Below, one piece after another: positions 1-43,304 of a DNA stretch of 43,304 nucleotides. The stretch is from contig JAOXSH010000153.1 of assembly GCA_025800145.1 (NCBI GenBank), positions 1-43,304 on the forward strand. The letters run 5' to 3'. The stretch comes from Cohaesibacter sp. (GTDB lineage: Bacteria > Pseudomonadota > Alphaproteobacteria > Rhizobiales > Cohaesibacteraceae). Made by a program: the position numbers and the translations under genes. A model generated the notes under the pieces. The model was not told where the DNA came from, ran no database searches, and saw only the letters and a list, made by a program, of their open reading frames with translations. Each line of letters starts with the position of its first letter. Within the stretch, counting starts at the first letter, position 1.

Positions 1-71
1 CCGACAAAGTAGAGCAATATATCCCCGAACGCATGGCGGCCCGTAATCCAGAGCGCATGACCGCCAGCTAA
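1..71 (+). CDS. 3' end of unknown early gene (duplicate of 42596-43234)
   Basis: This is the carried-over tail of the gene that starts at 42596. The reading frame enters at base 3 and ends with TAA at 69-71. It is not a separate gene. On the closed circle it precedes ssb by 19 bases. Confidence 0.9.
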   Translation, partial: DKVEQYIPERMAARNPERMTAS

Positions 72-141
72 AACGAAAGGAGCTACGCTCATGTCACTGA
101 ATGAAGCCAACTTGATAGGACATCTAGGCCAAGACCCAGAC
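1..141. repeat. Terminal direct repeat (left copy), circular junction
   Basis: These 141 bases are repeated without a mismatch at 43164-43304. Coding sequence continues smoothly through both copies: the end of one gene, a ribosome binding site, and the start of ssb. The simplest reading is a circular molecule of 43,163 bp cut at an arbitrary point, with an overlap equal to an assembler k-mer length. It is not a biological long terminal repeat, because the repeat starts and ends inside genes with no boundary signal. Confidence 0.95.
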
Positions 142-534
142 ATCCGCCGCACGCAAGACGGGAAACCCGTCTGCAATCTTTCCATTGCTACATCCGACCA
201 CTGGAAAGACAAAAATACAGGCGAGAAAAAATCTCGCACAAACTGGCACCGCATCGTCATTTTCAATGAGGGACTTTGTAATATTGCAGAAAATTACCTC
301 AAAAAAGGATCTCAGGTTTTCATCAAAGGCGCGATTAAAACCCGCAAATGGCAAGATCAAAACGGACAGGACCGGTACACGACAGAAATTGTCCTACAAG
401 GCTTTGGCTGCACCCTGAAAATGCTTGGCAAAAACACCAGCGGCCCCAGCCAAAACACCGACCCCGACGCGTATGACGGAGAGAGCCAACCCGGATCGAA
501 CATGTCAGACATGGATGACGACATACCATTCTAA
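91..534 (+). CDS. ssb: Single-stranded DNA-binding protein
   Basis: A 147-residue SSB. The N-terminal OB fold starts with the typical pattern of a short strand, then LIGHLGQDPDIR, and continues to about residue 112. A Gly/Asn/Gln/Ser-rich linker follows, and the protein ends in the acidic tip DDDIPF, which in bacterial SSBs recruits replication and repair partners. The ATG at 91 has AAGGAG eight bases upstream. It coats single strands during phage replication. It sits in the rightward early operon after the gene ending at 71 and before a small membrane-peptide ORF. Family assignment is secure. Confidence 0.97.
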   Translation: MSLNEANLIGHLGQDPDIRRTQDGKPVCNLSIATSDHWKDKNTGEKKSRTNWHRIVIFNEGLCNIAENYLKKGSQVFIKGAIKTRKWQDQNGQDRYTTEIVLQGFGCTLKMLGKNTSGPSQNTDPDAYDGESQPGSNMSDMDDDIPF

Positions 535-585
535 CTTGTCCCACCTAACCATATGGAACACCACCTCACCAAAGGAAACGCCCCC

Positions 586-696
586 ATGGAACGCCTGATC
601 ATCCCAATCACCGCCACCCTAGCTGCCCTTGGCGGCACCCTCTATTTTGCCGCCATCAAAGCAGGCGAGCTGATCACCCCATATTTTGCAGGATAA
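586..696 (+). CDS. 36-residue single-TM membrane peptide
   Basis: ATG at 586 has AGGA at 573-576, nine bases upstream, and the frame stays open to TAA at 694-696. The product has a short charged start (MERL) and one hydrophobic stretch of about 20 residues, then ITPYFAG. This predicts one membrane span. It fits neatly between ssb and the gene at 706, where coding would otherwise be absent for 170 bases. Function unknown. Similar tiny membrane ORFs occur at 8726, 9069 and 42498. Confidence 0.6.
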   Translation: MERLIIPITATLAALGGTLYFAAIKAGELITPYFAG

Positions 697-705
697 GAGG
701 CGATT

Positions 706-1245
706 ATGATGACCAACCTGAAAGAAGAACTTGAAGCCCTAGCTGCCAAAGCAAACGATGAAGACCTTGCAACAGAAGGCCACTATTGGAAAGACAGCCT
801 CAGCAATCTCACATCATGCAGTCATGGCGATTGCGGCTATTTTGCCAATGATGCAAACGGCGAGCTGATAGCCGCCCTCTGGAATGCGTACCGCGCCGGG
901 CAACTGGACGTGATTGAACCCAAAGGACAAGGCCCAATCATAGGCATAGCTCTAGCCCAGTTTGCTTGCGAACCAGTTTTTTATGAGCTGCTTATCCATT
1001 ACGCCAACGGCATTGAAACAAGCCTAACTGTTGAGCGAAACGCCTTTACCTTATTTACAGCAGATCTGATCAATCTATTTCACCAGCCAGACAAAAAGGA
1101 CGCCCGCATTACGGAGCTGGAAGGAGCTTTGCAGGCAATGCGATGGGCGTTTGATTCGCCCATTGCACGCAGAAAAATAGGCGGCGCTTGTGCAGATGAA
1201 GCAAGGGATCTTATGCGCACCGCTCTCCTACGAGAGGGCGAATAG
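706..1245 (+). CDS. Ea22-like hypothetical early protein
   Basis: A 179-residue soluble protein starting at ATG 706 (or ATG 709), with GAGG directly upstream. Residues 40-75 contain ELIAALWNAYRAGQL, which resembles the short segment shared by Ea22-like proteins of lambdoid and alphaproteobacterial phages. A C-terminal helix (ARITELEGALQAMRWAF) is also typical of such proteins. Their function is not known. The stop codon TAG abuts the next start at 1246, so it is co-translated with that gene. The family link is suggestive only. Confidence 0.7.
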   Translation: MMTNLKEELEALAAKANDEDLATEGHYWKDSLSNLTSCSHGDCGYFANDANGELIAALWNAYRAGQLDVIEPKGQGPIIGIALAQFACEPVFYELLIHYANGIETSLTVERNAFTLFTADLINLFHQPDKKDARITELEGALQAMRWAFDSPIARRKIGGACADEARDLMRTALLREGE

Positions 1246-1818
1246 ATGCTGACAACGACCTTAAATGAAATACTCGAGGTGGACCCCTGCCAAGATTGCT
1301 GGAAGAAGCTCCTGCGCCATCTCTGCAAAACCCAGGCCGATGACGATCCCATCAACTTTTATGTTATTTTGGAAAGCAATGGCGTTTTAGACGCTTTTTT
1401 TTGCCTTCGGGCCTTGCCAGAAGAAATGGACGATGAAGTCCGATTTCTCGCCTGCCTGATTGCAGAAAAAAGTCGGGAACATATTCCAGAGGGCGCAAGC
1501 CGCGCGCTCAAGGCTCTTGAAGTGGCTGGCAGAGCCTTGAGAGGCGAAGCCACAGAAGAAGAGCTGTCGGAGAGTTGCTGGGAGGCGGAAGAGGACGCTC
1601 GTGAGGCCGCACGGCGCTCCTACGAGCGGCCTCACGAGGAGCGGCTTTGGCAGCCCGCTTGGGCGAGCGCTTGGGCGGCCTGCGCCGTTAACCCTTGGTC
1701 CGCTTGTGATGCCTCTGCGGCCGCAGCTTTCTGCCCAGATGGATCTGAGGCTTGGTCTCTACAAAAGTCAATCTTTCTAGATTGGCTAAGGCTCTTTGAT
1801 GAGCAGGAGGGTGCGTGA
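1246..1818 (+). CDS. Unknown early protein rich in Ala, Trp and Glu
   Basis: 190 residues, with ATG immediately after the preceding TAG and GAGAGGG upstream. The N-terminal half is rich in Cys and Leu. Residues 105-180 are unusually rich in Ala, Glu and Trp (for example WQPAWASAWAACAVNPWSAC), suggesting a repetitive helical segment. I do not recognise a domain. Its TGA overlaps the next ATG (TGATG at 1816-1820), so the two genes are translationally coupled. Function unknown. Confidence 0.7.
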   Translation: MLTTTLNEILEVDPCQDCWKKLLRHLCKTQADDDPINFYVILESNGVLDAFFCLRALPEEMDDEVRFLACLIAEKSREHIPEGASRALKALEVAGRALRGEATEEELSESCWEAEEDAREAARRSYERPHEERLWQPAWASAWAACAVNPWSACDASAAAAFCPDGSEAWSLQKSIFLDWLRLFDEQEGA

Positions 1819-2174
1819 TGGCGTCTTGGGAAAAATATGATCAGCTCTGCCCATGGCTGGAAGGCACAAAAACCCAATGGGGTAGCAATGGGGTGGTCTT
1901 GGGCAAAAATCCTTACAGGACCGCCTTTTTTGAGGCGTTCCCGCCAGACGCGTCATTCCTTCGCGGTGAAGGAAAAACAATCACAGAGGCTGAACAGGAC
2001 GCCTTTGCCCAATATCAAAAAGTCACCGCCTGCAATCGCAATGGTGGTCATCTTCTAAGTCGGAATCGTGGCAAGGTCACTTATAAAAATGGCGCGGGTT
2101 TTTGCAAGCAAACTATCCCGCCCATTCAAATTGCAGGCACCAGAGATGAAAGAGATAACGCTCTACTCCCCTGA
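1818..2174 (+). CDS. Small hypothetical phage protein with NGAGFC motif
   Basis: 118 residues from ATG 1818, preceded by CAGGAGGG. The C-terminal part contains a Cys-Asn-Arg-Asn...His segment followed by RNRGKVTYKNGAGFCKQT. I recall similar segments in small phage proteins where Cys and His residues could bind a metal; this is not established here. It is coupled to the preceding gene by a TGATG overlap and overlaps the excisionase start by 29 bases. Function unknown. Confidence 0.65.
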   Translation: MASWEKYDQLCPWLEGTKTQWGSNGVVLGKNPYRTAFFEAFPPDASFLRGEGKTITEAEQDAFAQYQKVTACNRNGGHLLSRNRGKVTYKNGAGFCKQTIPPIQIAGTRDERDNALLP

Positions 2175-2355
2175 TGATGCAGCTAAGTTACTTGGCATGT
2201 CCAAGCAAACACTAGCCGCATGGCGCATGCGAGGCGATGGGCCAAAATTTTTAAAATTTGGCAATCGCATTAGATACTCTCATGATAAAATTGAGGAATT
2301 TCTAGAACAGCACACCCAAACGCACACCGGACAATCAGGCGGTCAATCCGCCTGA
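2146..2355 (+). CDS. xis: Excisionase-like DNA-binding protein (AlpA/HTH_17 type)
   Basis: 69 residues from ATG 2146. The core reads YSPDDAAKLLGMSKQTLAAWRMRGDG followed by a wing, FLKFGNRIRYSHDKIEEFLEQ, the standard MerR-like winged-helix fold of excisionases and AlpA regulators. A longer frame exists back to 2068, but its first 26 residues do not fit the family. The gene is last in the rightward early operon and converges on int, overlapping its 3' end by 13 bases. That is the expected place for the protein that directs integrase to excision. It could instead be an AlpA-type transcription activator. Confidence 0.85.
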   Translation: MKEITLYSPDDAAKLLGMSKQTLAAWRMRGDGPKFLKFGNRIRYSHDKIEEFLEQHTQTHTGQSGGQSA

Positions 2356-3497
2356 TTTGAGTTTTTCGCCATCATAATAGAAGCTGCATCTTCAGCTACG
2401 CCTTTCTTGGATGACGGCAAAGAATGCGCATAATGCCTACGAGTAGTCGCAACATCTTCGTGACCAAGCAAATCACTTACATCCTCAAGGCTTACCCCAG
2501 AATTAAGCAGCTGCGAGCCAACCGTACGCCTTAAATCATGGACTTGCAAATTAGAAATAGCCGCACGTTTACATATTTCTTTATGAACTTTATAGAGCGT
2601 GTGTTCATTGATTGCAGTATTACTCTTTCCAAAACTCGCAAACACAAACTCACAGTCCTTTAAATGCGGAATATCTTCAAACAAAGCAACAACTTGCTCC
2701 GCAAGTTGAAATGTTTTAGGTCCAGTCTTTGTGCGTGGATAAGAAACCGTCGCTCCTGCCAAATCAAGCATACTCCATTGCAGCCCCAACACTTCATCCT
2801 TGCGCCTGCCTGACAGCAACATATAGCGGATTGCATAAAAACCCATTTGCCAAAGCCGCCCTTCTTTCTGAAGCTCATCAAGTGCTGACCAATAACGCGC
2901 CAGCTCATCCTTCTGCATCCAGCGCCGCCTCGGATTTCTAGGGTTCTGCCCTACATGGAGCCAAGGATTGTGAGCTGTTTGAGGCAAAGAACCATGACCA
3001 ATCGACCAAGTGATTACTGATTGCAAAAAAATCTTTGCCGCATTCGCAGCAATTGGGCCGTTTTTCAAAGAAATATCAGCATGACGCTTTCGACACATTT
3101 CAATTGTCAAATCAGAAGGCCGCAATTCAGCCCAATCAAAAAACCTGTTTTGCCAAATGCGATTATATTGATAGCGCGTCTCCTCACCTAATTCCGGCCC
3201 TCTGATCTTAAAGTAACGATCAACCAACTCCTGCAAACTATCAGCACCAAAACCGCCCTCACGAATTGCAGCCTTTTTTACCCGCGCCTTATCTCGCGCT
3301 TGGTCTACAGAAATTTCTGGAAAATATCCAAGGGTTTCACTTATCTGCTTACCACGCACCCGAACAATAACAACAAAGGTCTTTTTCTTGGCCCCAACAA
3401 CCAATCCAAAGCCAGATTCCGACACATCCATAAACCGTTTTTGCTTGCCTTCAAATTTAACATTTTTTACAAAAGTATTATTGATCTTTACAGGCAT
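2343..3497 (-). CDS. int: Tyrosine integrase
   Basis: 384 residues with ATG at 3497. Residues 1-75 are an arm-binding/DUF4102-like domain and 85-185 a SAM-like core-binding domain. The catalytic domain is 195-365, with Arg232 (SGRRKDE), Lys257, His320-x-x-Arg323 (HDLR), His346 (LLGH) and nucleophile Tyr356 (HYAH). All six positions are intact, so the enzyme should be active. It inserts the circular phage DNA at a chromosomal attB site and, with the excisionase, removes it. Its promoter must lie in the AT-rich repeat region upstream of 3497, so integrase binding there could autoregulate it. Confidence 0.97.
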   Translation of the reverse strand: MPVKINNTFVKNVKFEGKQKRFMDVSESGFGLVVGAKKKTFVVIVRVRGKQISETLGYFPEISVDQARDKARVKKAAIREGGFGADSLQELVDRYFKIRGPELGEETRYQYNRIWQNRFFDWAELRPSDLTIEMCRKRHADISLKNGPIAANAAKIFLQSVITWSIGHGSLPQTAHNPWLHVGQNPRNPRRRWMQKDELARYWSALDELQKEGRLWQMGFYAIRYMLLSGRRKDEVLGLQWSMLDLAGATVSYPRTKTGPKTFQLAEQVVALFEDIPHLKDCEFVFASFGKSNTAINEHTLYKVHKEICKRAAISNLQVHDLRRTVGSQLLNSGVSLEDVSDLLGHEDVATTRRHYAHSLPSSKKGVAEDAASIMMAKNSNQAD

Positions 3498-3840
3498 ACA
3501 ATCACCTTCAAAACAGCATTAATCACTCAGTTAAAATACACCCCAAAAAACTAATCACCCTATAATCACTTTTGCAAGAAAAAAAGCGGAATTCAGAGAA
3601 ATCAAACGACACCCCGAACCCCGCAGAAAACAGCCCATTTAAACTGTCAAAAACTCACATCAACTCACGCCACCATAATTGGGGCTTATTCACCTATATT
3701 ACATATAATTATTAATATTCAGATGTTTGCTTTATTTTTATATTTTAATAATCACTCTATAATCACCTATACAATTTAGAACTAAGCTTATAATTGAGCG
3801 ATTTTTAATATATAATCACCTTAGAACAGCGACCATATCG
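3498..3840. repeat. AT-rich, gene-free attP candidate with seven AATCAC repeats
   Basis: No convincing gene lies between int and the lysis terminator. The stretch carries AATCAC seven times on the + strand, at 3500, 3521, 3553, 3564, 3750, 3761 and 3814. Most share a longer form close to TATAATCACYT. Spacings of 21, 32, 11, 11 and 53 bases are near multiples of the helical turn. The central 3590-3690 part has AACTCAC at 3652 and 3662. This is the layout expected of attP: arm-type sites for Int or Xis flanking a core. No tRNA 3' end was recognised, so the core is not placed. Confidence 0.65.
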
Positions 3841-3859
3841 TTGCTCTCAAGACACAAAA

Positions 3860-3889
3860 AAAGCCCGCCGCATTTCTGCGACGGGCTTT
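3860..3889 (-). terminator. Rho-independent terminator of the lysis operon
   Basis: A 13-bp stem with one mismatch (AAAGCCCGCCGCA pairs with TGCGACGGGCTTT) and a four-base loop. On the minus strand it is followed by a run of seven T. It begins one base after the stop codon of the holin gene and ends leftward lysis transcription before it reaches attP. Confidence 0.9.
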
Positions 3890-3890
3890 G

Positions 3891-4193
3891 TTATTTTGAT
3901 GAATTGCGCCAGTTTTGCCAGAATTTCACCGGATCACGACTGACCCGCAAAACAGTCTTGACGAGATTGTTGCCTGTTAGAGCAAGCCCCCCAGCAACGA
4001 GTGGCACAAAGGCTTGGTCTAGCTCGAAGTAGGTCAGGGCTGCATTGGTGCCAATATAGGCCCCAAACAGGCCCGCCGCGAAGGCCGCACAGCGCTGGAT
4101 CATTGAAAGGTCTGGTGACAAGAGTGCCGCCAAAAGAGCGCCCGCGACCATAACCAAATGGCGCGGGCTAATTGCTTCAAAAAACTCCTGCAA
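3891..4193 (-). CDS. Three-TM holin
   Basis: 100 residues if read from TTG at 4193. That start has AGGGAG seven bases upstream and lies two bases after the nuclease stop. An ATG at 4259 would add 22 non-hydrophobic residues overlapping the nuclease gene and is less likely. Three hydrophobic segments are visible (about 12-27, 35-56, 61-80), then a basic tail ending WRNSSK. Size, topology and position at the end of a lysis cassette match three-TM phage holins, which form the inner-membrane hole that releases the endolysin. The functional call rests on topology and context, not a sequence motif. Confidence 0.7.
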   Translation of the reverse strand: MQEFFEAISPRHLVMVAGALLAALLSPDLSMIQRCAAFAAGLFGAYIGTNAALTYFELDQAFVPLVAGGLALTGNNLVKTVLRVSRDPVKFWQNWRNSSK

Positions 4194-4195
4194 GG

Positions 4196-4807
4196 TTAAT
4201 CTCCCTGCCCCAGCTTGGGCTTTGGCAACGCCTGCAAAGACGGTCCTTCGCACCACCACGCTGCTTTGGTGCCGCCAGTATATTCAACCGCATGGCCGGT
4301 TTTGATCAAATCCGGCCCAAGGCTTGGACACTCTGTCAGATCATATGGATAGGCCAGGCAGGCTTTTAGCGCTTTTTGGTTGGGCGCATAATGCGCTTCC
4401 GCCACGACGCGCCCCTGATATTTGTCTGGCTTTACATCGCTCAAAATTAGCCAGTCTCCCGGCTTTATCAGTTTTTTGACAAAATCCGTCGCCTTTAATC
4501 CAAGGTCATTCTCATAAGCTTTGATAAAATTCGGCAATTTCTTTCCGCGCCACAGCGGATGAGAGCGACAACCCGACCCTCTTTTTTCCGGCGTGTCAAC
4601 GCCGGAAATCCGCACACCAATCGCTTTGTCTGTTTTGAGCCACACCCTAGCCTTTACATAAATTGTATCGGCATCATAAACCCTCTCCACTTCGGCGGGC
4701 ACCAGAGCCGGGCCGTTAAAAACGGTTCTTGGCCCAGCATTGGCGAGAGAAGCAAGGCAGATCAGCGCCATAAAACCAGCCAACACATATATTGAAGCAA
4801 TCCGCAT
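4196..4807 (-). CDS. Secreted thermonuclease (staphylococcal nuclease fold)
   Basis: 203 residues. Residues 1-24 are a signal peptide ending in ANA, so the enzyme should act outside the cytoplasm. The mature part has the SNase pattern: YDADT at 44-48, then R66...D71-T-P-E74, matching Arg35, Asp40, Thr41 and Glu43 of the staphylococcal enzyme, and the KYQGR segment with R133 in the place of Arg87. The catalytic set is complete. Such enzymes cut DNA and RNA with calcium. Six Cys in the mature protein could form disulfides. It lies between endolysin and holin, so it is probably co-expressed at lysis. A role in degrading released host DNA is inference. Confidence 0.88.
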   Translation of the reverse strand: MRIASIYVLAGFMALICLASLANAGPRTVFNGPALVPAEVERVYDADTIYVKARVWLKTDKAIGVRISGVDTPEKRGSGCRSHPLWRGKKLPNFIKAYENDLGLKATDFVKKLIKPGDWLILSDVKPDKYQGRVVAEAHYAPNQKALKACLAYPYDLTECPSLGPDLIKTGHAVEYTGGTKAAWWCEGPSLQALPKPKLGQGD

Positions 4808-4822
4808 CTTATTCAGCCCCTC

Positions 4823-5779
4823 TTATGCCTGTTTGGTTTTGTTCAAAAACCGGATCAAACCACCAAGAAGCGGCGATTTGAGTTGAAAATAGGCGAGAGC
4901 GCCAGCCACGCCAAGCGCCGTAAAATCAGCAGAGCTGATTTGCCCGGATTGAATGGCGGCAATGCAGGCGTCCAGCGCCGGGTTGCCCTCAGGCGCACCA
5001 CCACCACCGCCTGAAAAGCGCGCAAGCAGATAACCAACCAGCCCCCCGCCTGTCAGTTTGCTCAAAAGCCCACCTTGGCCCGGCTCTGGTGCCCGCCGAA
5101 GTGGAGAGGGTTGTTTTGTGTTTTGCATGTCGTTTTCCTCATATTTTGGAATTTGACCATTAGGAAAGGCAGCTTTAAGCGCCTTGTGGAAGTCTTTTGC
5201 GAATCGGGCGAATTTATCGGCCTTGTCCATGCTGTTGACAATACGCCGGGCGTTTAGCCAATGCGTGTGCTTTTGCCCAAAATAATCGGCCAGTTTTTTG
5301 GACGTGAAACCGCCAGTGCGCATTCCATGAACCAGCACAAAAGCACTCACCTTGTCTGTCAGCATCAAATCTGGCTGGGTGGTGAGCGGCAGGCCTGTTA
5401 GGCGCGCATACTTTTCGTAATTGAAAAAATGGGTCAGTTGGACCCATCCTCGACCGTAATAAGATTGACCGGTTTTTTTATGCCGCAAGGCATAATTGCG
5501 ACTGATTTTCCCACGGCGGTGAAGATTTGCGACTGCCTTGATTGCGCCAGCATCTGATTTTGAAAACCCCTCGCGCACCGGCAAAAAGGCGGAGCCTACT
5601 TCCCCGCGCGGTGTGGCCAAAACATAAGCGATTTGGCGGAAGTCGATAACACCCTGATCAATGCATTCATTGATGATGCAGTGAATTGCCTTGACCGCAC
5701 TAGCGCGTACACGCTTTGGAAAAACAGACGAGCCGCGCAAAACATCAAAGAAGGTCTTATATTGGGCAGAAGCACTCAT
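4823..5779 (-). CDS. GH19 endolysin with hydrophobic C-terminal extension
   Basis: 318 residues. Residues 10-205 match the glycoside hydrolase 19 (chitinase-like lysozyme) domain of phage endolysins. Likely catalytic Glu60 and Glu70 lie in LATPRGEVGS...VREG, and the signature YYGRGWVQLTHFFNYEKY spans 107-124. It cleaves the glycan backbone of peptidoglycan. After about residue 230 there is a Gly-rich linker and two hydrophobic stretches (near 245-257 and 286-312) not normally part of this family, suggesting membrane association. There is no signal peptide, so export would need the holin. Its ATG overlaps the stop of the upstream amidase gene (ATGA). Confidence 0.9.
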   Translation of the reverse strand: MSASAQYKTFFDVLRGSSVFPKRVRASAVKAIHCIINECIDQGVIDFRQIAYVLATPRGEVGSAFLPVREGFSKSDAGAIKAVANLHRRGKISRNYALRHKKTGQSYYGRGWVQLTHFFNYEKYARLTGLPLTTQPDLMLTDKVSAFVLVHGMRTGGFTSKKLADYFGQKHTHWLNARRIVNSMDKADKFARFAKDFHKALKAAFPNGQIPKYEENDMQNTKQPSPLRRAPEPGQGGLLSKLTGGGLVGYLLARFSGGGGGAPEGNPALDACIAAIQSGQISSADFTALGVAGALAYFQLKSPLLGGLIRFLNKTKQA

Positions 5780-6243
5780 TCCTTAGCCTCCTTTTCCAGC
5801 TCAATGCGGTTATCACGCCGTCGAATGGTCTGGACCAGACCATAGAGCGCGCCGGGGCTTAGATTGGTTGGCTGGATATCCAGCGCGTGGGCGCAAATTT
5901 CCGAGCAATACCACCGCTTTTTTTGACCACGATTGAGGTTCAAAATCTGGCTCAAGACAATGCCGAGCCAGTCATAGCCCCGGCCTGATTGGCTCTTAAC
6001 GAAATCAATCGCGCGAAGGGGCGGCGACGGAAAGGTCACAAGATCCCACTTATCAGGATCCAGCATTATTTCTTTTGCCCGCACGCCGCCGTCCCGCTCA
6101 GAGCTGGAAAAGCAAAGCGCTGTCTGGCCATAGGCTGGCCGACCTCGCACAAGCTCCACATGGCTGTATTTTGAGCGCGTAGCAAAGCGAATGAGCGCAG
6201 CGAAAAGCCCGCCCCGCCCTTTATAAAAAGCAAGCGTGATCAT
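5776..6243 (-). CDS. Papain-like permuted cysteine hydrolase (YebB/YiiX type)
   Basis: 155 residues from ATG 6243. A longer frame to 6330 has no good start signal. His28 in SKYSHVEL and Cys113 in WYCSEICAHAL are the expected catalytic pair of the circularly permuted NlpC/P60-like superfamily. In this group the His motif comes before the Cys motif, as here. Members cut amide or thioester bonds, often in cell wall or lipids. It heads the lysis operon and overlaps the endolysin by four bases. A role as peptidoglycan amidase is plausible but not shown. Confidence 0.75.
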   Translation of the reverse strand: MITLAFYKGRGGLFAALIRFATRSKYSHVELVRGRPAYGQTALCFSSSERDGGVRAKEIMLDPDKWDLVTFPSPPLRAIDFVKSQSGRGYDWLGIVLSQILNLNRGQKKRWYCSEICAHALDIQPTNLSPGALYGLVQTIRRRDNRIELEKEAKE

Positions 6244-6324
6244 GGATAACCCCAATAAAAAACCCGCCTCAATGGACGAGCGATCAAAGTTGTTTTGTGA
6301 AAGTTTTGCCGAATTTATTCGAAA

Positions 6325-6369
6325 ATACACTTTTTTGTTGTTGACATAGATAAACTTTTAGTGCATATT
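6325..6369 (+). promoter_or_regulatory. Rightward promoter with palindrome over the -35 box
   Basis: TTGACA at 6341-6346, a 17-base spacer, then CATATT at 6364-6369. The arms ATACACT (6325-6331) and AGTGCAT (6360-6366) form an inverted repeat centred on the -35 box, a likely operator. It drives the pair of genes starting at 6421. The -35 and -10 boxes match those at 8638 and, in reverse, 14953. Confidence 0.7.
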
Positions 6370-6420
6370 ACAACCATAAGCCGGACGGAATAAACCTCTG
6401 GCGACAGGAAAGAACCTACA

Positions 6421-6927
6421 ATGATCAACTTCAATCACAAAGCAATCACAGAACAATTCAAAAAGATCCTGGAGCGCGCGGGGGCAACCTTCACAATACA
6501 CACAGCGCAAACCGGAACCGTTTACATGACAATTGCCGGTGCTGATGATGATCACCAAGACCTTAAAATTCGCATCGCTGATCACGGCGAGTGCTATTGC
6601 AGCGAAGATTTTTCTATCGACCCAGAGGGGATCAACCTCAAGCAAGCCGTTGAGTTCACAGGCAAATATTGCGGCTACAACGTAACCCGCTCACTCGCGG
6701 CCTTCAAAGCAGCGCAGACCCGCCGCGCAGCAAAACACGCAGAGGCAGCAGCACAATTTCAACCAGCCCTTAAAGCAGCAAAAGCCGAATGGGAAGCCCG
6801 CGAAGCTTTCCAAAAAGCCTATATCACAAAGAACCACCCAGACTACGACCAGCAGCCACCCAAAAAGCGCAAACGCATCCGCCATAGAGCAAACAAAGCC
6901 TATGTCGGGCAAGGAACATCAAAATGA
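6421..6927 (+). CDS. Hypothetical protein with Lys/Ala-rich C-terminus
   Basis: 168 residues with AGGAAAG upstream of ATG 6421. Residues 1-100 form a compact domain containing VYMTIAGADDDHQDLKIRIADHGECYC, with several acidic residues and Cys. Residues 100-168 are Ala/Lys/Gln-rich and end in a basic patch (KKRKRIRHR), suggesting helical structure and nucleic-acid contact. The domain is not one I can name. The gene overlaps the HTH gene downstream by four bases (ATGA), so they work as a pair. Function unknown. Confidence 0.75.
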   Translation: MINFNHKAITEQFKKILERAGATFTIHTAQTGTVYMTIAGADDDHQDLKIRIADHGECYCSEDFSIDPEGINLKQAVEFTGKYCGYNVTRSLAAFKAAQTRRAAKHAEAAAQFQPALKAAKAEWEAREAFQKAYITKNHPDYDQQPPKKRKRIRHRANKAYVGQGTSK

Positions 6928-7562
6928 CAAACACAACCTTCAAGGCAGCCCTGCACACATGCGGGCTGTCTCACAATGAAGCAGCCGAGTTTCTGAAGGC
7001 GTCTGAATCTGCCATAAAAAACTGGAGCAGGGGCAAAAATGCGCCCCCCCTATCAACTTGGCTAAAACTTGCTGCACTCTATGAGAAAATCGAAAGCGCC
7101 GCAAATTTTGCAGCAGAAACGATCAGCCTCGATGAGGAAGCAAGAGAAACCCTCAACAGTCTAGCCGCGGACCTTAGCACCGAAGAAGGACTGCCCGGAG
7201 GGGCCGACGCCACAGCCGGTGCGCTGGCGATTTTGCTTGCTGCGCAAGATCAAAAAGACGCAATCAGATCAGAGGCAGAACGGCCCACGGTCAACCTCAC
7301 AGACCTGGACCCGAATGACAAGATACTGTGTTCCTATCGGGAGGGGCAGCACTTCCGGGAATGGGAGGAGCCGCGATACGCGGTGATTGTAGTTGGGCGC
7401 GCAAATTTCTGCGATAATAAATGGACCGTACCCATCCCAGATAGAAAAAGTCTGGCCAATTGGCGCAACTTCGCAAGAAAAAACATTTTACAAGACGCGC
7501 CCCACCGCAAAATTATCAAAATAGAGTTACTCGATCGCAAAACAAAAGAAATTATAGCATAA
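6924..7562 (+). CDS. HTH regulator (WSRG family), larger copy
   Basis: 212 residues. An HTH lies at about 10-50: LSHNEAAEFLKASESAIKNW, then SRGKNAPPL, as in XRE-like plasmid and phage regulators that recognise DNA through LSxxEAA...W. A helical region follows (55-115), then a separate C-terminal domain (about 125-212) with YAVIVVGRANFCDNKWTVPIPDRKSLANW that I do not recognise. The same HTH pattern recurs in the protein at 8078, also the second gene of a pair. It may control the nearby palindromic promoters. Regulation of late or lysis genes is possible but unproven. Confidence 0.75.
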   Translation: MTNTTFKAALHTCGLSHNEAAEFLKASESAIKNWSRGKNAPPLSTWLKLAALYEKIESAANFAAETISLDEEARETLNSLAADLSTEEGLPGGADATAGALAILLAAQDQKDAIRSEAERPTVNLTDLDPNDKILCSYREGQHFREWEEPRYAVIVVGRANFCDNKWTVPIPDRKSLANWRNFARKNILQDAPHRKIIKIELLDRKTKEIIA

Positions 7563-7577
7563 ATCATGAGTGCAACG

Positions 7578-7599
7578 CCCGGTGGGCGCACCCACCGGG
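7578..7599 (+). terminator. Hairpin terminator candidate after the first regulator pair
   Basis: CCCGGTGGG and CCCACCGGG form a perfect 9-bp stem around a CGCA loop, 16 bases after the stop codon at 7562. The downstream sequence lacks a clear T run, so it may be a weak terminator or an RNA-stabilising hairpin. The rest of 7600-7750 shows no gene. Confidence 0.55.
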
Positions 7600-7750
7600 T
7601 CAATTTGGTGCAATCGAATGCTTGTTAACCGAACCCAGTAGATTCAGCAACTAACTACAATTTTACACCGATAGACCTTAGCAAGCATCGACCCCAAAAG
7701 CAAATCCCAGAGGCTAACAACCTCAATGGGAGGGTGATCGAAATAAACTA

Positions 7751-7779
7751 TTGACGTGTGTGAATTAATCGCACATAGT
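7751..7779 (+). promoter_or_regulatory. Promoter with 19-bp palindromic operator in the spacer
   Basis: TTGACG (7751-7756), a 17-base spacer, then CATAGT (7774-7779). The spacer and first -10 bases hold TGTGTGAATTAATCGCACA (7757-7775), an imperfect palindrome with strong outer arms TGTG/CACA. A bound dimer would block RNA polymerase. A half of the same motif (TGTGTGAATTAGTC) is at 14957-14970 within the promoter of the antirepressor module. It drives the gene pair starting at 7833. Confidence 0.65.
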
Positions 7780-7832
7780 CATTATATAGAACGCGACGAG
7801 ATCGCTCGACGCAAGAGGTAACGGGGCCTAAA

Positions 7833-8081
7833 ATGATCAACTACAAATCCATGTTTGCAAACCGCCAGAAATTTGAACGCACACTCGGTCGAGTAATCGT
7901 AGAAGAGCTTGAACAGCATGGAGGCCTGTCAAGCCTCTACGATAGAAAAAGGGGCGCAGTAAACGGCACGGACCGTGCCCCCCTTGCTTTAATTATGCTT
8001 TCGTGCGTAAGCGGGAAGAGAAAAGCCTCCGCGATTAATGTGCTTTACAAAGCGCATCCAGAAACACAGCCAAAACTATGA
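7833..8081 (+). CDS. Small basic hypothetical protein
   Basis: 82 residues, with AGAGG about 14 bases and GGGG about 8 bases upstream of ATG 7833. It is basic and helical at the N-terminus (FANRQKFERTLGRVIVEELEQHGG). The C-terminal half, ALIMLSCVSGKRKASAINVLYKAHPET, is mildly hydrophobic. No known domain is seen. It overlaps the following HTH gene by four bases (ATGA). The first ten bases of the gene match those of the gene at 6421, and both precede a WSRG-type HTH gene, so the two pairs may be related by an old duplication. Function unknown. Confidence 0.7.
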   Translation: MINYKSMFANRQKFERTLGRVIVEELEQHGGLSSLYDRKRGAVNGTDRAPLALIMLSCVSGKRKASAINVLYKAHPETQPKL

Positions 8082-8491
8082 CCCCATTTTCTACAATTCT
8101 TTCAATCAGCAGCCTTTCTCAAAGAGAGGCTGCAAACTTTCTGGCGGTATCAACCTCCATTGTTGACAAATGGAGCAGAGGCGTCCGAACCCCCCGGCCC
8201 GAAGTTATTCGGGAGATGACTAATCTAGTCCAAAAACAACAAGAAACAGCAAGACAAATGCTTAAAATCGTGAATGAAAATGAGATGGAAGCCATCGAAC
8301 TAGGCTTCCCCACAAACGATCACGAAGCTCAATGCCTCGGCTGGCCATGCGTAGGAGCGTGGAAAGGAATGGCAGGCCGCTTTATCGCAGACTGCACAAA
8401 ACCCGTCAATCTCGTACCGCGCGGCTCAACACCAGCCGCAGCCGCAGCGAGAGATCAACAAGATTTCCAGCCAGCAAAAAGAAAAAAATGA
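8078..8491 (+). CDS. HTH regulator (WSRG family), smaller copy
   Basis: 137 residues. The HTH at about 10-50 reads LSQREAANFLAVSTSIVDKW, then SRGVRTPRP, very close to the pattern in the 6924 protein. A short helix follows (FIADCTKPV is further on), with LGWPCVGAWKGMAGRF around residues 85-105, and then a Pro/Ala-rich basic tail ending KRKK. There is no second globular domain like that of the longer paralogue. It probably binds one of the local palindromes as a transcription regulator. The target is not known. Confidence 0.7.
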   Translation: MTPFSTILSISSLSQREAANFLAVSTSIVDKWSRGVRTPRPEVIREMTNLVQKQQETARQMLKIVNENEMEAIELGFPTNDHEAQCLGWPCVGAWKGMAGRFIADCTKPVNLVPRGSTPAAAAARDQQDFQPAKRKK

Positions 8492-8616
8492 ACAAGCGGG
8501 ATTTTTATTGATGGATGACTATAAGGAAGTAACCGTAAATCTGAAAGATCATCACGCCCTACGGCTCAAATGACGCCCGGCAACGTGGATAACTGCGCAG
8601 AGAAAACAAAATAAAT

Positions 8617-8668
8617 GCAAGTTTTCGTGCTTTTTTATTGACATAAAGCACAAAAACTTGCATATTAT
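8617..8668 (+). promoter_or_regulatory. Strong promoter inside a 45-bp palindromic operator
   Basis: The left arm GCAAGTTTTCGTGCTTT (8617-8633) and the right arm (8645-8661) are inverted copies over 17 bases with one mismatch. The 11-base centre contains most of TTGACA (8638-8643). CATATT follows after 17 bases (8661-8666). RNA polymerase and a regulator bound to the palindrome would exclude one another. The preceding stretch 8492-8616 shows no supported gene; a 20-codon frame at 8511-8573 lacks a ribosome binding site. Confidence 0.75.
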
Positions 8669-8680
8669 GAATGTGCAGAG

Positions 8681-8701
8681 GGGGCGGGATGGTCCCGCCC
8701 C
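8681..8701 (+). promoter_or_regulatory. GC-rich leader hairpin
   Basis: GGGGCGGGA and TCCCGCCCC form a perfect 9-bp stem with a TGG loop, starting a few bases after the expected transcription start. It precedes the ribosome binding site of the 26-residue peptide at 8726. It may protect the 5' end of the message. There is no T run, so it is probably not a terminator. Confidence 0.5.
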
Positions 8702-8725
8702 GCACAGGAAAGAAAGGAAAAGGAA

Positions 8726-8806
8726 ATGAAACTCATTCATATCCAAATCCTAATTTCCTTGATTACCTTGGTGCTGATCGCCACAAACGTCTGGCACCAT
8801 TGGTAA
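8726..8806 (+). CDS. 26-residue single-TM membrane peptide
   Basis: ATG at 8726 follows AAGGA at 8714-8718 with seven bases between, in a purine-rich leader. The product is MKLIHI, one very hydrophobic stretch of Ile/Leu/Val, and an aromatic end (NVWHHW). It is the first gene after the palindromic promoter, so it would be strongly and conditionally expressed. A hairpin (CCCGC/GCGGG) at 8821-8834 separates it from the next gene. Function unknown. It could be a membrane toxin, a holin or antiholin helper, or a leader peptide. Confidence 0.55.
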   Translation: MKLIHIQILISLITLVLIATNVWHHW

Positions 8807-8866
8807 GAAGGACAGTGGCTCCCGCTAAAGCGGGGGTCATTGCCCTCCTAATATAAGGCAAAAGGC

Positions 8867-9079
8867 ATGGACGCTCAAGTTTTACAGAACTGGCTTGATC
8901 ATATGGGCCTCAAAAAAGGAACCGACCTAAGCAAAGCTCTTGGGTGGAACCGCAATCGCGCTCAAGAAATCATAAAAGCAATGAAAGCAGGCGAAGCCGT
9001 TGAGCTTAAAAAAGTTGACGAACTCGCCATGAGCGCCCTTGCTCAAAACCTCAAACCATGGAGTGAATATGACCGATAA
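8867..9079 (+). CDS. Small Cro-like HTH protein
   Basis: 70 residues from ATG 8867, with a purine-rich AAAAGG just upstream. Residues 5-40 fit a helix-turn-helix: LQNWLDHMGLKKGTDLSKAL, then GWNRNRAQEIIKAM. No other domain is present. The size is typical of Cro-type or accessory regulators. It could bind the palindrome upstream of its own transcript. It overlaps the next small membrane ORF by 11 bases. The HTH call is moderate; the target is unknown. Confidence 0.65.
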   Translation: MDAQVLQNWLDHMGLKKGTDLSKALGWNRNRAQEIIKAMKAGEAVELKKVDELAMSALAQNLKPWSEYDR

Positions 9080-9164
9080 AAAAATGCAAATCCTGTCCAT
9101 CGGGCTGACTTTAGCCATTCTGGCCGGGGCTTACCTTGCCTTTGGCTGGTCATTCCCGATCTAA
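9069..9164 (+). CDS. 31-residue single-TM membrane peptide
   Basis: ATG at 9069 lies inside the end of the HTH gene, and the frame ends with TAA at 9162-9164, just before a bidirectional terminator. The product has a charged start (MTDKK), about 20 hydrophobic residues, and ends GWSFPI. One membrane span is predicted. Overlap with the HTH gene suggests coupled translation. Function unknown. Confidence 0.55.
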   Translation: MTDKKMQILSIGLTLAILAGAYLAFGWSFPI

Positions 9165-9172
9165 AACAATAT

Positions 9173-9196
9173 CCCGCCCCGGTTATCTGGGGCGGG
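9173..9196. terminator. Bidirectional terminator between regulator cassette and tail gene D
   Basis: CCCGCCCC and GGGGCGGG form an 8-bp all-GC stem. It lies between the convergent ends of the rightward cassette (9164) and the leftward late block (9198). On the minus strand it is followed by ATATTGTTTT, a fair U-rich tail. It probably ends late tail transcription, so the lysis genes further left would need their own promoter or antitermination. Confidence 0.75.
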
Positions 9197-9197
9197 C

Positions 9198-10292
9198 CTA
9201 TCTCTCATAAGATTTTGTAGAGCTATCAGCCACCTTTGCCCCAGAAGAGCTAGGTGGCTTTTTAGGCACGCGCTTGTCTATGCCTGCATCGCCTTGTGGC
9301 TGTTCAAGCTGGCAATCGGTGAAAAAGCCGCTCTTGTCCAGATTGTGCGTACAGGACTTAATTCTATATTGCCCATCAATGCCGGGACGAACCCCTGAGA
9401 TTGAAATGGGTGAGCCTGCATAAATATTTGCGTCCCCATCCAGCTTGACAGAGCCAGACCCAGCCGCCCTGTCTGCCCCGTCTTTTTCTGCCTTTGCCGC
9501 CTGCTTTGCCGCTTGCTTGTTGGCATAGCGCACAGGGCTGAGTGATTTAGCTGTGGCATTGATGCTTTTGACTGCCTTTTCAGCCTCTTGCACCCACTTA
9601 CCCAGCTCCCGGTCAAAATATTGGCTGATATGCTCAGTAAATCCCGCGCTGGATTGGCGCGGATTGATTGTGCCGCTGATTAAATTTTGACCCTTCACAG
9701 CCTTGATAGCTGGTAAAGTCAGGCCGCTGATTGATTTACCGCTATTGGCCGCCAGCAGGACCGGCATATCACCAAACATTTTGAATTTCCCACCCAGCTC
9801 AGAGGCTATTTTCTGGCCAAACTCTTGAAGGCTAAGACCATCGACAACATCATCAATTTTTATGTCAGCAAATTGCTTGTCGATTTTTGGCATTTGCAGG
9901 CCAAGCTCTTTTGTCAGCTTGGAGAAAATGCTTTCCACCTTTTCATTTTTAAAGCTCTTTTGAAGCGGTTCTTTTGCCCGACCGGATGGATTACCAGATT
10001 CACAGCTAACCGTGATTGTACTGCCAGACTGCCCGAATGCGTAAGGGGCGCTGGAGACAAAGCCCACAAAGCGCGTAACGAGCGAAGATTTATCCCGGCC
10101 AATCCTGATCAAGACCGGGTCATTTTTTTGAGGAAGATAGATTTGCCCGCCGCTATCATCAAGCGTGATGGCGGCTGTATCCTGCCCCTCCCCATCCAGA
10201 TCGTTGATGGTGATCTTGCTTAATCCTGAAAGTCTGGAACCTGACAGGACGGTGACCGAGCCAACCTTTACCTCAAAATAAAAACCCTGCAT
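9198..10292 (-). CDS. D: Tail protein D (baseplate hub, P2 gpD)
   Basis: 364 residues from ATG 10292, which has GAGGATG upstream and follows the X stop. A longer frame to 10325 would overlap X. The sequence shows the P2 gpD/late-control-D pattern: an N-terminal beta domain (FYFEVKVGSVTVLSGSRLSGLSK...), a middle domain with SLQEFGQKIASELGGKFKM, and a C-terminal OB-like part with SISGVRPGIDGQYRIKSCTHNLDKSGF. gpD forms the trimeric hub on which spike V and the tube sit. It is the last gene of the late block. Confidence 0.9.
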   Translation of the reverse strand: MQGFYFEVKVGSVTVLSGSRLSGLSKITINDLDGEGQDTAAITLDDSGGQIYLPQKNDPVLIRIGRDKSSLVTRFVGFVSSAPYAFGQSGSTITVSCESGNPSGRAKEPLQKSFKNEKVESIFSKLTKELGLQMPKIDKQFADIKIDDVVDGLSLQEFGQKIASELGGKFKMFGDMPVLLAANSGKSISGLTLPAIKAVKGQNLISGTINPRQSSAGFTEHISQYFDRELGKWVQEAEKAVKSINATAKSLSPVRYANKQAAKQAAKAEKDGADRAAGSGSVKLDGDANIYAGSPISISGVRPGIDGQYRIKSCTHNLDKSGFFTDCQLEQPQGDAGIDKRVPKKPPSSSGAKVADSSTKSYER

Positions 10293-10299
10293 GACATCC

Positions 10300-10545
10300 T
10301 CAACTAAAGATCTGGACGGGGTCATTCACAACGCCAGCAGGCAAGCTCTCTTGCTCGATTGGCACAATGATCTCAGCGCCAAGCGGCAGGATTGTATGAG
10401 CTGAAAGCCCCGGATTTACAGCCAGAACCTTTTCCAGCAAGCCCGGCTCCCGGCGCTGATTTTTATAATTGAACAGCAGGTTAGAGAGGTTGAGGCCAAT
10501 GGAATTGACAATGATAATATCGCGCTCATCTTCACGCCGGATCAT
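10300..10545 (-). CDS. X: Tail protein X (LysM-like)
   Basis: 81 residues. The end reads VLAVNPGLSAHTILPLGAEIIVPI, the hallmark of P2 gpX-type small LysM-like tail proteins. It is a little longer than P2 X (67 residues). It starts four bases inside U (ATGA overlap) and its stop overlaps the ribosome binding site of D. In P2 X lies elsewhere in the genome; here it sits between U and D, as in Mu-like and many alphaproteobacterial phages. It probably helps join tube and baseplate. Confidence 0.85.
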   Translation of the reverse strand: MIRREDERDIIIVNSIGLNLSNLLFNYKNQRREPGLLEKVLAVNPGLSAHTILPLGAEIIVPIEQESLPAGVVNDPVQIFS

Positions 10546-11006
10546 ATTGGCAAGCCCCCAACAATATCTTTGACAATGGATGTGAAGCGTTGAACAGCAC
10601 CAAACACACCCGAACCAGCGGCAGGGCGGTCTGTTTCTTCCAGCTCAATGGTAAAATCAATCAACCGACCAATGCCATCGACATCAATATGACGATGGCG
10701 AAAGTCGCCATTTGTCACAATGAACCAGCCCAAAGGCTCGAACCGGCCCCGCGTCATAAAAACCGGTTCACTGTTTTTGGTGGCGATTTTAAGATGGTTC
10801 AAATTTTGCAAACCACCAAACTCCTTTGGCGCAATTTTGCCAGCAAGGGAGATTTTTAAATCCCCCTCCCGCACCTTTTCATGACGGGCTTTACCGCCAA
10901 GAATTTGCTTTCGAACCGCGCCAGTGCTGACCTTTTCAGCAATCGTCAAATTGCCAAGGTCATAGCCCTCAAAGGCTATGCCGTCGATGACAAAAATCTG
11001 AGACAT
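10542..11006 (-). CDS. U: Tail protein U (P2 gpU)
   Basis: 154 residues. It begins FVIDGIAFEGYDL and contains LSLAGK-like and PVFMTRGRFEPLGWFIVTNGDFRHRHIDVDGIGRLIDFTIELEE, matching P2 gpU-type proteins. gpU belongs to the tail terminator/completion set and is needed for tail assembly. It follows the tape measure by nine bases. The C-terminal 25 residues (RFTSIVKDIVGGLPI) form an amphipathic helix. Confidence 0.88.
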   Translation of the reverse strand: MSQIFVIDGIAFEGYDLGNLTIAEKVSTGAVRKQILGGKARHEKVREGDLKISLAGKIAPKEFGGLQNLNHLKIATKNSEPVFMTRGRFEPLGWFIVTNGDFRHRHIDVDGIGRLIDFTIELEETDRPAAGSGVFGAVQRFTSIVKDIVGGLPI

Positions 11007-11015
11007 AATAAGACC

Positions 11016-13637
11016 TTATGCAAAGCTTGATGAACCGTAGGATTGATTGAGGGCATCATTGACCACCTGCCCGATTTTATCAGTAACAACTTGCGCAACT
11101 TTTTCCTCATCCATGCCCGGCGCTGCATGGACCTGCACATTGACAGGCACATTAGCGACTTGCTGACCGGCAGAAGCAGGAGCCAGGCCGCTCGATGTTG
11201 GCTGTATGCTGGCTTGGGGTGGAGCGGCAGCAGGGAACCGAGCAGACGGAATATGCAAAGAACCAACACGCGCCGCTAAAATCTGCAAAGATTGCGGCAA
11301 GCCAGAATTTACAACGCCATCGGCTTGTTGTTTTACAGCATCGTCAAGGCCTGATTGAGCAACAGAGGCGGAAAGCGTTTCTATCTGTTCAAGTAAAGCC
11401 GTTTTTTCTGCCACCAATGGCGCAACCAGCATATCAGCCGATTGCGCATTGACCGCACCAGCACGCGTGCGCTCAATCTCCTCATTAAGATTTTTGAGGC
11501 TTTGCTTGGCCAATTCAAGCTCACCACTTTGTTGACCCGTCTTAACATCCTTGCTTGTCAGGAAGCTGATAAGGTCACCACCTTCCCCAAACATGCCCTC
11601 GCGGACAGATTTAGTCCAAGAGTATAAATCACCAATGGCCGGAATATTTGCGGCCCAATCATCTTGCTTGTTGGCAAGACCCTTACGCTCCTCGGGGGTC
11701 ATAGAGTTAAACTTATCAGATTGTTCAGAAACACCTAACGCAGTAAGACCAACACCCAAAAGCCCCATCTTACCTAAACCACCAAAAGAACGACCCAATC
11801 GACGATTGCTTTTTGCGGCCTTGTCAGCCTTTCCTGAAAAGCCAGCCAAGGACCCTGAAAATTTATCAAGCCCCTTCGCCAAACGAAGCAAACTGCCCCC
11901 ATAACGCAGCATGACGAATGTGCCAGCCAAGCCCGCCATAGCAAAAGCCGCACCACCAGCAGCCACAGCAATACCGCCAACGACAGCAGCCGTCCCAGCC
12001 ATCGCTTTTACAATACCCGGATTTTCCGCCGCCCATTCTCGCATGGCCGTTAGCCAGCTTGTTGTTGTCTCCAACAACCCCCGATAGGCTGGAAGTAATT
12101 GCGTGCCAACCTCTGTTTGCAAAGCGGACCACGCGGAGCCAAGGAGCTTTTCTTCACCCTTAGCACCATCGCTCATAACTTTTGCGATTTCGCTAGCCTC
12201 ACCTTTTGCACCCTTCAATTCATCGCGCAATTTACGGATTGCATCGCGCTGATTAAGCAAGACAGTGAAAGCGCTCGACCCTTCCTCACCAGCAATTTTC
12301 TTAGTCAATTCAATGCGCTCAGCAGAGCCTAATTTCTGCATTTTGCCATGGATTTCATCTAGTAATTCTTCGAATGGTCGTAAATTACCATTCAAATCTT
12401 TTGTCTTGACCCCTAGCCTATCGAGTGCCTTTTGCGCCATTTTGGGCGGCCCGGCAAGGCGAGAGATAACCGAACGCAAGGCCGTGCCAGCCATAGAGCC
12501 CTGAATGCCAGCATCACCAAGCTTGCCAGTTGCAGCCGCCACATATTCCAGCGACAGACCGGCCTCTTTTGCTTTTGGGCCGACATATTTCATTGTTTCA
12601 CCAATTTGCGAAACATTGACATTAGCGCGGGTGAATGTGCCGACCATGACGTCAGCAATTCGGCCCATGTCTTTACCCTTCAACCCATAGCCCGACATAA
12701 TGTTTGAGGCAATGTCAGCCGTGCGGGCAAGGTCAGTTCGGCCAGCTTTTGACAGGTCCAGAACAGAGGGCATTGAGGCCAAAATTTCAGGCACTTCCAT
12801 GCCTGCCATGCCTAAAAAATGTTGCGCTTGGCCCGCCTGTACATTTGTAAAACTTGTGCTTTCACCAAGACCTAACGCCTGATCACGCAGCGCCTTAAAT
12901 TGCGCATTGCGCTTTTTGCGCACCTCTTCTGTCATATTGCTGGTGACAGACGTGCGCGTCACGGCTTTAACACCCAGCATCACATCCTGAAAGTTTGCAG
13001 CCTCATCAATCGGGTTTTTCAGACCAGACAGAATACGCCGACCAGTATAGAGGCCAGAATAGCCAGTCGCAGCCATACCAGTTGCAAGACCCATTCCATC
13101 GCGGAATTTATCCTTGGCTTTTTGCGCATATTCCTTACGCTCATTCTGCTTTTTAAAAGCAGCCCAGCTTTTCTCTTGCGCAGCAGAGGTTTCCTTGATA
13201 ACAGCAGCATATTCACGCTCATGCTTGGCCAAATCCTTGAGAGACATCCCGTTTTGTTCGAGCAAGCCCTTGCGTTCACGAAACAAACCAAGATTTTTTT
13301 CATAAACCCCGTTGGCGCGAGAAGCCGCACGCCTTGCCTTATCCAATTCCTCCCGCATTTTTCGGGTTGGATTTTCTGCCTTTCGATAAGCACTGGCGAG
13401 GCCTTCTACCTTTTTCTTGGCCGCAGCGCTGTCACTCGCTGATTTTCGCAACTCTTTTGACGTCTTGCGAAAATCCTCAATCATTTTGACAGGACCGCGC
13501 ATCTCATTGAGACGCCCAAGGTGCTTTTTCACCTCTTTACCAAGAGAGCCCGACGCCTTGCCCATTTTACCAAAAGGCGCAGTGAGCTTATCAACACCAC
13601 GCACCGTGAGTTTTGTTTCTATTTCCCGTGTAGACAT
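11016..13637 (-). CDS. T: Tail tape measure protein
   Basis: 873 residues from ATG 13637, which has GAGG five bases upstream; an in-frame ATG 12 bases earlier is less well placed. The N-terminal 190 residues are long charged helices. A TP901-type core lies near 215-480 with AGMEVPEILASMPSVLDLSKAGRTDLARTADIASNIM-like helices. Gly/Ala-rich hydrophobic segments follow near 550-600, and the end is a Gln/Pro-rich tail. The protein sets tail length and is ejected with DNA. P2 T is of similar size, so a tail of roughly P2 length is expected. Confidence 0.95.
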   Translation of the reverse strand: MSTREIETKLTVRGVDKLTAPFGKMGKASGSLGKEVKKHLGRLNEMRGPVKMIEDFRKTSKELRKSASDSAAAKKKVEGLASAYRKAENPTRKMREELDKARRAASRANGVYEKNLGLFRERKGLLEQNGMSLKDLAKHEREYAAVIKETSAAQEKSWAAFKKQNERKEYAQKAKDKFRDGMGLATGMAATGYSGLYTGRRILSGLKNPIDEAANFQDVMLGVKAVTRTSVTSNMTEEVRKKRNAQFKALRDQALGLGESTSFTNVQAGQAQHFLGMAGMEVPEILASMPSVLDLSKAGRTDLARTADIASNIMSGYGLKGKDMGRIADVMVGTFTRANVNVSQIGETMKYVGPKAKEAGLSLEYVAAATGKLGDAGIQGSMAGTALRSVISRLAGPPKMAQKALDRLGVKTKDLNGNLRPFEELLDEIHGKMQKLGSAERIELTKKIAGEEGSSAFTVLLNQRDAIRKLRDELKGAKGEASEIAKVMSDGAKGEEKLLGSAWSALQTEVGTQLLPAYRGLLETTTSWLTAMREWAAENPGIVKAMAGTAAVVGGIAVAAGGAAFAMAGLAGTFVMLRYGGSLLRLAKGLDKFSGSLAGFSGKADKAAKSNRRLGRSFGGLGKMGLLGVGLTALGVSEQSDKFNSMTPEERKGLANKQDDWAANIPAIGDLYSWTKSVREGMFGEGGDLISFLTSKDVKTGQQSGELELAKQSLKNLNEEIERTRAGAVNAQSADMLVAPLVAEKTALLEQIETLSASVAQSGLDDAVKQQADGVVNSGLPQSLQILAARVGSLHIPSARFPAAAPPQASIQPTSSGLAPASAGQQVANVPVNVQVHAAPGMDEEKVAQVVTDKIGQVVNDALNQSYGSSSFA

Positions 13638-13655
13638 GTGAGGCCTCATAAAAAG

Positions 13656-13679
13656 AAAGCCCCGGCGAACCGAGGCTTT
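13656..13679 (-). terminator. Terminator after the antirepressor gene
   Basis: A 10-bp stem with one mismatch (AAAGCC..CGG pairs with CCG..GGCTTT) around a CGAA loop, starting six bases after the stop at 13685. The minus strand continues with CTTTTTATGAGG, so the T run runs directly into the ribosome binding site of the tape measure gene. It would insulate T from the antirepressor transcript. Confidence 0.8.
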
Positions 13680-13684
13680 ATTGA

Positions 13685-14428
13685 TTATTGTTTCCCGCCC
13701 CAGATCAGGGCTATATCAGTATAAAAATAATTTCGCTGACCACTCGGGACCGTTTTATCAATTCCATAAGCGCGGACCCTGCGCCCTATCACCGTCATAT
13801 TAAAAGCAGGCTTGCCATTTGCCTTTGCCCAATCTTCGTACGCTGCGCGCAAATCGGCACTGGCCACAGCATTGCCACGGGCAGGCATGGTGCATTCTGC
13901 CAAAAACTGATTGACCGGGTGATCATCCATTTCCGGTTTTGGTGGTTCGATATAGGGCAAGCCCACCTCATGCCACATGGCTTTGGCCATTTCCTGACCA
14001 AAGGTTAGACGTGCCTCGCGCACCAAAGACAATTTGAGCGATGTTTCACAGATTTCACTTTCAGCCGGGGGCACTGTTGGTGGGTCAACATCATAGTGAC
14101 CGGTTTTGCGGAGCGAGGGCAAAACCTCTCCCGTGACCCATTTACGAAACCGATGTTGCACCGTGCCGGGGGTGACAGCCTTCTGAGAACGGAGAATAAC
14201 AGTATAAAGCCCACCCTCAGTGACATAGAGCACCTCCTGAATACCACCAAGGGTACTAAAACTTTTAGCACCCTTTTCATCATCATCAAGCTTACGCAAA
14301 GCACCCTCTGCCTGCTTTACCTCCAAACAGTTACAAACATCTTTGGCGATGAAACAGAATTCCCCATCTTCCCGCTCAAAAGAGCGCAAGAGATGATCTT
14401 CAAAATCATGCAAAATCATGTTGGTCAT
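13685..14428 (-). CDS. ant: BRO-N antirepressor
   Basis: 247 residues. Residues 5-110 are a BRO-N/Ant domain: FEREDGEFCFIAKDVCNCLEV, the VTEGGLYTVILRSQ motif and FRKWVTGEVLPSLRKTG. Residues 190-228 (DLRAAYEDWAKANGKPAFN then IGRRV..YGIDK) resemble the winged-helix end of this phage's own primase. Proteins of this type bind and inactivate the phage repressor and so trigger induction. The gene overlaps the upstream small gene by four bases. Together they lie behind a C4-like antisense RNA, as icd and ant do in phage P1. It ends in its own terminator. Confidence 0.88.
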   Translation of the reverse strand: MTNMILHDFEDHLLRSFEREDGEFCFIAKDVCNCLEVKQAEGALRKLDDDEKGAKSFSTLGGIQEVLYVTEGGLYTVILRSQKAVTPGTVQHRFRKWVTGEVLPSLRKTGHYDVDPPTVPPAESEICETSLKLSLVREARLTFGQEMAKAMWHEVGLPYIEPPKPEMDDHPVNQFLAECTMPARGNAVASADLRAAYEDWAKANGKPAFNMTVIGRRVRAYGIDKTVPSGQRNYFYTDIALIWGGKQ

Positions 14429-14670
14429 GACGCACGCCCTTTCATCTGATTTTCGCAGGAAAGCAATTCTTGTTCGGCGATTTGCAAACGATCTTCCATC
14501 GCTTGACGCAAGGCCATCACCCCGCGCAAAGGGTGATCGCTCAATTCAACGCAATCAACCACCAAGCCCATGGTAAAAAGACATTCACCAAGCTCAGCAA
14601 TCAAACCATGGACAATGAGAATATAGTCATCTTGAGATGAACTAAGATCAGGAACAGCAGAAAGGGCCAT
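14425..14670 (-). CDS. Small gene in the icd position of the antirepressor module
   Basis: 81 residues from ATG 14670, which has GGAG nine bases upstream. The frame is open back to 14868, and the leader part could encode a longer form starting near 14856. The product is acidic and helical (DDYILIVHGLIAELGECLF, then MALRQAMEDRLQIAEQELL). No domain is recognised. By position it corresponds to P1 icd, the gene between C4 RNA and ant, but sequence similarity to Icd cannot be claimed. It is coupled to ant by ATGA. The ribosome binding site sits in a predicted hairpin. Confidence 0.65.
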   Translation of the reverse strand: MALSAVPDLSSSQDDYILIVHGLIAELGECLFTMGLVVDCVELSDHPLRGVMALRQAMEDRLQIAEQELLSCENQMKGRAS

Positions 14671-14671
14671 T

Positions 14672-14856
14672 TCAAAAAACTCCAGTACGAGTGTTTTAAC
14701 GCCACTCACACAAAGGAGTTTTTCGAGACCCCACTGGTGAGCGGGAGGTCGAAAACCTGCGTACAGACAGGCGGGTTTATTCCCCTCATTGGCCCGCGCG
14801 GGGACGAGGGTATTGTATTCGCCTCCCTCCCGCTCATGGGAGTTTTTGTAACCAAT
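14672..14856 (-). promoter_or_regulatory. Structured mRNA leader with C4 target and masked ribosome binding site
   Basis: The leader carries the sense-strand sequence CTGTACGCAGGTTTTCGA (complement of 14749-14766), which is complementary to two blocks of the upstream short RNA. Nearer the gene, 14715-14726 and 14672-14683 form a 12-bp stem that takes in the GGAG of the gene starting at 14670. Two further stems lie at 14725-14750 and 14821-14841. The arrangement suggests that pairing with the short RNA changes access to the ribosome binding site. Confidence 0.6.
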
Positions 14857-14883
14857 CATGACCACCACAGTCAGAAAAAAGGC

Positions 14884-14947
14884 ACAAAAATACCGCAGGC
14901 TTTCGGGTGCGGTATCCGCTGTACGCCAAGAGGTTTTCGAGCCTCAA
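14884..14947 (-). ncRNA. c4: C4-like antisense RNA
   Basis: A short RNA of roughly 60 bases, starting a few bases after the leftward promoter and ending at an intrinsic terminator: an 8-bp perfect stem ATACCGCA/TGCGGTAT (14890-14897 and 14908-14915), then a T run. The 5' part (14919-14940) can pair with the mRNA leader at 14749-14766 over 10 and 8 bp with a four-base bulge, and four more pairs (GAGG with CCTC) extend it past a bulged C. C4 RNA of P1 and P7 is made from the same transcript as ant and blocks its translation. The match here is in layout, complementarity and terminator; family membership needs an Rfam test. Confidence 0.7.
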
Positions 14948-14952
14948 ATGCA

Positions 14953-15011
14953 AATATGTGTGAATTAGTCAAAAAAGTCAACCATTAGGGGTGGACTTCT
15001 CCACTAGTGGT
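14953..15011 (-). promoter_or_regulatory. Promoter and operators of the C4/antirepressor module
   Basis: On the minus strand TTGACT (14981-14976), a 17-base spacer, then CATATT (14958-14953). Two near-palindromic decamers, CCATTAGGGG (14982-14991) and CCACTAGTGG (15001-15010, perfect), lie 19 bases apart directly upstream of the -35 box. They are good candidates for repressor sites. The spacer also holds half of the operator seen at 7757. The same region must hold the start signal of the rightward genes at 15053, for which no clear -35/-10 was found. Confidence 0.65.
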
Positions 15012-15052
15012 GATTGAGCCTTCACAAACACAATCAACGCAGGAAACACAAA

Positions 15053-15361
15053 ATGCGATATATTTTAATTGCGTTCTTTTACCTATTTACCAATGCCGCA
15101 ACCGCCGACAGCTATGAAATAGCCAAGAAGATTGCCAAGGTCATCGCAGCAGAGCGCATGTGCGGACTAAGCCTCAATGAGCCTGCAATCCAAGCTTGGA
15201 TTGAGCAAAATGTCAAAGCCGACGATATGGAATTTCCTGACAATCTCAGCCTTGCCTTAAGTGGTGCAGAAGATGACCAAGACGAGTTGTCCGACACAGC
15301 GAAAGTTGCTTATTGCAAACAAATCACCCGCGTTGCCAAACATTATAAATTCATGGAATAG
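15053..15361 (+). CDS. Secreted small protein, accessory gene
   Basis: 102 residues from ATG 15053 with AGGAAA upstream; an earlier frame start at 15014 would spoil the signal peptide. Residues 1-19 (MRYILIAFFYLFTNAATA) are a clear signal peptide. The mature part is acidic, with two Cys (in AERMCGLSLNEPAIQ and VAYCKQITRV) that could pair in the periplasm. No named domain is recognised. The gene is on the strand opposite to the tail genes around it and pairs with a membrane-protein gene. A role in the lysogen, such as superinfection exclusion, is a guess from context. Confidence 0.75.
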   Translation: MRYILIAFFYLFTNAATADSYEIAKKIAKVIAAERMCGLSLNEPAIQAWIEQNVKADDMEFPDNLSLALSGAEDDQDELSDTAKVAYCKQITRVAKHYKFME

Positions 15362-15364
15362 CAA

Positions 15365-15649
15365 ATGTCAGAGAACAACGAACAATATGACGAAGACCTA
15401 GAAAAACTAAAATCAGGAATGAGAACTTCGTTCAACATCCTGAAAATTATACCACTTATTTTTGGATTGGCCTGTTGGATATTCGCCGGGATGATTGCAT
15501 TCATCGCAATATCGATGCAATGGCAACAAGGTTTCAACTGGATCACAACAATTGTTGGCTTTATCGGAACAGGCTTTCTCCTTTTTATAGGAAACTTATT
15601 CCTAGCCAGCCTTTTTCTATTTCGGCGAAAGAGGCCGTCCGCAGACTAA
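15365..15649 (+). CDS. Two-TM membrane protein, accessory gene
   Basis: 94 residues, with GGAAT a few bases before ATG 15365 and only three bases after the preceding stop. A charged cytoplasmic start (MSENNEQYDEDLEKLKSGM) is followed by two long hydrophobic segments (about 26-50 and 58-85) and a basic end (FRRKRPSAD). Topology predicts both ends inside. Its last four bases overlap the stop of E' on the other strand. It probably forms a functional pair with the secreted protein before it. Function unknown. Confidence 0.75.
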   Translation: MSENNEQYDEDLEKLKSGMRTSFNILKIIPLIFGLACWIFAGMIAFIAISMQWQQGFNWITTIVGFIGTGFLLFIGNLFLASLFLFRRKRPSAD

Positions 15650-16037
15650 CCAGCCTTTTGTCGCTTTTCAATAATTTCCAGAAACAGGTTCAATTTGCTT
15701 ATGGGCAGAGAGAGCAGGCTATCCAAAGGCCAGCCCGTTCTTTCTGCAATCACAAAAGCAGCCGTGAGCAAATAACGCTCGGTGGGCGTTATTCTGGACG
15801 TGTTTCTGGTGGCATAAAAAGCTGGTTACCACGCTTGACCGCCGCCCAGAAGTCATCACCATGCATTGCGAGAATTTCCTCTTTGGTACGACCCGAAGCC
15901 TTTGCCGCAGCCAATGCGCCCGCTTCGACATCTGTCATATTTTCGACAGATGAAACCTCTTTTAACAAACCGATAATTTCAGCCCCGCTAGGCTCTTTGA
16001 AATCCAGATCTTCAAATTTGATTTGCGTGTCAGTCAT
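15646..16037 (-). CDS. E': Tail assembly chaperone E+E' (frameshift product)
   Basis: A -1 shift late in E joins residue 74 to a second frame that stays open for 56 codons to TAG at 15646-15648, giving about 130 residues. The slip stretch is CTTTTTA (minus strand, 15821-15815). In the -1 frame a TAA lies just upstream of it, so the shift window is only a few codons wide and contains just this slippery run. The E' part reads TPTERYLLTAAFVIAERTGW and then DSLLSLPISKLNLFLEIIE. P2 makes its 142-residue E+E' chaperone in the same way. It probably guides the tape measure during tail assembly. Confidence 0.85.
15789..16037 (-). CDS. E: Tail assembly protein E
   Basis: 82 residues from ATG 16037 with AAAGGA upstream; a longer frame to 16076 runs into the terminator. 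It starts MTDTQIKFEDLDFKEPSGAE and contains LLKEVSSVENMTDVEAGALAAA, typical of P2 gpE/Phage_TAC proteins. It follows tail tube gene FII. The short form stops at TAA 15789-15791, and a fraction of ribosomes should continue into E'. Confidence 0.85.
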   Translation of the reverse strand: MTDTQIKFEDLDFKEPSGAEIIGLLKEVSSVENMTDVEAGALAAAKASGRTKEEILAMHGDDFWAAVKRGNQLFMPPETRPE

Positions 16038-16063
16038 TTCTCTATTCCTTTGTGAGAGATAAA

Positions 16064-16087
16064 AAAGGCGAGCCATTGCCCGCCTTT
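16064..16087 (-). terminator. Terminator-like hairpin between FII and E
   Basis: AAAGGCGAGC and GCCCGCCTTT form a 10-bp stem with one G-T pair around CATT. On the minus strand it is followed by TTTTTTATC. It sits between FII and E and should cut E and downstream expression below that of the tube, or set mRNA ends. Confidence 0.8.
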
Positions 16088-16107
16088 GGATTGGATTTGA
16101 TCAGAGG

Positions 16108-16623
16108 TTAGCCAAGGATGGCTGTGTCTGCTGCGTCGATTTGTCCGCCATGAATGCGGACGCCGCCTTTTCGTGACCAGCGGTAAATCTCTTTACCGTC
16201 CTCAATCACCTGAATTTCGGTGACGCCTTTGAACTCATAATCATGATGGTGCAAGCCCTTGTTGGATCGTGCCTCGGGGGCGATTTTGCCAATCGAGCCA
16301 CGGGCCATGACCTTGTATGGCGTCTTTTCGCCTGTGTCGTGATTGACCACCACACCCGAAAAAGTCCAAAGGCCCTTTTTCAAAAAAGCCTTGAAGAGTT
16401 CCGGCGCTTGACCAAGAAGCTTGAGTGTGACCGTGATCTTTTCCAGATTACCGGTAAAGACTTCCACCGCGTGACCCGCTGGACCGGCAGAGACAAACTC
16501 CTCAAAAGCCGCGTCAAAGGCGGGGAAACCAAGTTCGGCAATTTCGTGCTTCAACACCTGATCTGGCAAGAGGCTGCACACGGCAGAGACCCCTTGCAGC
16601 ATTTTTAGATCTGCATATAGCAT
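16108..16623 (-). CDS. FII: Tail tube protein FII
   Basis: 171 residues, the length of P2 FII. Family features include the start MLYADLKMLQGVSAVCSLLPDQVLKHEIAELGF in a beta-sandwich tube fold, KKGLWTFSGVVVNHDTGEKTPYKVMARGSIGKI, and the ending YRWSRKGGVRIHGGQID. It polymerises as hexamers around the tape measure to form the inner tube. It begins one base after the sheath stop and is followed by a strong terminator-like hairpin. Confidence 0.95.
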   Translation of the reverse strand: MLYADLKMLQGVSAVCSLLPDQVLKHEIAELGFPAFDAAFEEFVSAGPAGHAVEVFTGNLEKITVTLKLLGQAPELFKAFLKKGLWTFSGVVVNHDTGEKTPYKVMARGSIGKIAPEARSNKGLHHHDYEFKGVTEIQVIEDGKEIYRWSRKGGVRIHGGQIDAADTAILG

Positions 16624-16624
16624 G

Positions 16625-17911
16625 TTACGCTACCCCCAATGTGCCGAGATTTTTGGACAGATTTTCCAGTTGCGCAATTTCGATTTTGATGCCCCGATCT
16701 GTCGGGCGCAGATCCTGATGGGTGCGCATCCATGGAGAACGGAACTCCACCTCACCATCCAGCACCAAGGCACCACCGCGCCAATCGGACGCGCTGTTAG
16801 CGTTTGGCTCAAAAATGATTTGAGGGGCGGTGTAGATGTGCCGCTCATCTGCCAAACCATTCAGCCAGAATTGAGCGCCCATAATCGCATTCATGAAGAC
16901 AACAAAATCGACATTGTTGATCAGGTTGTACTTTTTATAGTAACGCGCCAGATTGAGCGTCACAAAGCGCGTCATGCGGGCTTTGTTATAGAATTTCAGG
17001 TGATCATCACCAGAAAGGCTATGAGCACCCACATAGATGGTGCCGCCTTCGCCAGCGGCAAAGTCTGCCCCCGCATCGCCACGCACCAGAATGCCAAGTT
17101 GTTTTTCAAGCAGCCGCTGGCCCTCGTTTGCGCCATCTGATGAGTTGAAGTAAATCTCACGCGCTGGACCCGCGACGCGAATTGGCCGCATCCCAGCCAC
17201 ATGGGATGGAATACCATCATGCAGAAAATCAACACCAGCCTGCAAACCGGCGATATAACCGGACGCGCCACGGGTGACAACATTGCCGTCCTTATCGCGG
17301 TCCAGCACCGCAGTCTCAATCATATGCGCATCTGGTGTATTATACAGCTCCCGTGCTGTAACAGCCCCGGCCTCAGTGGTCGATGGACCATTGATGAAGC
17401 TAAAGCCGAAGTCAGCTGCATTGACCTGATCCAGCGCATTGACAATGGAATTGGCCAAATTGCCGGTCGTATCAGCGTCATAAAGGCCAGCCACCGTTTT
17501 TAAACGCGCCACAAGCGCTTGGTGCGTGGTCGCCCGCAAAAAAGCATAAGCGCCGGAGCCATCGGCAGCACTGCCCGCCAGTTTGGCTATGGTCTGGCTT
17601 TTCTTGGTGACCGGGTCCGCGCTATCGCCTTCTTGCCCTATGACAACCGTCACATTGGCAGCCCGGACACCAGAGGGCAGGCCTTTGCCTACCGCCATGA
17701 TCTGGTCAAGGACATCCCCTTTCCCAAATTTTTCTTTCAGGTCAGTATCACCTGTAGAAACAGTATAACATCGGTTATATTCAATGCCCGACGCCTTATT
17801 CGGCGACGTGCCAAGAACACCGACCGTTGACATTATAGCATTTTTCACGGTTTTTCGGGCAGACGCAGTCTTATAACTGGCCGTTGCGCCGACAGTCGGC
17901 AAAGCCGTCAT
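16625..17911 (-). CDS. FI: Contractile tail sheath protein FI
   Basis: 428 residues from ATG 17911, preceded by GAGG; upstream in-frame codons to 17980 cross a terminator hairpin and are rejected. The protein has the sheath pattern: N-terminal TALPTVGATASYKTASARKTVKNAI, a central insertion domain, and a C-terminal polymerising domain with ARMTRFVTLNLARYYKKY and FRSPWMRTHQDLRPTDRGI. The sheath contracts to drive the tube through the host envelope. Its presence fixes the phage as a myovirus. It is paired with FII. Confidence 0.95.
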   Translation of the reverse strand: MTALPTVGATASYKTASARKTVKNAIMSTVGVLGTSPNKASGIEYNRCYTVSTGDTDLKEKFGKGDVLDQIMAVGKGLPSGVRAANVTVVIGQEGDSADPVTKKSQTIAKLAGSAADGSGAYAFLRATTHQALVARLKTVAGLYDADTTGNLANSIVNALDQVNAADFGFSFINGPSTTEAGAVTARELYNTPDAHMIETAVLDRDKDGNVVTRGASGYIAGLQAGVDFLHDGIPSHVAGMRPIRVAGPAREIYFNSSDGANEGQRLLEKQLGILVRGDAGADFAAGEGGTIYVGAHSLSGDDHLKFYNKARMTRFVTLNLARYYKKYNLINNVDFVVFMNAIMGAQFWLNGLADERHIYTAPQIIFEPNANSASDWRGGALVLDGEVEFRSPWMRTHQDLRPTDRGIKIEIAQLENLSKNLGTLGVA

Positions 17912-17932
17912 GATGATGCACCTCATAAAAAG

Positions 17933-17995
17933 CCCGCTCACGGCGGAATGCCGGGCGGGTGGTTGGGTTTTAGTTGTCAAGCATTCCTTGACAAC
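17933..17995 (-). terminator. Hairpin and terminator upstream of the sheath gene
   Basis: Two structures lie between the fibre-assembly gene and FI. GTTGTCAAG/CTTGACAAC (17973-17981, 17987-17995) is a perfect 9-bp stem. CCCGC...CGGC/GCCG...GCGGG (17933-17959) is a bulged stem that the minus strand follows with CTTTTTATGAGG. As at 13656, the T run leads straight into a ribosome binding site. It would separate fibre from sheath transcription. Confidence 0.75.
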
Positions 17996-17999
17996 TGGT

Positions 18000-18629
18000 C
18001 TAGTTGGTTGGCCAATGTTTAGCGTCTGCCCAGTCTTGCGGGATTGGATCGCTGTCCTTCAAGGTCCAGCTTGCTTGCATGACTGTCTTTACAAAAGCCG
18101 CGCCCTTGGACCAAAGCTCAATAAGCTGGTCATTGGTCAAATTGTGCGTGTTGTTTTTCGCATCGCGAAAGGACGTGTGCACATTTTGCCCAACTTGTTT
18201 TCGAAGCAACGCCGCCTGGGCTAGGCCCATAAGCACCATTTGTTCATTTGGCGAGCCCTTTATTGGAATGACACCAGCCCCCGTCACATCAACCGCGACG
18301 CCGGCAGCAATCAGTTTGGCCCGGTGGGCGTCAATTTCATCATGCAGTGGATCGCGCCGCGCTTGATGCGTCATGCGATAGACAAAAGATCCATCGGGCT
18401 TTTCGATCAATTCAGAGCCGGTGATTGGCAAGTCTTGAGCGCCAATATGCTCATCAGTGCATAGGCCAACACCATAAGACCCACCATCAAAAGGCTGATC
18501 TTTTTGAAGAGGTGACCCCTCATAGCCTTGCAGCTTCAAAAAAGCGGCGACACTATCAGCATTCCAATCGGTCAGAAGATCAAAAATATCAATACCAGCC
18601 GGAGCGCGTGTATAAAGAATATAACCCAT
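18000..18629 (-). CDS. DUF4376-type tail fibre assembly protein
   Basis: 209 residues from ATG 18629, with an excellent AAGGAG six bases upstream. The C-terminal half (about 100-200) shows the DUF4376 pattern: DEIDAHRAKLIAAGVAVDVT...IPIKGSPNEQ...ALLRKQVGQNVHTSFRDAKNNTHNLT-type arrangement, then a Trp-containing helix. DUF4376 domains occur in phage fibre and fibre-associated proteins. The N-terminal part (YILYTRAPAGIDIFDLL, GYEGSPLQ) is not recognised. It lies between the fibre-like genes and the sheath. Structural part or assembly chaperone are both possible. Confidence 0.65.
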   Translation of the reverse strand: MGYILYTRAPAGIDIFDLLTDWNADSVAAFLKLQGYEGSPLQKDQPFDGGSYGVGLCTDEHIGAQDLPITGSELIEKPDGSFVYRMTHQARRDPLHDEIDAHRAKLIAAGVAVDVTGAGVIPIKGSPNEQMVLMGLAQAALLRKQVGQNVHTSFRDAKNNTHNLTNDQLIELWSKGAAFVKTVMQASWTLKDSDPIPQDWADAKHWPTN

Positions 18630-18639
18630 TGCCACCTCC

Positions 18640-19911
18640 TTAAATCAGCGCCGCAGCCAAGCCAAAGTCAGACGCCGCCAGCTTGGCCCCATCAGGCCAG
18701 ACTTTTGGCAACCAAAGATTGGTTGAGGCGGTGCCAGCCCTATGACAAGGCATGCTTTCATAAAACGCCAAATCACGATTAAACGCTGTTGTTTCAGTCG
18801 TATCTTTATCGGCTGGAACAAAGACCACGCCTCCCCTTGTCAAGCCTTGCTCATAGCCGTTGCTCACCGTTGAAATCTGGACAATGGGTAAACGACCATC
18901 AATCTCGGGGAAGATCATCAGGTTCAGATGCTGATCCTGAACATCATACGGCCCAATATTTTGAGAGCTCATCGGATTGGGCGTGTGGAGCTGCTTTTCA
19001 GACAGAAGCGAGCCGTCAGAGCGCTTGTAAATTCTCAGCACACACTGACCATAGGATTGATCAAGCCGAATGAAGCAGTAAATAAAGTCTGCATTCTCAT
19101 ACATCCCGCCAATGTTGACCTTATAGATTGAATAGCGCTTCTCCCAGCTTTGCGGGCCGGCAGAAAAAGATCCGTTTGAGAGATTTGGAGTGATGATATG
19201 CTTTGCGAGAGACCAATAAGAGTAGCTGTACGACGACAAAAACAGCAATTGGCCATTGTCCAGCCTGTAAAGCTTGAGCTGGTCAACCAGAGTTGTTCCA
19301 AAACTCAAAATGCTATGGCCAAAGAAAGATGCACTCACATGAGTGATTGCTGACCCAGAAAATTCAAACAGCGACATACGCGCTGTTCTGTTACTGGGTG
19401 CCGAGACGATCACTGCAAATTTGCCGCTCCCGACATAAACAGCATCATAATGCTTTGGAAGGTTACTGTACTGATTGTTGACCCCCAAAGCCGAGTCTAC
19501 ATCAAATTCAGCACGAGCCTTGATGGCTGCATCAGAGCCTGAAAGATTTATCACAGCCGCAAAAAAATGGACCTTGTAAGGATTGTGAGAATGAATAAAA
19601 AAACAATACAGATATTGCTCATTCCCCATCGGTTTGATGACGGGCAGGCCCGAAATGGACGGCGACCCCGGCAAAGAGCCGTTATAAAGATCAATTGTCG
19701 AAGTCAGTGACAGCGCTTTGCCGTCGACCGACAAAATCTGATAGTTTCGGCCATTGGGACGGAAAATCTTTTTCCCGCCGCCAAAAAGAATATCCTCGGA
19801 TTTCAGGGCCGGATATTGCCCAAAAGCAGGGCTGTTGAGCCCTTGATAAAGCGCTGGACCATTGGCCGATCCAGATCCGCCGGAACCAAGAAAATCTGAC
19901 AGGTCACTCAT
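18640..19911 (-). CDS. Putative receptor-binding tail protein
   Basis: 423 residues from ATG 19911, which overlaps the preceding stop by one base (TAATG). After a Gly/Ser-rich N-terminus (GSGGSGSANG) come many short beta-strand repeats rich in Tyr, Ser and Phe, such as VYVGSGKFAVIVSAPSN and LYRLDNGQLLFLSSYSYSYW. These suggest a beta-propeller or beta-rich head. Aromatic surface residues and the position after fibre genes fit a host-recognition protein. No family was recognised, so the function is inferred from composition and location. Confidence 0.6.
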   Translation of the reverse strand: MSDLSDFLGSGGSGSANGPALYQGLNSPAFGQYPALKSEDILFGGGKKIFRPNGRNYQILSVDGKALSLTSTIDLYNGSLPGSPSISGLPVIKPMGNEQYLYCFFIHSHNPYKVHFFAAVINLSGSDAAIKARAEFDVDSALGVNNQYSNLPKHYDAVYVGSGKFAVIVSAPSNRTARMSLFEFSGSAITHVSASFFGHSILSFGTTLVDQLKLYRLDNGQLLFLSSYSYSYWSLAKHIITPNLSNGSFSAGPQSWEKRYSIYKVNIGGMYENADFIYCFIRLDQSYGQCVLRIYKRSDGSLLSEKQLHTPNPMSSQNIGPYDVQDQHLNLMIFPEIDGRLPIVQISTVSNGYEQGLTRGGVVFVPADKDTTETTAFNRDLAFYESMPCHRAGTASTNLWLPKVWPDGAKLAASDFGLAAALI

Positions 19912-20627
19912 TATAAGATCCTCCAATCCGCACCACTCCAACGAAGCACAAAGACAGGGCTTTTTTGACCAACGGTCACATCTTCTGCCAAACCCATGAT
20001 CGTCTTGGCGTTTCGAGCGATCGTGACAGGATTGTCCTTGTCCATTGCCTCACCGAAAACCAAGCTAATTGCATCGCCCTTTGAAGGATTTGCAGGCAGA
20101 GTTAGGGTTAGGTCCGTGGCGTCAATGAAATAGGCTTTTCCCGCTTCCAAATCCGCATTTGCAGACAGCTCAATAAAATCAACGTTTTTTTTGCCTGCAA
20201 TCGCTTGCGTAAGCGAGGCCGAGCCTGCCTGCAAAACCTTGATGAGGCCCAATAATTCAGCAATGGCCGCTTTTGTATTATCTGCCGTTAGGCCGTCAAC
20301 ACCAGAAATGCTGACATTTTCACCAGCGACCCCGCCCGCAAGGATAGATTGAAGCTTGCCCTCTGCCTCTATCACTTTGGCATTGATTGCCTGAAAACCT
20401 GCACGCTGGTTCGTTACCAAATCAGACAATTGGTCAGTTGCCGCCGTGATCGCCCTCTGCACTTTTTGTGCTGCATCGCTATCAATGCCTGCAAGGCTTG
20501 CCTCAGCTGACTTCAGGCGGGCTGAAATGTCAGAAAACACACCATCCAAAAGACTAGCGGCCAGACTGTGACCGGGCAGGATTTTATAATCATTTTGCCT
20601 GCTTGGCACTGCTAATTGCTGACCCAT
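19911..20627 (-). CDS. Tail fibre-like coiled-coil protein
   Basis: 238 residues. Residues 25-105 are helical with heptad-like spacing of Ile/Leu/Ala (ISARLKSAEASLAGIDSDAAQKV), suggesting a trimeric coiled coil. Residues 105-145 have the common fibre linker GLTADNTKAAIAELLGLI. Residues 150-238 form a beta domain ending VFVLRWSGADWRIL, seen at the ends of phage fibres. It probably forms the shaft carrying the downstream beta-rich protein. It overlaps the small upstream gene by 38 bases. Confidence 0.65.
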   Translation of the reverse strand: MGQQLAVPSRQNDYKILPGHSLAASLLDGVFSDISARLKSAEASLAGIDSDAAQKVQRAITAATDQLSDLVTNQRAGFQAINAKVIEAEGKLQSILAGGVAGENVSISGVDGLTADNTKAAIAELLGLIKVLQAGSASLTQAIAGKKNVDFIELSANADLEAGKAYFIDATDLTLTLPANPSKGDAISLVFGEAMDKDNPVTIARNAKTIMGLAEDVTVGQKSPVFVLRWSGADWRIL

Positions 20628-20775
20628 CTTTTTGCCCCAAAATTTTGTTTAGGATTTTGCCCGCCATCCTCAGGCCTTCACGCGGGAAATAGGTGAAAGC
20701 GCCAACCGTGACAGCCCGATTTAACCGGACGTTGTAATAAACGTCCGGTTTGTATTTTTTACCCATGCCAAGCAT
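20590..20775 (-). CDS. Small basic protein of the fibre module
   Basis: 61 residues from ATG 20775, which follows AAGGA by six bases. The product is basic and contains YKPDVYYNVRLNRAVTVGAF and FPREGLRMAGKILNKIL. No family was recognised. It lies between the large fibre gene and the coiled-coil protein and overlaps the latter. It may be a small structural or chaperone protein of the tail. Confidence 0.6.
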   Translation of the reverse strand: MLGMGKKYKPDVYYNVRLNRAVTVGAFTYFPREGLRMAGKILNKILGQKDGSAISSAKQAK

Positions 20776-20787
20776 GATCAATCCTTT

Positions 20788-23076
20788 TTAGAAAAAGTTG
20801 GACTGGATATCCTGGCCAAACGGAATGCTGGTCACATCCGTCGACGAAGTGTCCAGCCGTAAACGGCCAGAGGTGATAGGAGCCGATAAATCAAAGTCCG
20901 CTTTAAATTTGGTCCGACTGGTCTTGTCACGATCCTTTACAAAGCTGATGCTGTCAGCATCTTTTACTGTTCCATCTGGCAAGATCAGCTTTGGAGTGCA
21001 AGTGTGCTTGTTTGCATCAAAAGCATCCATATTGACGATGATGGACACGTCATTGGTTGGATTATCGAAATCAATCACTTTTGTGATTGCCCTCATTGAG
21101 CGCTGCATTCGCCCAACCGTTACCCGTGCATCAGCATTCAAAACCAGAATTGGTGCAATATCAGGCGTACCGACCAAAGTCGCACGCAGAGACATTTGAC
21201 GGGGCAAATTGTCAAAGGCCGTCGCATCATGATCATCCTCAATCAGGACCCATTCCGAGCCGCCGTACGGCTTGGCTTCCCAAACAATGTCTGATTGCCC
21301 CTCAATTACCTTTCGGTAGATCAGATGTAATTCCGTCATGCCGCCATCAAGGGCAATGGGATCAAATAGAACTTCTGTTCTATTGTTTTTAAATTTGCCG
21401 ACGATTTCACGGAAAGAATAATCTTCCATGATTGAGCCTTGCGCCCAAGCCCCATCAACCGACTTACCAGCCGTTCCATGCGGGAAGGCGTTGTTTGTGG
21501 TTTTGGCGATGCTGTGATTACCACTTGTGATGGTAAACCAAGCATAACGCTTGCCGGGCTGGCGAACCCATGGATCTGTCTTAAAATCAACCCATCCAAC
21601 TTTTAAATCTTTATGCTGGACGGTTGAGGTCTTGATGATCCGATCAAAATTCGGCAAGCCCGTTGGCAGAACTTCGCACAGACATAGAGTGACATCCTCA
21701 GCAGACCCCACGCTCTTGAAATAGAGCGAGATGCCGAGACAAACCGCAAATTGTGAGCTTGGGAACGTCTGGAAATAAGACGCGCCTGAAAGACCGACAC
21801 GCTTTGTGTCATACACAGTGTAAGAAGTTGTGTAGGACCGCGTGAAGACCTGCCGGACTAAATGGTTTTTGTGACCAACGGAACGACTATCATTGTTCCA
21901 CGGGTCCGCGCTATGGCCCAAAGCCACAAAGGTCTGACCTTTGCGGGCGAAGGTTTGCCCAGCGCGAGATCCTTTCAATGCCCCCCAGCCTACGCCGTTT
22001 TCACACTGCCTGAAAGTGGAGCCGTAAGACGTGCTTGTGTGGCTCTCCGTCACTTGCCGAGCTGTACGAATGACATGGATCGCGTTTGAAATATTCTCAG
22101 AGGAATTCCCCAAAGGAACGACTTCGCGGTAAATAAGGTCGTGGTCTGGCAACACAAAGTCACCATAGCGCACAACGTTCGGGTCATTTCTGTTTACGGG
22201 CGTTAATGGTTCTGTGACCTCTTTAATATATGAGGGCCAAATGCCTTCATTAATACGAAATTGCGCATCTGGATGATCCAAATCCCAATGGACAGGAACC
22301 AAGCCCTGATCAAAGAAATAGTTATGCGCATTACTTGGAATGTTGGCCTCACGAATGAGGCGCGCCACATCATTGGTGATTTGGTCTGCCCACCAATTTT
22401 GCGGCCCGGCCTTGACCTTGGCCGCGACACCCGCCAGATCTGTCTGCAAGGTCTCTGTGGCTTTTGACAAAGCCCGCAGATCCACCTCAACAATAGTTTG
22501 GCGCTTGTCCAGCTCATAAACGGTTTTGACACGCGCCGTCTCATTGGCTTCAACGCGCTCAACGCCTGTTTTTTTGAGCAAAACATAGGCAACGCAGCAG
22601 TGATTTTCTGCAATAGCAGGCTTGACCGCAACAGGTGCTGGTGCACCCATTTGGGGGGAGACGCGCATAATGCGGCGCTCTATTTTTGGTGTGGGCTGGA
22701 CCACAACCTTGCTTTCTTTGAGCGGTTCAAGGCCAGTCTCAAAAGGGCGGTTTTCTGTTGTGGTTTCCACATCGCCAGACAACAAAATAGCCGCCCAAAT
22801 TTCGTCACTTGACAGCAAAGGCTTAAAGGCCTGCAAGTCAAGATCTTGGGCCAGATCAGCTTTATAAACAATGCCCGAGACATGGACCTCTCCCGGCGTG
22901 ATCCGCACAACATCAGCCGCAGCAGTTTTTTCAACCTTGCAATGGCTGTAATGGGCAGGCCAGCCAAGCCCTCCACGGGTCACACCATCAAGCCCAGCCC
23001 GCGCACTTTCTCCAATAAACTCAAGATCAGACGGCGGCAGAATTTCCGCATCAGCAACTTTTAACAGGCCAGACAT
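20788..23076 (-). CDS. Large tail/fibre protein in the gpH position
   Basis: 762 residues, the largest protein after the tape measure and the primase. It follows gpI directly, where P2 has its fibre gene H. An N-terminal region (1-110) contains ITPGEVHVSGIVYKAD, as in proteins that attach to the baseplate (I believe DUF4815-like). A middle helical piece (about 190-230) is followed by a long beta-rich body with repeated aromatic strands, and a C-terminal beta domain ending SIPFGQDIQSNFF. It is not like P2 H in sequence as far as I can see. It probably links the baseplate to fibres. Confidence 0.7.
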   Translation of the reverse strand: MSGLLKVADAEILPPSDLEFIGESARAGLDGVTRGGLGWPAHYSHCKVEKTAAADVVRITPGEVHVSGIVYKADLAQDLDLQAFKPLLSSDEIWAAILLSGDVETTTENRPFETGLEPLKESKVVVQPTPKIERRIMRVSPQMGAPAPVAVKPAIAENHCCVAYVLLKKTGVERVEANETARVKTVYELDKRQTIVEVDLRALSKATETLQTDLAGVAAKVKAGPQNWWADQITNDVARLIREANIPSNAHNYFFDQGLVPVHWDLDHPDAQFRINEGIWPSYIKEVTEPLTPVNRNDPNVVRYGDFVLPDHDLIYREVVPLGNSSENISNAIHVIRTARQVTESHTSTSYGSTFRQCENGVGWGALKGSRAGQTFARKGQTFVALGHSADPWNNDSRSVGHKNHLVRQVFTRSYTTSYTVYDTKRVGLSGASYFQTFPSSQFAVCLGISLYFKSVGSAEDVTLCLCEVLPTGLPNFDRIIKTSTVQHKDLKVGWVDFKTDPWVRQPGKRYAWFTITSGNHSIAKTTNNAFPHGTAGKSVDGAWAQGSIMEDYSFREIVGKFKNNRTEVLFDPIALDGGMTELHLIYRKVIEGQSDIVWEAKPYGGSEWVLIEDDHDATAFDNLPRQMSLRATLVGTPDIAPILVLNADARVTVGRMQRSMRAITKVIDFDNPTNDVSIIVNMDAFDANKHTCTPKLILPDGTVKDADSISFVKDRDKTSRTKFKADFDLSAPITSGRLRLDTSSTDVTSIPFGQDIQSNFF

Positions 23077-23078
23077 AT

Positions 23079-23744
23079 TTACAATCCTACCAAATTGGTG
23101 CGCTCAACATGCGCATTAAGTGTGTGATTGCCATCAAGTGGCAAAGCATCGGCAAATGCGGCTTTGTGCAGCCACGAAAAACTGACAAGCCATTCTTGGT
23201 CTGGATCTTTTGCAATCCGCAAAGCTTGCTTGGCTCTCAAAATCGGGGTTTTGTCCACCGTCCGGGCGGCGACTTTTCCAACCCCACCCAGACCTACCCC
23301 AAAGCCGTTAAACGGGCTTGGCAGGTTGATTTTGACAAGAAAGCTTGTTCGGAATGGCGGGTGATTAATCGGTGTGGACGAGAAACTGGACTGCCCAACA
23401 ACAAAGCGGGCTGGATAATCCTGTACAGCCTCTATCTCAGCATCGACAAACCAGAGATAACGGCGCGCGCCCTCAATCGTGCCTTTCAGGCTGGCCAGCT
23501 CTTCGCCGGGGTAAAGCGTTGACCGGCCTTCGCATTGAGCGACCATTTCGCGCTTTTTCTCAACCGACCAATCGTCAAACCAAAGATCGACCGACGCACC
23601 AGCCGCTAAATGAGGCAGCCATTGCTCATCAGTCCGATATGGATCAAGCAAACGCTCATATTCTATGGGTAATGGATCTTCCATCGCCTCAGCGATGGCC
23701 CGCTCCCAGACATCCGCAGCATCATCAATCGGGAGTTTGGTCAT
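23079..23744 (-). CDS. I: Tail formation protein I (P2 gpI)
   Basis: 221 residues. The N-terminal half matches gpI: ERAIAEAMEDPLPIEYERLLDPYRTDEQWLPHLAAG-type order, with the diagnostic LPHLA and W residues (DLWFDDWSVEKKREMV). The C-terminal 100 residues differ from P2, with LVKINLPSPFNGFGVGLGGVGKV, and may bind the next fibre protein. It is part of the baseplate wedge. It overlaps J by four bases. Confidence 0.88.
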   Translation of the reverse strand: MTKLPIDDAADVWERAIAEAMEDPLPIEYERLLDPYRTDEQWLPHLAAGASVDLWFDDWSVEKKREMVAQCEGRSTLYPGEELASLKGTIEGARRYLWFVDAEIEAVQDYPARFVVGQSSFSSTPINHPPFRTSFLVKINLPSPFNGFGVGLGGVGKVAARTVDKTPILRAKQALRIAKDPDQEWLVSFSWLHKAAFADALPLDGNHTLNAHVERTNLVGL

Positions 23745-24676
23745 GCTGCTACATCCACATTAACAGTCAGATTTTCGAGATAAGGCACGCTGTAAAGATC
23801 TGGCTGTATGGCAACTGGATTACGATCAATCACACGCAATACATTGGAGCCGTCACCATAAGCCGCGCCAGACAAATAGCCCCGCGGCAGCTCACCACCG
23901 CACAGCGCCCGCACCAGCGCGGCCTTGCGCACACGCTCTTGCGCATCTGCCCTCACCTGTTCAGGCGCGGGGCCATTGGGCGGCACCACGATCAGCAGAT
24001 TACCCTCATATTTTTGCTGTTTGGCCTTATGGACGGCGAGGCTCACGCCTGCCTTGCGGGCATTTTTCGCGCGGACCTTTTCGCGAACAACATCAAGTTG
24101 TTCATCCGTTGGCAATGCGCCCGCCTCACCAGTGATGACCAGATCCACATCACCAGCCCGGCCATGGTCAAGCTGTTCAACAACCCGCGCATCACCCAAG
24201 CCCGGCCACGCGCTAACCGCATCAAACAGATAGCGGCCAACAGACCCAGCGGCAGGCGCATCAAAAGACAGCAAATAACGGCGCACCAATTGTGCGTCCG
24301 TTTCCATCAGCGCAGCCCGATTACCATCGGCAGCGCGTACAACCAGCCGCTTGAGTCTACGCCGCAAGACCAGATTATCAAGATCGCCAGCTTCCGCCAA
24401 ATGCGGCAACAGGGCCTTGATGGCGTCATTCACACGGCCCCGGTCCAACGTGCGCACAAAGGCAAGAGCCTCACCTAGCGCAGCAGTGCTTTCACCTTCC
24501 AGATTTTGGGCGGTGTAAGTTGGCAATGTCGGGTCATCCAGTCGAAACCTATTCCAAACAGCAACAAACTTATTCAGGAATTGCTGGATATATGCCTCAC
24601 TATCAAGGACTTCCAGAACTGGTGGGACAGGCAGGCCAGTCAAATCAATGGCCGTTGGTGCGTATGCAAAGGACAT
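23741..24676 (-). CDS. J: Baseplate protein J (P2 gpJ)
   Basis: 311 residues. Features of the Baseplate_J family include the start ending in LPVPPVLEVLDSEAYIQQF, the LRRRLKRLVVRAADG helix, SFDAPAAGSVGRYLFDA, and the end VIDRNPVAIQPDLYSVPYLENLTVNV. gpJ forms the wedge of the contractile-tail baseplate with W and I. It starts 14 bases after W and overlaps I (ATGA). Confidence 0.93.
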   Translation of the reverse strand: MSFAYAPTAIDLTGLPVPPVLEVLDSEAYIQQFLNKFVAVWNRFRLDDPTLPTYTAQNLEGESTAALGEALAFVRTLDRGRVNDAIKALLPHLAEAGDLDNLVLRRRLKRLVVRAADGNRAALMETDAQLVRRYLLSFDAPAAGSVGRYLFDAVSAWPGLGDARVVEQLDHGRAGDVDLVITGEAGALPTDEQLDVVREKVRAKNARKAGVSLAVHKAKQQKYEGNLLIVVPPNGPAPEQVRADAQERVRKAALVRALCGGELPRGYLSGAAYGDGSNVLRVIDRNPVAIQPDLYSVPYLENLTVNVDVAA

Positions 24677-24690
24677 GGGCCAGCCTCCGA

Positions 24691-25062
24691 TTATGAGAGA
24701 TTTACTGAAACATCAGCATCTTGGACCGTGAAATCACCAAGATGGGCGCGAGGCATAAAATCACCCACCACCCGAGTCCCTGAAAAACCTTTGCGCCGAT
24801 CCTCGACATCTTCAGACGGGATGAAACGCTTAACCCGGAAGCGCGGCTCCCACAGATCCGCCGCCACAGAAAGGCACCAAAAATAAACGGCCAAAGGCCG
24901 GTTATCCATATTTTCGCGCAAGATTAGCTTGAGACCTATATTTCCAAGCTCCTCACGCAAAACGCGCGAGCCGATTTTGGTTGCGAAAATCCGCTTCAAG
25001 CATGCGGCGCAATGGGGCCAGCCGACAAGTAGCTTGCCCGTTCGGCTGTCAAACCCCGCCAT
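24691..25062 (-). CDS. W: Baseplate protein W (gp25-like)
   Basis: 123 residues from ATG 25062, with GGAGGG upstream; the longer frame to 25200 overlaps the preceding gene. It begins AGFDSRTGKLLVGWPHCAAC and contains IFATKIGSRVLREELGNIG, the strongly conserved GPW/gp25 signature (R-x-x-E). Despite the old name lysozyme, this family builds the baseplate wedge. Adjacent J and V confirm the assignment. Confidence 0.93.
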   Translation of the reverse strand: MAGFDSRTGKLLVGWPHCAACLKRIFATKIGSRVLREELGNIGLKLILRENMDNRPLAVYFWCLSVAADLWEPRFRVKRFIPSEDVEDRRKGFSGTRVVGDFMPRAHLGDFTVQDADVSVNLS

Positions 25063-25066
25063 TGGC

Positions 25067-25363
25067 TTAGCCCTCCTCTGGTGGCGCGTCAGCGTCCTGT
25101 TCGGCCTTGGCCGCAGCTTCGTCAGCGGCCTTTTTGTCTGCCAGCTCTTTAATGTGAGCCTTGGTTTTGGCCTCAATTTGCTTGCTGGTGATATGGCCAA
25201 CGCGCAGCAAACTATTGATCTGGCTTTCGGTCAGCTCCAACGCATCCTTGTCTTCACGCGGCTTACTGGAAAGCTTATCGACCTGTTTAATTTCGGTTTT
25301 GCCCGGCACAACAGGCTGACCAAGAAGGCGCACAGGTGCATTCACAGAAACAAAATAGTCCAT
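25067..25363 (-). CDS. Small hypothetical baseplate-region protein
   Basis: 98 residues with AGGA upstream of ATG 25363. The N-terminus is beta-like (DYFVSVNAPVRLLGQPV). A helical segment follows (ALELTESQINSLLRVGHI), and the end is charged and Ala/Asp/Glu-rich (AAKAEQDADAPPEEG). It lies between V and W, where many phages have a small unknown gene. No family recognised. Confidence 0.7.
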   Translation of the reverse strand: MDYFVSVNAPVRLLGQPVVPGKTEIKQVDKLSSKPREDKDALELTESQINSLLRVGHITSKQIEAKTKAHIKELADKKAADEAAAKAEQDADAPPEEG

Positions 25364-25388
25364 ATTAAAATCCTGATTTTAGAGAGAG

Positions 25389-25937
25389 TTATTTAAGGAC
25401 AATGCCAGTTGGCGCAGGGCCGGGCGTCACATCTTTATGTTTGTGACCCTTATCAATCGACACACCATCATTTCTGACATGACCGTTATTGTGATCGACA
25501 TTGCCCTCTGTCACGATGCCGCTTTCTGTTATCGTGATCGAAGACCCGCCAGCGCTGATCACCACTTTTTCAGCGTCTGCAATGATTTTGACCGCGCCGA
25601 TGGTGAGCATGACCTCATCAGCATTTGAGCTTGGACTTTCATTCTTGCCAGTCCAATCGCCCGGGACAAAAAAGGCTTGCCGGGCATCGCCGCCCGGACA
25701 AAAAAGCGTAACCGCCTGATCTTTTGAAACAGTTATCCGAAGCTTGACCGCACCAGAGCCAAATGACATAGCGCGGGCATCAATTGGATCACCCTTACCA
25801 ACACTGATTTCAGCTGTGTCTTTTTCGTTGTCAACCGCAACCACGTTACCGACACGGATCATGTTTTGGACAGCCCGCTCAAGTGCAGACAGACGATTAA
25901 AAATTCGCCTGAAATTGTCAGCCAAATTCGTCAACAT
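25389..25937 (-). CDS. V: Baseplate spike protein V (P2 gpV)
   Basis: 182 residues. An OB-fold domain (about 26-95) is recognised by IRVGNVVAVDNEKDTAEISVGKG and VTLFCPGGDARQAFFVPG. The rest is a narrow beta-helix with TITESGIVTEGNVDHNNGHV, ending with His165-x-His167 (GHKHKDV). In P2 this HxH motif binds iron at the tip of the membrane-piercing trimer. All features are present, so a functional spike is expected. It is slightly shorter than P2 V. Confidence 0.95.
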   Translation of the reverse strand: MLTNLADNFRRIFNRLSALERAVQNMIRVGNVVAVDNEKDTAEISVGKGDPIDARAMSFGSGAVKLRITVSKDQAVTLFCPGGDARQAFFVPGDWTGKNESPSSNADEVMLTIGAVKIIADAEKVVISAGGSSITITESGIVTEGNVDHNNGHVRNDGVSIDKGHKHKDVTPGPAPTGIVLK

Positions 25938-26707
25938 CAGTCTATGACCTTGGTTGAAGGATCAATGCCGTTGATAGATTTGATCCAAACAAATTCCGAC
26001 GGCTCAGGCGCAAAGCCGGAAATGCCCAAAATATTACCCTCAGCACGATCAAGACCTAACCGAACAAGACCCAAATAATCGGGGCCTAAATCAGACAGGT
26101 TTTCCAGATCAGCCAGCAACAACTCAGCCTCTGGCTTTGTTTCCGGCACTTCAATCAGTGCGTCCAATGCATCTTTAATCCAACCTGAAACAGGCTTATC
26201 GGGTGCAGGCTCATACAAGGTTTTGCCAGTCAAATGCAATTGCCGGGCCGCGAAGCGAACACCACCGGAGCGATTTCCGCCAAGCAAGCTCTTGACCTCA
26301 TTATCTCTCCAATTACAACCACGAGAAAACAAATCAGCGAAGCGGCTGGTTGTAGGTTGCAGAGCCAGCAGAATACCGCGCTCCAATCGGGCAACATAGC
26401 TTTGCGCGCCGGGGTCAGAATAGGGCAATTGCCATTTTTGATTGTCTGGCGATTGAGCGGTTTTCTTGTCCGCATATAACACCGCCAGATCAATTGTAAA
26501 TTCCAGCATGGCAGACGCCCCGAACGGCGCCAAGGCCGGATAGGTGCTATCGCCCTCATTCACAATGGCGATGGGGGCATGATGATATTTTTCATCTTGG
26601 ATAATATTGCCTGCCAAAGCGTCAAAAATGCGTTGGCGACCAGCTAAAGTACTGCCAGCTTTCAAAGCTTGCACAAGCAACATACGAAGAATTGCCCGAT
26701 TAATCAT
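25937..26707 (-). CDS. Head-tail/tail hypothetical protein
   Basis: 256 residues, coupled at both ends: ATGA with the preceding gene and a one-base overlap with V. The N-terminal part has DEKYHHAPIAIVNEGDSTYPALAPFG and a helix-strand mix; the middle has SYVARLERGILLALQPTTSRF. It occupies the place between capsid decoration and spike genes where head-tail completion or neck proteins lie. I do not recognise the family; a role in joining head and tail is inference. Confidence 0.65.
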   Translation of the reverse strand: MINRAILRMLLVQALKAGSTLAGRQRIFDALAGNIIQDEKYHHAPIAIVNEGDSTYPALAPFGASAMLEFTIDLAVLYADKKTAQSPDNQKWQLPYSDPGAQSYVARLERGILLALQPTTSRFADLFSRGCNWRDNEVKSLLGGNRSGGVRFAARQLHLTGKTLYEPAPDKPVSGWIKDALDALIEVPETKPEAELLLADLENLSDLGPDYLGLVRLGLDRAEGNILGISGFAPEPSEFVWIKSINGIDPSTKVID

Positions 26708-27105
26708 GCCGTTGAGACCCTTACCGTGATCAAGCCAGCACTTGACGAGATGATCTGATCAACAACAAAGGACGCCAAAACAGCGTCATTGTCATCAGGG
26801 TCCAACATATCCAGCCGGTCATTATCCTGGAATTGAAAATCAGCCGGACAGTCCACCGCACGAAAGCGAATGACAGGCACCATTAGAGCGACTTCGCCCT
26901 TGAAATTGACACCCAGCCGCTCACCATCCAACTTTTGCGAAAACTCTTTATCCAGCGGCACCGCAACGCATTTAAAAGAGTGCAACGGTGCGCCGGTATC
27001 ATTGCCATATTGGTCAGTATCTACCCGTGTGACACCGTATGCCTCACCAAAGACAGTATTATTGATACCGGCAGCAACCGCCGCCATGGTCCGCCGCAAG
27101 GACAT
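26704..27105 (-). CDS. Putative head-tail connector protein
   Basis: 133 residues. The sequence is mostly beta, with FRAVDCPADFQFQDNDRLDML and DAVLASFVVDQIISSSAGLITVRVS near the end, like ATP-binding-sugar-free neck proteins that cap the portal (stopper-like). No strong ribosome binding site was seen upstream of ATG 27105, so translation may depend on the gene before it. Family not recognised; location suggests a head completion protein. Confidence 0.6.
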   Translation of the reverse strand: MSLRRTMAAVAAGINNTVFGEAYGVTRVDTDQYGNDTGAPLHSFKCVAVPLDKEFSQKLDGERLGVNFKGEVALMVPVIRFRAVDCPADFQFQDNDRLDMLDPDDNDAVLASFVVDQIISSSAGLITVRVSTA

Positions 27106-27107
27106 GA

Positions 27108-27431
27108 TTAAAGGCTAGGAACCAGGACGATTTCAACCCGACCATTAGCCGAGGCCGAAGCCGCAAGAGCAACCTTCGTGTTACCAGCGGCAACACTGGT
27201 AAAGACCTTTGTATCGGCTTTCCAGTAAATTTTGGCACCTTGCGCAACGTCCGCACCATCAAGGGCGACATCATATTTGCCATTGCGCTCAAGACCGACA
27301 GGTTCACCCTCAGCCGCACTTGTGACATAACAGCCAAACATTGCGCCAATCATAGCAAAAACGCCAGATTTAGCACCGCCAGCAGGGGCCTCCACTGTGA
27401 TGACAGAGCCGGAAGATAGATAATTTTTCAT
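27108..27431 (-). CDS. Capsid decoration/cement protein (DUF2190-like)
   Basis: 107 residues from ATG 27431, which has GGAGCAAGACTT upstream; a longer frame to 27467 crosses a hairpin. The start MKNYLSSGSVITVEAPAGGAK and the middle FGCYVTSAAEGEPVGLERNGKYDV match DUF2190 proteins, small beta-barrel capsid cements often found after major capsid genes. It follows the protease-capsid fusion after a terminator-like hairpin. It probably stabilises the shell. Confidence 0.8.
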   Translation of the reverse strand: MKNYLSSGSVITVEAPAGGAKSGVFAMIGAMFGCYVTSAAEGEPVGLERNGKYDVALDGADVAQGAKIYWKADTKVFTSVAAGNTKVALAASASANGRVEIVLVPSL

Positions 27432-27433
27432 AA

Positions 27434-27485
27434 GTCTTGCTCCTACAAGACGAGCAAAGCCCACCACAAGGGCAGGCTTTTGCTC
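27434..27485 (-). promoter_or_regulatory. Terminator hairpin and ribosome-site hairpin before the cement gene
   Basis: GAGCAAAGCC (27452-27461) and GGCTTTTGCTC (27475-27485) form a stem after the capsid gene. Next, GTCTTG (27434-27439) and CAAGAC (27446-27451) form a perfect 6-bp stem whose six-base loop contains most of the GGAG ribosome site of the cement gene. Presenting the ribosome site in a loop may raise or tune translation of this high-copy protein. Confidence 0.55.
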
Positions 27486-27510
27486 TTAAATCAAATTATG
27501 GATTGAAGTC

Positions 27511-29430
27511 TTAAGCGCCGGGGTTCATGACCGCGCCGCGGTAATCGGACGCAGAGACATAAAAATCCAACACAACAACCAGCTCCACCCCGTCAACCGG
27601 GCTGGAGTGATTGCGCATGAAAATCGGACCCGGATTTTGTTGTAAATACCCATAGATCAAAACGTCATTGACATTTGGGTCAGCAAACAGACGCCAAGAA
27701 TCATCTTCAATCTCACCTTCTACGACCAGATCAAACTTACCGCCGAACGGGTTGTAATCTTCCTGTCTGGTCGGAGTGACCTTCGTCAGAAACATTTCAG
27801 CCACCGTCTCAAGCTCAGGCCCAACTACCAGCTTTTTTGCTGGGATATTGAGACGCTGACCATCTAGACTTTGCTGACCGCGCAAGGCCTTGCGCGCAAC
27901 GGACATACCATCAACCCCAATAGGCGCAACAGCCAACAGGTTGTTATGCCCCGCATGAAAAAGCTCTTTGCCATCTGACAACTTTGGACCCTTCCCACCA
28001 TTGGACAACAACGTTTTGTATCCCAAACCATTTTCAAACAGCAGAACAGCCAAAGCAGCACGGCGACCAATATCAGCAAACGCGCCCAGATTGTCATTGA
28101 CCAACATTTGGCGAGTGATCGAAACGCGACGGCCAAAGGTTTGCAGTTTCGCGCTTTCTTTCCCTTCCGAGATACCACCAAAATCAATTTCACCTTTTTC
28201 TGTTACTTCTTTCAGAACCGGGAAATCACCAAGGCTGTAAGAATGTGAAGCACGGAAATCTGGCAGATCACGACGCCGCATAATCTCTCTGTATGTTGGC
28301 ATATGGCGGTCATATTCCGCCCGCATGATCTGGTTATTCACGCCCTCAAGAATGAGAGGGAAATCACCGGTCGACAAAGCACGCTGGACCACATCAATAT
28401 CATTGCGGCCAAATTGAGCGCGCTCCCCCATAGAAGCAGCAGCAACATCAGCAATCGAATAGCTCATAAATTGGCGAGATTGCTCAGACGGTTGCGCCCC
28501 CATGGCACGAGAGGCCAGAGCGTCAGACATTGCAGCGCGCATATTTTCTGGATTATCCAGAGTGCTGTCATTGTGCGTACTATTAACAGGCGCAGACGTG
28601 CGTTTTTGCAGGGCAGCGAGCGCAGCCGCATTAACTTCATCCATGCTTTTGCCATCCATAGAGCGGATGAAGGCCATATCCAAACAGGAGCGCTCTGCCA
28701 CGTCACAAATTTGCTCAGTTGAAGCAACAGAGCGTTGCTCTGGCGCTGGATCATTCACCGGCTGGTTGTGCTGATCCGGTTCAGAGGCTGGGGTATCACC
28801 ACCATTGGTGGAATTATCCTGATTATCGGACGGCTTGGTCCGCTGAGTGTCAACTGGATTGGGCATGTTGCCATCCTCATTGTTTGGGTTTTCAGAAATT
28901 TCGCCTTTCGGCAAGGATCGAATATTTGCGGCGGGATCAGCTGGGACAGACACAAGCGAGACCTCAAGAAGCTCCCATTTGCGCGCTGTCCAGATATCGC
29001 GCTCATCTTCAACGCCGGTTCGCTCCCAATTGTCGACCTTGTAACCAATCGACACACTAGAAAGCTCACCGCGCTTGACCTGCCCTTCTGCATCGCGACC
29101 AACATCGCTATCAGCAAAGGTAAGAAGGCCAACGAGCTGACCGCCTTCAATCCGCACATTACTGACAGCGCCAAGCACCGCATTACGCTCATATTGGTTG
29201 TGATGATCCAAGAGCTTGACTTGGCCGCTATCCGCACGGGTCAAATCAATCGCGCTATCGCTGATTTCCAGCTCTTCAAAATCCCACCAACGACGAACGC
29301 GGGAGCCAGTAGACAAGACAGCCACAACAGAGCGGGCATTTTCGTCATAGGTGGACGGCGTCAAATCAGCAGAACGGGACAATTGCTGATTGCCCGGCTC
29401 GAAACGCTGTTCTTCAATCTTTTTGGGCAT
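27511..29430 (-). CDS. Prohead protease fused to Mu-gpT-like major capsid protein
   Basis: 639 residues from ATG 29430, with a GAAGGGGG site upstream. Residues 30-170 are an HK97/U35-type prohead protease: LLDHHNQYERNAVLG with His76/77, GELSSVSIGY with Ser127, and WELLEVSLVSVPADPAAN. A low-complexity Asn/Gln/Asp/Pro linker covers about 175-240, and a helical delta-like region about 240-340. The capsid part (about 350-639) has REIMRRRDLPDFRASHSY, FGRRVSITRQMLVNDNLGAF and ELFHAGHNN, as in Mu gpT. Self-cleavage should free the capsid protein. The start overlaps the portal end by 17 bases. Confidence 0.9.
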   Translation of the reverse strand: MPKKIEEQRFEPGNQQLSRSADLTPSTYDENARSVVAVLSTGSRVRRWWDFEELEISDSAIDLTRADSGQVKLLDHHNQYERNAVLGAVSNVRIEGGQLVGLLTFADSDVGRDAEGQVKRGELSSVSIGYKVDNWERTGVEDERDIWTARKWELLEVSLVSVPADPAANIRSLPKGEISENPNNEDGNMPNPVDTQRTKPSDNQDNSTNGGDTPASEPDQHNQPVNDPAPEQRSVASTEQICDVAERSCLDMAFIRSMDGKSMDEVNAAALAALQKRTSAPVNSTHNDSTLDNPENMRAAMSDALASRAMGAQPSEQSRQFMSYSIADVAAASMGERAQFGRNDIDVVQRALSTGDFPLILEGVNNQIMRAEYDRHMPTYREIMRRRDLPDFRASHSYSLGDFPVLKEVTEKGEIDFGGISEGKESAKLQTFGRRVSITRQMLVNDNLGAFADIGRRAALAVLLFENGLGYKTLLSNGGKGPKLSDGKELFHAGHNNLLAVAPIGVDGMSVARKALRGQQSLDGQRLNIPAKKLVVGPELETVAEMFLTKVTPTRQEDYNPFGGKFDLVVEGEIEDDSWRLFADPNVNDVLIYGYLQQNPGPIFMRNHSSPVDGVELVVVLDFYVSASDYRGAVMNPGA

Positions 29431-30910
29431 CGTCGCCCCCTTCTTTGTCATCGTCGTCGTCCGCATCCTCATCAGGATTGTCAGGCGGGTCTGATTCGCT
29501 GTTTGGGTTGCCGCTATAATCAAAGCTGACCCCGGCATCTTTCAGCACTTCGTCAGCCTCTTTGAATTTTGCGACCACATCGTCAAAATCACGCCCCCAC
29601 CGCGCTGTAAATTCTTGCGGAGGCATCGCACCAGCTTTGACCGCCAATATATCGGCCTGCATATCCTTGATAGGATCCAGATTTTCTTGCACCGGAACCA
29701 CATGGTCAGCCGGATATCCATCTTTCCGATCTGGCAAAGCACCGGAAAGCAAAGCCGCAGCAATAACCGCTTCCCAAACCACAGCGCAGAAACGCGGGAT
29801 CAGGAGCAATTCTTGAGTTTGCAAAATGAAGCGATAGAAAGGCAGACGTCCCGCCCGCATGGAGCTGTAATTCGCCTTGCGCATATCACCAGAGACCAGA
29901 TCGTATGTCATGGACACACCAATTCCGATCAGCATTAAAATATTGGTGACAAACATGTCAAAACTGGAGTTGCTTGACGGCGCGACCGAAGTGAATTTCT
30001 CACCCGGCTTTCCATCAATGATCAGACCGGGGGCTAGCTTACTGATGGATGGACCATCATCACCCTGCACCTTATCGCCCGGCTTAAGCCTACCCGAGCC
30101 TTCCGGCCTTTCTCGAAAGACTGCAAAACAGGCCTCAATCTTGGATTTGACCAATGCCGCCTCAAAAAATTCTTGCAAATCCTTAAGCGTAGGCAGAACC
30201 GGAGCCAACCAAGAAACACCGTTAATCTGCCCCGGACGGTCTTTGCGATACAAATGGATCACATCTTGCGCTTCAAAGCGCTGGCTTTTCAGGCCATCAA
30301 AAATATAAGCATCGCCCGGATGATGTTCAAAGATATGGTAGGCAGTACGCCGACCGGACCGGTCAAACTCGATGCCCATATCAATGCGACCACCACCAGC
30401 AATTGGTCCATCTTTGGAATTATCCAGATGATCAATTTCCAGCACTTGCAACCGAAGCGGCAGAACCGAGGCCGAAGCATCCCAGCGCTTGATAATCAGC
30501 ACTGCGCCACTTTCAGCCATCGCCCGAACGACCAGCGCTTGCAGAGCGTAATAGTTCAGCTCCCCGCCAAAATCGGCCACCTCAGCCCATTTTGCAAACA
30601 GATCATTGACCCGTTTGTTCAGCTTTTTATTGCTTGTTCGCGCTTTGGGCTTGATCCCACGACCAATGAGGTAAGCTTCAAACAGGCGAACAATCCGCTC
30701 ACCGATTGGATTATTCCGCACTGCATCACGAGCATTTGCCCGCACACGTTCAGCCGATGGCCGGACCTCAGCATTTGCAGAGGTTCGGGGCGCGATCCAA
30801 TTGCTAAAACGCTTTTGCAAAGCCTCAGCCGCATAGGCCCGCGACCCCATGAGCATCATGCCCATGCGAGAGCGCATCGCTGCAATCATGCCCATGGTTT
30901 CAACTCTCAT
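29414..30910 (-). CDS. Lambda-type portal protein
   Basis: 498 residues. It shows the Phage_portal_2 (lambda B) pattern: ERVRANARDAVRNNPIGERIV near 55-75, FDRSGRRTAYHIFEHHPGD, VIHLYRKDRPGQINGVSWLAPVL, and NYSSMRAGRLPFYRFI. The C-terminus is a strongly acidic tail. An ATG at 30895 is a possible alternative start. Twelve copies form the DNA channel at one capsid vertex. It is the usual partner of GpA terminase and gpW-like joiner, both adjacent. Confidence 0.93.
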   Translation of the reverse strand: MRVETMGMIAAMRSRMGMMLMGSRAYAAEALQKRFSNWIAPRTSANAEVRPSAERVRANARDAVRNNPIGERIVRLFEAYLIGRGIKPKARTSNKKLNKRVNDLFAKWAEVADFGGELNYYALQALVVRAMAESGAVLIIKRWDASASVLPLRLQVLEIDHLDNSKDGPIAGGGRIDMGIEFDRSGRRTAYHIFEHHPGDAYIFDGLKSQRFEAQDVIHLYRKDRPGQINGVSWLAPVLPTLKDLQEFFEAALVKSKIEACFAVFRERPEGSGRLKPGDKVQGDDGPSISKLAPGLIIDGKPGEKFTSVAPSSNSSFDMFVTNILMLIGIGVSMTYDLVSGDMRKANYSSMRAGRLPFYRFILQTQELLLIPRFCAVVWEAVIAAALLSGALPDRKDGYPADHVVPVQENLDPIKDMQADILAVKAGAMPPQEFTARWGRDFDDVVAKFKEADEVLKDAGVSFDYSGNPNSESDPPDNPDEDADDDDDKEGGDDAQKD

Positions 30911-31091
30911 AGATTGTTTCGATAAATTCAGAGCAACGATTGCCGCTTAACTCTTCTTCCATCATGGCTTTGATTTCTTTCATTTCAGCGAGTGAGCGAT
31001 ATCTAACCCGCTCACCGCCGATTTGCGTTTCCAAAGCACCAAGCCCGATAGCCTTTTTCAGATTGGCTAAATCCTGTTTTGTCCAACTCAT
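30900..31091 (-). CDS. gpW-like head-tail joining protein
   Basis: 63 residues from ATG 31091, which overlaps the terminase stop by one base (TGATG). The pattern is that of lambda gpW: a first helix WTKQDLANLKKAIGLG, a short hairpin TQIGGERVRYRSLAEMKEIKAMM, and a C-terminal helix. gpW stabilises packaged DNA and provides the surface for tail joining. Size and place between terminase and portal are as in lambda. Confidence 0.85.
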   Translation of the reverse strand: MSWTKQDLANLKKAIGLGALETQIGGERVRYRSLAEMKEIKAMMEEELSGNRCSEFIETIYES

Positions 31092-33124
31092 CAGCCAATC
31101 CAATCACTCCCAACGTCAATCCAGTCATCACCACCGCCCGACGAACCATCTCTGACCAGCTGACTTTCTGGTTCTGGTTCTGGCTCTGGATCTGTTTTCG
31201 GTTCGGGTTGCGCCAAAGCCTTCACCGGCTCTGGCGAAAACAATTCCTGTTGCGCACCAACATCGCCCAACAGCCCGTATTTTTTTTCGAGATAATGCCA
31301 ATTGTGATCTTCAAACTCAGACAGACCGAGACCTTCCGCGCCCGCGAGGGCGTAGATTTCACAATCGAGCAAATGGTTCTCGCCTCTAGGCTTCCATTCT
31401 TGTTTGGGGATTCCAGAAACAACGGTTTCTTTAAGATATTCAGAGGTGATTTGCTTGAAGTACCAATCCGGCAGAAAATCGCCGTGATAGCAATACCCCG
31501 GGGGGTCTTCCGAAGCCCCTGAAACGCGGCCTTCTTTATGCAAGCGATCATAGAATGTGGATTTCAAATCCCACGTGCCAACAGCACGAAGCGTAGCACC
31601 ATCCTTAATGCGCGCTCCCTCGTAATCGAAGGTAACCGGCTTTTTCGGCCCAATTGCAGGCTTTCCCCATCCATCAACACCATGGATCGCTTGAGCGCGA
31701 ATGCGAGCACCGCACCAAGTATAAACCTGACTGGCCCGACCGCCGTCGCCAGCATCAACCGTCATCACCTCAATTGGCCGCAGAACGCCATTCACATCTG
31801 GAAATTCTTCCTCATAAAGCTTTGAAAGCTCTTTCCACGCACCCTCATTCACATCCGTTGTATCGCCATGCAGCCAACGCGCTGTAATGGTCCAGCTTTT
31901 TTTGCCCCGGCCAAACGCTTTAACAATGACCCAAAGACCTTTATGTTGCACATCGACGCCCCCCACCACCATCAAAGCTTCACGCGGGAGATGGTTTTCT
32001 TTGTAAACAATGGACCGCTCCATCAGGCGCTTCCATTCGGGCGCATTACCTTTCATGGTGAAAGGCAAGCCTTGAACCAGATTACAAAAGCCTTTAGGCC
32101 CTTTCGACCCACCATTTTCTGACGCTATATAATCCTCAGCAATCGCCTCATAGCTCATCATAAGCGAAACAAATGCATCTATATGAAAGCCGGGTTCGCG
32201 GCCCTCATCTGGCTTATGAGCGCGATAGTGACCAGCTTTGACAGCGTGCACTCTCTCAGCCTCACTCACATGATGCACACAATGCGGACATTCATATTTG
32301 CTTTTGTGTGGTGATTTCTCATCAATTTGGAGTTTCCCAAATTCTTGATAAAACCAGTCTTGGCATTCGGGGCATTGAATATACCAAAAACGCTGGTCCG
32401 ATGCCTGAAAAGCGCGATCGATACGACAATGACCAGCGCCCTTACCATCTTCCTCCCCAGCATCCCATTCAGGGGTGGAGAGCTGAAAGATTTTATAAGT
32501 CTTAGCCCGCCTGAAAGCCGTAAAACGGCCAAAGAACAACGTTTCCGGATCATCTTCCCCGGAAATGTCTTGCCACTTTGAAACCTCATCCTTGATCCCA
32601 TATTTCGTCGTCTTAGATGACAAATCCATTGCGGAGTTAGCATTGGCAAATTTGATATAACCGCCGGGAAACTTCTTGAGAAATTTTGATGACCCCTCAT
32701 CTGACCGGCTGGTCATAGGATAGATCACTTGACGTTTAATGTGGTTTTCCCACGCTTCAATCAACGGCCTGAATTTCTGATCACTCATATCCTTTAGCGC
32801 GTCAATTGACGGAACAGCAAACAGCGTGTTCGCCGGGGTCTGGTCTGCGATATACAGCGCCCAAGCCAAGGCCAGAATTGACACGCCGGTTTGCTGGCTT
32901 TTCCGAATGGTCACCAGATTGCAGGGATGCTCCACACTCAAGCATTCGGCGGGTTCAATAAGATAAGGCGCATTCTCACGGCTCCAAAGCTGGCCCGCAT
33001 GATCGCCATCAATCAAGACAATATTCCGCTCAATCCATTCTGGAAATCTTAGCGGTATTAACGGCTTAATCGCATGTGACAGCTCCCCAAAGGTGAGCCT
33101 TTCAGCTCCTGCAAACAAAGCCAT
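31091..33124 (-). CDS. Terminase large subunit (GpA family)
   Basis: 677 residues. The ATPase Walker A equivalent is RKSQQTGVS (74-82) and the Walker B region is YGIKDE (175-180), as in lambda GpA. The nuclease half has the conserved VVGGVDVQHKGLWVIVKAFG with the metal-binding Asp, and VMTVDAGDGGRASQVYTW. A Pro/Glu repeat tail follows residue 640. It powers DNA packaging and cuts the concatemer. GpA members usually cut at cos sites, so the virion DNA probably has cohesive ends, consistent with a closed circular assembly. Confidence 0.95.
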   Translation of the reverse strand: MALFAGAERLTFGELSHAIKPLIPLRFPEWIERNIVLIDGDHAGQLWSRENAPYLIEPAECLSVEHPCNLVTIRKSQQTGVSILALAWALYIADQTPANTLFAVPSIDALKDMSDQKFRPLIEAWENHIKRQVIYPMTSRSDEGSSKFLKKFPGGYIKFANANSAMDLSSKTTKYGIKDEVSKWQDISGEDDPETLFFGRFTAFRRAKTYKIFQLSTPEWDAGEEDGKGAGHCRIDRAFQASDQRFWYIQCPECQDWFYQEFGKLQIDEKSPHKSKYECPHCVHHVSEAERVHAVKAGHYRAHKPDEGREPGFHIDAFVSLMMSYEAIAEDYIASENGGSKGPKGFCNLVQGLPFTMKGNAPEWKRLMERSIVYKENHLPREALMVVGGVDVQHKGLWVIVKAFGRGKKSWTITARWLHGDTTDVNEGAWKELSKLYEEEFPDVNGVLRPIEVMTVDAGDGGRASQVYTWCGARIRAQAIHGVDGWGKPAIGPKKPVTFDYEGARIKDGATLRAVGTWDLKSTFYDRLHKEGRVSGASEDPPGYCYHGDFLPDWYFKQITSEYLKETVVSGIPKQEWKPRGENHLLDCEIYALAGAEGLGLSEFEDHNWHYLEKKYGLLGDVGAQQELFSPEPVKALAQPEPKTDPEPEPEPESQLVRDGSSGGGDDWIDVGSDWIG

Positions 33125-33139
33125 CTCTTCACCACATAA

Positions 33140-33739
33140 TTAAAGCGGCGGGTCACCTTCTGGCGATTGGGCTGCTAGATCGTCTAGCGCCTTCGCAATC
33201 AGATCGTTAATCTCTGCCGCAAATTCTTTGAGTTTTAACCGAGCAGCGTGAGGCCCCTTTTCAGCCGCGATACAAAAATCATCAGCTTTATTCTCCAAGC
33301 GGTTTATTCCGGCCTGAATAGTTTTACCCGCTTCAAGCAAAGCTGGCTTCAATTGATCAACCCGCACAAGTTGCCCCATATCAAGCGCCTCTTGCCGTTT
33401 CTTCCGATCAATATTGAGTTGAGCCTCTTCAAGTTTCTTTTCTTCAAGAGAGCCAGGAGCCGGACCATAGTATTTTGGCGGGCCATCATCTGCTGGCTTT
33501 TTGGGGGACTGTTCACGGCCAGCGGCCACTTTGTTGGGGTTGAGAATAGCGCCCGTCAATTCCTCATAGTGGGCGAGTGGAACACCAACCACATGACCGC
33601 GCTCATTCTTTTTCAGGGCAAGCCCAGCATTCTCAAGCTTTTTCAAGCGCTTGGAAATAGCAGGCTTGCTAACACCCGCCATTTCCGCAAGCTCGGAAAC
33701 CGTCTTGTACACGGTCTCATCGTTAACCTGATCACCCAT
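33140..33739 (-). CDS. Terminase small subunit
   Basis: 199 residues. The N-terminus is a winged HTH: VYKTVSELAEMAGVSKPAISKRLKKLENAGL, then a wing with ERGHVVGVPL. The middle is Pro-rich with KYYGPAPGSLEEKKLEEAQLNIDRKKRQEALDMG, and the rest is helical, as in Nu1-like small terminases. It recognises the packaging site. Four GTTAACC repeats overlap and precede its start codon and could be its target. It ends 15 bases before the large subunit. Confidence 0.88.
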   Translation of the reverse strand: MGDQVNDETVYKTVSELAEMAGVSKPAISKRLKKLENAGLALKKNERGHVVGVPLAHYEELTGAILNPNKVAAGREQSPKKPADDGPPKYYGPAPGSLEEKKLEEAQLNIDRKKRQEALDMGQLVRVDQLKPALLEAGKTIQAGINRLENKADDFCIAAEKGPHAARLKLKEFAAEINDLIAKALDDLAAQSPEGDPPL

Positions 33740-33767
33740 GCCGTTAACCTCGTTAACCCCGTTAACC
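33722..33767. repeat. GTTAACC repeat cluster at the small terminase start
   Basis: GTTAACC occurs at 33722, 33743, 33752 and 33761; the last three are spaced exactly nine bases apart. The copies flank the ATG at 33739. Each contains the palindrome GTTAAC, so a dimer could bind. A packaging recognition site or an operator for the packaging genes are both possible. Confidence 0.6.
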
Positions 33768-33811
33768 CAATAATTTCAATAGCCTAACTGGAAAACCCGC
33801 GGGAGGTAACA

Positions 33812-33871
33812 CCCCCGTGGCGGGGGTGGGGGTCTGGAAGGACCCGCCCGGTTACCGAAGAGGAAACCGGG
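33812..33871 (-). terminator. Two GC-rich hairpins between tail gene Z and small terminase
   Basis: ACCCCCG/CGGGGGT (33812-33828) is a perfect 7-bp stem with a three-base loop. CCCGGTT/AACCGGG (33847-33853, 33865-33871) is a second 7-bp stem ending next to the stop of Z. Neither is followed by a clear T run on the minus strand. They may mark mRNA processing or be part of a packaging site. Confidence 0.45.
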
Positions 33872-33872
33872 C

Positions 33873-34415
33873 TCAGGCGAACAATTGGGCAATCTGTTGC
33901 TGTAGATTGGCGTCCAATTCATCGCCAACAGTGTTTTGAAATGTTTCGGAAGGGCCTTCCTTGACCCCTTCAACCGCTATATTCGGGCCATAGAGCTGTT
34001 TGATAGGCAAACGATCCTCACCTTTTCGCGCCAAGATAGCGAAATGAGGCGACCCGTTTTGTTTATTAACCGTCCCAAAAAAAGCGCCTTTGAAGATTTG
34101 ACGCTGACCCCACGGGCTTGCCTCAATCCCCTCATCCGTTTGGACGGGGTCAAAAGCTGTCAAATAGGTCCATTTTGCACGCACTCGCATTTCAAAAAGA
34201 AAGTCAGACCCTTGGGCGTAATTCTTTGTCTTGGTTGCGCGTTGAACATCCCGCGATTTTAGACCCGTGGCCTTTACGACAGCCTTTCTCCATGGCGTTT
34301 GTGCTTTTCGGCCTGCTTTCTTTACAAGCCCCATCATCATTTGTGGGGTCTTGTCACCAGCGTGCTCAATCATGCCTAGGGTTTTTTCGAATTGCCCCAA
34401 ATCAATATGGATCAT
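33873..34415 (-). CDS. Minor tail protein Z-like (tail completion)
   Basis: 180 residues, with GGAG eight bases before ATG 34415. The family pattern of GPZ/Minor_tail_Z proteins is visible: MIHIDLGQFEKTLGMIEHAG at the start, TPWRKAVVKATGLKSRDVQRA, and AILARKGEDRLPIKQLYGPNIAVE near the end. Such proteins finish the tail end that joins the head. It is unusual to find it upstream of the terminase genes instead of near the tail tube. It is separated from the small terminase by two hairpins. Confidence 0.8.
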   Translation of the reverse strand: MIHIDLGQFEKTLGMIEHAGDKTPQMMMGLVKKAGRKAQTPWRKAVVKATGLKSRDVQRATKTKNYAQGSDFLFEMRVRAKWTYLTAFDPVQTDEGIEASPWGQRQIFKGAFFGTVNKQNGSPHFAILARKGEDRLPIKQLYGPNIAVEGVKEGPSETFQNTVGDELDANLQQQIAQLFA

Positions 34416-34435
34416 CAGAACAACTCCAAAGAAAA

Positions 34436-34463
34436 CCCGCCCTGAATTTTCACCCAGAGCGGG
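34436..34463 (-). terminator. Terminator-like hairpin before gene Z
   Basis: CCCGCCCTG and CAGAGCGGG form a 9-bp stem (one wobble). On the minus strand it is followed by TTTTCTTTGGAG, so the T-rich tail runs into the ribosome site of Z. It is the second hairpin in the 34416-34601 gap. Confidence 0.6.
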
Positions 34464-34495
34464 CGACCCTCACCACAGGAAAACGCCAATAAAAA

Positions 34496-34527
34496 ACCCG
34501 CGAAATGCTGGTGAGCAAATCGCGGGT
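34496..34527 (-). terminator. Strong terminator after the first late gene
   Basis: A 14-bp stem with two central mismatches (ACCCGCGAAATGCT with AGCAAATCGCGGGT) around GGTG. The minus strand continues with five or more T. It stands 74 bases past the stop of the gene at 34602-35309, so that gene may be transcribed apart from the main late block. Confidence 0.85.
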
Positions 34528-34601
34528 GCTTTTCGACTATTAGAAGCTATGTCAAACGGAAAGTGTACACAAGCCCCAACCCGCATTTTTTGAAGCATAC
34601 A

Positions 34602-35309
34602 TTACCGCTTTACAAAAGCTGGAAGCTTAAATGGCCGCATTTTCCAGCGCCGCAACACCGGAATGAGCGCGTATAATTCCTCAAGCCCCGATGCCCAAAG
34701 TTCCCATTTTTTCAATTCGTTATCATGACTTTCATAATCGCGAGCAAGCCTCACCTCACAAGCCTGACCCTTTTTGATGGCAGGCCCCTCATAACCGGAA
34801 GGCTTGCGGATCTTCAGGTTGGGGATAAAGTCAATTTCCTCATTATCGATAAAGTAACTGGTCTTTCCCAGATCTACGCAACGATATGACGGCACTTCCG
34901 AATAAACACCCGGATCAAACCCGGCGCGAGCATAAAGCACCAAGGCCCCGGCGCGCATAGATTGATCTTTGCCCATGGCGGCATAGGATTCGACCACCTC
35001 ATGAACTGCCAAAGCGTCCGGGTCCAGATCATTGCCCACATTGCCGCCGCCACGGACCAAAATGCCCAATTGCTCAAGCTGATCAAAAGCACAACCACCA
35101 CCAGCGAAACCAACCGCATCAACATCAGCAAGAATTGAGGGCGCAACCTTATCGGCCTTTTGGTCACAATAGACCCAGCGCAACAAACCTTGAATGTCAA
35201 TGCTGGTCACAACATCAGCCGCATTAACCGGAAGCAAGGGCCGGTGGGAATCAACACTACCAGGAACTGAGAATTGTGCATTTGAGCCAGATTTATAAAC
35301 GAGAACCAT
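34602..35309 (-). CDS. Unknown protein at the head of the late block
   Basis: 235 residues, with AAAGG ten bases before ATG 35309. The sequence has LRWVYCDQKADKVA near 43-55, a Gly-rich region (GFAGGGCAF), and GALVLYARAGFDPGVYSEVPSYRCVDLG. The C-terminal part is helical with Trp (ELKKWELWASGLEELYALIPVLRRWKMRPF), resembling small phage proteins that sit before terminase. No domain recognised. It is flanked by the iteron region upstream and a strong terminator downstream, so it may belong to replication control rather than to the particle. Confidence 0.65.
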   Translation of the reverse strand: MVLVYKSGSNAQFSVPGSVDSHRPLLPVNAADVVTSIDIQGLLRWVYCDQKADKVAPSILADVDAVGFAGGGCAFDQLEQLGILVRGGGNVGNDLDPDALAVHEVVESYAAMGKDQSMRAGALVLYARAGFDPGVYSEVPSYRCVDLGKTSYFIDNEEIDFIPNLKIRKPSGYEGPAIKKGQACEVRLARDYESHDNELKKWELWASGLEELYALIPVLRRWKMRPFKLPAFVKR

Positions 35310-35334
35310 TTTTCTTGCCTTTGGTGGTGAATTT

Positions 35335-35600
35335 TGAGCTTGCGATAGTTATTCGAAGGTTTAGCGATAGATGAAAAGAAACCATCGCAGTGATTTTTTA
35401 TTTTACTTTCAATTACCTCCCCCAATGGGGAGACAGTGAAGACAGTTATGTAAGGTTAAACGTTACACGCGCACATACGCCTACGCATACACAAGATGCG
35501 GAAAAAACTATCGCTACTGTCTTCACTATCGCACGGCTGTTGATTTTAAACGCTTTTCCAGCGCGATAGTAGCGCGATAGTTAGCGAAGGTTTTCAAGCT
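35335..35600. repeat. Iteron cluster, candidate replication origin
   Basis: This 290-base gap between primase and late block has no gene. GCGATAG occurs at 35342, 35364, 35563 and 35574 and in reverse at 35508 and 35526. Spacings of 22, 11 and 18 bases point to ordered protein binding. AGTGAAGACAGT (35435-35446) is inverted at 35516-35527. CTCCCC/GGGGAG forms a hairpin at 35417-35432. CGAAGGTTT occurs at 35354 and 35585. P4-type primase-helicases bind iterons at their origins, and the primase gene ends at 35601. The left copies could also serve late transcription, which starts close by. Confidence 0.65.
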
Positions 35601-38192
35601 TTAGTCTATATAATCCTCTGGACCATCAGGCACAGGCGGCTCATTTGGGGTGCCGCTAACCGCAGGAACAACATAATTGATACGGATATTCAGATAGCTG
35701 ACCGTGCGCTTTTTGCGCTTTTCCAGCCCACGTTCGACCATAGCCCGACCAAAACCGGTGGATTTATAAACTGGTGCTTCGTTTTGTTTTGCCCAGCTAC
35801 AATAGGCTTCATACAGGGTTGTGGCGTTCACTTCCTCTCCCGGCGCAGTCTCGATGCAATCGAGTATGAAGCGCCCCAGCGGGTCACTATCCTCTTGATA
35901 GGCTTTTGTCTCTTTTGCGATGATGTCCGGCACCTGCAAACCCTCATCAAGCCAGCGCCGGACACCATCCAGCAACCAGTTTAAAATGCCGTTGCGCTCA
36001 GCCCATAATTTGTCCGGCAGCTTCTTATCTTGTTGATTTTCTGGAATATTCTGGTCCCAATGAAACAGGATTACCCGTCGCCATATGCCACGATCAGCCG
36101 AACGGATCGAGGGCCGGTGATTGCCCGAAACCATCAGCTTAAATTGCGGGAAAAATTCAAAGAAATCTTCTCGCAATTTACGAACCTGCAACGGCTCACC
36201 GCCCGTAATCTCCTTAATCACCGCCTCTGCCAGCACAGAGCCACGTTCCGGCTCAGAAGCCTTGACCAGCCTTTTACCCGGCAATCGCGCGAGGTCTGGT
36301 GTTGCCTCTGACCCCCGCTTTCGATCATCCTTAAGCAAGGTAGAAAAGTTGATTGTGGCCGCGTAAGGCCCCATCATCTTGGCCAGCAAATCCATAAAAA
36401 CAGATTTGCCGTTCCCCCCTTCGCCAAAATTGAAAACAAATTTTTGTTCACTCGTGACGCCTGTCAAACACAACCCGGCCCAAACCTGAATGAAGGCTTG
36501 TTTTTCTTTGTTTGGAATGGCCGTATCCAAAAAATGCATAAAATCCGGGCATTTGGCGTCAGGCATATAATCCACTGGCATGACCTTGGCCAAACGATCC
36601 TCGCGCCTGTGGGGCTGTAGATCCTCACAGGAGCCTGCCAGACGCATGGTGCCGTTTTGCAGATTGATCACCATCAAATCCGCATCCATATCACAAGGCT
36701 CAACCGTCATATAATTTTGCGCCGTGGTCACCATGTTGGCGATACGCCCGGCATTGCCGGACGATATGGCAAAAGAAAAATGCTTATTGACATAATCGTC
36801 AATATCATCAGCCGTTTCCAACCTACCAGGCGGGTCAAAGCGCAAAGCCGCCGCTTCGTCCTGAATGGCCTTGGCCGTCTCATGGGCGCGTTGGTGCACA
36901 AACTCCCACGCCCCAACCTCGGACCAGTGTGCGCCATCCCAAAAATGCCAGCCCATATCCCGCACATAAAGCAAATCATCACCAAAACGCCTCTGTAAAC
37001 GTTCTGCATTGCCCAGATCATTGCGGTCCAATTCTGCCAATTCACGATCTAAATCAGAACAATCATTTTGCTTTGGCGGCGTAGAAAATTGCGATTTCCT
37101 TTTGCGTTTTTCCTTGGGTTTTTCAGGCTCAGATAGCTGTTTTTCTTGCTCTTTTTCGCCCTTACCGGGTGACTTCCTCTCATCATCAGGAAAGCCATAA
37201 TCGGCAGGATTAGCAGGGGGCGGGGCCATACCGCCGCCATTGATACCAATTCCGCGATTTGCCCGCCGCGCCGCCTTGGCACGAATGTCAGACAAATCAC
37301 GCGGCGACAGCGCCCCATCATCCAAACCACTATTAATCGTTGCTTGCGCAGATTTCAGCCCGTCATCGCGAACCATCCCATTTGAATAGGCAGCATCTTG
37401 CAGCATTGAAAAGGCCATAGCCCGGCTGACAACACCAGCACCAACCAGCGTGCCGATTGAAAAAGCCGCCCTGTTCAGCCGGTCATTGCGCCCACCTTTA
37501 CCACACAACCGAACCCCTTGACATTCAGCATCGACAGCAGATAGCGCATATTTGCGCACCGCATCATCTTCCCGTGCCAAGGTGGACGAAAAAGCCCCAT
37601 AATTTGCCGGGGTAATATCAGAGCCATCCGCCACCGGATCAGCCTTTTTAATGACCAGATCCAACAAGCATTTTGGGGCTGATCTTGGGAGAATGTGATT
37701 TCGCCAGTTATAACAAACCCCATCCGATCGAACAGAGGGCGGGGCAATGACGTAACCACCTTGCCCCCGCACATCAACATGCGGCAGCATGGCCCCACGG
37801 TTGCGCACTTCCCGGCCATCAGTTGGCCATTTGAAATAAAGATGATAGCCGCCGCGCGGTGTGACCGCCGTTAGCGCAGGCGGCAACGGCTCACCAATAG
37901 CTTGCTCTATTTGGTCAATCAGATCCTCAACCGCGATCACTTCCCCGGTCTCTGGGTCAGTTTTGGCGTCCAGATCCAGCACCCAGCAATCACTAGCCGC
38001 GCCCATTGGCACACCAATCATGGCTTTTGGAAAGCGCTCCCACCAATGTGTGATTTTTTCCGGGTCCGCACAGGCGTGCTTACCCCATTCTTTAATCAAA
38101 GGCCGCTTGGTTTTGGGGTCCGCAGGAAAGACAGAAAAGCCCCTTTTCGCCAGATCAAGAGCATGGCCCAACATTGTTTTCTCATCTGTCAT
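35601..38192 (-). CDS. Primase-polymerase/helicase (P4 alpha-like)
   Basis: 863 residues from ATG 38192, which has AAGGA upstream and overlaps the preceding stop (ATGA). Residues 8-190 are a prim-pol domain with Asp73 and Asp75 (VLDLDAK) and His117 (GGYHLYF). A charged linker covers 335-385. Residues 390-780 are a D5_N/SF3 helicase: Walker A GEGGNGKS (590-597), sensor-1 VSGNHRP (688-694), arginine finger near Arg701. A winged helix (790-840) ends the chain. It both primes and unwinds at the phage origin. It is the last gene of the leftward early operon. Confidence 0.95.
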   Translation of the reverse strand: MTDEKTMLGHALDLAKRGFSVFPADPKTKRPLIKEWGKHACADPEKITHWWERFPKAMIGVPMGAASDCWVLDLDAKTDPETGEVIAVEDLIDQIEQAIGEPLPPALTAVTPRGGYHLYFKWPTDGREVRNRGAMLPHVDVRGQGGYVIAPPSVRSDGVCYNWRNHILPRSAPKCLLDLVIKKADPVADGSDITPANYGAFSSTLAREDDAVRKYALSAVDAECQGVRLCGKGGRNDRLNRAAFSIGTLVGAGVVSRAMAFSMLQDAAYSNGMVRDDGLKSAQATINSGLDDGALSPRDLSDIRAKAARRANRGIGINGGGMAPPPANPADYGFPDDERKSPGKGEKEQEKQLSEPEKPKEKRKRKSQFSTPPKQNDCSDLDRELAELDRNDLGNAERLQRRFGDDLLYVRDMGWHFWDGAHWSEVGAWEFVHQRAHETAKAIQDEAAALRFDPPGRLETADDIDDYVNKHFSFAISSGNAGRIANMVTTAQNYMTVEPCDMDADLMVINLQNGTMRLAGSCEDLQPHRREDRLAKVMPVDYMPDAKCPDFMHFLDTAIPNKEKQAFIQVWAGLCLTGVTSEQKFVFNFGEGGNGKSVFMDLLAKMMGPYAATINFSTLLKDDRKRGSEATPDLARLPGKRLVKASEPERGSVLAEAVIKEITGGEPLQVRKLREDFFEFFPQFKLMVSGNHRPSIRSADRGIWRRVILFHWDQNIPENQQDKKLPDKLWAERNGILNWLLDGVRRWLDEGLQVPDIIAKETKAYQEDSDPLGRFILDCIETAPGEEVNATTLYEAYCSWAKQNEAPVYKSTGFGRAMVERGLEKRKKRTVSYLNIRINYVVPAVSGTPNEPPVPDGPEDYID

Positions 38193-38494
38193 AGCAATCG
38201 TCCTTGATCTTTTTTCAAAGCCCGCTCCCGCCGCGCTTTTTGCGCCCTCTTGGGCTGGGGCAACAAATGGTCTGGGGTTGATGACGGCGTCCAAGAAGGC
38301 CGAGCGATCAGCCTAGCGGCCTCAGCAATATGACCACGACAAAACCAGAGGCCGGGATCCCCATTTTTCAGGCAAACTTTCAGGCCAAATATGCCCCATT
38401 CCTCACATCCCGCCGCCATGCAAAAATGCTTGATACAGGCCGGGTTATGCTTAAAGCGGCTTGGCTTTTTTGACGTGTCAATTTTAATGGTCAT
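38189..38494 (-). CDS. Small Cys/His-rich protein
   Basis: 101 residues. CIKHFCMAAGCEEWGIFGLKVC, shown in parts as Cys20, Cys25, Cys30 and a later WFCRGH, forms a likely zinc knuckle, a pattern I know from small alphaproteobacterial phage proteins near primase genes. The C-terminal third is basic (KRAQKARRERALKKDQ), fitting nucleic-acid binding. It overlaps the primase start by four bases. It does not fit the Ogr/Delta late activator spacing. Function unknown. Confidence 0.7.
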   Translation of the reverse strand: MTIKIDTSKKPSRFKHNPACIKHFCMAAGCEEWGIFGLKVCLKNGDPGLWFCRGHIAEAARLIARPSWTPSSTPDHLLPQPKRAQKARRERALKKDQGRLL

Positions 38495-38708
38495 GAGCAG
38501 ACGCCGTTCTGTCTAGCTCAGTTTGAGCCATGGCGATAAGCTCTTTCAGCTCTGTTCGTGTCAACTTTGCCGCCATACCTTTATTAAAATTCATCGGCCC
38601 CAAACAGGTAAAATAAACCTCTCCCGTTGCTGGGTCGCGCCATGGAGAGACCAGAACGCGCCGGGTTGGCGTGGTGACGCCGTTGAAAGCTTTTTTCTTA
38701 CGCGGCAT
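38484..38708 (-). CDS. Small hypothetical protein of the replication operon
   Basis: 74 residues from ATG 38708; the longer frame to 38816 lies inside the previous gene. It starts with a basic segment (PRKKKAF), then RRVLVSPWRDPATGEVYFTCLG with beta character, and ends in a helix (TRTELKELIAMAQTELDRT). No family recognised. It overlaps both neighbours by 11 bases, so the operon is tightly coupled. Confidence 0.6.
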   Translation of the reverse strand: MPRKKKAFNGVTTPTRRVLVSPWRDPATGEVYFTCLGPMNFNKGMAAKLTRTELKELIAMAQTELDRTASAHDH

Positions 38709-39348
38709 GAGAGACACCCCGTACTTGCTTATTCTGCCGAACATATCTAGCACAGCGCAAAACCGTGCTGGAGCTGGAATTGAGCGTGCGAGCAACCTCA
38801 CGACTGGAAAGCCCATACTCGCAGACCATCAACCCGATAAAATCTCGACGCAGTTCAATCAAAACCTTTGTTTTTCCATAAAAAATAGCGCGCGGCGTGC
38901 TGTCATGATCACGCGCAAGATTTTTCAAGCAATCAATATAAGCGCGGGGCAAATCTGGTTTTTCAGGGTTAAAAGGCGAGACAGGGCCGCTGTAAGCCAT
39001 AGACAATTTTCCAGCGGTTTGCACTTCAATATCAAGAAAAGCCCCAACCTCTACAAAACTGTAGCCCCACCGCTGGACCAAATGCCAGCACAGCGCCGAC
39101 CGCGCGCCTGATCCTTCCCGAACTTCAAAAAACCGCCCAAGCCGAACACCATTCTCATTACAGCACCAGACCGCCAGATCACGGCAGTGATGGGGCAATG
39201 ATTGAATCCAGTCCGGCTCTGTCTCCATTCTATACGTGACCCCACAAATCGAAGCGATGGCAGAGGGACAAACCCCATAATCCAGTGCAATCCGCTGGAG
39301 GCTATTGCCATGTTTGTAAAAACGTTCACGAATACGGTTCTTATCCAT
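38698..39348 (-). CDS. DNA-binding protein with DnaA-domain-IV-like HTH
   Basis: 216 residues. An HTH near the start (NSLQRIALDYGVCPSAIASI, 15-34) and a second near the end (RRDFIGLMVCEYGLSSREVA then RTLNSSSSTVLRCARYV, 167-203) are visible. The second follows the order of DnaA domain IV: helix, LS-x-x-E-(I/V)-A/G, then TV(L) in the recognition helix. No AAA+ part is present. It sits in the replication operon, so it may bind the iteron region or help load the primase-helicase. A sigma-like or transcriptional role cannot be ruled out. Confidence 0.65.
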   Translation of the reverse strand: MDKNRIRERFYKHGNSLQRIALDYGVCPSAIASICGVTYRMETEPDWIQSLPHHCRDLAVWCCNENGVRLGRFFEVREGSGARSALCWHLVQRWGYSFVEVGAFLDIEVQTAGKLSMAYSGPVSPFNPEKPDLPRAYIDCLKNLARDHDSTPRAIFYGKTKVLIELRRDFIGLMVCEYGLSSREVARTLNSSSSTVLRCARYVRQNKQVRGVSHAA

Positions 39349-39354
39349 AACTGA

Positions 39355-39564
39355 CTACCTCACATCTTCGACATGCAGGCGGGCGCATTCGTCAATAAAC
39401 AACTCAGAACGCCATCCATCTTCTATACGAAAAAAAGAACCCCAACTCGGAGCAGAGCATTGCCGCTTTGACCTCAGAATAAAAAAATCGCTATCAAATT
39501 CAATTCGCACAGGGGCGTCACCACGAGCGACCAGATTTTGAGCAGCTTCAACAATTGTCATCAT
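39355..39564 (-). CDS. Small hypothetical protein
   Basis: 69 residues from ATG 39564, which overlaps the preceding stop as ATGA; a second ATG follows at once. It starts TIVEAAQNLVARGDAPVRIEFDSD and contains a basic centre and the segment SWGSFFRIEDGWRSELFIDE. No family recognised. Its position between two regulatory genes suggests an early function. Confidence 0.6.
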   Translation of the reverse strand: MMTIVEAAQNLVARGDAPVRIEFDSDFFILRSKRQCSAPSWGSFFRIEDGWRSELFIDECARLHVEDVR

Positions 39565-40064
39565 TCCCACCCTTCCACACGCGCCTCAAAGCGCTTGTCC
39601 AGCGTCATGCAAATGCGGACCAAGGCCTGCAATTTGCCGCGTAAATCTTGGTTGATAATTTCCCCGGCGCTGATCTGCCCGTCATCTTTCAGGGCTTGTG
39701 ACAGCGCTTTCACGAGGTCCGAAAATTCTTGTGTTACGGCGCACATGGCCCCATGGCCATGGCCCACCCGGCACTCATCAGGCGCAGGCACAGCAACCCG
39801 CCCCGCCAGTAAGCAAAGCTGCTCAAGCGTTCTGGTGGCCTGCCCATCGCTAAAAAGGATTATGCCCGCCATCATCAGCACATTCAGGCTCTGTTGACGG
39901 CCATCCTCCCCCACACCTTTGACACGCACGCACCGATCCAGCGTTTTACGGTCATAGCCAGTGACTTCGGCCAAGGCATAAGCCCCGCCAGCGACATCAA
40001 GATCCAGCCGCCCAGCCGCCAGCAATTCCGCAACCTTGCGCTGACTGAGATAAGACCCACTCAT
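39561..40064 (-). CDS. CII/CP76-like regulatory protein
   Basis: 167 residues from ATG 40064; the frame continues to 40187 but upstream codons encode an unlikely Cys-rich run. The N-terminal part SYLSQRKVAELLAAGRLDLDVAGG fits an HTH-like region with TGYDRKTLDRCV. The C-terminal part (110-155) has EFSDLVKALSQALKDDGQIS and AGEIINQDLRGKLQALV, like phage regulatory CII/CP76 proteins. It probably influences the lysis-lysogeny choice. The family match is moderate. Confidence 0.6.
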   Translation of the reverse strand: MSGSYLSQRKVAELLAAGRLDLDVAGGAYALAEVTGYDRKTLDRCVRVKGVGEDGRQQSLNVLMMAGIILFSDGQATRTLEQLCLLAGRVAVPAPDECRVGHGHGAMCAVTQEFSDLVKALSQALKDDGQISAGEIINQDLRGKLQALVRICMTLDKRFEARVEGWE

Positions 40065-40100
40065 GCCCCTGCACTCCACAAAGACACATGGACGAGGCCC

Positions 40101-40121
40101 GGCCAGTCTTGCAGACTGGCC
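40101..40121. terminator. Perfect hairpin in the gap behind the Cro-like gene
   Basis: GGCCAGTCT and AGACTGGCC form a perfect 9-bp stem around TGC. It lies between the Cro-like gene (ends 40272) and the next leftward gene (starts 40064). No T run follows on either strand, so partial termination, antitermination signal or mRNA processing are all possible. Confidence 0.5.
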
Positions 40122-40144
40122 GCAACAACAAGGAGACCGCCAAT

Positions 40145-40342
40145 ATGGGCAAGAATAAGCAAACGCCAGAACAGGAAGCACCCACACCGCAAAGCATGAC
40201 CTACAGCGAGATAGAAAAAGAGGCCCAGTTCATAGGCGGCAGACTGGCCGCGCAGCATAAGAGAAAGAACCTCAAACATCCTCGACAACCTCATCAGGAT
40301 CTTGAATATGAGACTGCAATCCGAAAAAGTTGTTCGGAGTAA
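40145..40342 (+). CDS. Possible small basic protein on the opposite strand
   Basis: 65 residues from ATG 40145, with AAGGAG at 40130-40135, about nine bases upstream, a good site. The product is polar and basic (MGKNKQTPEQEAP..., RLAAQHKRKNLKHPRQ). It overlaps the last 71 bases of the Cro-like gene on the other strand and lies inside the leftward operon, with no visible promoter of its own. It could be read from a rightward transcript antisense to the Cro-like message. Low confidence. Confidence 0.3.
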   Translation: MGKNKQTPEQEAPTPQSMTYSEIEKEAQFIGGRLAAQHKRKNLKHPRQPHQDLEYETAIRKSCSE

Positions 40343-40514
40343 CACGCAAGTGTGTTGCGGCCAGAATTGCATTGCCGGTTTTTTGGTTTGGCGTTGTTGT
40401 TCCATTCAATAAACGGCGCACAGTCGCATTCCCAACGCCCGCTCGCACAGCGAATTCCTCTGGTGTTTCACCAGTAGCTTCAAGATAAGAGGCAAGGGAT
40501 TGAGTAATAATCAT
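40272..40514 (-). CDS. Cro-like HTH repressor
   Basis: 80 residues. GAGG lies nine bases before ATG 40514. The HTH covers about 15-50: TPEEFAVRAGVGNATVRRLLNG, a Cro/CI-type fold, with nothing but a short acidic tail after it. It is the first gene of the leftward early operon and is divergent from the S24 repressor gene, the classic cro position. It probably binds one of the two repeat types in the 40515-40687 gap. Confidence 0.8.
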   Translation of the reverse strand: MIITQSLASYLEATGETPEEFAVRAGVGNATVRRLLNGTTTPNQKTGNAILAATHLRVTPNNFFGLQSHIQDPDEVVEDV

Positions 40515-40687
40515 TGATCAAATCCTCAATAAGATTTCAATCAACAATTATAATATTTTTCTCATTTATGAAAGGGAATAATGATCATTATGATCATTTT
40601 TTGATCAATGATTTTATAAAATAAATGTGTTAAAAATTATCAGAAATGAGAAATTGACCCACTATCAACAACTTACGGACCGCAAAA
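40515..40687. promoter_or_regulatory. Divergent promoter-operator region of the immunity switch
   Basis: TGATCA occurs at 40515, 40582, 40591 and 40602. AATGAGAAA occurs at 40645-40653 and in reverse at 40557-40565. A leftward -10 TATAAT lies at 40552-40547 (minus), with the reversed AATGAGAAA in its spacer and the TGATCA group just upstream. The rightward repressor promoter is not clear. Two repeat types suggest two proteins, most likely the S24 repressor and the Cro-like protein, competing here. Confidence 0.7.
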
Positions 40688-41488
40688 ATGCCCGTTAGCA
40701 AAGAAAGCTCCATCGAATGGCTTGGGGACATCAAAGAAAAACTAGGCATCGCCCCCTCAAACCTTGCGCTCAAAATCGGGCTGACCGAGGCAACACTCAA
40801 CAAGGCAGCGCGGCCAACCGCCCCTGAAAAACTATCACAAAAATCCATTCAACTTATTTTACTCTATCTCGAAGAGCTAAAAGAGGCAGACACAAGCCTA
40901 AAACCACACATTGTTAAGTTAGAAGAATTTGCCCGCGAAAAATTTGCGCCCGGAGTAACACGCACAAAACATCGTAAAATAAAGCGGAATAAGTCAGAAG
41001 TTGTTCTCGCGCCGCACATTCGTGACCGCCAATTAGAAGACTTCCATGTCGGACTGATGGATATACCCGTTCGCGGCACGGCAGCCGGGTCTATGACAGG
41101 AGCCATGCAGTTAGACGAAAATGTGATTGAGTTTGTCCGTCGCCCGCCCAGTCTCACCACCGCACAAAATGCTTTTGCCATTTACGTTATTGGCGACAGT
41201 ATGCACCCAGAACACAAAAATGGCGACCTACGCTTTGTCCACCCAGATAGACCACCGAAGCAGGGCGACAGCGTAATTATAGAGACCTACAACCCGTCTA
41301 CAGAGGAAAAAGAGGTCTTTATCAAAGAATTTGTGAAACGATCAGGCAATGAAATCATCTGCAAGCAGCACAACCCACCAGCCGAAGTAAAATTTATCAT
41401 TCCAATTGGCGAGGCCCCTGAAAAAACTGACAAATATGCAATCAGTGTTTTCAAGGTCCTGACCATGAATGAGCTTTTAGGCTATTAG
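40688..41488 (+). CDS. cI: LexA/CI-type autocleaving repressor (S24)
   Basis: 266 residues. An N-terminal HTH lies at about 20-45 (APSNLALKIGLTEATLNKAA). A basic linker follows (90-110). The peptidase half has cleavage site Ala133-Gly134 (GTAAGSM), nucleophile Ser171 (GDSMHPEHKNGD) and Lys213 (FIKEF), so self-cleavage is intact. It should keep the prophage silent and be inactivated by RecA after DNA damage. The antirepressor at 13685 may inactivate it by another route. Only a weak ribosome site precedes ATG 40688, which suits low-level expression. Confidence 0.92.
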   Translation: MPVSKESSIEWLGDIKEKLGIAPSNLALKIGLTEATLNKAARPTAPEKLSQKSIQLILLYLEELKEADTSLKPHIVKLEEFAREKFAPGVTRTKHRKIKRNKSEVVLAPHIRDRQLEDFHVGLMDIPVRGTAAGSMTGAMQLDENVIEFVRRPPSLTTAQNAFAIYVIGDSMHPEHKNGDLRFVHPDRPPKQGDSVIIETYNPSTEEKEVFIKEFVKRSGNEIICKQHNPPAEVKFIIPIGEAPEKTDKYAISVFKVLTMNELLGY

Positions 41489-42135
41489 CAATCACCCGTA
41501 CGACAGACAAACATTACCATATGGTCCAACTGCTTTTTGTTTAAGTCAGACATTTGATAGAGCTGGAAATCAAAATTCTGATCCAAAGAAACCCAAGGCA
41601 GATCAATATCATGTTCTGACAAGCCCAACTTTTTGGCCAGAGCCGGAACAAATTTGTCCTCATCCAGCACACCATACTTATCCAAATATTGACCTCTATT
41701 ATCTTCCCAAGCATTCGCAACCACAATCTGCATTTTGGTCAATTCCTGACCACTCGCTGAGATCTTCCATTTCACATCCATAAAAGGAATTTTGGACGGC
41801 TCAGGCGCATAAGCTGCTTTTGCAACAATAATATTTTGCCGGTTGCTCTTCGCACCAGCAGCCACCAAAAACACATCCACATAATCATAACGGATCTCGG
41901 CAGCTAATTCATAAGCAAACATCGCCGCCACATAAGCCCGGTCCTCAGCCGTATTAGGAGACAGCTCTTTCTCCTGAATATAGACACGCGCCCGCTTTTG
42001 GCCGCCAGCGCTACTATCCTCAACCTCGCGCAAATTAACATCTTTAGCCATAATTTCGACGCGCTTAACTTCCTCCGAACCACAGGCAGACAAGCCCATC
42101 AGCGCCATCACAACAATCATTCGAATTAAAAACAC
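41485..42135 (-). CDS. Lipoprotein, likely lysogenic conversion gene
   Basis: 216 residues from GTG 42135, which has GAGG seven bases upstream. The start MFLIRMIVVMALMGLSAC carries a lipobox (LSAC, Cys18), with Gly next, so outer-membrane anchoring is likely. The mature part is mixed with AEDRAYVAAMFAYELAAEIRY, KIPFMDVKWKIS and two Cys at the end (CRTGDC). I believe it resembles DUF4875-type proteins, uncertainly. It converges on the repressor gene with a 4-base overlap, so it is probably expressed in the lysogen. Superinfection exclusion is a reasonable guess. Confidence 0.75.
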   Translation of the reverse strand: MFLIRMIVVMALMGLSACGSEEVKRVEIMAKDVNLREVEDSSAGGQKRARVYIQEKELSPNTAEDRAYVAAMFAYELAAEIRYDYVDVFLVAAGAKSNRQNIIVAKAAYAPEPSKIPFMDVKWKISASGQELTKMQIVVANAWEDNRGQYLDKYGVLDEDKFVPALAKKLGLSEHDIDLPWVSLDQNFDFQLYQMSDLNKKQLDHMVMFVCRTGDC

Positions 42136-42238
42136 AATAAAACCTCATCAAACCGCACAACCAACGAAATACTAAAATTCATTCACACGCACAATTTCAA
42201 AAATATTGAGTCGTTTCAAGGCGTTAGAGCAATCATTC

Positions 42239-42298
42239 AAAAATGATCATTTTTCGACTTTACATATTTCCAAAAATGAGAATATTCTTATTGAGAAT
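42239..42298 (+). promoter_or_regulatory. Rightward early promoter and operators
   Basis: The palindrome AAAAATGATCATTTTT spans 42239-42254. TTTACA (42259-42264) and TATTCT (42283-42288, 18-base spacer) form a promoter. TGAGAAT occurs at 42277 and 42292, and AGAATATTCT (42279-42288) is a perfect palindrome over the -10. Both repeat types match those at 40515-40687, so the same two regulators should control this operon. The rest of 42136-42329 shows no gene. Confidence 0.7.
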
Positions 42299-42329
42299 TT
42301 AATATGATTTTTCATATCGGATAACTCTC

Positions 42330-42440
42330 ATGACCACCACCACAGTCACAAAACCCTTTCGTTACCACCTTTTTCTCTCCCGATGGCCGGGACATCTGAT
42401 CGGGCAACCAAACCTCCCATTGCCCCAACTGGTGGGCTGA
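42330..42440 (+). CDS. Possible 36-residue peptide at the start of the early transcript
   Basis: ATG 42330 opens a frame of 36 codons ending with TGA at 42438-42440. It is the first start codon after the early promoter. The product is Thr-rich at the start, then FRYHLFLSRWPGHLIGQPNL. There is no convincing ribosome site. It may be a leader peptide or non-coding leader. The remaining 42441-42497 shows nothing else. Confidence 0.25.
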   Translation: MTTTTVTKPFRYHLFLSRWPGHLIGQPNLPLPQLVG

Positions 42441-42497
42441 TAACGCAGCCAAAGCACCCAGCCCGCCCCTTTTTCTTCAACACAGAAAGCCACGGCC

Positions 42498-42599
42498 ATG
42501 CTCTGGAAAGACACACTCGCTCTTACGAGCCTCATCACATTCATGACCGCTTTCGCCCTTTGGGCCGACTTTTTTATTCATCTAGGAGCGTCGCAATGA
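42498..42599 (+). CDS. 33-residue single-TM membrane peptide
   Basis: ATG 42498 opens 33 codons ending in TGA 42597-42599, which overlaps the next ATG (ATGA). The product MLWKDTLALTSLITFMTAFALWADFF then a short polar end predicts one membrane span. The ribosome site upstream is weak. Coupling with the next gene and likeness to the other tiny membrane ORFs support it. Function unknown. Confidence 0.45.
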   Translation: MLWKDTLALTSLITFMTAFALWADFFIHLGASQ

Positions 42600-43234
42600 G
42601 CAACACTCGCATCGAGACAGAAGAGGCCGTCATGGCAGAGCATTTTATTTTCGCAAACGGGGTCACATTCCCGCAGCAGCCCACAAAAAAAGATGTCAAT
42701 TTTCGTGAGATTGGCTTGCTACTTGCCCGCAAGCCATGGGCACCAGGCCTCTTTCACGGGGCCTATTCCTACGCCGATCATCTGATTAATTTGGCCGAGA
42801 ATTGCCCGCCATCCCTCAAACAGGAAGCGCTGATCTTTTTTGCGCATGCCCCGTTTGATGAGCCTGTCGCACCAATGCTGTCCGACCGGACCAACCCGCC
42901 CCGCACAGCCCAATGGATACGGCCAGTGAATGGGCCGAACATCTTTCTCAGTATGATCATTGGTGCTATACGCGAAGCGGCCAATCTCCCCCGGCAAGCC
43001 GAGATTGAGACCCTAAAAAAGCTGGCATTGGTTCAAAAGAATGTCATTGAGGCGGAACTGCGAGACATGACCACCGGCCTGCCCGCCTCTTGCTTTGCCA
43101 CCGCCCCCCGCACCAAACAGCCAATCATGGCCCGTGCACCAGAACGCGCTGCCGCAATCTGGACCGACAAAGTAGAGCAATATATCCCCGAACGCATGGC
43201 GGCCCGTAATCCAGAGCGCATGACCGCCAGCTAA
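42596..43234 (+). CDS. Unknown early protein upstream of ssb
   Basis: 212 residues from ATG 42596, which has AGGAG seven bases upstream; the frame extends to 42383 but those codons overlap the peptide gene and look non-coding. The middle has DVNFREIGLLLARKPWAPGLFHGAYSYADHLINLAENCPPSL, and RTAQWIRPVNGPNIFLSMIIGAIREA. The end has a short repeat, VEQYIPERMAARNPERMTAS. No domain recognised. It runs into the contig junction and is followed by ssb after 19 bases, so a replication-linked role is possible. Confidence 0.75.
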   Translation: MSNTRIETEEAVMAEHFIFANGVTFPQQPTKKDVNFREIGLLLARKPWAPGLFHGAYSYADHLINLAENCPPSLKQEALIFFAHAPFDEPVAPMLSDRTNPPRTAQWIRPVNGPNIFLSMIIGAIREAANLPRQAEIETLKKLALVQKNVIEAELRDMTTGLPASCFATAPRTKQPIMARAPERAAAIWTDKVEQYIPERMAARNPERMTAS

Positions 43235-43304
43235 AACGAAAGGAGCTACGCTCATGTCACTGAATGAAGCCAACTTGATAGGACATCTAGGCCAAGACCC
43301 AGAC
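43164..43304. repeat. Terminal direct repeat (right copy)
   Basis: Exact second copy of bases 1-141. It contains the last codons of the gene at 42596-43234, the AAGGAG ribosome binding site and the first 17 codons of ssb. Joining the two ends gives one continuous rightward operon. Confidence 0.95.
43254..43304 (+). CDS. ssb: 5' fragment of ssb (duplicate of 91-141)
   Basis: The first 17 codons of ssb, repeated because the contig end overlaps its start. It is complete only on the closed circle, as the gene at 91-534. Confidence 0.9.
   Translation, partial: MSLNEANLIGHLGQDPD

What the first reader, a model, noticed from the sequence alone, without database searches (positions are those of the whole stretch)
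13685..15011. C4-like antisense RNA / antirepressor module inside the tail genes
Reading leftward: a promoter (TTGACT-17-CATATT), a short RNA ending in a perfect 8-bp stem and T run, an mRNA leader, a small gene and a BRO-N antirepressor. The short RNA (complement of 14919-14940) can pair with the leader (complement of 14749-14766) over 10+8 bp with a four-base bulge, plus four more pairs. Downstream, a 12-bp stem hides the ribosome site of the gene at 14670. This is the layout of the P1/P7 c4-icd-ant system, here in a P2-like phage and inserted between E' and T. The pairing and stems are seen; the function is inferred.
Basis: partly seen in the sequence, partly recalled or inferred. Interest (0 to 1): 0.8.

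Follow-up and report, generated by a model that had tools for sequence, protein, structure and literature searches.

The report
Phage antirepressor switch using sRNA-Xcc1 RNA
A prophage carries a small self-contained RNA switch in front of a gene that can probably wake the virus; its central RNA belongs to a family (sRNA-Xcc1) so far described as a bacterial virulence-linked RNA, and comparison suggests that family is at root a phage-type antisense switch that has also been reused in front of toxin genes and others.

Summary
Second, the roles are swapped. The P1 record gives promoter, a1/b1 targets, C4 RNA, a2/b2 targets at the icd ribosome site, icd, ant. Here the upstream short RNA is the a1/b1 element, sRNA-Xcc1 is the C4 equivalent, and a second target lies at the ribosome site of the 81-codon gene, which overlaps the Bro-N antirepressor by ATGA. 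Loop and junction of sRNA-Xcc1 covary with the upstream target in 74 of 89 distinct loci (5.4% of swaps) and with the second in 55 of 89 (2.1%). In the window itself the second pairing is weak. sRNA-Xcc1 also precedes symE in 4 of 30 symE loci, and one small genome has 13 copies with different loops. Searches found no paper linking sRNA-Xcc1 to antirepressors. Whether it represses or activates here is inferred.

The parts
14953..14981 (-). promoter-like site TTGACT-17-CATATT, reading leftward
   Evidence: chance level alone; family support
14882..14947 (-). U: short upstream RNA (a1/b1, seqA, IsrK position): a site in a hairpin loop, b site, terminator hairpin with T run
   Evidence: model R2, 55.4 bits (the window was in the model's alignment)
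14931..14940 (-). first target, a part (TCGAAAACCT)
14919..14926 (-). first target, b part (GCGTACAG)
14890..14915 (-). terminator hairpin of U, 8-bp stem, followed by a T run
14732..14834 (-). X: sRNA-Xcc1 (RF02221) RNA, the C4/CI equivalent: outer stem, hairpin with an insert against the model, b' hairpin, a' junction
   Evidence: cmscan 50.9 bits, E 3.1e-8; fold
14759..14766 (-). b' loop segment of X (CTGTACGC)
14749..14758 (-). a' junction segment of X (AGGTTTTCGA)
14720..14726 (-). second target, a part (TCGAAAA), also in the 5' arm of the ribosome-site stem
14685..14689 (-). second target, b part (CGTAC), beside GGAG at 14683-14680; weak in this copy
   Evidence: X-R score 11, reached by 96 of 1000 shuffles
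14672..14726 (-). stem that hides the ribosome site of the ORF at 14670
   Evidence: relatives
14425..14670 (-). 81-codon ORF at the icd position, no family found, overlaps the antirepressor by ATGA
13685..14428 (-). Bro-N antirepressor-like gene
   Evidence: PF02498 E 1.5e-15; phrog_130 anti-repressor Ant, E 3.9e-35
13656..13679 (-). terminator-like hairpin after the antirepressor gene

Best explanation
It is a C4/CI-type RNA switch for an antirepressor. One promoter makes a transcript in the order U (first target, own terminator), X (sRNA-Xcc1), R (second target at the ribosome site), small gene, Bro-N antirepressor. X is cut out or released as a small RNA and pairs through a loop (b') and a junction (a') with R, masking the ribosome site of the small gene and, through the ATGA overlap, the antirepressor. 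X also pairs with U; the terminated short U RNA can soak X up, and pairing of X with nascent U may favour its terminator. So the antirepressor stays off in a lysogen and is released when the U to X balance shifts. Shown: the layout, covarying pairing across the family, the match to sRNA-Xcc1, the same order in the P1 record. Inferred: transcription and processing, the sign of X, and the role of U. In this window and several near relatives R also forms its own ribosome-site stem, so the switch may be double-locked.
For: X matches RF02221 over positions 1-87; 16 of 16 relatives given to Rfam pass its cut-off (they had been picked for carrying X). 89 distinct loci: X-U score of at least 12 in 74 of 89 against 5.4% of 6255 swaps between unrelated loci; X-R in 55 of 89 against 2.1%. 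Second set of 35 X copies found by covariance model or similarity (one of them, L130, has the same X core as L034): X-U 30 of 35 against 7.6% of swaps, X-R 20 of 35 against 4.1%. U and R share a word of 7 or more bases in 58 of 89 against 12.7% of swaps. In the 81 loci with a two-block X-R match of at least 10 and an ORF, the R site ends a median 9 nt before the start codon, and a Shine-Dalgarno-like tetramer starts inside or beside it in 65 of 81. X fold: 14 of 18 consensus pairs have a compensatory change somewhere in 43 sequences. P1 record: P c4, a1, b1, C4, a2, b2, icd, ant1, with icd and ant1 overlapping by 4 nt. Rfam finds C4, c4-a1b1 and isrK in that order region in P1 (isrK under its cut-off) and P4 (c4-a1b1 under its cut-off). 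Of 100 downstream proteins, antirepressor-type Pfam matches sum to 71 (overlaps not excluded), and phrog_245 anti-repressor Ant alone matches 52. Elsewhere: an 88-nt RNA mapped by RACE in X. campestris (PMC2996969), sRNA-Xcc1 listed among ncRNAs of low ribosome coverage in E. coli EDL933 (PMC5331693), transcripts of all seven homologues in Xylella cells (PMC12189769).
Against: In the window the X-R pairing is weak (score 11; 96 of 1000 shuffles reach it), and nested cofolding shows no clear X-R gain (27 of 150 shuffles as good; U-X 5 of 150; it cannot show loop-loop contacts). With duplex energies the own partner was best in only 20 of 89 (U) and 6 of 89 (R). R is already locked by its own stem (z -6.1), so X might open rather than close it. 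In Gifsy-1 short IsrK, at the U position, activates its mRNA, and co-expressed STnc1160 made that effect stronger, not weaker (PMC4825925, section 21). The window's RF02221 score is 2.1 bits under the curated cut-off. In Xanthomonas the RNA is reported to be under HrpG/HrpX control, which the switch model does not explain (cited). No expression data exist for this window.
Confidence: 0.77

Rival explanations
1. Activator logic: in this window X opens the ribosome-site stem by pairing with its 5' arm, and the short RNA U, by binding X, keeps the antirepressor off. This is nearest to the first reader's view that the short RNA is the repressor.
For: The a part of the second target is in the 5' arm of a very stable stem over the ribosome site (z -6.1); stems of the same kind are strong in L115, L063 and L034 (z -5.5, -5.7, -6.3) and present in L108 and L037 (z -3.1, -2.8). 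U-X is by far the strongest pairing in the window.
Against: Such a stem is weak or absent in L107 (z -1.4) and L158 (z -0.1), and in Aaphi23 and VaK. The b part of the second target, beside the ribosome site, still matches the b' loop of X by 7 or 8 bases in L108, L115, L063, L107, L037 and L034; an activator working through the a part alone would not need that. In P1 the same arrangement is annotated as repression of icd ant translation.
Confidence: 0.2
2. Transcription attenuation only, as described for phage P4: X pairs with the nascent first target and with the second target and causes premature termination; the ribosome site is incidental.
For: U ends in a terminator, and in 34 of 76 loci a word beside the first target is repeated before the T run with its complement between, as an antiterminator/terminator pair needs. 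My U model matches, marginally, the P4 stretch upstream of CI (19.0 bits, E 0.05). P4 CI is described as acting by termination (PMC4825925, section 21).
Against: The second target sits at a short, regular distance from the start codon, with a Shine-Dalgarno-like tetramer in or beside it in 65 of 81, which termination alone does not explain. 42 of 76 loci lack the repeated word.
Confidence: 0.2
3. Chance structures in ordinary intergenic DNA between tail genes.
For: The promoter-like site alone is at chance level, and X-R pairing in the window alone is weak.
Against: Covarying pairing in 89 and 35 loci, U-X pairing beyond 1000 shuffles, Rfam match, antirepressor genes downstream.
Confidence: 0.01

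Closest known systems
Phage P1/P7 c4-icd-ant (Rfam C4 RF01695, c4-a1b1 RF03163)
   Same: Order promoter, upstream target, antisense RNA, target at the ribosome site, small gene, overlapping antirepressor; antisense RNA with an outer stem, two inner hairpins, one loop and one junction doing the pairing
   Different: The antisense RNA matches sRNA-Xcc1, not C4; no meaningful similarity between the small ORF and Icd; the antirepressor is a Bro-N protein
sRNA-Xcc1 (RF02221)
   Same: The same RNA family by covariance model
   Different: In the passages seen it is treated as a virulence-linked sRNA of Xanthomonas integrons and Xylella vesicles, or noted upstream of symE; here it is the antisense part of an antirepressor operon. 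Rfam shows no clan for it, while C4 and c4-a1b1 are in CL00128
Phage P4 CI RNA with seqA and seqC
   Same: Two targets of the same sense flanking the antisense RNA (PMC4825925, section 21); P4 CI is a C4-family RNA by Rfam
   Different: P4 is described as controlling replication genes by transcription termination; here the second target lies at a ribosome site
Gifsy-1 IsrK / STnc1160 / orf45-anrP
   Same: Short terminated RNA, a processed RNA downstream, then a coupled small ORF and antirepressor (PMC4825925, abstract and sections 12, 21)
   Different: There the short RNA activates translation; that the downstream RNA is of the C4 kind is inferred from Rfam hits in P1 and P4, Gifsy-1 itself was not fetched

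Membership tests
Rfam C4 antisense RNA (RF01695) | Covariance-model match to C4 | tested here: not met
   No match at the gathering score in the window, none at E 10 or better in 14600-15100 or in the whole own genome
P1-type c4-icd-ant system (layout) | Antisense RNA flanked by an upstream target and a target at the ribosome site of a small gene coupled to an antirepressor | tested here: met
   the second target is weak in this copy and rests on the family
P1-type c4-icd-ant system (function) | Antisense RNA processed by RNase P and repressing ant | not testable with these tools
   Hints only: an RCC motif near the 3' end of the outer stem in 73 of 89 loci and ATG in the 5' flank in 61 of 89 (no chance control made)
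sRNA-Xcc1 (RF02221) | Covariance-model match over the whole model | tested here: met
   50.9 bits, E 3.1e-8, positions 1-87 of 87, but under the curated cut-off of 53; 16 of 16 related loci tested pass the cut-off
sRNA-Xcc1 (RF02221) | Discrete small transcript | not testable with these tools
   Reported elsewhere: 88 nt by RACE in X. campestris
isrK (RF01394) and c4-a1b1 (RF03163) | Covariance-model match of the upstream element | tested here: not met
   No match in 14600-15100 at E 10 or better
BRO-N antirepressor | Bro-N domain | tested here: met
   PF02498 E 1.5e-15, above the curated cut-off
BRO-N antirepressor | Antagonises the prophage repressor | not testable with these tools
   A CI-like repressor gene lies at 40688-41488; interaction is inference

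The most novel reading that the evidence does not exclude
sRNA-Xcc1 is not at heart a virulence regulator but one class of a general, rewritable RNA switch (target, antisense, target) born in phages. Because loop and junction can change freely while the frame stays, copies are mutually blind, and hosts have reused it: in front of SymE toxins, including the integron cassettes of Xanthomonas, and as 13 parallel modules with different loops in one 1.4-Mb genome, where it may set which of a set of related small proteins is made.
Probability: 0.5. Interest if true: 0.85.

Novelty: new variant of a known kind. Interest (0 to 1): 0.74.

Why it matters
It gives a named but unexplained RNA family a concrete mechanism and target: sRNA-Xcc1, catalogued in plant-pathogen integrons, vesicles and E. 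coli, would act on the ribosome site of the gene next to it, not mainly on distant virulence genes. That makes published target predictions testable and would explain why the family sits upstream of symE. It also suggests that C4-type switching is wider than the C4 family, adds an upstream RNA element for which Rfam gave no match here, and offers a natural set of RNA switches that look mutually orthogonal.

Tried and rejected
C4 as the family of the antisense RNA: rejected. A relative of the 81-aa protein in viral contigs: 8 stretches matched a pattern, none confirmed; no Pfam match over the cut-off and no PHROG match. Similarity of the 81-aa protein to P1 Icd: 12 aligned residues, E 0.046 for the single comparison, taken as none. 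Duplex energies as a test: real but blunt, replaced by exact two-block matches. Nested cofolding in the window: weak, and unable to show loop-loop pairing. Second RF02221 match in the own genome (C150:43705-43795; 22.8 bits; 18.8 bits with my model): undecided. Model R1 (X) does not find C4 in P1 or P4 at E 0.05, so homology of X and C4 by sequence is not claimed, only shared topology. No relative of the window's tail genes was found at E 1e-4 in the other loci held then; those are mostly pieces of 1 to 15 kb, so this says little about where the module sits in other phages; in VaK it is annotated among tail genes, on the opposite strand.

Kept in the counts although they look like chance pattern matches: L098, L009, L026. 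Dropped before counting: 9 of 117 records with short flanks, then duplicates, leaving 89 distinct cores of 108. Downstream ORFs were found for 84 of the 88 cores other than the window. In one search, 26 of the 29 class loci given to R1 were used (3 had no hit), with 4 plasmid and 5 symE-linked X copies; L164 came from Rfam only. Loci were fetched for only part of the matches; the 13 regions of G094 are all its listed matches.

Full report
What is there. Read on the minus strand, the window holds in order: a promoter-like site (14981-14953), a short RNA element U (14947-14882), an RNA X (14834-14732), a second leader segment R with a stem over the ribosome site, an 81-codon ORF (14670-14425), and a Bro-N ORF (14428-13685) that overlaps it by ATGA. 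The 12-bp stem is real.

What X is. Rfam's C4 model does not match. Sixteen related loci, picked because they carry X, gave 17 matches at Rfam's own cut-off, at least one in each. In phages Aaphi23, VaK and VHML the same RNA (86.1, 65.9 and 45.7 bits, the last under the cut-off) ends some 35 to 40 nt before genes annotated as antirepressor, KilA-N domain protein followed by an anti-repressor, and Rha-like antirepressor. In an E. coli prophage two RF02221 copies each precede an AntA/AntB antirepressor gene, one of them marked as incomplete.

Three segments, one code. With the window and three phages added there were 117 records; 9 with short flanks and the duplicates were dropped, leaving 89 distinct cores, the window, VaK and VHML among them. 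In most of them the hairpin loop (b') and junction (a') of X are complementary to a site in U and to a site in R. Score of at least 12: X-U 74 of 89, against 5.4% of 6255 swaps between unrelated loci; X-R 55 of 89 against 2.1%. U and R share a word of 7 bases or more in 58 of 89, against 12.7% of swaps. A second set of 35 X copies, found by covariance model or similarity, gave 30 of 35 and 20 of 35, against 7.6% and 4.1% of swaps; one of the 35 (L130) has the same core as L034 of the first set. The loop sequences differ widely between loci, so this is covariation rather than shared sequence. In 81 loci with a usable R match and ORF, the R site ends a median 9 nt before the start codon and a ribosome-site-like tetramer starts in or beside it in 65.

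Same order as P1 and P4. The P1 record annotates promoter, putative a1 and b1 target sites, C4, a2 and b2 sites for repression of icd ant, icd, ant1, with icd and ant1 overlapping by four bases. Rfam finds c4-a1b1, isrK (under its cut-off) and C4 at those places in P1, and isrK, c4-a1b1 (under its cut-off) and C4 in P4 (the P4 record itself does not annotate seqA). U here corresponds to a1/b1, X to C4, R to a2/b2. My U model, built from 40 sequences, gives marginal matches in 215 kb at the P1 a1/b1 region (19.6 bits, E 0.04) and at the P4 stretch upstream of CI (19.0 bits, E 0.05); the X model finds C4 in neither. X and C4 share topology: an outer stem, two inner hairpins, one pairing loop, one pairing junction.

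What it controls. Of 100 proteins (first ORF of 84 loci, 14 second ORFs, and two from the window), Pfam matches were Bro-N 22, P22_AR_N 15, Phage_pRha 13, KilA-N 12, AntA 7, ORF6N 2, overlaps between families not excluded; one PHROG family called anti-repressor Ant matched 52 of 100. An Azospirillum plasmid shows the window's own arrangement: X, a 72-codon ORF and a Bro-N gene overlapping by 4 bases. A CI-like repressor at 40688-41488 is a plausible target of the window's antirepressor (inference).

Beyond phages. SymE was found in 17 of 398 sampled genomes of the phylum. Of 30 SymE loci fetched, 4 have sRNA-Xcc1 upstream (one of them twice) and 2 have C4 with an isrK match; 9 have a SymR match at E 0.05, 8 of these under the SymR cut-off. 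In L185 the three segments fit fully (scores U 14, R 13); L164 and L174 are fair (U 13 and 11, R 11 and 11); L184 and the second copy in L185 are weak. This agrees with the report of sRNA-Xcc1 upstream of symE in Xanthomonas integrons (PMC12444791, passages), whose sequences I did not have. In the window's class, 44 of 289 genomes have an RF02221 match at E 0.01, 5 of 289 over the cut-off. One 1.4-Mb genome has 13: the X-U score is the best of its row in 12 of 13, but X-R in only 5 of 13. One of the 13 precedes a Bro-N gene and, judged by eye, 10 precede proteins that look related to each other; two of these were scanned and had no Pfam match.

How it works. I take X as an antisense repressor of the ribosome site, and U as attenuator and sponge. 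For: the site lies at the ribosome site; P1 is annotated so; b' keeps matching in six relatives, five of which have a ribosome-site stem of z -2.8 or stronger. Against: in this window X-R pairing is weak (96 of 1000 shuffles as good), the stem already locks R, duplex and cofold energies discriminate poorly, and in Gifsy-1 the U-position RNA IsrK activates its mRNA (PMC4825925, sections 12 and 21). The sign is therefore inferred.

Literature seen. Passages only: PMC2996969, PMC12444791, PMC12189769, PMC5320573, PMC2864571, PMC11701678, PMC5331693 (column headings of the table not seen), PMC11932112. PMC4825925: abstract, outline and sections 12 and 21. The 2011 sRNA-Xcc1 paper was not held; I know its title from reference lists. 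That the library (openly licensed papers only) holds no paper with both sRNA-Xcc1 and antirepressor rests; one search lists 18 papers with the name, of which I looked into seven, and one search lists none with both words.

Noticed in passing
L193-L205 (13 places in genome G094): Thirteen sRNA-Xcc1 matches in one 1.4-Mb genome, with different loop sequences; upstream match best of its row in 12 of 13. By eye 10 precede similar small proteins with a [YF][DN]I..QF..LL start, one precedes Bro-N, one a 44-codon ORF, one had no ORF found.
   Followed up: partly
L207, L209, L210, L211 (genomes G021, G073): sRNA-Xcc1-like matches (28 to 35 bits) upstream of a protein that looks prepilin-like by eye, two cysteine-rich secreted-looking proteins and a PD-(D/E)XK protein; in L209 and L210 a terminator-like hairpin follows X directly, by eye.
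   Followed up: partly
L171 and L182: C4 (RF01695) with an isrK match under its cut-off upstream of symE genes, so the classical C4 module also stands before SymE.
   Followed up: partly
window 15014-15649, + strand: Two small ORFs (115 and 94 aa; the first matches phrog_27886, unknown function) between the tail gene at 15789-16076 and the module, opposite to the tail genes.
   Followed up: no
L159: sRNA-Xcc1-like RNA and a BRO family gene next to a mercury-resistance operon on a Pseudomonas aeruginosa plasmid.
   Followed up: no
window 14672-14726; L115, L063, L034: A very stable ribosome-site stem in R of this subgroup (z -5.5 to -6.3), weaker in L108 and L037, absent or weak in L107, L158, Aaphi23 and VaK: perhaps two sub-types of the switch.
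   Followed up: partly
window 40688-41488, + strand: CI-like phage repressor gene, a plausible target of the antirepressor.
   Followed up: no
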